From Daphnia pulex (lineage: Eukaryota > Arthropoda > Branchiopoda > Diplostraca > Daphniidae), in NCBI RefSeq assembly GCF_021134715.1, contig NC_060021.1:9084501-9148500 (forward strand): a DNA stretch of 64,000 nucleotides. The letters run 5' to 3'. Of the stretch, positions 1-64,000 are shown in pieces; within the stretch, counting starts at the first letter, position 1; every line of letters begins with the position of its first letter. Under the pieces are notes generated by a model that was not told the origin of the DNA, did no database searches, and saw only the letters and a list, made by a program, of their open reading frames with translations. The position numbers and the translations under genes are program-made.

Positions 1-2
1 GA

Positions 3-3000
3 CTCTCTTGCGACCGCACCGCTGCCGATGATGTCGAAATTGAGCAAGTGAGCCAGTGAAAATGGTCTCGCTTATGTCAATCCCACCCGAATCGTTTGCC
101 CTCGAAAATAAACGCCCGGCGTGAGCGTGTGTATCGTCCGTTGACGTTGGCTCACTGTGGAATGTATTGTCATCGAGAGAATTATTCACGGATGACCAAA
201 GTGCACCGTGACTCTCCAGTCTCCACGTAATCGCGGCTTTTCTTGAAAATCCCTTTTCAAGGCCGGCCAACGAGTCATCACCTTTTTGTACTTGACATTT
301 TTGTCGCTTCATTATTTGAAAATGCCGCCGATTTCTTCAGCACTTAAAAATGCCTTACACTCAAAAATGAAATAATGTGAAAATTTTGACGATACCTCTG
401 CTGTGGTTGCCATGACGACACTGTTGGGTTTTGGGGGCTGGAAAAAAAAAAGTTTGTTTCAAACAGCTGCAGTTGAATGTCGCACGTGTTCCGGTTCACT
501 CTCTCAATCCCAACGGCTGTCCAAATGAACGAAGTGGGTTTGGTGGGGGATAGCAGCAGCGATGAACTGGGCAAAAGAAGAAGAAAAAAAAACGTCTGTT
601 CGGGACGAGCGTCAGAGCACCAATGGTCCAACTTAACACGGCGAACGACTTTTTCGGCTCTTCTTTTTTTGGGAAACTCCCCTCTCTCCTTACCCCCCTT
701 TCAATTCGTGTCGCTGCTGCTACTTTTGTCCGACTGTTGTTGTTGTTGTTGGTTGCTGCTGCTGGAGCTTGCTGGCCCGTTTCCGCCGAGCGATGATTCG
801 CGGTTGGGCAACCCGAGTCACGTGATCGTACTACATCGCCGTACTTGCACACCACTCGCTTGGCTGCTGGGCTCTGCTGTGCATAACCTGCTCGATCGGA
901 ACATGAACCACCCCCCACGGCCATTCCACTCACGAAAACTCCGGTCGGTCGCCGCCGGGCCTTTGCCAGACGTCAGCCACCACCACACGACTCGACGGCG
1001 GCTGACATGTTGCGCTAATAAACATCGTATCGTCATCTTAACAATTGGGAGAGAGAGAGAGATAGTGGGCGCACAGCACAGCACACACACACAAAAATCG
1101 GGCGACCGCGGAACCTTGTCCGCCACGCATTAGCGAGTAAAAAGGTTTTTTGTTTAAATTTATTTTATACTATCTAATGCAATCCGATCACGTCGTATAT
1201 CTCTCACACTATAATTACGTGTAAAAGAGAAAATGAGAAAGAGGGAGAGACAGAGGGAAAATGTCCTTGGTGCGGAATTAGCAATCAAGAAAATCAGACG
1301 AAATTAAGACGACGACGACGACGAGAGTTTGAACATTTGCGTGGTGCGCGCGTGCTCCCGCATCTTGATGATGAAGGTGTCCGTTTTTTTATTTTTATTT
1401 TTTCGATTGAGATAAGTAACGGCACAATGTTTGGCTCCCAGCATCGTCTGCCTTGGCTGCTAAATCTCGGGTGATTACATGGGCGAATTGGGCGGTCACA
1501 GTTGATGCTTTCAAAAAGAAAGAAAAACAAAATCAAATGTAAGCGACAACAGATGGCCACCGGCCAGTGAGTGTGTGTGAGCAGCGGTTTTTTTTTTATT
1601 ATTATTATTTTTATTATTTTTGTTATATGTTTATTGCTTTTAATGCGCTTAGATATATCTGTATAGGCTACATACCGTTCATAAGCGGAGAGTTTATTGA
1701 TCCTTGACGGTCGGGATAAAATAAGAAGTGCATCTTTTCTTTCCTTTTCTGCCACCGCACGAGAAAAACCGTATCATCCGCATCACACACGTACGCAAGA
1801 GTTTAGTTGTAGTTCCATCCGAGACGCGGGCCGGCAGCATCACGGCTGCTGGCACTGCCGTCCCCACGCATCATTTACATAACGGGACAACCGTGAGCGT
1901 GTCTGCCCGCCTCGGTGTAACGTTAGCCCGTTGCCCGTCCATTTGCATTTTCATTCTTTTTTTTTTAACTCTTTCTTCTGCTCTTATCTTTCAGGAATCG
2001 TTTGGTGGCCAGAAAAATGTTGCAGCTCCCACTACCACCGTGCCGAAACAATGGCCGACGAATAAAACGACGACAGCAGAAGCACCACCAGCACCAGCAC
2101 CAGCAGCGGGCCGGCGTGTAAATTTCTTTTTTGTTTTTTCTGCATTTTGAATGAAACAACAAAATGGAAGGATTATGTAGCATCGGGGAACATGTTTAAT
2201 ATGGATGATGTTCTCAAGAAAAAAAAGGCGATATGTTTTAAACATTTGCTTTTTCTTTCTTCATCTCGTTTTTGTTTTGTAGTTTTGTTTTTAAATTTTT
2301 CGGTCGTTCGTGTATTTGCATATAGACCGGGTGCCGGTTGCCCGTTTCGGACGACGAACCCACGGAGGTCGTCATTCGAAAATCAAAGAAAATTTTGGGC
2401 GTGGCGATTGAAGGAGGAATCAATACCCGACATCCACTGCCTCGCATCATCACCATCGACGTAAGTTTTTTACATAACGGAATAACAGAATTTTGTTTTC
2501 TTTTTATTATTCGTGGAAAACGGTTATGGACATTTAATCCGACCCTTAAAATAAAATGAAATCAAATAAAAACGTGTTTCTTCGGGTGCCGTTCGAATGC
2601 CAGCCTGGACAATATGAGAGAGAAGGAAAAAGTGTTACGCACGGTGTTTTCATAATAAAGCAACTGATTTCTCTTTTTTTTTTATTTATTTTTCTTTTTC
2701 TCCTTTTGTCCGTTTGCCGACGGACTGTAGGGCAAAGGAACGGCGTTCGAAGCTGCGGGACTGCGCATAGGGCAGACCATCATCTCGGTGGACGGAAGGC
2801 CGATGCAAGGTGAGGATTTACGGCAGAAAACGGCCACCGATTTGTCTCTTTTGTGTTGCAACAGCCCATCATATTCAATTCTTATTCCTCCCCCTTTTTT
2901 TTCATTCGTTCCTTCTTCTATGCATCGACGGATCGTATATCGCCCGTCTCTACTATTCCTTTCCTCGCCATCCAGTTTTGCACAATAGTCTATCGCCCGC

Positions 3001-4842
3001 TGCGTCCTCCCGTGACACAGAAACCGCCGATTCTATATTTGGCTATGGCTGTGTATTGTAAGTAAGAGACCCAATTCGTGTGAGCTGGCGAGACGGAAAT
3101 AATGAGCGGACCCGAGCCATAGGGGCGAGAGAATCTGTTCCGCGGGTTGCAGTCAGTTGGTTTACGCTCCGTACGCTCTCCCGACATATCCCAACTGGAA
3201 TTAGTCATTCGACGTAGTAGTAGTAGTTCTCGGCTAATGGTAACATTAGATGTGCGTTGCCACAGGTGTAGCCCCCCACCAGAAATGTTTGCGAGTTTCT
3301 TTTGTTTCAGTTTTATTTTATTTTTTGGTCTTTTCGGTTCGTGAATTCACGCTGGAAACGAGGCTAACGAAATTAGCGCGCGTGGGCCTCCGCATGACGT
3401 CAGCCCAACACTTGAAACAAAAGATGCCCAACACCTGCACACTCACTCGGTGTGTGCCCGCCAAAAGTTCCAGAAATTAGTCAGAAAAAAAAACAGGTAG
3501 AAATAACCGGGAAGGGATAGAAACAAGCAGTTTACCATTTTGATGTATGCGACGTATCAAGCCGCTGAATGTAAGCAGGTCAATAGCCTCCATTTTTTCT
3601 CTCTTCTTCTTCTTCTTCTTCTTCTTTTTTTTTTCTTTTTCGGGAACTCGTTAATGGTATAGACGTGAATGCGATGGCCTCATCCGGGATGGATGGTCTA
3701 TTCTACTCGCTGGATAGACTCACACGTCAGGTGAGCGGAGCTGTGTAGCGATCTGCCAGCCTCACCGGAGGCCACAGCCTGGAACAAAGAAGAAGAAGAA
3801 AAAAAAAAAAATCCTCTTTATCAAATACTGCGCGGATAGGTGAAGGCCCCCCTGTTGTTAGCTCATTATATAGTCGTTTGAATCTCGACTTTGACCACTT
3901 GTGTGTGATTATTTTTCCATTCTTCCGCTGCTGCCTGACTCTTTCCGCGATTCGACTATGTATATAATAATGGCCGGGCCTCGTTTTATTTCTCATTCCT
4001 CCCTTTTCCACCCACATGGTTATTTCTCGTTATAGGAATGTAGATTGTGTTGACTTTCTTCCGCTTCATCAGCAACTTTCCAATCTCTTTCGCGTGTCTT
4101 ACCTCTCATGCCCGCCGAGGAAAAACACAAAAAAAAACGGAAAAAAAGAACAGCTTGACATCCCGTAAGAGCACCGTACCAGAGATGAATCGGACACTCG
4201 GCCGCCTGTCCTTTTTCTTCCTATTTAACACACACAAAATCTTTTCTTTCTCTCTCACACGCTGGAAAGTCCGTTAGATTCAACTGTAGAAAAGGCTGTA
4301 GGTACTACACCGTTCAATGAAATGAGAATGTAATGTTTTTTTTGGGGATACAGTACGTGTACTATACACAGCACAGTGCGTGCCATTTGTTGCAGTGCAC
4401 ATAAATATTCATAATGCGTGAAACTCGACGCTGGCGGGCCCTGACTTTCTAGACGGGAAGGTACCGTATTTTCTTCTTTTTCTTTAGAATCCTCGACGGT
4501 TGATGGGCAGGCCAACAACCATAATCGGAGATGGGAATATAAAGAAACTGCTAATGAGGCCACATGCCCCACAAAAACATGACAAACTGGTTCTCTTTTT
4601 TCTTCACATTGCCAACAACGGCTAAATGACGTTTTGGCTTTGCACTTGTGCTTGCTTATTGCCCCAACACTTGCAACTCATTGCAATTTTCTTTTCTTTT
4701 TTCTTTCAAACAAGGATTGACTCACGAGGAAGCGGCCCGCATCATCGCCAATTCTTACGCCGACCGGAGTGTACCTGAGTTGAAACTGCTGATGAGTCCC
4801 AGCACTTTCCGTCCCAATGCCAACTATCAACCGGAGAATTGA
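3..4842 (+). CDS. dysc: Whirlin/dyschronic homologue, 3' exons with the last PDZ domain
   Basis: 3' part of a PDZ scaffold gene that starts left of the window. Clear exons are 1995-2117, 2326-2460, 2731-2809 and 4715-4842 (stop TGA 4840-4842), joined in phases 0, 0 and 1. A preceding exon near 1807-1892 and one at 3-47 are plausible but tentative. The joined exons give a PDZ domain with the carboxylate loop LGVAIEGG, then TRHPLPRIITID, GQTIISVDGRPMQG and THEEAARIIA. This is the pattern of the third PDZ of whirlin (Drosophila dyschronic), a scaffold of stereocilia and synapses that also organises ion channels. A Pro/Ala/Thr-rich linker (1995-2117) precedes the PDZ. The last intron (2810-4714) is unusually long and holds a possible cassette exon. 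Family assignment is fairly sure; the upstream exon structure is not. Confidence 0.8.
3663..3730 (+). other. dysc: Possible cassette exon inside the last whirlin intron
   Basis: A long polypyrimidine tract (about 3598-3642) leads to an AG at 3661-3662, and a strong donor CAG|GTGAGC begins at 3731. The 68 bases between are open in the phase delivered by exon 2731-2809 and would encode about 23 residues ending LDRLTRQ. Inclusion changes the phase so that the last exon would read Asp-stop, removing the end of the PDZ domain. It may be a regulated or poison exon, or a decoy. No homology was recognised. Confidence 0.35.
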
Positions 4843-5207
4843 TGATGAAACTCGGAACCTTTTGCTCTCTTTCTCTCCCTGTCTCTCACTATTCGACTCG
4901 GTCCAACAGCGATGTAAGAAGTCCGCCTGCCAATTCGTATCGGCGCCATGTTTTACAACCCATTAGAAAAATCACAAGTAGGATTAGTTTTATTATTATT
5001 GCTATTTCTTTTGTTCCACTGAACCTTTCGCGTTCGATTAAAATTTTTATGGAATTCATCTTGTCGTTTCTCTTATTCAGGTGCTTTTGAAACCGAATCC
5101 TCGCTTGAAGAAAATTGAACATGTTACTACTTTATCTCATTCTGCCTTTTAAAACCATGTTACTCAATATGGGTGCTGGTTATCCTTAAAGATTTGTTTC
5201 TTATTGA

Positions 5208-5213
5208 AATAAA
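5208..5213 (+). terminator. Poly(A) signal of the whirlin gene
   Basis: AATAAA lies about 370 bp after the whirlin stop codon, in AT-rich sequence. It is the first canonical signal downstream of the stop and is the likely 3' end of the gene. Confidence 0.55.
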
Positions 5214-5229
5214 CGATTTGTTTGACTTT

Positions 5230-6794
5230 TTAGACGATAGTCACTCCTAGAAATCAATTCAGCAGTTCGATTTTTTGCCAAAATCAAATGACTTTACGGC
5301 ATTGCAACATTCCCTGAAAAATCTGCCCCGCAGAGCAGACGAAATTCTTTCGATAATAGTTCCAAGTCTCGGGCATTCGGGCATTCGGGAGAACAGACCG
5401 CGTGTTCAGTGACTGAGAACCGGGATCTTGATACTTCATTTTTTCGTTCATTCTCCACTGATTTCGGTTCAAGGATTTCTTGTGCAAATATCCACCTTTA
5501 AAGGAAAATTTCTATTATATTGCTCAATCTGGCTCAATAGCTGTTTTCTGTTAAGTGAGAAAATCCGATTTTCTGTTGCTGGAAAAAATTGTAAATAATT
5601 TATAAAATTATAATTGCCACAAAGAAAGTTTTAGGTTTGTCTAGTTCTCTCTTTTTTGTTGTGCTTTATGACTAGTAAAGCCAAGGCCCAAATGAGCAAA
5701 AACAAATTTAGAAGTAAAAATAGATTTATGGCTTTCACACTGTCAAAGGAACTCGGATACAAGATGTATATATGATTTTGTTTGTTCATGTTGTCTGTAA
5801 GTGATTCCAGATGTTTCAGCACCTCCTGGGCAAAAGTGCTGGACAGTGGATTGCTGAAAGGGAAAACATCCAGTTGGTGAGATAAACCTGCCAGTTATTC
5901 AGAATGTGTTTCTATTCATTTTGGACACTAGGCTACTAAGCTACATGCTACAAGGCAACAGCAAACATTAAGTCAATCACAAATGATGGTGATTTAAGAT
6001 GAAAAATCCTTTCAACAACACCCTATCTGACAAAGCAACAGCATGTTCCTGGCTCATTTGATCCTCACTCTAGGGACTGGGCATCTAATTTAATTAATAA
6101 TCACCTGTATCACCCTTTTAGCTTTATTTTTGTTATTCTGCACTTAACCTTACCTGTGATAAATCTTTCTTTTCTTCTGTAGGTTACAATGACCATTGAT
6201 AATTGGAGAGCAGCATTGGAATGTGACAGCTTGTCTAGCTTCGACTGGTCCTAAGTTACACAATACAAAACACATCATAAGTTACTTTAAAAAATCAAAA
6301 AAATTTAGATTAGGATTTTTAGGTAAGTTGGATGGTTTTTAATTAATAGATAACACAACATATAGCTAATGGTTCTTGTTGCTTTCTGACTTAAAATGTT
6401 TCAGCTTAAATTTCAACTGAAGTTTTCATGCGACCTAGGTGCTTGTGACAATAGAAATCAAGTTATGAAATCCAATAATGCAAGCTATGTCTTCCAAAGC
6501 TAAATAGTTTCTACTGTCATTTAATTTTTATGATAAAATTTCAGGTTAACTTCCCCTGTCAAATTGTGGTAAATCTTCAAGATAAGAAGATATTGATGCT
6601 TTCCCAAGATCCAACTGCTATCTCTTCTGCAGATAACAGCAAAATAATGCTGCCACTCAAGAGGTTGTGGTGACCGCCACTTAGTTCTAATTTAGGACAA
6701 TGTGTAACATTGATAGATTTTAGGTATTGCTTGCTGTTGCTACATATTGTTTGAAATTTATATCTAAATATTCTCGCCCAGCTAATATTCGGCA
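5230..6794. other. Intergenic AT-rich stretch with a diverged repeat
   Basis: No convincing gene is seen. The only structured part recognised is the dispersed repeat at about 5801-6240. The rest is AT-rich sequence with short, unconvincing open frames. Confidence 0.5.
5801..6240 (+). repeat. Diverged third copy of a repeat that is also inside both palindrome arms
   Basis: This stretch resembles about 18480-18790 in the same orientation and about 7690-7985 in reverse. Shared stretches include CAGTGGATTGCTGAAAGG and ACCTGCCAGTTATTCAGAATG. The order of blocks is kept, with several small gaps and substitutions. It lies just outside the palindrome, so the repeat family predates or spread independently of the large inverted repeat. 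No coding capacity or terminal repeats were recognised. Confidence 0.6.
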
Positions 6795-8754
6795 CTCACC
6801 CACTGGGATAATATAATCAGGAGGATGAGGAGGGCTCTGATGCGACTATCATGTTCTTCCGCTGCGACACACCTGTAAGTCACTCACCACGGGATTGTAC
6901 CCAGGTACCCGCAAATTAACTTATTTCTGTTTATTATCTACTGATAACATACTAGCTTTGAACTCTGTGTTTAATCATTCTTAAATTTAGGTCTTTCTTG
7001 CGAGTCGCAAACGAAGTGTTGCGAGTGTACCAAAGGAATGAAAAAGCTGCTGCAAGTCACTTTCTCGTCTTAAGAGCCCACTAGAGACTTTGGAACTTGG
7101 GGTTAACTTCTGGAGTAAAAATCAGATTGAATGAGAAATATGTTTAATTGGTCCATCCATCAAATTGGCCTAGTAAGCTGAAGTCCTGATGGATTTGGTC
7201 TTTGAATTGCTTTTATTATTAATGTGAGGCTTGCTGGCTAGGATACTGAAGAGAACATCTGGCGGCCAGATTTGCCAGTTGTTGTGGCGTAGTGGAAGTA
7301 AGCTAGCCTCTTAATCTAACTTCTTCTAAGTTCTAGTCTTCTTGGTTCCCCCTTCCCTGTTTAGTTGAAGTGTGGGTTTTGAAAATAAAAGCCGTCATTA
7401 TTAAATTCAATTATCCTATTACCGTTCAGAAAATGCATCTATGTGCTCGTATCATAACCTTAATAAAAAGTCGCATATTAAAAAACCTATAGAATAATCT
7501 CCAGTAAAAAACCATTTCGTCGTTTTATCGTTTCATAAATACAGAGCAACAGTTGCAAAGCCAATATGTATTTTGTGCAAGTAACATAGGTTAAGTTGTT
7601 ATATATTTTTTACCTGTCCCAGATTTATCTCACCGGTAGCTTTTCACGAAGGAATCTATTTAGTAGGGCTTTTAGCCCAGACAACCTGTCACATTCCAAT
7701 GCTTCCAAACCTGAGGATCCAATGAGCCAGTTAGGCAGTTACATAATAATGTTGTTGTCAGATAGGGTAGTGTGGAAAGAATTTTTCATCTTCACCATCA
7801 TTTTGAGATTTACTTAACATTTGCTGTTGCCTTGTAGTATGCTACGGGGAATAGAAATGCATTCTGAATAACTGGCAGGTTTACCTAACCAACTGGGTGT
7901 TTTCCTTTCAGCAATCCACTGTCCAAGCACTGTTGCCCAGGTGCTGAAACGTCTGGTTGCAGACAAGGCACATGAACCAGCCTTTATCTTCAGATGTAGA
8001 AGTTGGACTGGTGAAGTTGTGTGGTTGTTGAAGTGCGTTTGATGTCAGCTGGGGTCGTTACCGACTTCGCAACCAGATACTTTGCCATTTGCAATCGGAA
8101 TGATCAGTTTAGGTAAGTCAACGTTTACTATTCATTTCCATGTAAACTTTCGCTCTACCACAAATATCGCATTGCCCAATGTCGGATGTTACGTTTGCTT
8201 CTGTGTTTGTACTTCTTTTTTTTTTTTTCAGTCGAGTTTTACGGTGAAAATTTAGCCACGGCTTGATTTTGAAAAGTGATGAGGTATTTCCACGCCATCG
8301 ACCAGGCTTAATCGAAAGTGAACAATTCTAAGGCATGTAAGTTCATCGTTAGAGTTTTGACTTTTCGAACGATCCATTTTTTAATCTACTTCAATTTATT
8401 TTGTGAAAGCATGCCGAAGATCTTTTGTCTTTCTCCACGTGATCGCTGCCGTGTCATGAAGATGCTTCTTTGAGAGGGTCTATTGCAAGACAAAAATGTG
8501 ATGAGAACAGGAAATCTGAGTTGGTTATAAACTTATAATGTACTTTAAAGATAAATCAAGTAGGTTAGTATATTGCTTACATTTTAGTCTACGTATGTGT
8601 GCTAAAGAGTCGTACACTCTTACGTTACTTAAGAATGTTTAAAATGAAATTTAGGTATATTTTCAACAGGTTCAAACTGATGCAGTGTTTATTTATCATT
8701 TTTCAATTACCATTTTAGAGTTCAAGCTGCAGACGTGCCGGCCAGTTTGCATGT

Positions 8755-9068
8755 CCTTCGCGCTTGAAGGTCACGGTGAACATTACGTGTAAAACTGTCA
8801 ATGCGGTGGTGTAGAGGTTGGGTGAGAAAGGTAGGTGTTTCATCATTATCAAGCAGGTATAATAGCCGCAAGGCTCAGCCATTTGATATTCATTTTGATA
8901 TTCGTTGTTGTAGACCCATCCCCAGCAACGCCAACCTAAGGTAAGGAAAGGCCAGTCTCGAAGGTCACGGAGATCATTATGTAAAACGTACCATGCGACG
9001 GCGGAGAGGTTGGGTGAGAAAGCTACGTGTTTCATCATTATCAAACAGATACAATACCCGCTAGGCTT
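8755..9068. repeat. Tandem duplication upstream of the Tyr/Thr-rich gene promoter
   Basis: Two copies of a segment of about 125 bp, offset by about 190 bp (8755-8880 and 8945-9068), share GAGGTTGGGTGAGAAAG and TGTTTCATCATTATCAA with scattered differences. They sit directly upstream of the TATA box at 9095. A mirror copy lies at about 17390-17703. They could be duplicated upstream regulatory sequence; that function is inference. Confidence 0.6.
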
Positions 9069-9094
9069 AAGAGGTGAGGGTGATCAAAAAATCG

Positions 9095-9130
9095 TATAAA
9101 AAGGAGAGAGAAAAGGCCAGAGACATCAGT
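9095..9130 (+). promoter_or_regulatory. TATA box plus initiator of Tyr/Thr-rich gene copy A, left arm
   Basis: TATAAAAAG at 9095-9103 is followed 33 bp later by a TCAGT initiator (A at 9128). This is the classic arthropod TATA/Inr spacing. A 5' leader of about 90 bp then leads to ATG 9216-9218 and a GTAAAT splice donor. Confidence 0.7.
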
Positions 9131-10165
9131 CGAGTGAGCATCTCCGACACGGCAACAACTGCTGTGCCCTATCTGTCACCATCTGCCTTCTTCACCGTAT
9201 TGCCAGTTACCACCCATGGGTAAATATTCTGTTGTTTTTACATTGAGATTGGTATCAATCCTACTTTTTTCTTTATGTGTGCATGTATTTAATGTTTGAA
9301 TTTGTTTACTGTTTCGTTAATAAGGTGTCGTATGCTGTTGGGTGTTGTATCGTTGATGGCTGGGTCGACCGCTGGTGTAGTGGTGTCTCCTTGGTATGGT
9401 GGAAACCAAACTGCAACGCCGCCGCCTTCCTACACAACTTACGCAACGACCAGTTCCTGCACCGAGGTCTTCAAGTACTACACCACTAAAGGACCGGAGT
9501 TTTATACCACAACTTACGCTGCCCCGAGCCACTACACTGACGCCCTGAAATATTACTCTGCCGCTCTTCCCCGAGTTACTACACCACCAAGGCGACGGAG
9601 CATGACTACGCATGCTGCCCCATCCTACTACACCGAGGCTCCCAAGTATTACTCTGTTCTCAGCTACTTATTGCACCGATTTTCCTAAATACTACCTTGT
9701 ACCCAGCTGCTACACCGAGGCTCCCGCTGATTACTCCACTGAAACGGTCGAATACTACACCGAAGCGGCGAAGTACTACTCTGCCCCGATCTAAACAACC
9801 ACAACTGAGGCGGCCAAGTATTACGCTGTCCCGACTTACTACACAGAAGCTGCTCTTTCGTACTACGTTGAACAGAAATACTACACTGATGCTCGATGAT
9901 GCAGTTCACTACACCGCAGGCCCCAAGTACTACACCGAAGAAGCCGCCTATTACACAACAACGTATGCTGCCTAGTTACTACACCGAGTCTCCCGAGTAC
10001 TACATCACTTAAGGCGCCGGAATTCTACACGTCTATGTATGCTGCTCCTGCCTGCTACACCGAGGCCCGGCATTACTACAACACTGAAGCGCTCAAGTAC
10101 TACACTACAACCTACGCTGCCCCGAGCTACTACACCTACGTCCCGAAGTATTACTGTGCGTAAAA
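9128..10165 (+). pseudogene. Tyr/Thr-rich secreted protein gene, copy A (left arm), broken
   Basis: Exon 1 appears to carry only ATG G (9216-9219) before a GTAAAT donor. Exon 2 begins near 9325. A usable downstream ATG at 9332 opens a 118-codon frame with a short hydrophobic leader (MLLGVVSLMAGSTAG), suggesting secretion, and ends at 9688. The repeat motif YYTEAPKYYS/TTTYAAPS then continues in other frames, with further frame changes and stops (for example at 9792-9794 and 9897-9899) to about 10165. Low-complexity Tyr/Thr/Ala/Pro repeats with a signal peptide suggest an extracellular structural (cuticle-like or gel-like) protein; this is inference. The promoter looks intact, so a truncated product is possible. 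I do not recognise a named family. Confidence 0.6.
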
Positions 10166-10200
10166 GGAGTCGTCTAAAAAAAAAAAAAGTCGCGCTCAAA

Positions 10201-11180
10201 CTGCAATGCCCCATCTGTCACCAACTGCATTCCTCATCGTGTAACCGATTCGCAATTATGGGTAAATATTCTTATTTTTACATGAGTTTTGTATCAATTA
10301 TGTTTTTTTTCTATTTGTTAATATGCCTGTTAATATTTAATATTAATGTTTAAATTTATTTACTGTTTAGACATCTATGGCGTCGTGCTCCTGTTGGGTG
10401 TTGTATCGTTGATGGTTGGATCGACCGCTGGTGTAGCGATGTCTCCTTGGTAAGGCGGAAACCAAACCGCAACGCCGCCGCCTTCCTACACAACTTAGGC
10501 AACGACCAGTTCCTGCACCGAGGTCTTCAAGTACTACACCACTAAAGCACCGGAGTTTTATACCACAACTTACTCTGCCCCGAGCCACTACACTGACGCC
10601 CTGAAGTATTACTCTGCCCCGAGTTACTACACCACCAAGACGACGGAGCAGGACTACGCATGCTGCCCCATTCTACTACACCAAGGCTCCCAGGTATTAC
10701 TCTGTTCTCAGCTACTATTTGCACCGATTTTCCTAAATACTACTCTGTTCCCAGCTGCTACACCAAGGCTCCCGCTGATTACTCCACCAAAACGGTCGAA
10801 TACTACACCGAAGCGGCAAAGTACTTCTCTGCCCCGATCAACACAACCACAACTGAGGCGGCTAAGAAAGACGCAGTTCCGACTTGCTACACCGAAGCTG
10901 CTCTTTCGTGCTACGTTGAACTGAAATACTACACTGACGCTGCTGCCTACTTCACCACGACCCACGTTACACCTAGCTACAACACGGCAGCCCCCAAGTG
11001 CTACACCGAAGAAGCCGCATTTTACACAACCACGTAAGCTGCCTAGTTTACTACATCGAGGAATTTAAGTATTACCCTGCTCCAAACTACTACCAAACTG
11101 AGGTTCATATTTATTGCAATTCTCCCGATTATGCCACCACTACTCACGCTGCTCCGACCTTTACACCGAAGTTCTGAAGT
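10201..11180 (+). pseudogene. Tyr/Thr-rich secreted protein gene, copy B (left arm), broken
   Basis: Tandem paralogue of copy A, starting about 1 kb downstream. Exon 1 ends at 10261 (ATG 10258-10260 plus G, donor GTAAAT). Exon 2 starts at 10371 after TTTAG. The spliced start reads MDIYGVVLLLGVVSLMVG, a good signal peptide, but TAA at 10451-10453 stops the frame after SPW, where copy A reads SPWYGG. A long in-repeat frame with YTE/YYT units resumes at about 10660-11037. No TATA box was seen in front of this copy. It is probably a dead duplicate of copy A; the mirror copy B' carries the same defects. Confidence 0.6.
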
Positions 11181-12670
11181 ATTTCTCTGGATGTGTTGAA
11201 AGATTGCTGAAATACAAGATTGATTGATAAATCACAAGTACATGTCTCTATTTTCTCCTCAAGTACCTTTCCTGTTGCTGATGATTGCATGATGTGAGAA
11301 AATATTTTTGAGTGCTATGTAAACTTACAAATAATTGATCTTGCAAGATACAACAATAAAAATTCAAACTCATGTTTTACACTTCTATAATATTCAAACT
11401 ATTCACTTTTTTTTATAAATGTTTTTCTATCATTAAAATCCGAAGTCCAACAACCAATATTGTTTTGAAAAATCAAAGTCCACACCTATTATTTCTGCTA
11501 AGTCCAGACTTTTGTTTTTGAAAAAAAATTTAAAAAAATTCCCCTTACACGAAGTTTTAAAAAATTTTTATAGCGAAAAAATTTGATACGAATATTTTAT
11601 TGCATTCAAAATTTATTTTCATAATATTCACATACATTTATTTTTCCTGTGGCCCCCAGGGGGGGGGGCCTGTCGCTTTCTCTACCGCGATAATAACATG
11701 ATGCAAGTTTTATGCAAGTTATTATTTGTTTGGCGCAGAAAGCTTGTTTAATCTAGCAGTTCTCGACTGTGTCAAACCTGATATTGATCAAGTTGCCTCA
11801 GTCGTATACTGCATGATTGAATGAAAACTCGAAAGACAACACATCAAACTTTTAAGTCAGCACACAGTTAACACAGAGCAATTTCATGGCATGGATAAAA
11901 ACGACAACACAAAAATTTTCAAGTCAGGAACCCAGATGGAACAGCTCAGCTACAACAGCACAGCAACTTCTGGATTACACTGCAACCGCATGCTGCATAC
12001 AAGGGTTCAATCTGTCTTCGTCACACCTTTCACCATTTGGCTGCAACAAGGTAACCAACAGCGTTGAAGAAGTGTTTGTTATACCTATTTAAGAAAAGAA
12101 AATTATTTTCAAGAAACACAACTGTGTACACATGCATACTCATTTTAACAAAAGAATACAAAGAGTAACAGAAGACTACGCAGCTCAACAGAATGACTTT
12201 GATATCTGATTCAAAATTTCTATAGTAGTCGAGCAAATTGGTCTACTCTCTAGTCATGTTATCTAAAACTGTAATTTGTAAGACATTTGATTAAAATAAT
12301 TACTTTTTGCTGTTGCATGGGATGAGACGTACGTCTAAGAACGGGCAGCGAGACACACGAGGCACGCCATTTCGGAAATGTACAGGCACTTCCAAGTCTG
12401 AGTTGAATGATTTTGCAAATTGGTTACTATGAGCTAAATCACCTGTAAATTTTCACATCAACATTTTACATTCAATAACATTAGGAAATTAACAATAAAT
12501 ACCTTTTAATTTTCATCGTGAGAAACGTCACAACCAACAACCCATTTCTGCTGCGTCTTGGATCAAAATGGCCACTGTTCCTGTTCTTCCCTATCCCTGA
12601 AGACACTCGCGCCACCTGGTGGACATTATTTCAGCCACTTTTCACAGCCACCTATTGACAGCCATTACTC
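11181..12670. other. Non-coding inner part of the left arm
   Basis: AT-rich sequence after the Tyr/Thr-rich copies, with a run of G at about 11659-11668. The open frame at 11886-12092 (starting MAWIKTTTQKFSSQEP) is present in both arms. The two versions differ at many residues and have different ends, so it is unlikely to be constrained coding sequence. No other gene is seen. Confidence 0.4.
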
Positions 12671-13799
12671 ATTAGATAATTGTGTTGAGTGGTTGTCAAA
12701 AGTTTTCCTATTTTTCCATGAAAATTACCGATGAATTCATAAGTAAATTCAAGTTCGTTTCTGTGCAAATTGTTTGTGATGTGGTTTATTCCGTATGTGT
12801 GCTGGATTAAATTCAAAATTCCTCAATCTAACCTGTAGGAAGGAACTGGAAAGGAAACAGTAGCATACAAGTTGCCTACCATCACTAACACCAACTCTTT
12901 TATTAAAAATCTTCGTTCTGCTGAATGCATCATGCAGTTAATACAGGTAAAAACCAAAAATGTCAGTCAAAATTTTTTTAAATACTTGTTCCCAGACTTA
13001 GTTAATATTCGTCTAATTATCAGCATTTTCTATTGATCTTGGTAGGTCACTACCCCAGTGTGGACATGTTTGTTTTTCTGAACATGTTTTTCAACAAATA
13101 ATTCATTGACATACAAGTATTCTTCTTTTGGTTTTAAACTGTTATTTGTTGTCATAGATTGTATTTTCTGTCATAGGGAAAACTATGAAAAATATCATAT
13201 CATCTTGGCCATGGGTAATCTACTAATCTTCAGGTTTATTGCAGCAGCTTAAGAGAAGAATATGAACAAATGCAGGGCAAATACCAACATGTGTTGTATT
13301 TTTCTGAATGTTAAACACAAGCAGTAGGTAGCCATTAACTTTAGTTTATCTGATTAATGTTGGAATATTTATTGACATATTTCCTTTAGATTCAACACGG
13401 CTAACTGTTTGATGCCAAAGTTGGTTGGAACTCAACTCACTGTACGTACTCTAACACAGATAACTGGTGCTGTTGCCTTTCAGCCACAGGCAGGAAAATC
13501 ATTCTTTTCTTCAGAAAATTGTAAGTTTAATTTTTTGTCTTGACCCCCCCCCCCAACACTTTCTGTTAATATTATAGATTTTTATGTTGAAAGAGTTACA
13601 AAGTGTGAAAAGCTAACTAAAAACTTTGTGTATTTGTGTCATAGGGAAAGCTGCTGGAGTAATCTGGTGTTCATGCTCATTTGATACTTTCGTGCCAGCT
13701 AGTGAAAGCCGAAAGGCATGTCAATTCAATTGAGTTGCTCCGTGCTGTCTCGAAGCAAGCAATCCAGCCGTTGCGTTCAGTCATTTGGAACAGGAATCT
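12671..13799. other. Spacer between the palindrome arms
   Basis: Unique sequence of about 1.1 kb not mirrored in the arms. It contains a run of C at about 13544-13553 and several exon-like open segments with splice signals: 12718-12792, 12839-12946, about 13391-13519 and about 13579-13683. No known family was recognised. Confidence 0.5.
12718..12946 (+). CDS. Putative two-exon start of an unrecognised gene in the palindrome spacer
   Basis: ATG 12718-12720 opens a 25-codon segment (starting MKITDEFISKFKF) ending at a GTATGT donor at 12793. TGTAG precedes 12839, from which 36 codons run in matching phase 0 (EGTGKETVAYKLPTIT onward) to a CAG|GTAAAA donor at 12947. Further exon-like open stretches follow at 13391-13519 and 13579-13683, but the phases between them could not all be reconciled. 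It may be a remnant of a gene split or captured by the inverted duplication. Function unknown. Confidence 0.3.
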
Positions 13800-15277
13800 A
13801 ATGGCTGTCAATAGGTGGCTGTGAATAAGTGACTGAAATAATGTCCACCAGGTAGCGGGAGTGTCTTCAGGGACGCTAAGCGGCCATTTTGATCCAAGAC
13901 GCAGCAGAGATGGGTTGTTGGTTGTGACGTTTCTCACGATGAAAATTAAAAGGTATTTATTGTTAATTTCCTATTGCTATTGAATGTAAAATGTTGATGT
14001 GAAAATTTACAGGTGATTTAGCACGTAGAAACCAATTTTCCATATCATTCAACTCAGACTTGGAAGTGCCTGTACATTTCCGAAATGGCGTGCCTCGTGT
14101 ATCTCGCTGCCTGTTCTTAGGCGTACGTCTCATCACATGCAACAGAAAAAAGTAATTATTTTGATCAAATGTCTTGCTAAAGTACCACAGATTTAGTTAA
14201 CAGGACTAGAGAGTAGACCAATTTTCTCCGCTGATATAGAAAATTTGAATCAGATATCAAAGTTATTCTGTTGGTCTGCGTAGTTTTCTGTTACTCTTTG
14301 TATTCTTTTGTTATAATGAGTATGCATGTGTACAAATTTCTGTTTCTCGACAATAATTTTCTTTTCTTAAACAGGTATAACAAAACTTCTTCAACGCTGG
14401 TGGTTACCTTGTTGCAGCCAAATGGTGAAAGGTGTGACAAAGACAGATTGAGCCTTTGTATGCAGTATGCGGTTGCAGTGTAATCCAGAAGTTGCTGTGC
14501 TGTTGCAGCTGAGCTGTTCCATCTGGGTTCCTGACTTGAAAATTTTTGTGTTGTCGTTTTTATCCATGCCATGAAATTGCTCTGTGTTAACTGTGTGCTG
14601 ACTTAAAAGTTTGATGTGTTGTCTTTCGAGTTTTCATTCAATCATGCAGTATACGACTGAGGCAACTTGATCAATATCAGGTTTGACACAGTCGAGAACT
14701 GCTAGATTAAACAAGCTTTCTGCGCCAAACAAATAATAACTTGCATAAAACTTGCATCATGTTATTATCGCGGTAGAGAAAGCGACAGGCCCCCCCCCCT
14801 GGGGGCCACAGGAAAAATAAATGTATGTGAATATTATGAAAATAAATTTTGAATGCAATAAAATATTCGTATCAAATTTTTTCGCTATAAAAATTTTTTA
14901 AAACTTCGTGTAAGGGGAATTTTTTTAAATTTTTTTTCAAAAACAAAAGTCTGGACTTAGCAGAAATAATAGGTGTGGACTTTGATTTTTCAAAACAATA
15001 TTGGTTGTTGGACTTCGGATTTTAATGATAGAAAAACATTTATAAAAAAAAGTGAATAGTTTGAATATTATAGAAGTGTAAAACATGAGTTTGAATTTTT
15101 ATTGTTGTATCTTGCAAGATCAATTATTTGTAAGTTTACATAGCACTCAAAAATATTTTCTCACATCATGCAATCATCAGCAACAGGAAAGGTACTTGAG
15201 GAGAAAATAGAGACATGTACTTGTGATTTATCAATCAATCTTGTATTTCAGCAATCTTTCAACACATCCAGAGAAAT

Positions 15278-16258
15278 ACTTCAGAACTTCGGTGTAAAGG
15301 TCGGAGCAGCGTGAGTAGTGGTGGCATAATCGGGAGAATTGCAATAAATATGAACCTCAGTTTGGTAGTAGTTTGGAGCAGGGTAATACTTAAATTCCTC
15401 GATGTAGTAAACTAGGCAGCTTACGTGGTTGTGTAAAATGCGGCTTCTTCGGTGTAGCACTTGGGGGCTGCCGTGTTGTAGCTAGGTGTAACGTGGGTCG
15501 TGGTGAAGTAGGCAGCAGCGTCAGTGTAGTATTTCAGTTCAACGTAGCACGAAAGAGCAGCTTCGGTGTAGCAAGTCGGAACTGCGTCTTTCTTAGCCGC
15601 CTCAGTTGTGGTTGTGTTGATCGGGGCAGAGAAGTACTTTGCCGCTTCGGTGTAGTATTCGACCGTTTTGGTGGAGTAATGAGCGGGAGCCTTGGTGTAG
15701 CAGCTGGGAACAGAGTAGTATTTAGGAAAATCGGTGCAAATAGTAGCTGAGAACAGAGTAATACCTGGGAGCCTTGGTGTAGTAGAATGGGGCAGCATGC
15801 GTAGTCCTGCTCCGTCGTCTTGGTGGTGTAGTAACTCGGGGCAGAGTAATACTTCAGGGCGTCAGTGTAGTGGCTCGGGGCAGAGTAAGTTGTGGTATAA
15901 AACTCCGGTGCTTTAGTGGTGTAGTACTTGAAGACCTCGGTGCAGGAACTGGTCGTTGCCTAAGTTGTGTAGGAAGGCGGCGGCGTTGCGGTTTGGTTTC
16001 CGCCTTACCAAGGAGACATCGCTACACCAGCGGTCGATCCAACCATCAACGATACAACACCCAACAGGAGCACGACGCCATAGATGTCTAAACAGTAAAT
16101 AAATTTAAACATTAATATTAAATATTAACAGGCATATTAACAAATAGAAAAAAAACATAATTGATACAAAACTCATGTAAAAATAAGAATATTTACCCAT
16201 AATTGCGAATCGGTTACACGATGAGGAATGCAGTTGGTGACAGATGGGGCATTGCAGT
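15278..16258 (-). pseudogene. Tyr/Thr-rich secreted protein gene, copy B' (right arm), broken
   Basis: Mirror of copy B. Nearly every base agrees; one noticed change replaces an Asp by His within a repeat unit (near 15681). It carries the same early stop after the signal peptide and the same frame changes, so the defects predate the duplication or were copied by conversion. Confidence 0.6.
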
Positions 16259-16292
16259 TTGAGCGCGACTTTTTTTTTTTTTAGACGACTCC

Positions 16293-17331
16293 TTTTACGC
16301 ACAGTAATACTTCGGGACGTAGGTGTAGTAGCTCGGGGCAGCGTAGGTTGTAGTGTAGTACTTGAGCGCTTCAGTGTTGTAGTAATGCCGGGCCTCGGTG
16401 TAGCAGGCAGGAGCAGCATACATAGACGTGTAGAATTCCGGCGCCTTAAGTGATGTAGTACTCGGGAGACTCGGTGTAGTAACTAGGCAGCATACGTTGT
16501 TGTGTAATAGGCGGCTTCTTCGGTGTAGTACTTGGGGCCTGCGGTGTAGTGAACTGCATCATCGAGCATCAGTGTAGTATTTCTGTTCAACGTAGTACGA
16601 AAGAGCAGCTTCTGTGTAGTAAGTCGGGACAGCGTAATACTTGGCCGCCTCAGTTGTGGTTGTTTAGATCGGGGCAGAGTAGTACTTCGCCGCTTCGGTG
16701 TAGTATTCGACCGTTTCAGTGGAGTAATCAGCGGGAGCCTCGGTGTAGCAGCTGGGTACAAGGTAGTATTTAGGAAAATCGGTGCAATAAGTAGCTGAGA
16801 ACAGAGTAATACTTGGGAGCCTCGGTGTAGTAGGATGGGGCAGCATGCGTAGTCATGCTCCGTCGCCTTGGTGGTGTAGTAACTCGGGGAAGAGCGGCAG
16901 AGTAATATTTCAGGGCGTCAGTGTAGTGGCTCGGGGCAGCGTAAGTTGTGGTATAAAACTCCGGTCCTTTAGTGGTGTAGTACTTGAAGACCTCGGTGCA
17001 GGAACTGGTCGTTGCGTAAGTTGTGTAGGAAGGCGGCGGCGTTGCAGTTTGGTTTCCACCATACCAAGGAGACACCACTACACCAGCGGTCGACCCAGCC
17101 ATCAACGATACAACACCCAACAGCATACGACACCTTATTAACGAAACAGTAAACAAATTCAAACATTAAATACATGCACACATAAAGAAAAAAGTAGGAT
17201 TGATACCAATCTCAATGTAAAAACAACAGAATATTTACCCATGGGTGGTAACTGGCAATACGGTGAAGAAGGCAGATGGTGACAGATAGGGCACAGCAGT
17301 TGTTGCCGTGTCGGAGATGCTCACTCGACTG
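16293..17331 (-). pseudogene. Tyr/Thr-rich secreted protein gene, copy A' (right arm), broken
   Basis: Mirror of copy A, with a signal-peptide ATG at 17124-17126 and the same 118-codon frame ending at 16770. It uses a mirror-image TATA/Inr promoter, so copies A and A' are transcribed toward each other and toward the spacer. The sequence is indistinguishable from copy A over the part compared. The same frame changes are present. Confidence 0.6.
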
Positions 17332-17363
17332 ATGTCTCTGGCCTTTTCTCTCTCCTTTTTATA
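17328..17363 (-). promoter_or_regulatory. TATA box plus initiator of copy A', right arm
   Basis: Exact mirror of the promoter at 9095-9130: TATAAAAAG at 17355-17363 and TCAGT with its A at 17330. Confidence 0.7.
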
Positions 17364-19690
17364 CGATTTTTTGATCACCCTCACCTCTTAAGCCTAGCGG
17401 GTATTGTATCTGTTTGATAATGATGAAACACGTAGCTTTCTCACCCAACCTCTCCGCCGTCGCATGGTACGTTTTACATAATGATCTCCGTGACCTTCGA
17501 GACTGGCCTTTCCTTACCTTAGGTTGGCGTTGCTGGGGATGGGTCTACAACAACGAATATCAAAATGAATATCAAATGGCTGAGCCTTGCGGCTATTATA
17601 CCTGCTTGATAATGATGAAACACGTACCTTTCTCACCCAACCTCTACACCACCGCATTGACAGTTTTACACGTAATGTTCACCGTGACCTTCAAGCGCGA
17701 AGGACATGCAAACTGGCCGGCACGTCTGCAGCTTGAACTCTAAAATGGTAATTGAAAAATGATAAATAAACACTGCATCAGTTTGAACCTGTTGAAAATA
17801 TACCTAAATTTCATTTTAAACATTCTTAAGTAACGTAAGAGTGTACGACTCTTTAGCACACATACGTAGACTAAAATGTAAGCAATATACTAACCTACTT
17901 GATTTATCTTTAAAGTACATTATAAGTTTATAACCAACTCAGATTTCCTGTTCTCATCACATTTTTGTCTTGCAATAGACCCTCTCAAAGAAGCATCTTC
18001 ATGACACGGCAGCGATCACGTGGAGAAAGACAAAAGATCTTCGGCATGCTTTCACAAAATAAATTGAAGTAGATTAAAAAATGGATCGTTCGAAAAGTCA
18101 AAACTCTAACGATGAACTTACATGCCTTAGAATTGTTCACTTTCGATTAAGCCTGGTCGATGGCGTGGAAATACCTCATCACTTTTCAAAATCAAGCCGT
18201 GGCTAAATTTTCACCGTAAAACTCGACTGAAAAAAAAAAAAAGAAGTACAAACACAGAAGCAAACGTAACATCCGACATTGGGCAATGCGATATTTGTGG
18301 TAGAGCGAAAGTTTACATGGAAATGAATAGTAAACGTTGACTTACCTAAACTGATCATTCCGATTGCAAATGGCAAAGTATCTGGTTGCGAAGTCGGTAA
18401 CGACCCCAGCTGACATCAAACGCACTTCAACAACCACACAACTTCACCAGTCCAACTTCTACATCTGAAGATAAAGGCTGGTTCATGTGCCTTGTCTGCA
18501 ACCAGACGTTTCAGCACCTGGGCAACAGTGCTTGGACAGTGGATTGCTGAAAGGAAAACACCCAGTTGGTTAGGTAAACCTGCCAGTTATTCAGAATGCA
18601 TTTCTATTCCCCGTAGCATACTACAAGGCAACAGCAAATGTTAAGTAAATCTCAAAATGATGGTGAAGATGAAAAATTCTTTCCACACTACCCTATCTGA
18701 CAACAACATTATTATGTAACTGCCTAACTGGCTCATTGGATCCTCAGGTTTGGAAGCATTGGAATGTGACAGGTTGTCTGGGCTAAAAGCCCTACTAAAT
18801 AGATTCCTTCGTGAAAAGCTACCGGTGAGATAAATCTGGGACAGGTAAAAAATATATAACAACTTAACCTATGTTACTTGCACAAAATACATATTGGCTT
18901 TGCAACTGTTGCTCTGTATTTATGAAACGATAAAACGACGAAATGGTTTTTTACTGGAGATTATTCTATAGGTTTTTTAATATGCGACTTTTTATTAAGG
19001 TTATGATACGAGCACATAGATGCATTTTCTGAACGGTAATAGGATAATTGAATTTAATAATGACGGCTTTTATTTTCAAAACCCACACTTCAACTAAACA
19101 GGGAAGGGGGAACCAAGAAGACTAGAACTTAGAAGAAGTTAGATTAAGAGGCTAGCTTACTTCCACTACGCCACAACAACTAGCAAATCTGGCCGCCAGA
19201 TGTTCTCTTCACTCTTCAGTATCCTAGCCAGCAAGCCATTAACATTAATAAAACAATTTCAAAGACCAAATCCATAGACCAAATACATCAAGACTTCGGC
19301 TTACTAGGCCAATTTGATGGATGGACCAATTAAACAGATTTCTCATCCAATCTTATTTTTACTCCAGAAGTTAACCCCAAGTTCCAAAGTCTCTAGTGGG
19401 CTCTTAAGACGAGAAAGTGACTTGCAGCAGCTTTTTCATTCCTTTGGTACACTCGCAACACTTCGTTTGCGACTCGCAAGAAAGACCTAAATTTAAGAAT
19501 GATTAAACACAGAGTTCAAAGCTAGTATGTTATCAGTAGATAATAAACATAAATAAGTTAATTTGCGGGTACCTGGGCACAATCCCGTGGTAAGTGATTA
19601 CAGGTGTGTCGCAGCGGAAGTACTAGTACATGTATGGCAGCACCAGAGCCCGCCTCATCCTCCTGGTTATGACAGCGGGTGAGTGACACC

Positions 19691-20606
19691 GGCGGGCGTT
19701 GGTTAGTGGTTAGTTCGGGAAACGGTGTCACAGAAAAGAAAGGAGCCCAGATATGCATTTACCAACATATACATTGAATTTCAGCAATGTTTTCTCTGTT
19801 TCACTAAATGGATCAAGTCTATAGAACGGCGCCGAAGGATTAACCTGAAATGAGAATGTAGATTTCTTTAGAAGTCGATAATTTCCAAATAAGCTTGTTG
19901 CGACAACAATCATTACCTCAAATTAATCAATTTTAGATCGTCTTAAATGAAAAATCGTTGTAGTGGGCACCGCAACCTCTAGAGTGACAGTAAAGAATTT
20001 GATCTAATGAGGGCTTCAAAATCTGGAGTACGACATAATAGTGAAGTAAGACTCGCGGAACTATCAATTTCCAACAGGCACACAGTAACGACAAGCTGCT
20101 GCAACCTGCAATAGAACAGTAGAAAACCAGCAACACCGACTTCATCAGCTCAATTTGCCTGTACACCTTTCACCAGCTGGCAGCAAGAAACAAAACCATG
20201 AGCATTGTTCAGCTCAGATTCCATCTGGCTAATAAACCTTAATTCTAACATTTAAATAACTATCAAGATACAGACGAAAAAACAAAAAAAAAAAGACGCA
20301 GACGACAGGTGCTACAGCATGAACTGATTATTTCTTGTGTAACTTCACAAAAATAAAATCCTGGAACCAAACAATATGCATAGCATAACATGATAACAGA
20401 ACATTTTATATCCAATTCTAGTTTAAATGAACAAAAGAAGAAATGTAACACACATTATTATTCAAATGAATTAAATAAAACCCAAATTTAAGTCCCCTAC
20501 AACAGAACAAAAAATTTTAAAGATTATTTGCATGGGGAGTCTTCTAATGTAAGATAACCAAATTAATTGAGAAAGTTTGTCGCATTGAATCATTGAAAAC
20601 TTCATT
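19691..20606. other. Region between the palindrome and RNase H1
   Basis: No gene recognised. A short stretch near 20150-20190 (ACACCTTTCACCAGCTGGC) loosely resembles an arm-interior stretch near 12030, suggesting more degenerate relatives of the arm sequence here. The rest is AT-rich. Confidence 0.4.
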
Positions 20607-21597
20607 TTAATAGCTTTCAGCACCTATTTTAGCCAAGGAGTCGGCCTTGTTGTAGTGCGAGGGAACGTGAGACTAAAAAATCAGAATGAAATGAATTAAC
20701 TTTACTATCTACTGACTTTTCTAAACAAGATATGATACCCATTCAACACAATCGAAATCTCGAGTCCAAAAAAGAAGCTGTTCATATAGAGCTTTGTGTA
20801 CGACAGGTTGACCTTGGGACGTCCGCCAGCCATTACTCTGCCATGTGAAAATCCAATCGGTTATTGAATCGATCAAGTATTGAGAATCGGTGAAGATGAC
20901 AACACGTTGGACACCTGCCCGATTAATAATTGTTAACACAAAATCAAGAGAAACAAAAACATTAGCTGCTGTGTACCATAATTTCTCAAGAGCTCACATG
21001 CTCTGATGGCAGCTTTTATTTCAGCCACCTGATTGGTAGGATTTGAATGAATAAATTCATGTCTTCTTAATGGTTCACTTACATTCCTGCATTATAATAA
21101 TATTAACAATTAACCATATTATAATTATATTTCACAACATATTCTGCTACTTACAATGGATGGTTGTTTCCAAACCACACACCAATACCACCTCTCGCAC
21201 CCTGATTACCATTTCCAGGGCAGGCACCATCAATGTAGACAATTACATAACCATTGCGGTCAACTGTGAAGTCTAGAAAACAAATTGTTGTCAAAAATAG
21301 GTTTAGATGAATCAGCACAATGATTCACAAATAGACTGATTAACCTATTCATACACCATACACCCAGCAGAGAATATAAAACACACACATAAAAAAACAG
21401 GAAAAAGTACAAGGTCTAAATTTTAATTTTAAAACTGATCCATCAAAACTATGTACCAGCAGAAAAGTAAGAAAAATGTAATTAATGCACAAAACCCCAA
21501 AGACCTACGACGGTCTACTTTAATTTATTAATTCGTGAATGTCGTGAGAACGTGTTAGGAGGTAGTAAAATCGAAGAAATATATTACCTGGATACAT
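20607..21597 (-). CDS. RNaseH1: Ribonuclease H1, RNase H domain only
   Basis: Endonuclease that cuts the RNA strand of RNA-DNA hybrids. Five coding exons: 21588-21597 (ATG plus 7 nt), 21155-21272, 20977-21086, 20739-20914 and 20607-20672. They sum to 480 nt, giving 159 aa with consistent phases. Catalytic carboxylates are visible: D18 (YIDGACPGNGN), E65 (VAEIKAA), D89 (FTDSQ) and D149 (NKADSLAK). The protein is about the size of bacterial RNase HI. No hybrid-binding domain or clear mitochondrial presequence precedes it in this model, although an upstream non-coding or alternative exon cannot be excluded. The loop after the conserved His (HVPSHYNKAD) is shorter than the usual GHxGxxGNExAD form. 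Five exons and isolation argue for a host gene and not a retroelement domain. Relatives of the palindrome edge lie on both sides. Confidence 0.85.
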
Positions 21598-21915
21598 GTT
21601 TCGCGTAAAGACAAGATGATGTTTCTTGAAACACAGATTTTTTTAAACAGTCTTTCGACACTTAAGTTCAATGCGGAAAGATTCTGGTATTAAATTATTA
21701 ATGGTTTCGCCAGACTACGAAGTTTTGCTTCACGTGCTTCGTCTCGTGCCTTGTGCTACCATAGATAAGACGTCAAGACATGAAAGAAAATGGCGTCAGT
21801 CACTCACGAAACGACACTCCACAATTCCGCCATCTGGTTGACACATTTGACAGTTGAAAATGATCAAAGGCTATGAATAAAGCCATCTAGCGTTAGAAAA
21901 AGAAAACGTACAGGA

Positions 21916-22095
21916 ATACTTTGTTTGCGACTCGCGAGAAAGGGCCCAATTTAGAAATAACTACGCAGACACAGAGTATAAAGCAAGTAGGTTATCAGTA
22001 GATAATCTACGAAAATAAGTTAATTGCCGGGTACCTGGGCATAATCCCGTGGTGAGTGACTACAGGTGTGTCACAGCGGACGGAAGCGACCACTG
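21916..22095 (+). repeat. Third copy of the palindrome's outer edge
   Basis: Resembles about 19460-19625 in the same orientation, and 6860-7010 in reverse. Shared stretches include GTTTGCGACTCGC, TTATCAGTAGATAAT and GGTACCTGGGCA followed by AATCCCGTGGT. It is more diverged than the two arm edges are from each other, and ends near CAGCGGA. It lies on the far side of RNase H1, so that gene is bracketed by direct copies. Confidence 0.75.
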
Positions 22096-24349
22096 AAGTC
22101 GCCTAACTCGTCAGTGAAGTAAGACAAGTTGTGTAGCAGCATAAGAAGATGAAGATGAATACTGATGCAAGATGAAGCTGGATGAGCGAGGGTCGCCAAA
22201 TTCAAGGATGGAGCAGAAAGTTGGTGCAAGTCACTCTTCTATCATGGAAAAATTAAGGTGTGGTGGTTTACTAATGGTCGCCTTTTTCTTTATCCGATTA
22301 AAATAGTAAATACAACTTTTATTCACTGGGTTACAGACGTTATTCAGAATGTTGTAGGTTAATCAAATGTGACCATGTTTTCATCCGCCAACGTTCAAGA
22401 AAATTATCAGTAAAATATTTCTAACACTAATCATTGTAAACAAGCTAGGCATTAACGGAATACCCTAACTCCTTATGTGCAAACCCGAAGCAAAAAAAAA
22501 TAATCCTAAATGCCGCTCATTTACCACCGCTCGGGGTTGTCCACAAAATTCCAAACAGCGCGATTCAAATCTGAGATCTTTCCAAAAAATAAAAGAACCT
22601 TTTCTTCCACAAACCTGAACTTTGTAACTGAATCCAGGTATTTATTTATTTTTTCTCCCAAAGGGTTCCAGGTATGTGACTCTGACAGTTAAAAAAAAGA
22701 CGCGTGCCGTGTGCAGGGTCTCTGGAATATCCATTGGACGCCGTATTTTTTCAATGGCCAGCAGTTCGCCTTTTACTTTTATCGTAGAACTACTGTGTAC
22801 AGGGTTTCCTCACTTGTAAGTTTCTGTTGGGCTAGATAAGAAATATACCATAAGAGACTGACCAAAAAGCACTCATCACAACAGCACATGCATATAGTTT
22901 ATTGAGGGTCAATTTTTATGATACCCCAGAGTTACATTTATTGGCCATCCGAGCCCCTCCTGCGTCCTTGTGCTGGAAGAAGACCATCTGCCTTTTACTC
23001 TCCCTCGCAACTGGACAACGATTGCTATCTGTATTAGCCATTTACTTGATGACATTACAAGATATATCTACATAAATAATATCCGCATTTAGATGACGCA
23101 CCTATCCCGACTATACCCACACAGTCCAGAAAACAATCAACGGCCGTTTCAGATGCAATGTTTAACCCCCCACCAATATTTCCCTCTTGTCGTCGAAATG
23201 AATCATAAAATATGGGCGCCGGTTCGTGACCAGAAGTACTTCCACAATGTTTTTCAATATAGACTATGTAGACTCATTATTACAAGGGTCAGCAGTTGAA
23301 CACTTGACGGACTACCTGTTCCCCTGTGTGTGCGGAGTATTAAGACAAGGGTGGGTGGATACAGTTACTTTAGGCCTCTCATCCAGGTGTGGAGGGGGTA
23401 GTATTGGGATAGGCGTCACTCGGCGGTTATTCTTTTGTTTTCAAACCGACTCGATCGAGCCAAAAAAAAAAAAGGTCAAGTGCTTGCTTAGCGGTTATTT
23501 GAGAAGTATTAAAAAAGGCAAAAACAATAAGAAGAGTTGGTATATCGGTTTACCTGCCGACGCGTTTGGCACGGGATGATACCTCATTGACTCCTTGACC
23601 GGATACTATTAAGTTAAAGAGCCTTGTTCTTACACTCCCCTTCTATTTTCTATCTCAAACAGACATCGCAAACGTTTCTTTTTTTGTTTTTCCAAAAGGT
23701 GAAATTATCAAACAATTTTCGAGAGAGAGAGAAAAAAAGGAACTTTTCAGCTGCTGTTGGTTTCTTTGAACCAATCAGAGACAAGAGAGATGGGTACTAT
23801 TGATTGTTATCCTCCTGACGTGTGTACGTATAGCTATATAGCCTATATATACATCCATTTCTTTTTGGCGTTATTTTTTCTTCTTCCCTTTTCTTTTTTT
23901 TTTACGAGCTGGCCAAGTTTTAACAGAGTCCGCGCTCGCTTGACGTCTGTCTTTCTTTTCCGACCTTATATCCTACCTCACTTTTGCGCCGGACTTTCTC
24001 GCTTTGTTGTCAGTCGTAAATTACGGCCCTCGTTATACTCTAGAAACTGTACCACAGGCAGCAAACTTTCAACTCGTCAAGTTTCAATTCGATAAATTTA
24101 GAAATGAAATTTCAATTCCTTAAAAAATAAAGTATCAAGATTTGCGGATTAGCTGACTATTAAAGGCCTATTTAAGGGTGAGATTATGAGTGTAGTTTAT
24201 AGGCTTTATACTTTACTTTCACTGGTAATACTTTTGGCGAGTTGAAAAAAAAGAGAAAATAAAACTGTCAGTGACGGGAGATTATGAAGCTCAAGAGACC
24301 CACATGGGTGTCTATAATAGCTTTATCTACCCGTGCACCTAGATGTATG
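22096..24349. other. Intergenic, no gene recognised
   Basis: AT-rich sequence with short open frames. The longest runs to 23579 with an in-frame ATG near 23247, and has no recognisable domain. A GA-rich run lies near 23720-23740. Confidence 0.4.
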
Positions 24350-24357
24350 GTTATTTA

Positions 24358-24852
24358 CAGGGTTGTTAATATCGCCGCGATGAACGATGAAATCGTCATC
24401 GGAAATACAATTTTTTGTTCGAGCGATTATCGCGCGATAGGTTTCAAAATGAGTATCGATCGATAATCGCGTTTTCATCGCCGATGACGCGATAGCGATA
24501 GTTTTTTTTTAACTGTAGACTGCTTAAAAGTAGCATTAAGTTACAGCTGAAAATGGATGAGCACTACAGTGGTGTATTCGCTCATCCAAGTTTTTTAAAA
24601 TACCACGTCCGAGCTGGAAAACAAGGGATATTGTTAATATAGTTTTTCTTCTTTTGAAAAAAATATGCAGAAAAATATTTTATAAATTTTTTTTTAAATT
24701 TTGCAACGTTGTAAAAAGTATCGGCGACTATCGACGATTATCGCACCGATACTTTTTTGAAACTTCATCGTTCGATAGTCGGCAATAAAAAAAAACACCA
24801 ATAACGCTATCGCAATCGGAAATACTTATTTTTTGCGATATTAACAACCCTG
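24358..24852. mobile_element. Non-autonomous hAT-type MITE with intact ends
   Basis: A 495-bp element bounded by perfect 18-bp terminal inverted repeats CAGGGTTGTTAATATCGC (24358-24375 and, inverted, 24835-24852). It is flanked by a perfect 8-bp target duplication GTTATTTA (24350-24357 and 24853-24860). CAGGG ends plus an 8-bp duplication are the signature of the hAT superfamily. There is no transposase. The interior is AT-rich near the middle and is filled with inverted and direct short words around CGATAATCGC/ATCGATCG near both ends, so a single strand could fold extensively. Perfect ends and target duplication suggest a fairly recent insertion. Confidence 0.9.
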
Positions 24853-24860
24853 GTTATTTA

Positions 24861-27800
24861 GAGCAACCATGTTAACTCTAGAGGTGGTCCGCGCCTCCTC
24901 AGAGGATTTAATCTTGTCCTTTTATGTCCCATTAGCTACCGGACACGGATGGGCACCGCATGTCAAAGGTGTCGGACACAAATCGCCGGTTGGCCCACAC
25001 CAGCGACGTACGCGCAGTTTTGATCAGCGAACAGATTGCTGAACCACGGCGACAATAACAAAATCTGGCCACTGTAGGAGATGGCAGGAAACATGTTAAA
25101 GTTGTAAAACGAGAGCGCCATACTTGATGACCGCTGGACCGGGTGCCATACGCGTGGCGGGTGCAAAGGCGCGTGCCGAACGTGCGGCAGCGGCACATAT
25201 CCATCGATAGCCCGGAAGAAAAAAAAACAAAACAAAAGGTGTGGAGCCGACAATCAGCAACAGCCGCCCGGAAATTTGTCAAATTATCCCATCAAATCAT
25301 CCGTATCCATATGCGCAGAATCAAATCGCACTCATGAATATTCATGACAGGAAACAGGTACAAGGTAAAACTTTCATCAAGTTGATTCGATTGATTTTAA
25401 CACTATTAATTTAAAAAAGAAATCTACATGCTGTAAATAATTTGAGCGTAACAAATCTATGAGCAACGGACTTGATTTTCTTTTCATGCGGGGCGTAAAA
25501 ATACACAACGGACGAGATGTCGAAAACCACAAACTAATCAGCATCAACATCTGATGATGTGCTATAACGCTCTCCCTTTTTTATTTTCATTTTATCCAAA
25601 AAGTTCTGCGATGATATCAAGTTCACCTGATCGCGTCGTGCAACAAAAGCCGAAGGGGAGCATATAGCACCCATCAACGCAGCAGACGCCATCATGCTAA
25701 TAAAAAAATAAAAAAAAAGGTAGAGAGATCTCTATCCTATCCTGCTGTGTTGTATTATATAACGTTGAGAAGAAAAAATAACAATAGGGAAAAATAAGTT
25801 CGATATCGGGGAGTAGATGATGCTGTGTGTGTGTGTTGAATTTTCAGGCTCATGTAATCCTCAGGAGCTGATGCTGTGTGTTGTATGTATACAGACATCT
25901 AACAACACACACAACTAACATCCGATCGCATTACGTCATTCGCGCATGAATGCTTCACCGGAGTTCCGCATTTGGGATCCCCTTTTTTGATCCAGTGAGA
26001 GAGGGGGGGGGGGGGTAAGAGGAGGATGGAAAAACCATCACGTCTTTGACAAAATATTTGGTCAGATTATCCACACGGCGTTTAGCAGAGACATTGCGTA
26101 GAGATGGGGACAAACTATTATATATGGGACCCAAGACGTTCTTATACAGTGGAGACTTGCCCGAAAGAACTGGAGGGAGTCCCAGCCGGAATAGAAAGAA
26201 AAAAAAAAGGTCCACCCAAAATGGGAGACGCATGCTGGGCGTGTTTGTATACATTACACAATGAGCTCCGTCATCGGAATGCTTTCTAAATGATTATTAT
26301 ATACGTGGGCCCCCGCAAAAATAGAACGGAATGTTTCAGTCTTATATTCAAAACGGTCATATTTTCATCGAGAGAGATCCTAAAATAACGACAGATACAC
26401 ATCACAGACAGTAGCCAATGTTGGAAATAACATTTCCAGTCGACAAGATTTCACAGAATGCCAACCGTTTTCTCGTGATTCAATTTCAATGGAATTTTCA
26501 GACTCATTTGAATGTGGTTGTTATTGTTGTTGTGAAAACTTGTATCTAAACCAAACCATCCGGCGGATATTTCAAGGAAAAACTTGTCGAACTGTGACCG
26601 TTGATAACAGATCTGATACATTTATTATTTACAATGCGTGTGAACTGGCCTTGTAATAATCAAAAGATAATCCGTCAAATGAGTTTTTTTTTTACTGTAT
26701 CTGCTCTGATGAGTTCCTCCTCCCTCTTGAAAGAATAAAAAACACACAACCGGTGTAGTACACTTTACTTTCTCCTAATAACCGTGGAAGTTCTTGTTCT
26801 TCATCTTGTAAGCCCCGCTGCGCTCGTCTTTTGAAATCGCCGCCAAGATTTCTTTATTTAGCGCATTAAGCGCACACACTGCGGGGTAGACTATATACAC
26901 TAAACCATCATCTTCCTTCTTTTGAAAATTATTTTTTTAAAAAACCAACCAAGTCCGCTTCGTTTGCGACGCACAATAGGCCGGCCTTTCAGAGTCGTTC
27001 AACTTGAATGAAATTTCAAAAAATAAGGGACCGTGGGTAGCACACATCTTCGCCGATGAACTTGCCAAGACTTCAAAAAAATATTCAACTCATACTCAAA
27101 CCGGTCGATCGTATACTTTTTCTTTCGATTAAATCAACGGTCATTACTAAAATATCCTCCAAAATTTATAAAATGTTTTTCTCCCCCCAACGATCGATCG
27201 GTTGAATGTGAAATAAAAAAAATAAAATTTCCATTGAAAAATGGTAACAGTTTGCGCGTACAGATTTTCGCTTTTACTCGCTAGAGTCGTTTTGTGATTT
27301 ATCAACGCGATATACTTCACGCCCTCCGCGCCAATTGAATCGGGTTTTAAAGGGGGTTCTACTTTTTATTTTCGTTGTCGCTCTGCTTTTCAAAAAAACC
27401 TAAGTTGACAATTCCTCTAATGATATGCGCATACATTAAAGTATCGACAAGGAGTGTTAAACTGTTTTTTCTTTTTTTCAATTCTAGTGTAGCGATCCTC
27501 GAGATGGCGTGACTCATCGATCCGTTCCTTCGTTTCGATTTTTTAAAAATAAATAAATAAATAAGCGTATCAAAGTTAAGTGGAATTTTATTTGAGAGAA
27601 AAAAAAAATATATTGTCGTTGACATATTTCCAACCCCCCCACTAGAAATAGCAGACGAGGATAGATAAAGTCTAAATTACAAGTAGGCTGTGCGTACTCT
27701 ATAGTAGTAGACGCCGGACTGGTACTATATTTGCGTGGGCAGATGTTCCTCGCGGGCAACGATTTAAAAGGCCCGCTTCAAAAACCTTCCTATACTCCTC

Positions 27801-30800
27801 CCCATCACAACCACCCCCTTTCTTTCTCTCTATCATTCCCTCCCCCCTCTATCTAAATCGTAATGATAATGATAAAAACTACTATTCTGACGTATAGATT
27901 CTATACAATAGCGTCACATGGATTGGGTATCCCCTCCTAGGCAGGAAAGAATACAAAAAAAATACTAGAAAGCTGGATCACGATAGCAAATAATACGTAG
28001 CTTTAAATACCCTCTAATGCCATTGTTGGCTGGTGTCGCTGTATAACGTAGCGTGCTGTTTTTTGGTCGCGTGATCCCCCCCTACCTCGTGTGTTGTTTT
28101 GAATCCATCGCAAAAACAAGATTTCCCTATTGTGTCGCTACCACCCGAGGGTAGTATACGACGCCCATGCAGAAAGGTATTTTTTGAGCGGGGAATTTGA
28201 ACGAACGACTTTTAGATTAACAACAAACACTTTCCCTTCTTCAATAAAAAAACCCAAAATGAAATCAGAGAAGAAGAAAATGGACAGGGAAAATCATTTA
28301 CGGGCAAATGACATTATTTTCTGGCAATGCAATTTATTCGATTTTAGTTGGCTGACTTGTCAAGGGGGGCCTCTGCTCGTTTGATGGCCGAGCACAAAAA
28401 CGACGCCAGAGTGTTGGGGACGTCATGCTGATTCCTGGTGGGGTGGCGCGTCTCGATTCAAAACGAGAAGAGAGCTGCGCGCCAGCTCCGAATCGGTGCC
28501 TGTGCACACACGACGCCAAAAGCAACCAAGTCGCTCACAAAAGAAATGAAAAAAGGGATGCTGCGCTAGGGTCAATCGCGCAAGGCTTTACCTACTCTAC
28601 TACTAGTAGCAGCAGCTAGTCGAAAACCATCGAAGAAGAATATCAAAAGAGAGTCTCCCCAACTCTGTGAGCGCACACCCGTCAGAGTGGAGCGAAAAGA
28701 GATGGAGGGGGGGTTGTGTGCTGAATGAATCTATCGCCCTCTATAAAACTCGATAGAGAAAAAGGGGGAGGAGGAACATCATCCAGCAGAAATTGGGGTG
28801 GGGATGGCTGGTGAGGGTGATTGAAGAATAGCGTCGATTAAAAGTAGACTGCAGACCAATTCCTCATGTCTGATGCCCCGCCAGCCCAGATTTTTTCCCC
28901 TCTCTCTCTCGTCTCTTTCTCTGCATAACCATCACCATATACTACGAGGCACAGAGTTCTAGCTGTGCGTCCCATATGGCAAATCCATATTTTACGTAAA
29001 TAACATCCCGAATAGAGGCCTATATTTTATAGACGAGATTACGCCCGAACGTCCAGCATCGTAGCAGGGAAACAAACAAAAATGTATTCTATTCCGGGTA
29101 AATAAATAACCCGATATTCTTTATTCCCTAGCTGCGAATCTGTGATGGATGAAAAGCTCCGGTCATTATCCGGGACTATTATTTGTCCCCCCCAAAAAAT
29201 TCGACGATTTACATTTGTCAAGAGATCAACGGAATAATTTCATTCAAAAGGGTTAAGGATGATTGTAGATTCAATTGGATATAATTAGGTGGGGAGGAAT
29301 AATACTGGGCCAAGTTGCATTTAATGTCAGCGTGAAGCGCGACCAATCGGCACAACGAGGAGTTTGTCCGGGGCAGCGATTCGACTCGGTTTCCGATCAC
29401 TGTCACAACACAAGTGTCTACTACTAAAAAAAGAGCTACCGCTCTCTACTCTGTGTCGAATGCCGCCAGTCCAATTGATCAAAAAGCGTATCGCCGCAGT
29501 CCATTACAAGTTGACACTTGTTCACACAACAAAAACACCGATGGCTAGCTAAATCAACCTGAACATGTGTGTGTCTTTTTCCAGTAGCAATTCCTTCAGA
29601 CGATGTCTAAATCCATCATCGATGTATTTATTCACCGTCGACTAAACTTGACTTTGGAAGGACTCTATCGCAAATGTTCACGGGGAAGCGCCGGATAATA
29701 ACCGAAGAAATTAGTTGAATCCATCCGGATGATGGATGAGCCCATCATCAGAAAATCCCAAGAATGTTGTCCCTTTTTTCTTTCCTATTTTAGCGAAAAT
29801 TCTATTCTTAGATGAAAAAAGGATAGGAAAAAAAGGGTTGAAATAGGAGGTGTCGTTTGACTAAAGAGAAGATCATTAACACCTTCCCATAGTGTCCAGA
29901 GTTCACTTTCTCGGGTGTCACACACAATGACACACACACAAAAAAAAGAATTGAAAACAAGTATTTCTCCTCTTGTACTATATTCACACTAGAAATAGTA
30001 TCCATAACTTCATTTTTTTGTTGTTTGCGGGGGACTTTGTCGGTTCTCCCAAAAATTCTTCAATGATCGATGAGACGCTTGAAAACGAAATTGAATTGTT
30101 TGGAATTGTGTCAAACGCCGCCACAAGGAGCAAAACGATGGTCGGCAAACCTTTTTATTCTCGAGCACTGGAAAACTGATCCGGTGCCGCTTGCGGCTGC
30201 TCGAGTCCATGTAATCCGCCGGCCAACAACACACACTGTGTGGAATGGCAGGTGGTCTTGTAAGAGAGAGGGGGGGGGGAGTTCAAAAAAACAAAGAGTA
30301 TGTAGGTGTTTCCGCGAGTCTCATTGATTTCAAAAAATAAAGAAGCGTAACCGAGAAATAAAAATTGAAAGCAAAAAGAGAGCGCGCGAGCCATGATTAC
30401 GAGTGCGTATAAGCTGGAGCGCTTGTTCAACCATCAATTATCTACGCCCCCGTGTATACTTTGAAGGAGCTCTCGAAACGATAGAGAATACGAGCTCATC
30501 AGCTTTTTTTCCTGGCACCGCCAGGTTTTCTTTTTGTAGATTGTGTCGAGTGCCGCCACTTGTAAACTGCGCCAGTCTGTCTCGTTTTTTATTTTTTTTT
30601 ATTACAAACAGGAAATAATCATTTCCTACTGTGTAATTCTATTCATCAACTTTTCAATCAGAAAAAAGCGCCAACTTTCAAATCGCGATGAGATACAGTC
30701 AAACAAAACACGGCGTAGATACACACAGGCGAAAAACGAAAGTGATTGTTGATCAACAAACGATCAACAGAGAAGAGAGAGAGAGTGTTGGCTTTGTAGC

Positions 30801-32420
30801 AGGCGGCAAACACCACACACACAGCACGCGCGTCCCCCTGTGTCGCCCGTGTTTTTCTACCAGGAGTCCCATATCCCCTCCTCCTCAACAAGTGACAGGT
30901 GGCGTTGGGGACTGGCTGGGTCCTCTCCGCATCGTAGACACACATCGACACCCTCCATTTTGAAAAAAAATCTACGAGTTAGACTCATATGGATATAGAC
31001 CCTCACTCAGCTGGTAACATATAAGCCGGAGTAGTAGTAGTAGTAGTAGTAGTAGTAGGTTATAGGATCGGATTGATCCCAATCGCATACGTGTCTCATT
31101 TTCCACGCGTGGTCGACTTAAGCCCATGTAACGGGGGAGGCGAGCTCACTCTTCTTTCGGGGTAATCTTCCGCTCTCTTGTCTTTTGTTTACTCATCGAT
31201 GAATTGAAAACATCATCATCGTCATCCAGTTGCATAAACCAGCCATCGGAAATTTGTTTGTTAGTTTGTTTTTTATTATTATTTGTTTACTCCAGCGCGG
31301 ATATGTTTAAATTTTGAAAATAAAAAATATCTACAATGATTCCTCGTTGATAACCAAAAGGGTGAACTGCGATGGTACAAAAGATTCAAAGAACCTAGGA
31401 CGTCAATTAAGAGGCCAGCTGCGCAGCTGTTAAGAGGGTTGACATTTATGTACGCTGCGCTGTGTTCAGCTTACACATAGCCCTATGACTATATATACAA
31501 AGGAACGTACATGATGACAATTTCAAGTTTCTTTTGGGCTGTTTTGTTTCGCATTGGCTTTTTTTTTAAAGATCGAGACACAGTCGACATACGTAATGAC
31601 TCGGAGCACTGAAGGAGCTATGAATAGAGCAAGGATATGCAAATCGGGTCCCATAGTCTCCCCCCTAACATTAGCATTCATCGCGTCAAAGAATTTGTTC
31701 GATTCACACGATCATTTAAAGCCGACCTCCCTGCGATAATTTCCAATTATTAAAAAACACAATCACCCAAATGATGACGGAATTTCAGTCCCCCGCTGAT
31801 TCTCCACGTACAGTAGTTGAATCAATTACGTCTAAAACTCATTCCGTTTGGTTAAATGACAAAAATTGCAAAGGGGAGCTGACCAAACGGGCGGCAGCAC
31901 ACACAGTAGTACCGAAAAATCAAATTACTTTTCGATAAAAAGAGAAAAGTGGCGGATGAACAAGAGTCGAGAGAGCAACTGCACAAGAGAAAAGTCGAGT
32001 GGCGACATGGACAAAAGAGAGCGGGGGATGCATGTATATAGTTCTTGGATCAAAAGAGAAGCCAACGAAAAAAAAAAACGATTATTCATCGTGTGTTTGA
32101 AGTTGATCACAAATGTATATATAAAGGTTGAGCGAGGTTTATTTTTTTTCCTCCTCCTCTGTGCGGATCAAATGAAAATAGCTCTTTAACCAGAATGAGA
32201 GAGAGAAGGAAAAAAAAATGGGAAAATTAGACGTCGGAGAGAAACGAAGGGAAAGAAAGACCAATTGGGGGAGAGACAGAGTTAATCGTCAGCTCCGCCC
32301 ATCGTGTAGACCATATAGCAAGAGCTGGACCCAAAACCCCAAGAGTGGGAGGAGTTTTCCATCAATAGACGGGCGCTCCAGTCCTGGGCTCCGGCAACCT
32401 GACCTTTGTTGGGCGCTGAG
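24861..32420. other. Long gene-poor region upstream of neurogenin
   Basis: No gene with recognisable domains was found on either strand in 7.5 kb. It contains homopolymer runs (G run near 26007-26016, A runs), a (TAG)n tract and a GC-richer patch at about 24940-25260 where several minus-strand frames stay open. A likely role is cis-regulation of neurogenin, as developmental bHLH genes often sit in such deserts; this is inference. Confidence 0.4.
31031..31058. repeat. (GTA)n microsatellite
   Basis: About nine uninterrupted GTA triplets, 1.4 kb upstream of the neurogenin transcription unit. Confidence 0.9.
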
Positions 32421-32421
32421 G

Positions 32422-32458
32422 TTTAAAGGCGAGGTCGGTGAGCGTCCACCGACTCAGT
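32422..32458 (+). promoter_or_regulatory. Candidate core promoter of neurogenin
   Basis: A TATA-like TTTAAAG (32422-32428) lies about 34 bp upstream of a TCAGT initiator (A at 32456). The initiator is 104 bp upstream of the start codon, with no intron needed. The location fits a short-leader, single-exon gene. Confidence 0.5.
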
Positions 32459-32559
32459 TGCAAGCCTCCATCCATCCGGATCGAGTCTACTAGCAGAGCA
32501 AATCAACTTGAAAACTGAACCAGTTTGTTTTGAATTCCACCAATTTCCTTTTTTTAAAA

Positions 32560-33453
32560 ATGTCGTACGAAAATGTTGATTTGGTTCAACTGTTGAACGA
32601 AGTCAATTCAAACACGAAACCGCGTCGCAAATCTTCGAAAACTGTTCCGGCCGCAATGGAAGACGATCCGCAACAGCAGATCCGCAAGAAGCGCTACAGC
32701 AAATCGCGAGTGAGGGCTCGCAGTCCGACCCAGGTGATGCGAATCAAGCGGACCCGTCGAGTCAAAGCCAACGACCGCGAACGCAACCGCATGCACATGC
32801 TGAATCACGCCCTGGATCGACTCCGCACTGTCCTGCCCACCTTTCCGGAGGAGACCAAGCTGACCAAAATCGAAACTCTCCGCTTTGCGCACAATTACAT
32901 CTGGGCCTTGTCGCAGACTTTGGATCTCGTCGGAGGACACGATCCATCGGGCGGAAGCATCCAGGTGAATGTCGGCAACGTCACGGTCAGCATCAGCGAC
33001 CAAGGCAGTTCCATCACATCGACAACAGCTCCGGACCACACCGTCATTCCCTGGAACAATCGCCGGACGGTGGAACCTGCTCTACCTCCATTCGATTCGT
33101 CGTCTTCATCTTCATCCTCTTCGTGCAGCGGAAGCGTCGGCGAGGGCGGAGGTCAACTGGCCAACGACTATTTCGACGTCTTCGTTAATCAACTGGCCAA
33201 CAAGAAAACCGACCACTTCCAGCAGTTCCAGCCACAACCACCACCTCAAATTCAACAACAACAGACGTGGCTGCCGGCCACTCCGGCCATTACCAATCAT
33301 CAAATGACCAATTGGACGACGTCAAACAATCAGTACAACGAGTATCACCTTCCCTATTCTTCCACCGGATGCTCCGTCGATAGTTACTACTCGGATTCCT
33401 CGTCAAGTTCGGGATATCACGACATGCTGTCACCCGAATTCCCGTGTGTATAA
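32560..33453 (+). CDS. tap: Neurogenin-family proneural bHLH transcription factor
   Basis: Intronless gene of 297 aa. The ATG at 32560 is chosen because it follows an AAAA context and begins the conserved reading frame; the frame itself opens slightly earlier. The bHLH domain spans about residues 65-122: basic region [11 protein letters not shown], helix 1 [14 protein letters not shown], loop [10 protein letters not shown] and helix 2 [29 protein letters not shown] is diagnostic of neurogenin/NeuroD relatives, and the short [14 protein letters not shown] junction fits neurogenin (Drosophila tap/biparous). It would dimerise with an E-protein (daughterless) on E-boxes to promote neural fate. 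The N-terminus is basic (RKKRYSKSR); the C-terminus has Ser, Gln and Tyr/Ser-rich tracts. An oddity is MHM where neurogenins usually have MHN at the basic/helix border. The gene stands alone in a large desert. Confidence 0.93.
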
Positions 33454-33622
33454 AAGAAACAACAAACGGCAATGTCAACGCACACACACAAATTATTTGG
33501 CCTTTCTCTCATATCATTCTCTTGACACTTTTGTATGCAAATCTCCCAGAGCTGCTGAAAAAAAAATGATCCAATGATTTTATATCAAACCCTCCCACAA
33601 TCCCTCGACTTGATCTATTGTA

Positions 33623-33628
33623 AATAAA
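33623..33628 (+). terminator. Poly(A) signal of neurogenin
   Basis: AATAAA lies about 170 bp after the stop codon; a second near-match follows at about 33650. Confidence 0.6.
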
Positions 33629-33659
33629 ACAGAAATTCTGATCCGAGTCAATAAAAAAA

Positions 33660-36017
33660 AAAGTTGAATCTCATTTACATGTGTTTCATTCATTAGAAAA
33701 TTCAATTAAAATTCATTAGCTGAAAAACCTTTAATTTCATTAAGCGACCTGAATCCCATGAAGGTAAACAAATGAAACTATGGAGACGAGAAAAAGTGTA
33801 CCAAGACCCAAGTGTAAAATGTACACAAAACATGGCGTCGGTTGATCTTTCAGCTAGGCAAAGTTGGTGCATACAGTCTTCAGCTCCAATGATTCTTTTG
33901 TTGAGTGCCGACTCCCCTATAGCTCTATAGTGCACAGTACGACGTAGACAGCACACAGAAAAAAGATACAAAGTCCCCTCAGACTATGGAAGGGAGAAAC
34001 AAAACCAAAAATATTGGAAAGATTCCGCTCGAATGGTTCCTGACAGTCCCCTACAGACGCAACATATTGATCGGTATTTTCATGAAATGGGAAAGACATA
34101 ATAGCGAAAGGAAGGGAATTTAAAAAAACTTTGGCACGCACAACTTGTAGCAGCCAGCAGCACAGTGTTGGCCAGCAATGCGGTTGATGAGTAAGTTACA
34201 TAGTAGCTCACCACTTAGCTAATCAGACAAAACTTTCAGCAGCGGGGGGTTATTATCACAAGAGTCTTTTGCAGTTCCGGGTGTGGATGCCAAGCTCATC
34301 TCTTGTGTGATAGAGAGCCAAGAATGGTTAGAGTCGCGTGCCGGTCGCGTGACTGACGTAGGGCCCTTGTCAGCTCAATATTTACTGGCTAATTCCTCAA
34401 GTCAACAAGTGAGCAGCTAGTGACACGTGTCGTCGTGTCAATTGACATACAAACGGCTGATAGACTCATCCAGAGATGCTCCAACGACTAATGTACGAAC
34501 CCATTTCGTTGATTACAGCATCACACGTGACGCGAAATCCAGCGATTTCAGTCGCTGGCACGCACGTTTGTTTTTGTAGTTGCAAACGAATGGCCTAATC
34601 TGTTTTTACGATCTGACTGAAATTTACATAGAAGAACTGTGTACGTACGTTCTAATCATCAAAAATGGGGATTTTCAATAACTAATGCAAGTCCTTTTTT
34701 CATCAAAGGTCTAAAGCTATTATCAAGTTAAGCCTTTGGACACGTGGGAATAAGAAACTTGTTCGTGAAAAATCCAAAAATGGCGAGTTTGAAAAAAACG
34801 TGACTAACGAATGACCAACGAAACGCATAGCATTTAACCAGGGAAACAAAGGATTTCACAGAAAACCAGGAATAATAAAAAGACCGGGACTTACCAAAGT
34901 TTGAACAGAGACTGTCCCACGTTGAAACCAGATGGAATTTCGATGGCTGCATTCACGAAAATAGTCTGTAAGGTCACATTCACACAAATTTAGTACACAA
35001 ATATAGGATAACAAGGAAGAACGAATGTTTAACTAATCACTGAAATGTCTTATGAATCACTTTGATTCCCGCTCAATTAGCTCTGGTTTCAGCCAAAATA
35101 TGTAAATGAGACGACGATTGAAGTTGATACACAGCTGCCATATTTTTACCTCGGTCACAGATTTATAATGGGATCTGAATTTAATTTATACTATTCACTT
35201 ATTTAGGATATTAAAAAAATTTATATATTTGTTCAGAAATGAATTTGTCAATTTCAAAAAGAAAATCACTAACTTCAACTTGACATTTATAAAATAAATG
35301 AAAATTGAATGAGCACCACCTAGCGACCAGTTTTAAAGTTAATCGAAATAAAATTAAAAAAAGGGAAAAAAATCTTGAATTTTGTTATAAATATGATGAT
35401 TCCGTGATTCGGGTTGGCGTTATCTCAGAAGCATCAGCATTTGACAAAATCAATATTCCCTTTACTTAACAAATATAACCCGGTCAGCTCAGCTGTGACA
35501 TTGTAATCTCATGAGAAGGAATTGAAGGAATTGTTTGTTGAAGTATTTTACTTAGATAAAAATAGTAAGAACTCGACAACTTGCTTATTGATTGATAAGA
35601 AAACGAATAATATAAAAAATTACTAAGTTGTACTGGCCGAGTGAAAAGTGGTCTAAATCAGAACAAAAAATGCAGTATCACACAAAATCCAATTTGCCAA
35701 GGCCAATTGAAATCAGTTGGCTACAGCAATAATAATTTAACTCAATATAAGTACTTAAAATAAAAACTCAATGAAAGTAAACAAGAAGTTATCATTGTAT
35801 ATCATCTCGCCATTTCATACGCCACTACACGCTCCGAAAATCATCAAGTATTTTTTAATCGGACGTATTTTACAGCTGTGAAGAACCAGCATTCTCTTTG
35901 CTTGTTTGAAGTTGTTGTATTTATTTATTATCTAGAATTTTTGAGAAGATGGTGAAGCAGGATGGAGAAAATGGTACTGGTCGTCGTGAAAAGAGTGGGG
36001 CCATATTTTGCCTGATT
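33660..36017. other. Intergenic, downstream of neurogenin
   Basis: AT-rich sequence with a more GC-balanced patch at about 34140-34560 that contains several E-box-like words (for example CACGTG near 34423). No gene, repeat pair or RNA gene recognised. The 3' end of LSM12 lies at its right edge. Confidence 0.4.
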
Positions 36018-37341
<1,324 letters not shown>

Positions 37342-37545
37342 ATGTCTGTGGAACTAAACAAGCAGATGCTGATGCAGCTGTTACCTAAGTTTACGATGCA
37401 GTTGGCATTCACAACACTTCAAGTCAACTTAAACTATGCGGCAATTTTATTGATGTTCTGTAAAGGGGTCACATGTGTGTTTGTCAAAAACATGACGCAT
37501 ACAGATGTTGAAGACCACTACGTTTTCTACCAGCTACACACTTAA
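37342..37545 (+). CDS. Small unrecognised ORF, 67 aa
   Basis: ATG 37342 to TAA 37543-37545, starting MSVELNKQMLMQLLPKF and containing a hydrophobic stretch (LNYAAILLMFCKGVTCVFV). A TAATAAA context follows the stop directly, so a poly(A) signal could sit at 37546-37551. It lies head to head with LSM12. It could be a real small gene, part of a non-coding transcript, or chance. No family recognised. Confidence 0.25.
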   Translation: MSVELNKQMLMQLLPKFTMQLAFTTLQVNLNYAAILLMFCKGVTCVFVKNMTHTDVEDHYVFYQLHT

Positions 37546-37602
37546 TAATAAATTCATCTGTTTTTAATATCACAGATACCAGATATTCCAAAATATGCTT
37601 AT

Positions 37603-37670
37603 ACTTGCATTAATGGACAATTCTTAACTATCTTTTACTTGCATTAATGGACAATCCTTAATTATCTTTT
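37603..37670. repeat. 34-bp tandem duplication
   Basis: Two consecutive copies of a unit beginning ACTTGCATTAATGGACAAT, period 34 bp, with two or three differences. It lies between the small ORF and the 3' end of the first alpha-tubulin gene. Confidence 0.9.
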
Positions 37671-37887
37671 TCATAGCTGAAAAATATTGCTGACTAACTG
37701 ACCAAAAGACGTTCGAAATAAAACATTGACAAGAGGATTTAACGCGAGAAGTATCATATTGGCTTTAAACGCTCTAAATAAATAGAGCAATTAAGACGAG
37801 AAACACTAGAAAGCAAGCAACAAGCACCTGCCACTAGATAAAAGGGGTACATGTTTTTCTTGGTTAACAAGGAATGATAATTTTCAA

Positions 37888-39998
<2,111 letters not shown>

Positions 39999-40050
39999 TT
40001 TGAGGAGTGTTCTGAGATTGAATTGAGAATCTGAGAGAAAGAAGGATGAA

Positions 40051-40118
40051 TCGAGCGTTTATCACAGAGCAACGAAGTAATGTCGTCCTCTATGGAAAAC
40101 GGTTCTCGGGATACTGAC
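40051..40118 (-). promoter_or_regulatory. Core promoter/5'UTR block of alpha-tubulin gene 1
   Basis: On the gene strand a TCAGT initiator (A at 40115) is followed at exactly +28 to +32 by GGACG (40088-40084), a match to the DPE consensus RGWYV. The block of about 65 bp is shared by all three tubulin genes and ends in TTCGTTGCTC plus AAACGCTCG. It predicts a TATA-less promoter and a leader of about 120 nt before the ATG. Confidence 0.7.
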
Positions 40119-40745
40119 ACGTCTCTCGTTGGGCTCTACAGAGCACAGCAGCAGACAAGCACCTGGTGGGGAAAAAATGAATCTCGACTTTCCAGAAAGA
40201 TGATGGCCGTTGGCGTTGGCGTGGCGGTGGCGATTGTCTAGACTTGAAAGATGGAGAATGAGATAACAATTTGAAAACCAGCATTTTAACCGATATACTT
40301 TTTTAGAAATGGCGGGAGTTCCTAATTTATACCAAAAATACAGTCTAGCTTTTATTTGTCAACACTGCTGGCAGGTTTGTTTTATTGACTTTTCATAATT
40401 TGGACAAGAAATCCAATCGATCCGAAGGAAAATTGTCTGGATGAAAGTTATATAATTCTTTCAGGAATGTTATAAAAATGCTCTGCATTTATTAATCCTC
40501 GAGGACGAACCTTAACCGTAAAAAATATTTATTTCGATTGTACGAATAGCCGGAATAGCTTTCAAATAAGTGCCTGGAAATATTTCCCCTCCGGTATTTA
40601 TGACAACCCAACAAGACGTTTTCAAAGATATGCCCAGTAGAGCATTGAACACTATAATCTGAATTATCTCTTTCATATTTTTTAACCACGATTTATTTGT
40701 TCCCGTTGTAAGAAAAGAAGACAAAGTATTAAATGTGCGAATATT

Positions 40746-40751
40746 TTTATT
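40746..40751 (-). terminator. Poly(A) signal of alpha-tubulin gene 2
   Basis: AATAAA on the gene strand, about 130 bp beyond the stop codon of copy 2. Confidence 0.55.
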
Positions 40752-40880
40752 TGCTTGTAAAATAAACTCAAAATTGAGCAATTGAGGAGCAAATGAATAT
40801 TATGGAAGCAAGCAACAAACACGTAGCCACTACATTAAATGGAGTATGTTTCTGGGCGACATTCAATGTATATATTACAA

Positions 40881-42986
<2,106 letters not shown>

Positions 42987-43043
42987 TTTCAGAAGTGATT
43001 TGGAATGGATTCGAGTTAACTTTAATTAAAGTGGTAACAAAAG

Positions 43044-43110
43044 CGAGCGTTTATCACTGAGCAACGAAGTAATGTCGTCCTCTGTGGAAAACGGGTCTCG
43101 GGATACTGAT
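43044..43110 (-). promoter_or_regulatory. Core promoter/5'UTR block of alpha-tubulin gene 2
   Basis: TCAGT initiator (A at 43107) with GGACG at exactly +28 to +32 (43080-43076). The same block structure as gene 1. Confidence 0.7.
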
Positions 43111-43699
43111 AAGAGTAACGGAAAGACTGCGATAAAGAAAACGGAGAGCCTATGCGTCACCTGGCGGTTAGAAAATGTCACTTTTTGAATTCACGTTTAA
43201 CAAGGCCAAAACGTTTTCCTGCGGAGCTTTAAGAGACTAGAGACATGGCAAATACTCGTTCAATAATCCGGTTAAATATTATCAGATTTTACCATTAAAC
43301 TTTTTTAAAATAAGAATATTTTTAAAAAAGGTTTCTACCAGTTCTACTGCTATGAAATAATTGCTTTGTAGAATGTATAATGGTTTGAAACATAAATGTC
43401 TATGGCGATTCTTTTATATTTTGTTTACTTCTCTGTTCATTTTTTGCAAAGGCAGCTCTTAAGGAAGACATGATAGAGATCCGAAAAATTTTGAATCGCA
43501 AATGCCACTGTACTTTGGAGAATTCAATTTTTGGTTAGCGTGTAAAATTAGAAATAAAGATCAAGAAGAAAATGCAACACCAGAATTTTCATATTTGATC
43601 GAAAGGCTTTAAAAAGAAGAGATGGAGACACGAAAAATACTAATCAGACACCTGAAGCTAGGTTAAAAGGAACCATGTTTTCTTAGGTAATAAATTGGT

Positions 43700-45819
<2,120 letters not shown>

Positions 45820-45876
45820 ATTGAGAAGTATTTAAAGCTGCGGATTGACTATGTAGTTTGTCGTGCGTGGGATCGA

Positions 45877-45944
45877 TGAGCGTCTTTCACAGAGCAACGA
45901 AGTGATGTCGTCCTCTATGGGAAAACGGTTCTCGGGATACTAAA
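45877..45944 (-). promoter_or_regulatory. Core promoter/5'UTR block of alpha-tubulin gene 3
   Basis: Same block as in genes 1 and 2. The initiator reads TTTAGT (A at 45941) and one inserted base puts GGACG at +29 (45913-45909). ACTTCGTTGCTC is conserved. Confidence 0.65.
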
Positions 45945-46585
45945 GGAGATCGAAGAGACGGAGAGAGCCTGCTAAAAATAGCGGAAAAAGAAGAGACACC
46001 TGGCGGTTAAAAATGTACAGCCTTCTTGAAAATACGAATTCTAGTGGTTTAACCGGTGAAAAGAGGATTTAGCGCAGTCAAATATGAAAGTTGGTTTTGA
46101 TGCGAGAATTCTCACAGTATTTCAACAATCAAGTATTGAATGTGGTTATCGCAGCATAAAGAGAAGCAAATAATGAACTGTCTGAAGAAGGAAACAAAAT
46201 TACGTAGAAAGTTATAGAGGTTCGTTTAATAAAGATAAAGAACCCATTCACCTGGATATTGCTGTGACTGCGAAACAATATACTGTATACCAAAATTCGC
46301 AGTTTCCGATTCGTTCTGGTCGATAGCGGAATTAACTGGGTCGCATGCACCAAGCGAAACTAAAATCTGTTTACGCGCCTAAAAATGCCTACGTGCGAGA
46401 CGTGATTCGTTCATTTACACCTAGAGGGCTCTTAGCGTTGTAAACAATTGTTCGTCCCTCATCGCCACTTACCGATTGTTGAGCAATTCCAAATTTTTTA
46501 AATCCTTTATCACGTCTTCCACCTGGTTGACATTGATTCATTGAATTTTGTGTTTTCCGTACAATAAATAAAGATCTCTTTTCCA
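45945..46585. other. Divergent intergenic region between tubulin gene 3 and MIOS
   Basis: Upstream sequence for both genes. The core promoter of the tubulin gene is at its left edge. No TATA box was seen for MIOS. Confidence 0.4.
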
Positions 46586-49500
46586 ATGGCTGGTGGGCGT
46601 TTGGAAGTATTTTGGTCCCCTAATAGCCAGGACAAATTCATCACTTGGGGGAGTGATATTTGGCTCTATCAAGTTAAAAATACTTCCGTTAGAGATGACA
46701 TCTCCTCGACCCATAGTAAGAAACTATATTACCTTACGATTATCATGTGTTTATATTTTATTTTCTATTTCAGGCTTTCAGATATCGAATAGTAGTAGGG
46801 CTTACCAGCTAGGTTGTTTAACAGATGTAGCATTTGCTAAATGTCTGGCATGGCTCCCTGTACCAGAGCTTGAAGGAGTTATTGCCATTGGCCAGATGAA
46901 TGGAAGAGTTTTGTTAACATCAGTACTTGGTTCTGGAGAAACTTCCCCCTTAAATGGAAAAGAATATGCATCAAAACATAACAGACAGTGCAACACATTA
47001 GCATGGGGTCTAGCTGAGCCTTATGTCCTTGCAGCAGGGTTTGACAAACACAGATCTGAACATGGATTGATCTTGTGGGATGTTACTAAAGGTGGGAGTG
47101 ATGGTAACAGACCCTTTCTGGAATCAGCATTTGGAGACACAATTACTTCTGTAACATGGTTCAGTCATTCACAAACAATGGCAGCTGGGGTCAATAACAA
47201 GCAACTTCGTCTGTATGATTTAAGAGGTAAAAAAGTTCAGCATGATTTCTTACCATTACAATAGTAACACTTTTAATTTACTTTTCCAGATGGACCAAAG
47301 CACACAAGTTCAACAAATACTCGTGCAGTATTTTCAATCATTCAGGATCCTTTTGTTAATCACAGAATTGCATCATATAGTGATAATGCCATATGCATTT
47401 GGGATGTAAGAAATTTTGAAAAGCCTGTTCTTTCACTCCAACAGAATAAGGCCGTTTCCAAGATATCCTGGTGCCCCACTCAGTAATTCCTCAAAATTAT
47501 AGGATGGAAAAAAAATACTGTTGAATTAATGTTCAATTTTTTTAAATCAACAGTCACAGTTTCCTGGGAGTCTTGTGTAAAGAGAGCACTTCTTTGTCCT
47601 TGTACGACATTCAGAATGCCAACGGTGTAGCGGCAGAAGAAATGGAACCCATTCCGTTGGAACGTGGATTGATTTTGACTGATCAGCAAAATGAAACCAT
47701 ATCTTCTTTTGCGTGGCATTTAAACGAAGAGAATCGATTACTTTATTCCACAACATCACTTAATATTAGGGTATTTTATCAAATAAACGTATTGATGATA
47801 GATGTTACCATATTTATCCTTTTCAGGAGCATATAGTTGTTGATCGAATCACGCTTAATTGGTCACCATCGAGTAAACTTGTATGGAATTGCGGCAAAAA
47901 AATATTGCAGTACATCGATGAAACTGATTCCGTCTATACCAGGTAAGAATTTTGGTTTTGCATATTTAAATTTGACCACCCCTACCTTCTCTGAAATGGA
48001 AAACTTCAAATTTAGGTTCGGGGATGTTTCGGTAACAATGCGCCAGCGGGCAGTTGAAGGTTACGGACTTGAAGCTGATTTCAAACCTGATTCAGAATTA
48101 ATGCAGGATGTAACGACCAGGGAGCTCTGGTCCTGGGTCGATACTTGCCGGAAGTTGGCTCAATCAGGAAATCCGCTAGGAGTTCACTTTATGGGTATTA
48201 GGTAAGGAAGTTCACTCGAAATCTGAATATATAATTTGATATTAAAGATGGAAAAACTCTCGAAAGGTCTGCTTTGCGTTTGGATACGGATGGAGTTCTA
48301 AAATCAGAAGTATTCCACGTTCCCTGGAATGGTGTGGAGTCCGCAAAAATTTCACCTGTCTGCGTCTACAGGTAAATATATCTTTTGAAGAAAAATTAGT
48401 GGACTACCTATTACAAAACCAAAAAAATTACGGCTTTTTAGGAGTGAAGAACGGAACCAAGCATTGCGTCTGTGTGGTTGGCCGTACGATCCTGAAAATT
48501 CCATATTGGGACCATTGCTAGAAAAGCTTCAAGCGGATGCACAGGTTTCTCGAGCCGCTGCCCTGGCTGTTTTCCATATGAAGATTCGTAAAGCCATAAA
48601 GATTTTGACTCGTAGTGGTGTACAGAAAAATCAAGTGTCTTATCAGTTAGTCGCCCTCGCCTTAGCCGGTAAATTTGAGTTTAAGTTATAGTATCATTTC
48701 CATAATTTTACCTTTTTCTTCTACAAGGATTTACCGATAATAGAGATACGCTGTGGCAACAAGAAATATGCAATATGAATAAAACTGCTCTGGATGATCC
48801 ATATCTGCGAGCAGCATTTTCTTTTTTGACCAGTCCATCGGAAAAATACGAAGCAGTCTTGGTATGGGATCATCCATTTAATCTACTTTGATATTTATAA
48901 TTGTAATTTATATTTGCTTTAATAATAGAACGAAACAGGAATGACTGTTCGGGATCGAGTGGGGTTCGCTTGTTGCTTCTTGTCCGATACTCACCTAAGT
49001 GAGTATGTTGAACATCTTAATCGGCAGTTGACCAGAGAAGGAAATTTGGATGGGATGCTTTTAACGGGTAAGTTAAAATAGCTACTTTTTTAAACTTAAA
49101 CTAGAAGTTTAAACATTGTCATTACCATCATTCCAGGTTTGTCAGGTGAAGGACTGAATCTGCTTCAGAGTCATGTGGACAAATCAGGTGATATTCAAAC
49201 AGTCAGTCTCCTCAGTTTACATGCTTCCAATCTTGAAGTGAGTAAAGACGGACGAATGCAACAATGGGTCAACAGCTACCGATCTCTGCTTGATAGTTGG
49301 AGGTTATGGACGCAACGGGCGAAATTTGACGTTCAATTCTACAAAGGCAATCCCTCTGGAGCCGAAAAACCTCCACAGCAAGTCTATGTTTCCTGTAACT
49401 ACTGTGGCAAAGGAATCTCAGTTTTCTCTGGTACTAAAGGCAAGCTTCCTTTAAATCGGAGTAACCCAAACGTGAAATCAAAGGTAAATTATATGAGTTG

Positions 49501-49886
49501 TAACCCTTTAACTGAATTTGACCTTTGAGTGTATCTTACAGTTAACTGGCTGCCCAAATTGCCGGAATCCTTTGCCACGTTGCGCTGTTTGCATGATGCA
49601 CCTCGGAAGCCCGCTAGCATCGTGGGGAGGACCTACTGAGCACATTTCCAAGAAACCGAGTGTGAATGCAGCATCTGGTGTATCTGGGGTGACTTCCAAG
49701 AAAACTCATCCGTTCGCCTCGTGGATTCTTTGGTGCCAAACATGTCGACACGGAGGACACAGTGCTCACCTACTAGAATGGTTCGCCGAGCACAGTGAAT
49801 GTCCTGTCACTGGATGTTCTTGCCGTTGCCTAAATCTTGATACAATAGGCCACCACATTCCTGTCATTGCCAACGGACATGATTGA
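46586..49886 (+). CDS. mio: MIOS (missing oocyte), GATOR2 complex subunit
   Basis: Twelve exons: 46586-46715, 46774-47226, 47290-47482, 47554-47770, 47827-47942, 48016-48201, 48267-48371, 48442-48668, 48728-48861, 48929-49067, 49137-49483 and 49542-49886. Total 2592 nt, 863 aa (human MIOS 875). The N-terminal WD40 propeller spans about residues 1-375 (CLAWLPVPELEGVIAIGQMNGRVLLT, split here as CLAWLP and IGQMNGRV; KHNRQCNTLAW; AAGFDKHR; IWDVRNFEKPVL). An alpha-solenoid follows (LCGWPYD, RAAALAVF). The C-terminal zinc domains occupy about 715-863 (CNYCGKG, CPNCRNPLPRCAVC, WCQTCRHGGHSAHLLEWF, CPVTGCSCRC). MIOS, WDR24, WDR59, SEH1 and SEC13 form GATOR2, which activates TORC1 by opposing GATOR1 at lysosomes. 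The acceptor of exon 7 (48267) is weak but needed by phase. Confidence 0.96.
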
Positions 49887-50303
49887 ATAGTAGAATGATG
49901 CCTCACGGTTTGAGAAATTCAGGTTTGTTTTACGTCATAATGGTCTCTTGGTCACTATTTCATTGAAGCCTTTGTTGGTAGGTCTTGTTTGTACAGTGTT
50001 TTTTTTTCAAGGGTTGTTTATGAACTAGTTTTTTTTTTGTCATCTATCGACCGTTGTTATTTTACTGTTTCTCTTTTCTCACTATTCAACTTCCCCTCAA
50101 TAATTCCTGTGATTTGAGCGTAGACAATGATTGCCACGTGGAATTGATTCTGTAGAAATGCTGAATGAAATAAATTGGTTCAATGACTTATTCAATCAAC
50201 ATTTCACATGCATTCTCAAGCCGATCAAAAAGTTTACGTGGAAAATTTCAATTTGTACTTCCAGCAAATCTACACAATAGAAACTTCTATAAAAAGTTTA
50301 GAT
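49887..50303. other. 3' intergenic region between MIOS and ARP5 (convergent)
   Basis: AT-rich 3'UTR sequence. AATAAA at 50169-50174 is the likely MIOS poly(A) signal. Confidence 0.5.
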
Positions 50304-52973
50304 TTACTGTTTCATCAATGCGAATCTCTTATTTGATGCGTGATGCTCCGTAAAGTAGTACGGGCCGCACTCTTGATATTCAGATCGAGAAAGGTAAGCG
50401 GAAGGAGGAGCTACTTTACCGAATTCACGAGCACCCTTCCAAGAATCTCCTGCTGGGTCGGCCGCTATATTGACATTGAAAGGAGATTCGAAAGGACGCA
50501 TAGATAGGAGATCCTTTTGTAGTCTGGGTACTAGACCTAATAAATATCACCACTTACTAATAGGATTAACATCATAATTTAAAATTTAAGGTACACTTAC
50601 CAGGAATATTGGCACAACCACCAGTTACAAAAACGTTGCTAACCAGCTGCAGTTGAGTAGCAGGATCATAAAGTTTTACGACATAGTCTATCGTTTCCGA
50701 AATGCCTGCTTGGTGGGAGCTAAAAAAAAACAAAAAAAAAACTGTCATGAATATTATTTCCTTTGAGATGTTAACAAAATTTGGAAGCATACCCGATAAA
50801 GCTGGGTTGAAAGAAAAGCTCAGGAGCTCGAATACGTTCGGTGCCTATGTGAAGTTGATAATATTCAGCCGTGGGAACAAAACCACCTGAACTGCCTTCA
50901 CCAGTGCTCGAAGAAGCCCCGCTGTAGTTCTTGAAATTCGGGTCGTAACGCTTCAAGGCTGATTCGAGGTCATTTAGTTTCTCCTGTTCAGCCTCGCTGT
51001 CGGATCCTCCTCCATCCTGATCAATTGAATTAATTGAATGATGAGTCTTTTGAAGTGATTATGCAGCGATAATTCAACTCACTTTGCTGACTGCTTTATA
51101 AATATCCCAATCTTCATCTTTCATACCAAACGTATCTTCTTTTTTCTTGCCCGGCCCACTGCTACCACTTTTTGCGAGCATACTTAATATGCGCATCCTT
51201 TCTTGGGCAGCTGCAGATTTTCTTTTCGTGAGTTCCTGACGACGCTGTTGTCTTTCTCTTCTTCTGGAAAGAATCTCTGTTCTACAAATGGATTCGACAA
51301 TTCAAATTAAAGTTATATATGTTAGTGAAATTCAAATTAATCATTACCTCTGTTTGCGGATTCCTTCTAACCATTCTTGGAACTCTGCAGTCTCAGTGGG
51401 CTTCTTGGGTTCTCCTTCCTTATAAACATTTCGGAATGCCATTTCGTAGCAAAAATTAATAACATGTTAAACGATCGGCAATTAGTCAATTACCTCATTA
51501 GGATTTACTGCAGCTGCAGCCATTTTTTGTCGCGTTCTTGAAACGCGATCCTGAATATTCTGAATTTCTTGCTCTAAATGATGCTCGTCTGTAATTTCAG
51601 CTTGCCTCAATAGTTTTACAGCCAATCCATCATCAACTTCTGCCAATTGATGTTGAATAATCTGAAGCGTCTCCAAACGCTCTTCATCTGATGCTAACTG
51701 TTTAGGAAAACGGTTTTTAAGCAATTTTGTACTATGAGATCATTTGCAATATTACCCTCTCCTCGCGTTTCTTGGCGTTGATTTCGACCAGCCTTTTCAC
51801 ATTCTCTTTTCTACGTTGTTGCTGTTGTTCTAAATTCAAACTGGTTTCAGCAGCCGTAGGAGCTGGGGTAAACGGCAATTGGATTTTTCGGACATTTTCT
51901 TCGTAAAAATCCCCGTCAGCCCATTTGCTCAGTTCTTTGAGATAATCTTCTGCTATGTATCCATAGTCATGTATAAGCTCCTAATTGTTTTTGAACTACA
52001 ATAAGTCATTGATAAACACAATCGTTATGAAATGAAATACCTCTGCTCGACTAAATGTTGCAGAAGATAAGTGCGAAGGATATTTCAGCTGTAGCAAGCG
52101 ATGCAAATAGGAAATCATTTGTAGTCCACCCAAGTTTATTCTACGAATTCCTTGTGGATCACATTTACCACCTAAAAAAATAATAATTATATTGAATTAG
52201 GAATCTGGAATAACAGTAAGAAAATATTTTGTTTTTTTCATTTGTTTACCAATCACCGGTAGGATATGCGTTGTCTGATACCCGAGACGAACAACAAGAG
52301 ACGTAGGAAGTTCAACACATGGTTTAGAAAAGTTATGCTGTAGGCTGAAAAGAGCATCTATTCCCACAGAGACAGCTGGTACTTGATAGCACTCAAATAA
52401 GAGTTCATTCATAAATTGCCTTGCTGGTGATGGATTGCATACAGCTTCAGTTAAAACAACAGGGTGATTGATTGAGCCTTCAGTATCAATCCCCAAATGT
52501 GAAAATGCATAATCAAAAACTGTTTCCACAGTGTCTATCTGAGTAATGACATCTCGGTCAAAGGGAGATTTCAGTTGAAAACGGACAGCCTCAAAATTTG
52601 CTATATCATTTCCAACCAAAATTTCTACATCCTAAATTGCAAAGAAAAGGGAAATATTTAGCCAAGTCAAGAGTTTGGTTGGTTAGGCAGTCTACCGATT
52701 TCCCCTTCTCCTTTCTTAGTTTAGCCATCAAGTTCCTAAAGGTTAGTCTTGGATTGGGGTCCACAGCCCACCCAACACGGCATTGGTACGACCCTTGATT
52801 TGATTAAGAAATTCATGAATTCATTAATTACAATCCAACTTAATAATGGAAATGTTACCGTGATCTAAAACAATAGGCGGTGCATTATTTCCCTTTAGTG
52901 AACTGTCATATGTATGGTATGTATCTGGAGTAGGTTTGACGTCTCGAAAAGTAAATACTTTATCTTCTTCCAT
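50304..52973 (-). CDS. Arp5: Actin-related protein 5 (ARP5), INO80 complex
   Basis: Eleven exons: 52859-52973, 52696-52793, 52250-52631, 52041-52171, 51756-51980, 51494-51697, 51348-51418, 51083-51281, 50793-51016, 50601-50719 and 50304-50536. Total 2001 nt, 666 aa. The N-terminus ([12 protein letters not shown]) and [32 protein letters not shown] and [20 protein letters not shown] mark the first half of the actin fold. A charged coiled-coil insertion (about residues 245-480, rich in Arg, Glu and Gln) is typical of ARP5. [19 protein letters not shown] and [12 protein letters not shown] mark the second half. In the nucleus ARP5 pairs with IES6 and couples INO80's ATPase to nucleosome sliding. 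The start matches the family N-terminus. A 51-aa upstream open frame lies in the presumed 5' leader. Confidence 0.95.
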
Positions 52974-52989
52974 TTTCTATAAACTTTAA

Positions 52990-53145
52990 TTATCTACACT
53001 GATTAAATAAGAAACGATTTATTGTCAAAATTAAGGTCAACTCAACACTAAACTGATTCGTTGGTATCGTCACAGACTCTTTTTGAAGTTTGGCTTTGTT
53101 TACGTTAGCTTCATTTTCGTCTGCTTGTAATTCAAGATTTTCCAT
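52990..53145 (-). other. Upstream open frame in the ARP5 leader
   Basis: ATG 53143-53145 to TAA 52990-52992, 51 codons starting MENLELQADENEANVNKAK, hydrophilic and out of frame with the ARP5 start. An acceptor-like TTTATAG just before 52976 means part could be spliced. It could be a translation-dampening uORF, or an alternative start if a weak donor is used. Confidence 0.3.
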
Positions 53146-53253
53146 TTCCAACGTGTCATCTCATCTCCAGCCATTCCAAAGAGTTTTCTTTCATTTTCTC
53201 CTTACTTTAGGCCAAATTTCTTTTTAAAATTTAAATAACTGAGTGTGTTAGAA

Positions 53254-53964
53254 ATGTTTAATCGCGATGGATTATCTTACTTGCTAGTTCACGGAACTAT
53301 TATTCTGTCTACGATCTATCTGTCGTATCTATCCAACCCGGGATCAAGTCTTTTCAGCTGGCACCCATTTTTAATGACTTTTAGTGTAATGCTTGTTTGA
53401 AAGTTCTGCCATACTCAGAATGTTTAATTTTTTTTCTTGATTTTCCATTTGCAGATGCTGTTTTTGGCAAATGAATTGGTTATGATTTTTTCACCTTATT
53501 GGTCCCTTCTACCAAAGAGATTTCAAAAACAGCTATTTATGGATTTCCATACTTACGGTCAGGTAGTTGCTTTCATTGGCTACAGCATTGGTTTTGCTGC
53601 CATTTACATCAACAAGGAAGATAATGAAAAACCACACTTCAAAAGTTGGCATGGTCTTCTTGGGCTCATTCAAGCAATAATCATAACAAGTCAGTTGTCA
53701 CTAGGTTCTCTTGCCAAATATGCAAGATACATCCCTTTGAAACTTAATGTTGGCAAGATAAAGGGTTTTCACAATTTGCTTGGTGCAGTGGCCATCTTGT
53801 TTACTTCACTCAACATGATCACTGCCTGTTTCACCAATTTCTTTTCATCCCAAACACACATACTCCTCGCCTACGTCTTTTCTGCCGCATTCATCCTCAT
53901 TTATGGATTTGTTTCTCTCCGTGTTTTCATGACAAACAGCCGAATCGCCCAACTTTTCAAGTAG
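53254..53964 (+). CDS. CYB561D-type transmembrane ascorbate-dependent reductase
   Basis: Two exons, 53254-53385 and 53455-53964, phase 0, 213 aa. It has six hydrophobic segments and the conserved heme-ligand histidines of the cytochrome b561 core: SWHPFLM, FHTYGQ, SWHGLLG and FHNLLGA. YLSYLSNPGSSLFSWHPFLM matches the CYB561D2/D1 subgroup. These proteins carry electrons across membranes from ascorbate, supporting ferric or monodehydroascorbate reduction in the ER or endosomes. Length matches the subgroup (about 222 aa). It is divergent from ARP5, with 280 bp between the starts, suggesting a shared promoter region. Confidence 0.9.
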
Positions 53965-54419
53965 GATTCCGGCCTTGCAGCTCAATGAAGTCTTCCTGTG
54001 GCTCGGTGCTTTATTTTCTTTATCAGATACCAAAAGTGCACTTAATTTTGGGAATTGTTGTTTGAATGCTTCCTTATGATAACCATTGATTGATTATTAT
54101 TAAAGACAATGAACAATATGTATATCAGTGTTTCTTCTTTACACGTTATACTGTACAGTGGATACAAGTAAAATGATCATGATTGCCGCTAGCACAATAA
54201 CATAGCACATCAATTTATACTCCAGGTGACAAGATATAAAAACTTTTGAAATGATTTAGTCCTGCTTGAATATTTACATGTTTTCAAATATGGTAAATGA
54301 CACATTCTTTTCTGCTTAAAAACAATTAAAAGTTTACATGCAAATATTAATAATTAAAAAACAAAAAAAAAAAAACAGTTCATTTTTAAACAAATTGACA
54401 CGCACATAAGAAGGGATTA
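53965..54419. other. Convergent 3' region between CYB561D and domeless
   Basis: AT-rich sequence with an ATTAAA near 54099 that may end CYB561D, and an A run at 54362-54375. No other gene seen. Confidence 0.4.
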
Positions 54420-54425
54420 TTTATT
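54420..54425 (-). terminator. Poly(A) signal overlapping the domeless stop codon
   Basis: On the gene strand the stop TAA is directly followed by ATAAATAA, so AATAAA (54425-54420) overlaps the last base of the stop. If used, the 3'UTR would be only some 20-30 nt; a later site is also possible. Confidence 0.4.
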
Positions 54426-57400
54426 TAAACATAAGTCAATGAATGGTTCGATTGTGAGCCCATTTGTACGTAATGGGTCGAGGTCGCGGAAGGAGCGGCG
54501 CCTGCACTGTTGGCTCCCAAAGTGACGTAGCCGTTGGTCTGTATGGGATTGGCCGGACTTGAAATGGTCGGTCGATCCAATTCTACAGGCTCTTGACTTT
54601 TAAAGGCGACGTATCCGGGCGTTGAGGACGCTCGTAGGTCGCTGGCAGGTTCGACGATGCAGGCCTCGACGTAGCCACCGCTACTGCCTCCGCCGCTATT
54701 CCTCTTGAGCGGAACAATCTTTACCGCTGGCCGGATATCTCTTTCCGATTTGACGATCAAAGAATCGTTGCTTCCAACACTTAGGTTAGGGCTGGCGTTA
54801 GGGCTGGAAGCGGCACTTTCAGGCGTCTGGTTGGGTCCTAGTGTCACATACCCGACGCTCTGCGCGGATTCTAGAGTAGCTACGGGGGCCAAACCGACAC
54901 GGACGTACGCATTTGGCAATTGCTGGGCCAAATCCGGAGCACTGCTTCCATTGCGTTGACTTTCTCTCAGCTGAACGGCAGAATATTGGACGCCATCCAT
55001 ATCTCCACCGCGAAGGTTTACGTCAGTCACGTTCTGCGAACTGCGAGCAATCGCCAACGGTTTGGCGAACGGATCCAGCGGCGGATTAACGAAAACATCC
55101 GGACTCGGAGAATTCTATTTTCACAGAAAAAGAAAACCCAACAAACACAAATTTAAGATAAGCTTTCTAAGTGCGAGAGTTTTCCACGAAAAATACACCC
55201 CAAATAGATATTTTTCAGAGTCAACTTACCGGCGCTTCAAGCTCGGCTCCTGAATCTGAGCTGGAGAGTTCGCTGCGACTGGTACGGTGCCACGAAAGCG
55301 AATCTGGACCCGAACTATGTCCGCTACTTCGGCTTTCCCTGTCAGCTATGCAATCCGTTTCGGCCGTCTAAAATTAAACAACGTCATTAAAAGTTGACCA
55401 ACGGATACTCAGAAACGGAATTTTTTAAAAAAGGAAAGAAATATGTTACGCACTGCGTTGGTTGCCGGGGAAGTTTGTAATTTCTTTATGTCTGTGACGG
55501 GCGGTGAATTAGCGATGCGATTGACTTTGGGATCAAGCCGACCGTAGTAGTTGGCCTTCGACGTGTTGAATCCAAGTCCGGCTATGTCTTTCGTGTGGCC
55601 GGCCACCTGCTTGGCGTTATCGCCCGACGGTATTTCCGAACTGCCGGTTTTCTCCCACGGCAGAACGATTTCAGCTTCACGGGCTTTCGTCTTTTGCACT
55701 TGCACTCTGCAATTGTCATTCCAAAGTCAATTATCAACATTTGTATACGACTGGGCAACAATTATCGAAAGTCTCGCGGAGAGCAACACAGTTGAAGCCG
55801 TTTAGAAATAAAGTTGTAGAGATGGAAAAAGAAAGAAAAACTACAACGTCATGGTCGTCTCTCTATTCAAGTCTCTATTAACTTGATTGTCAGTTTGTGT
55901 CTTTTCATCCAACTTTCCCCCTCTTTTTATTTTCCATCTTATTTTATAGCCGGGACAACTTCATTATCGCAACCAGAGGGGCCCGCCGAGCTAGTACCGA
56001 GAATTCGGTTTACGACAATTTTATCTCGAGACAAAAGAGATGTACTCTCTTCATCTCATCTATTCTCTGTAATCTTTCAAGCTCATTTTTCTTATTTCAC
56101 TCGTCTTTTTCTTCTTCTTTTTTCTTTTATAAGTAACTAAACACACGTACTCGTTCGTCCATTGTGGATTGCGGGGGCTGACCGTGTGAAAGAAATAGAA
56201 AAAAAAAAAAAAACTCATTCCCCCCCAAAAAAATGTGTTACTCCGAAGGGTTCCCATTCTTTGAATCTTTTCAGTGGCTCATCAGTTGGGCAACCAAGGG
56301 GCTTGGCTATTGTCGCGCATCGTCACCGTTCGCCGAACGAGAGCCGAACGGAGCGGCTATTCGTCGTCGCGTTACCCCCCACTAACTTCGGCGCCATTAT
56401 TATCGTGATGGGAGAAAAAAGAAAAGAAAAGATGAGACCTAGAACTCTTTCTGCTCTGCTCTTTTTTGTCATCGCGCATCATTAAGTCAGTTCCAAGGAT
56501 TTACAACCTTTGTTCATTCCAACCTTAAACGGTCCAATACGTGAACATTAAGAACACCTTGAATCCCCCCGTAAAGAAAAAAAAAAGGGCAAACGAATTT
56601 AGAAACTGACTTCATACAAGAATAGAAAGAAAAAAAGAGGTAGGCCCCTGAAGAAAATCATAAAAAAAGATCGGGCAACTCGACAACGAATCACGTTTCG
56701 TGAACCGTTGTCGTTTTTTCTCCCCAGACGAGTAAGCCAGAAGGAGGAGGGGGAGGAGGACACACTTGACAGTCAAGTTTGTTTTGGTGACATCAAACAA
56801 TTATTTGTCGTTTGGATGTTTCTTGTCAAAAACGTCTCCGAGAATTGGGTTCCACGGAAAAACGAGCCGATACAATGACACTCTTTTCTCGAGAAGGAAG
56901 AAGAAGAAAAAGAAGATTTGAAGAGATCAAGGGGCCAAAGCACCGAGAGTTCCTGTTGCGCGACTGAATGATGGGGCAATCAAGTCAAAGAATGACGATT
57001 CCTGAATACGATTAAAGAAGCGAGCAAAGGGGGGGTTTTACTCGTCGCTTTTAATCGCCGTCGTCGATCACGGGACATACGTCGCCGTTAACCCGGACGG
57101 CAAGAAAAAGGTGAAAAAGGAAAACAGGATAACTCGTATTCTCTGTCCGTATTCTAAAGGACTTTACGGAGAAATCGAAAAGACAATAGGAGCCGATCCA
57201 TTTTCGGAGCAACGAGGAGAAAAGAGTCGATTTGGATGCCAGACAGTGTAGTGTAGTGTGTGTATGTTTGACTCGTCATTCTACGAAACCACCGGCACTT
57301 CTTTCTTTTCAGCCTTTCTTGGGATGAGAGAAAAAAGACAAAAAAGATGGACGACGCCAGGAGGAGGCCAACACAACACGCCATGCCGAATGTGTGGGAA

Positions 57401-60400
57401 AGCCTTCTCCCCCCCCCCCCCTCCTCCACCCCTCCTCTTCCTGCCTCCAACTCTCTGTCGGCCGATCAGTTATCTCTCGGCCATCCGCACTTAGTGGAAG
57501 CGCGTTTCGTCGAAATGATCACTGATTCCAGGAACTGGCGCAGGAACCTCAACAACTCAAATTCATCCTTCGGGCCCCCCCACCCCCCTACTACTACTAC
57601 TCTGCTCTCATCTCACTTTCCTGTACCCTCCCCTCTTTTTTCCCGAAATCTCCTCCTCTTTCTGGCTCTTACGACGACGACAACACCGAGATGAACTGTC
57701 GCCCGAGACTTCAGTCTTCGTCCAGCTCGCCCAGTCTTCACCAGCCTCTCCATATCTCAGCTTGAGCACCGAAACAGTTCATCGACGGTAAGTTTCCTCC
57801 ACATTGTTTTGATTTTTTTTTTCTTAAAGCAAACATCTTCTGACTATTTGCAAATTTTTGTTACAGGAGAGAAAAAGAGACTCACCGGCGGGCGACGAAG
57901 CAGATGGCGACGACGATAAGGACGGCGACGGCAGCAGCGAAAGTGATGCCCACGATCTGCGCAATCGATAGTCCTGTTTGGAGGAAACAACAAGATGGAT
58001 TAGATTTTTAAAATATGCACACACAAACAAACGTCATACATATACTTTTCTTAAAATGTAACAATCGATCGATCTCGACAAATAAAGAAAAATAACCCAT
58101 CGACTCTCTTTTTTGGTGTGTTTTGCCTAGTTTCAATGAATACTCAAACAAGTTTCGGTTGGTTCGTGTTTTTCTTTTCTTACGAGATCCAATACTTCAC
58201 GGGATAGCAAGGATCACGTTTGTCAGTTTTCGGCATTCTTTCTGTTTTCTCTCTCTGTGTGTAGGGTTATGACATTTTCTCTTTATTTAAGTGACGGTAC
58301 AAGCGCAAACACGATTCACTACATACGGGGAATTTGGAGAAGCAAAACGTGAGGTACAACTACCAGAAAGAACTATGGGAATCACCTTGAATTGAGATGA
58401 TTCAGCATTACAAATAACTCTCTGCAAATAGTGCGCAAGGATAGGATGGGATAGGATAGAGAGAGAGTGAGTGAGAAATCACCACCATGGATGGTTGATT
58501 CTCGAATTCTTTTTGCGACCGAAACTCGCCGTCACAGTGGACGGTGGCCGAGGTCGAGCACGGATTGCTGCCCTCACGGGTCCCGCTTGAGGTGGAGGAG
58601 GATACCAAGGGTAATAAGGATTCCAGGACTGTGGGATTTGGTTGTAAGGTGCTACGTCCTGATAGGAATGCGAAAGGCCTTGAGTGGGGGACGGCCAAAC
58701 GCCCGTCGTTAACGGGAAAGAAGGAGGAGGAACCATTTCAAATCTGTGAACATGAACGACCTCGATAGTAATGTGTAGCCGAGCATCGCTTATACCTTCT
58801 GATTTGCATTGATACACTCCGTCGACGCTCCAGGGACTTTCCAACAGCTCGCCATTTTCGGCTAGATTGACTGTTTTCACGTGGACTTTCAATTCCAGAC
58901 CGGGTTGACACACGCTAGATGTTTCCACCAAACGTTCCGTCGCGCTACCTATTTTGCACGAAATCAAATCAAAATGGGAGGGAGCTGTTAAAAACCAATT
59001 CACCAAATACGGGTGAGCCAGCACAAACCATAGGTGGTGATGTTGTGTTCGCTTTCGCCTCCAGTGATGTTGATAACTGACAGGTAAGTGGGCCCAGCCG
59101 GCTTCGTTGGAGGTAGCCACTTGATTTCGATACAAGACGAATTGTCGCTCGAACTCTTGATCGAAGGTTGACCAGGCGCATTCGGCACTGCAGAAAGTGG
59201 AAAACCACAAAGATTTAAGAATCGTTAAAAAAAGCTGTTCGTGCTTCACACAATGCCTAATCCAGTTTTTACAGTGAAATAAAACTATCGATTTAATAAG
59301 GGAAAAAAAAATACATACCTCCAATTTTGGTCGTGACGGAGATTGGCTCGGATAACTCGGAGCACAATTTGGGGTCGTTGCAGGCCTGCACCGAGATAAC
59401 ATAACCGGTATAGGCCTCGACTTCCAGCGATACCTGCAGAATGGATTCATAGAAATAAAACTCACGTCAAAATCTATTTTTAATATACGAACATCACGAG
59501 ATACGACTGGTCGCATGCGGTAATGAATGGGAATTAGTATTTCTTACCCTGGTACTGTCTGTTGTGGTCCATACGTTAGTGTCGTTACTTCGAAAGACTT
59601 GATAATACGTGGAAGCGCCATTCGGAGAAACAGGCGCGCGCCATGTGATCGACATGGAGCGATTGGTCACTTCGATCAGGTTCAAATCCAGCGGCACGCT
59701 CGGTTCTGTATTAGAAAGTTTGTTTTGTTATTATTATTTTTTTTTTGTTTCTTCAAAAAGATACGTGACGTTCAACAAAAACAATTTTCTGAATAACACG
59801 AAGAGAGAGAGAAAAAGGGGAAAAATGGAGAATGAGAAAGCAGGTCACGTACTGCCTTCAGCTGTCCTGTTCATAACCGGGTCGCTACTCTGGCCTTCTC
59901 CTCCAAATTGCGTCTCCACAGACACGACAATCTTGTACATGGTGAAGGGTTTGAGCTGGCCAATTACGTAGCGGTTGGCAGTTGGGGGAACTTTAGTAGA
60001 GTTCGGATTGCCTAAGAAACCCCAAAAATACATAGGGGTTATTACATAAAATAACAATTCGTCGAACCGATTCGAACCAGAAAAGTCTGGTCTTTTCTAG
60101 GGGAGGGGTCACGTATGATAACATCACTCACCCTGGCAGTCTGGTTCTTCACCAGCAAAGATGTCGCCATCTTCGACGGGGCAGTAGTAGAGGATGAATC
60201 CAGTGATGATTCCGTTGGTGCCCTTGCATTGCAGGACCCATGAAACGTCGAGGGATGACGAGGTAGCAGCTACAACCTCCACTTGCTTGACTTGGCTTCC
60301 GTTGCCGTTGGCAATGACAATGCAACTAGACCAGACCATGCCGCTGCTGTAGCTGCCCTGATTGGCCGACACGGCAAATTGGTAGTTCTTCGTGTCTGGC

Positions 60401-62391
60401 AGAGTGACATTGAGCGATGTTTCTGTTGCGGGCACGTCTTGCATGTAAAGTTGGCCCTCGCACAGCACGGGGCTCTCACGCACGCTCAGACACCAATACA
60501 CCGTGTAGTTGCTCAACGTCGGCGGGTAAACCAGAGAATCGTCCGATCGAGCACGGCTGAATGCCGCCATGCTCATACCTTTGCTCGGCGTCGACGGACT
60601 CCATTGGACCCCGAAAAACGTGTCGTTGTAAATAATCTTCATGACGTTCTCCGGCGCTGTGGGCACTGCGGCAGGGGAAAAACGACAAATCGAATTAATA
60701 CCGACGAATAGAATAACAAGACAAAACAATTTTACGACTTACTGTTGGCAGACATGGGTAAGAAAACCAGGGACGAATTTGGCGAGTAGCCAACACTGTT
60801 GTACGATTGTAAAATGAATTCGTAATCTTTGTCTTTGTTCAGATTGTTGAAAACGGATTGAGTCACATCTACAGAGCTGACATTTTTTGCTTCGCTGAAA
60901 TAATAATCAGGAGGAAAAAAGGTTAGATAAACAGCAACCAAAAGGTCTCGTTTTGCTTCTCTGATAAGAAAAAAAAACCAAAACATACATAGTGTTTCTC
61001 TGACTGTCCAGCATGGTAATTTCGTATCCTGTTTCAGGCCCGTTTTCGCAATCGGCCGGTAGCTGTGACCAGCGAATCGTTGCTGACCGCATTTCCCAAT
61101 TGGTGCTAACCTCGAAGCTTCCGAGTGATGCGTCGGGACCGCTACATGGACCTACGATTGACGCACATGAAGAGAAATAAATAAATATTTCCTCTCTGAT
61201 AACAGAAGAAATTCCAAGAAATAAAAACATGAAAATCTCATACGGTCAGCGGATGTTTTGACGATAAGCATAGCCGGTTGAGACCAGAATCGCTCGTCAC
61301 TTTGATTGGCGGCTCTTGAACGCGCCCATATGCTCAGATTATAGTGGGTATTGGAGTATGGCAGCTGAAAAGCTAGATCGTACTTGGTCGTCTTGTTCGA
61401 CCAAAGCAACGATTCTGTTTCGGGAACAATCTACATAATTCAATAAAATTTTTAATAAATTTAGACACTCCATGTTTGATTTTTTTTTCCATTTCCAGAG
61501 AAAACCGTTTTGGCCTTGCAACTTACCAAACAAGAGCAAAAAATAGAAAAAACAGAAAAAGAAAAATAGCAAGAATCCTTACGTGGAAAACCGTTGTGTC
61601 TACCCAGCTGGACTGTATGTGGTATGCAATCTTGAATTCCAACCCGGGTGGAAAAAGTTGTAGATTGAAGGGCACCTTCCATGTGATTTTTGCCGATGTT
61701 GTCGTGGCCTCGGTCTGATTTAAGTTCTCCATCCGGTTGGGGATCACTGCGCGTTTTCCAGAAATGGTCAGATTATCACCAAATTATCATATGCAACCCA
61801 CAAGCAGCCCCAAATAAGCAAATAAAAAAAAAAAAATAATAATAATAACACCAAATTCCCGTCTTTTTTGTCATTCCCTCCCACTCAATCCCGCAAAAAA
61901 AGTTATTCAATAAAATAAAAACTACCAGGGAAAAACCAACCCAACATGCAGTGTTAGTCCAAAGAGCCAAAAAGGGGATAAATAAAACAAATTAATTCAA
62001 ATAAAACTAAAAAAGAGAGAATCAAAAGCCACCACACCAAACCCCACACTGTTGTCAGATTGTTTTCATCAACACAAATGCAAGTTTGATTTGGAAGGGG
62101 GAGGATAATGATATTTCTCTCGAAGATTTAAAAAATAATTTCGTAATGAAAAATGAATGAACGAAGAGTGAACGAATAAAAAAAAATACTAAAAAAAAAA
62201 TATATATCTTCCTTTCCAGACACTTACCGATGCCATAATTGTCTACAACTCCGAGGTGCTGGGTCACGTTACCCAATTCGTTGAATAGGGCCATGGAAAA
62301 ATTAAACGATTTGGCAGAGTATTGGTAGCCTGGCGACGTCGTGGGGCCCCATTCGCACGAGCCCTGTTGGTCAGAGGCGTATGCCGTCCTG
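54425..62391 (-). CDS. dome: Domeless-like JAK/STAT cytokine receptor
   Basis: Type I membrane receptor, about 1091 aa visible. Exons: 62228-62391 (start approximate), 61583-61746, 61244-61430, 60989-61151, 60743-60894, 60132-60665, 59853-60011, 59548-59705, 59319-59433, 59029-59187, 58796-58948, 57886-57973, 55454-55706, 55230-55367 and 54425-55114, phases consistent. The ectodomain has about six fibronectin III-like units (for example KITWKVPF, ATIRWSQLP, FGVQWSPS, LDVSWVLQC, MSITWRAP, IEIKWLPP) and a FWSQPA motif recalling WSxWS. The transmembrane helix is on exon 57886-57973 (IVGITFAAAVAVLIVVAICF). The tail of about 360 aa has no kinase but repeats Tyr-Val motifs (YVRVG, GYVTLG twice, YVEAC, GYVAFK, YVQMG), likely STAT docking sites. 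This fits domeless. The signal peptide exon is not identified and may lie beyond 62.4 kb. Confidence 0.78.
55707..57885 (-). other. Large domeless intron after the transmembrane exon
   Basis: About 2.2 kb. It contains pyrimidine/purine-rich tracts and A runs but no exon with recognisable homology on either strand. Confidence 0.5.
58282..58287 (-). terminator. Intronic poly(A) signal in domeless
   Basis: AATAAA on the gene strand, inside the intron before the transmembrane exon and downstream of the read-through stop at 58479. Confidence 0.4.
58479..58796 (-). other. dome: Possible alternative terminal exon giving a soluble receptor
   Basis: If the donor at 58795-58794 is not used, the frame stays open for about 105 codons, adding a Pro-rich tail (for example WNPYYPWYPPPPQ) and stopping at 58479 before the transmembrane exon. 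An AATAAA lies about 190 nt further on (58287-58282). This would make a secreted ectodomain. Expression evidence is not available from sequence. Confidence 0.35.
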
Positions 62392-62493
62392 GATAAGAAG
62401 CGGCGCGATTGTGGGCACGGGGTCATCATCCGCCTATTGTGGATTGCACGCGTTCGAATGGATTTTGTTTTACATTTTGCACCAAGAGCTGTG

Positions 62494-62524
<31 letters not shown>

Positions 62525-64000
62525 CCGTTTAGCTAATCAATTGCCGTCGTTTAATTTATTGTTCATTACTGGTCATCAGAGTGGGTAGGTTGAATTTTTG
62601 TTTTCTTAAAATAAAACAACGATGTTTTTCGCTGCTGACGATGTTGTCGGTGCAGAGCGGATAACGCCGAGATCGGATAACATCCGGGAGTGGTAAGACG
62701 AGAGACTGTCGACATTGGATTTTTCTACTCACGAACTAACTAACTAACGAACAAATCAGTGGAACGAAAGACTCGAAGTTCAAAGAGACAAGTGCAATAA
62801 GAGTCGACTTGCAATCACGAAGCTTGACGTCATCGATCAATAATCTCCTTTGACGTGTTACCCCTCCCCTCTTCCACCAGCCCATACACCTCGCATGAGA
62901 CGAGATATCATTTCATTCAAAGTCACCACTTCTAACGAATGGATATGCAATTCAACGGAAATTCTCAAAAAACTCAATCGACCCATTTAAATCATTTCTT
63001 CCTATTAAATCATTTTTGAAACTTTTCGAGGAAGCGATCTGCTGAGGATGGAAATTCGAGAAAATTCCCAGAGCGGATGATGTTGTGACGAGAAATCTGC
63101 ATGACCCGTGTGAAGGATAAGTTGACGCTCTTATTCAGAGAGCACGCTCCGTCTACTTCCCGGAAAAATCCAAATTCTTCGGAAAAACGGAAAATACGAA
63201 GAAGTCGAGTTCCGATCTCTACCCCCCTCCCCCCGTAGTATTTCTTCCATTGAAAACATCAACAGACCGAAGCCCGTTCCAACACGTTCGTGCGCAACGA
63301 GACGTACATGTGCCAACACATTGTGGTGCAGCTAAAGAAAGATTTTCGGTTGTGCAGAGAAAGGAACAAAAATAAAAATAATCCACGCCTTTAAAAGATG
63401 ACGAAGTGCTTCATCTTTCAAAGGCAAGAAGAAAAAAGGCGCACGCCAGCAAATTCACCACAACTCACTACTAGTTTCATGATGGATGACACCGATTAAC
63501 CGCTCACGTGCAATTGCGCAGGATTTTTATTTTCGGGAGAAAGAAAAAAAATCAAAAACTTTCATTCGGGCGTCATCCCCCTCCTCCTTCTCCTATTGCC
63601 CGAAAGGGACGTCAATGTCTAAAGAAGATGGATAGCTGAAAACAAAATTCGGTCGCTGACCTGCAGATAAACCATGGTGCATTGAATGAGGACGATTCCT
63701 CCTAACCTCTCAAGTAGATATTGCGGGGGAAAACAAACGGAATGCTTCCAGGAAAACACGTTTGCTTCTCTGAACTCCAAACGAACGTGAAAAAAAAAAG
63801 AAACGAGCGAATGTAACCAAAAACGGGGGGAGGAAATGGGGAGGTTATCGGTTGAATAGATCGTTGACAAAAAAAAAACATTTGGATCGTTGTGTCCCGA
63901 GACAAGACAAGACACACACGAAAATTGTTATAGCTCCCAATCTTCTTCATCTTCTAAAAAAGCGCAAGCGAGCAAAAAAATAAGGGGGTATATAAAATTG
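62392..64000. other. Upstream part of domeless, unresolved
   Basis: Expected to hold the first exon(s), leader or promoter of domeless. No signal-peptide exon could be placed. Several short minus-strand frames exist but none joins convincingly to 62391. Confidence 0.4.

Follow-up and report, generated by a model that had tools for sequence, protein, structure and literature searches.

An old inverted duplication in Daphnia pulex with a core probably homogenised by recent arm-to-arm gene conversion

The window analysed here, a stretch of 64,000 nucleotides from Daphnia pulex, contains two inverted homologous arms that flank a spacer and show two layers of divergence, a nearly identical core and clearly diverged flanks. 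We consider it highly probable that an old inverted duplication followed by recent arm-to-arm (ectopic) gene conversion is the best explanation of this pattern. Conversion had been proposed in the original prediction, and it was supported by the sharp edges of the core, by a second homogenised patch, by the lack of constraint on the core and by derived changes in both arms. Ectopic conversion of inverted pairs is of an already known kind, found in Drosophila, in Caenorhabditis and in sex-chromosome palindromes.

Arms, core and flanks

In a blastn self-comparison 6813-12667 aligned with 19670-13799 on the minus strand at 97.96% identity; the 5,886 columns contained 75 mismatches and 12 gap openings. 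The same two arms were recovered piecewise by a repeat search of the window, and the predicted near-palindrome with arms of approx. 5.9 kb was thus borne out by both approaches. The MAFFT alignment of the arms gave 82 mismatches in 5,836 ungapped columns; the two mismatch counts differ because gap edges are handled differently.

6813..12667, + strand: left arm (blastn self-comparison)
12668..13798, no strand: spacer of 1,131 bp, no further copy found within the window (self-comparison)
13799..19670, - strand: right arm (blastn self-comparison)

Three ORFs lying inside the spacer or reaching into it were tried and gave no convincing Pfam match. The GC content, of interest because sex-chromosome palindromes have arms with GC raised by GC-biased conversion, was 41.9% in the core, 40.6% in the left outer flank, 38.4% and 38.5% in the inner flanks, 35.1% in the spacer and 41.4% in the window, values from one locus read without an outgroup.

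In the MAFFT alignment the stretch 7247-11951 was gapless and contained 3 mismatches in 4,705 sites, at 7276, 8834 and 10777. We chose to place 7276 in the outer flank, matching the HMM, and the core was accordingly set to 7277-11951.

6813..6927, + strand: diverged outermost flank of the left arm, partner 19550-19670 (HMM diverged segment 6813-6934)
6928..7122, + strand: short homogenised patch of 195 nt, 0 differences, partner 19355-19549 (arm alignment, HMM)
7123..7276, + strand: diverged, gapped outer patch between both homogenised tracts, partner 19182-19354 (HMM diverged segment 7115-7279)
7277..11951, + strand: homogenised core of the left arm, gapless, 2 differences in 4,675 sites (HMM low state 7280-11945)
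11952..12667, + strand: diverged inner flank of the left arm, 54 differences in 698 sites, K2P 0.082
13799..14506, - strand: diverged inner flank of the right arm (arm alignment)
14507..19181, - strand: homogenised core of the right arm, partner of 7277-11951 (arm alignment)

The near-identical, gapless core that had been predicted was thereby confirmed for 7277-11951 against 14507-19181. The outer flank (6813-7246) showed 25 mismatches in 433 sites and 5 gap openings (K2P 0.060), and the inner flank (11952-12667) showed its 54 mismatches together with 5 gap openings. The gapped flanks at 7-10% divergence of the original prediction therefore held as to the gaps and as to the inner flank, at approx. 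8%, and failed for the outer flank. In the outer flank, diverged stretches alternate with an identical island of 195 nt, a mosaic that lowers the overall divergence of this flank to approx. 6%.

The HMM divided the arms into a diverged segment at 6813-6934 (12/121), a low segment at 6935-7114 (0/180), a second diverged segment at 7115-7279 (14/165), the low segment of the core at 7280-11945 (2/4,666) and a diverged segment at 11946-12662 (54/704). Uniform divergence along the arms, the outcome that would speak against conversion, was checked in the same way: a two-state model (lnL -314.5) described the arms far better than a single rate (lnL -431.2). The longest identical run was 1,942, compared with a maximum of 834 in 2,000 shuffles, and core and flanks differed with a Fisher P of approx. 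1.6e-52, an approximate value in which 33 sites (7247-7279) are counted on both sides. The identity of the tract thus lies far above that of the adjoining duplicated sequence, and its edges are sharp, the difference-free stretches 7277-8833 and 10778-11951 running up to them. Among 20,000 shuffles each, an identical run of at least 195 never appeared for the outer flank and appeared once for the pooled flanks.

Older fragments and the polarity of changes

Beyond the palindrome, blastn of the whole window detected two older copies of arm sequence and a 25-nt piece at 6212-6236.

5783..6076, - strand: old diverged fragment similar to arm positions 909-1184 (about 7703-7978), nhmmer E 2.9e-38, 75-79% identity in blastn with gaps counted
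21915..22103, - strand: old diverged fragment similar to arm positions 47-226 (about 6841-7020), nhmmer E 1.5e-27, approx. 82% identity in blastn

Apart from these two fragments, an nhmmer search of the first 30 kb returned a single match, at E 0.61. With loose settings, blastn of the same 30 kb added one match of 59% at 20066-20354 (E 1.1e-4) that nhmmer did not support, and weaker ones; the best matches in the reversed control were at E 2.5 for nhmmer and E 0.044 for blastn. The fragment 21915..22103 was utilized as outgroup, i.e. as a third partial copy. Its differences from the left arm numbered 19 over 93 sites of the identical patch and 7 over 69 sites of the diverged patch beside it; the identical patch is therefore not slow-evolving.

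With the sister tandem copies described below as reference, the derived base lies in the left arm at 8834 and in the right arm at 10777. With the third copy as reference, in an alignment read by eye, it lies in the left arm at 6879 and 6899 and in the right arm at 6885, whereas 6927 gave no verdict for either arm. These derived changes in each arm indicate that the arms evolve separately. The two differences in the interior of the core are suggestive at most and could be sequencing errors.

A misassembly had been named as the main alternative. In its simple form, a palindromic-read or head-to-head artefact, it is incompatible with a spacer that has no partner and with inner flanks that have diverged, and was rejected. 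What still stands is wrong gap-filling: the inverted duplication would be real, one core would have been filled or polished with the reads of the other arm, and the identity of the core would be false. Such an error between genuine flanks would yield just this near-identical, sharp-edged core, and the sequence contains no Ns marking an assembly gap, which is compatible with a closed gap as well as with none. Against it, the four distinct flanks (two outer, two inner, 6-8% diverged) argue for two real copies, the patch 6928-7122 would require a second error, and a derived base in the core of each arm does not fit plain copying and pasting, although two sites are thin evidence. An assembler rarely merges reads that are approx. 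8% apart. Barring wholesale pasting, the two cores must therefore truly resemble each other far more than the flanks do, and since a core diverged to the level of the flanks would not readily be merged, mixing of reads would only exaggerate the contrast by hiding small differences. We regard wrong gap-filling as unlikely.

The older fragments nearby, together with inverted arms around a short spacer, would also suit a Foldback-like transposon, with the arms as very long terminal inverted repeats and the pseudogenes captured inside. No target-site duplication was obvious by eye at the outer ends, the exact position of which is uncertain, and none of the ten ORFs tried, three of which lie in the spacer or extend into it, had a transposase match in Pfam. 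This explanation was left without support and is quite improbable.

Tyr/Thr-rich pseudogenes and the lack of constraint

The original prediction had the tract coincide with a Tyr/Thr-rich gene pair. Overlap was indeed found, with a tract about twice as long as the genes, extending approx. 1.9 kb upstream and approx. 0.7 kb downstream of them, and with copies that are broken and present twice per arm.

9157..9988, + strand: part of left-arm pseudogene copy A, whose broken Tyr/Thr-rich reading runs on to approx. 10165 (frame breaks, stops)
10199..11060, + strand: part of left-arm pseudogene copy B, whose broken reading runs on to approx. 11190 (frame breaks, stops)
15398..16259, - strand: pseudogene copy B, right arm (blastn, frame breaks)
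16470..17301, - strand: pseudogene copy A, right arm (blastn, frame breaks)

Frame changes and stops were present in both arms, with at least three frame changes in copy B. The Tyr/Thr-rich "genes" are thus two tandem pseudogenes per arm, four in total. Within an arm the tandem copies A and B were 83.6% identical with gaps counted (blastn, 873 columns, 91 mismatches, the rest gaps), so that approx. 11% of the ungapped sites differ. In Pfam the two Tyr/Thr-rich readings gave weak matches only, all below the curated cut-offs. Relatives of the reading 9293-9685 on viral contigs were also considered; of eight pattern matches none was confirmed. Upstream of the pseudogenes, within the core, a TATA-like sequence at approx. 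9095 and an Inr-like sequence at approx. 9127 were read by eye.

As all copies are pseudogenes, conversion is not preserving the Tyr/Thr-rich protein. Conversion of the core preserves no protein found so far; other short or split genes may remain in the arms. The alternative that purifying selection or slow local mutation kept the core identical since the duplication, without conversion, could appeal to the promoter-like sequence just described. It was rejected, and is exceedingly improbable, because the pseudogenes carry frame breaks and stops, the tandem copies inside the core have diverged so far from each other and the third copy has 19 differences over 93 sites of the outer identical patch; the abrupt edges of the core also stand against it. 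Within the window, the identity of the core is hence not due to constraint.

Recent duplication of whole arms, one of which later recombined with a divergent haplotype and so acquired its diverged flanks, would likewise yield an identical core and diverged flanks. Recombination would, however, have had to occur at either end of the core and once more around the 195-nt patch, between haplotypes approx. 8% apart, where a D. obtusa clone has 0.57% of its sites heterozygous; we give it hardly any credence.

Proposed history and related systems

Under arm-to-arm conversion, a block with two tandem Tyr/Thr-rich genes, probably already broken, would have been duplicated in inverted orientation in ancient time, and the arms would then have diverged to approx. 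8%. Recent non-allelic conversion, mainly in one tract of approx. 4.7 kb and in at least one short tract of approx. 0.2 kb, would have overwritten one arm with the other. We infer both the number of events and the repair route: a break in one arm may have been mended with the other arm as template, located on the same or the sister chromatid, through a synthesis-dependent or a double-Holliday-junction pathway. A crossover between inverted repeats on one chromatid merely flips the spacer, so that such repair is tolerated. For a single conversion, 4.7 kb is long in the classic range, and the tract may represent several overlapping events or break-induced replication. If 2.3-8.9e-9 mutations arise per site and generation in Daphnia, the distance of 6.4e-4 between the cores corresponds arithmetically to approx. 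36,000-140,000 generations since homogenisation and the 0.082 of the inner flank to approx. 4.6-18 million generations since duplication. The core difference is below the heterozygosity of the D. obtusa clone and the homogenised haplotype may therefore still segregate, in which case population samples could catch the event.

For Drosophila, PMC3924832 describes homogenisation within species of the linked inverted paralogues Hsp70Aa/Ab, Hsp70Ba/Bb and Amylase. As in melanogaster-group Amylase, likeness is limited to part of the duplication and the flanks evolve independently. Hsp70 and Amylase are functional genes under purifying selection, whereas those of the Daphnia locus are broken, and the Amylase likeness follows the coding sequence, whereas the Daphnia tract also covers the upstream and downstream DNA. 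The long inverted repeats of Caenorhabditis, e.g. the hsp-16 locus, share near-identical arms including intergenic DNA, for which conversion was proposed; as presented in PMC1803023, that case is backed by three species, the Daphnia case by two-layer divergence in one sequence.

The original prediction had also invoked the ampliconic palindromes of mammalian sex chromosomes, which, according to PMC8981503, combine inverted arms, a spacer and likeness kept by arm-to-arm conversion, with arms that may be longer than 1 Mb (the X set has a median of 37 kb) and more than 99% identity. The arms of such palindromes carry intact genes, mostly with germline expression. The conversion anatomy of arms and spacer agrees. 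In contrast, the Daphnia arms measure 5.9 kb and exceed 99.9% identity in the core only, falling to 98% overall (97.96%), and their Tyr/Thr-rich genes are dead; the comparison is an analogy only. Palindromes in Adineta vaga and Folsomia candida, according to PMC7953838 and PMC5490193, are likewise invertebrate inverted gene blocks discussed as conversion substrates; they are gene blocks found by collinearity, the Daphnia locus one small pseudogene block. In PMC7953838, the D. pulex genome was left out of the palindrome screen, the authors having no annotation for it. In Daphnia literature on palindromes, gene conversion and tandem or inverted duplicates this locus was not found described; the Daphnia work among the matches listed for a further search concerned rDNA, Pokey and Dscam.

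The locus offers a clean case, in which the duplication can be dated from the diverged flanks and the conversion from the core, and in which no protein worth protecting was found. It sets the mechanical tendency of inverted repeats towards conversion apart from selection for gene likeness; the two are hard to separate in Hsp70 and Amylase, whose genes work. Nothing in this sequence points to selection for arm likeness. A long shot would be that the locus is a source of hairpin RNA: the convergent homogenised pseudogenes, of a secreted-protein-like family, might be read through the spacer into long dsRNA, small RNAs from it might silence living family members, assumed here to exist elsewhere in the genome, and conversion, perhaps with selection on the stem, might keep the arms complementary. 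The basis of this idea is purely anatomical, namely inward-facing pseudogenes, the TATA- and Inr-like sequence read by eye and a near-perfect stem of approx. 4.7 kb.

The Rfam scan of the window gave no match at the gathering score and the tRNA scan none with its bacterial setting. The look of the YTT/AP-rich repeats agrees with Daphnia. Pfam matches above cut-off, which point to a eukaryotic and most likely animal host, were present in 7 of 10 window ORFs, among them tubulin, MIOS, bHLH, cytochrome b561 and fn3.

Divergence along the inverted arms

Self-comparison of the window revealed one large inverted duplication, in which the left arm (6813-12667) and the right arm (13799-19670) were separated by a spacer of 1,131 bp. 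In the core, the middle tract of the arms (7277-11951 against 14507-19181), 2 of 4,675 sites differed and no gap was found, in agreement with the original prediction of a core with few differences and no net gaps. When counted from 7247, so that 7276 was included, 3 of 4,705 sites differed. Different ages had been proposed for core and flanks. This held for the inner flank (11952-12667), where 54 of 698 ungapped sites differed with 5 gap openings (K2P 0.082). The outer flank (6813-7246; 25/433, 5 gap openings) reached a K2P of 0.060, below the claimed 7-10%, and contained an identical run of 195 nt (6928-7122). Whole-arm mismatches were 75 by blastn and 82 in the MAFFT alignment, because gap edges were aligned differently.

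A two-rate hidden Markov model gave an lnL of -314.5, compared to -431.2 for one rate, and placed the core at 7280-11945 (2/4,666). It also assigned low divergence to 6935-7114 in the outer flank, a part of the 195-nt run. Shuffling the outer flank 20,000 times never produced an identical run of at least this length; 20,000 shuffles of the pooled flanks produced one in a single case.

Older, diverged arm fragments were located on each side of the palindrome, at 5783-6076 and 21915-22103, both on the minus strand, as if an ancient third copy enclosed or adjoined the palindrome. Loose blastn detected a weak 59% match of 20066-20354 to arm positions 5120-5423 (E 1.1e-4) that nhmmer did not support (E 0.61); it may be a chance match or a very old copy. 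Directly outside the right arm an RNase H-like reading was found at 20724-20993 on the minus strand (Pfam RNase_H, E 4.1e-11).

Broken Tyr/Thr-rich copies in the core

The core had been predicted to coincide with a Tyr/Thr-rich gene pair. Tyr/Thr-rich copies were indeed present, as two tandem, frame-broken pseudogenes per arm.

9157-9988, copy A in the left arm, mirrored at 16470-17301 in the right arm
10199-11060, copy B in the left arm, mirrored at 15398-16259 in the right arm

Copies A and B were 83.6% identical over 873 columns, with 91 mismatches (computed as approx. 11% of ungapped sites) and gaps as the remaining differences. Following the Tyr/Thr-rich frame at a resolution of 15 nt, with low-scoring windows ignored, we found six frame changes in A and at least three in B, both with in-frame stops; a fourth in B is possible near 11141. 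Two frame changes were at matching positions at this resolution, and some breaks may be older than the tandem duplication or have been spread by conversion between A and B. Left- and right-arm copies were equal, breaks included, except for the single base 10777.

Compared with the fragment at 21915-22103, used as a third copy, the left arm showed 19 differences in 93 sites of the identical outer patch and 7 in 69 of the adjoining diverged patch; thus the identical patch is not slow-changing. We concluded that the core identity is not due to constraint. The interest of this locus lies in its homogenised DNA, in which no intact gene was found, although it may contain short or split ones.

By eye, TATA-like and initiator-like sequences approx. 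34 bases apart were seen upstream of copy A (9095-9132), without any difference between the arms.

Probable gene conversion and its age

Arm-to-arm ectopic gene conversion in an older palindrome, as originally predicted, is the simplest account, favoured by the two-rate divergence, the pseudogene state and the outer patch that is not slow-changing. The core would have been homogenised by a single long and recent tract, or perhaps by several that overlap, and at least one further short tract would be needed.

The main alternative was an assembly artefact, and one core wrongly gap-filled is still compatible with the sequence. The four flanks are distinct, pairwise homologous and 6-8% diverged, therefore two copies exist. 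Reads 8% apart are not readily merged, so that read mixing could hide at most small core differences. Polarised against the sister copy of the tandem pair, 8834 had changed in the left arm and 10777 in the right arm; these arm-specific changes are better explained by two real copies than by a single sequence pasted in twice, although with two core sites the evidence is thin. With the third copy as outgroup, by eye, the changes at 6879 and 6899 were assigned to the left arm and the one at 6885 to the right arm, and 6927 received no polarity.

Under arm-to-arm conversion, the locus would operate like the inverted, linked, conversion-homogenised pairs described for Drosophila Hsp70 and Amylase (PMC3924832), Caenorhabditis genes (PMC1803023) and mammalian sex-chromosome palindromes (PMC8981503). 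The proposed likeness to the latter extends to the kind of conversion, but not to their identity of >99% throughout the arms, and the Tyr/Thr-rich genes here are broken. PMC7953838 and PMC5490193 discuss palindromes of parthenogenetic animals.

If the host is Daphnia, and at the Daphnia mutation rates of 2.3e-9 to 8.9e-9 cited in PMC12926508, the core distance would represent about 36,000-140,000 generations and that of the inner flank about 4.6-18 million. The 3 core differences have a Poisson interval of 0.6-8.8, hence the core age has a several-fold error. The same paper counts 48 losses of heterozygosity in D. obtusa, of which 40 were conversion-type events, with no significant GC bias; the missing clear GC signal here therefore says little.

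Other conversion-like patches and genes

Between copies A and B, 7 of 192 sites differed at 9400-9599, compared to 42/190 at 9150-9349 and 29/150 at 9850-9999; the first patch looks like an older conversion tract within the arm. A similar pattern was seen in a tandem tubulin cluster.

37811-45362, minus strand, three tandem tubulin genes T1, T2 and T3

In alignment columns 900-1349, T1 and T2 differed at 26 of 450 sites, versus 75/450 and 76/450 with T3; in columns 1500-1649, T1 and T3 differed at 2 of 150, versus 9/150 and 11/150 for the other pairs. This switching likeness looks like older conversion tracts, in a signal blurred by selection on tubulin exons. Seven of the ten ORFs tried passed Pfam cut-offs, as tubulin (the three tandem copies), MIOS, a bHLH domain, cytochrome b561 and fn3, and these matches mark the window as eukaryotic. 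The Tyr/Thr/Ala/Pro-rich reading presumably resembles Daphnia proteins. For one of the three tubulin ORFs, the best solved-structure matches were alpha-tubulin chains.
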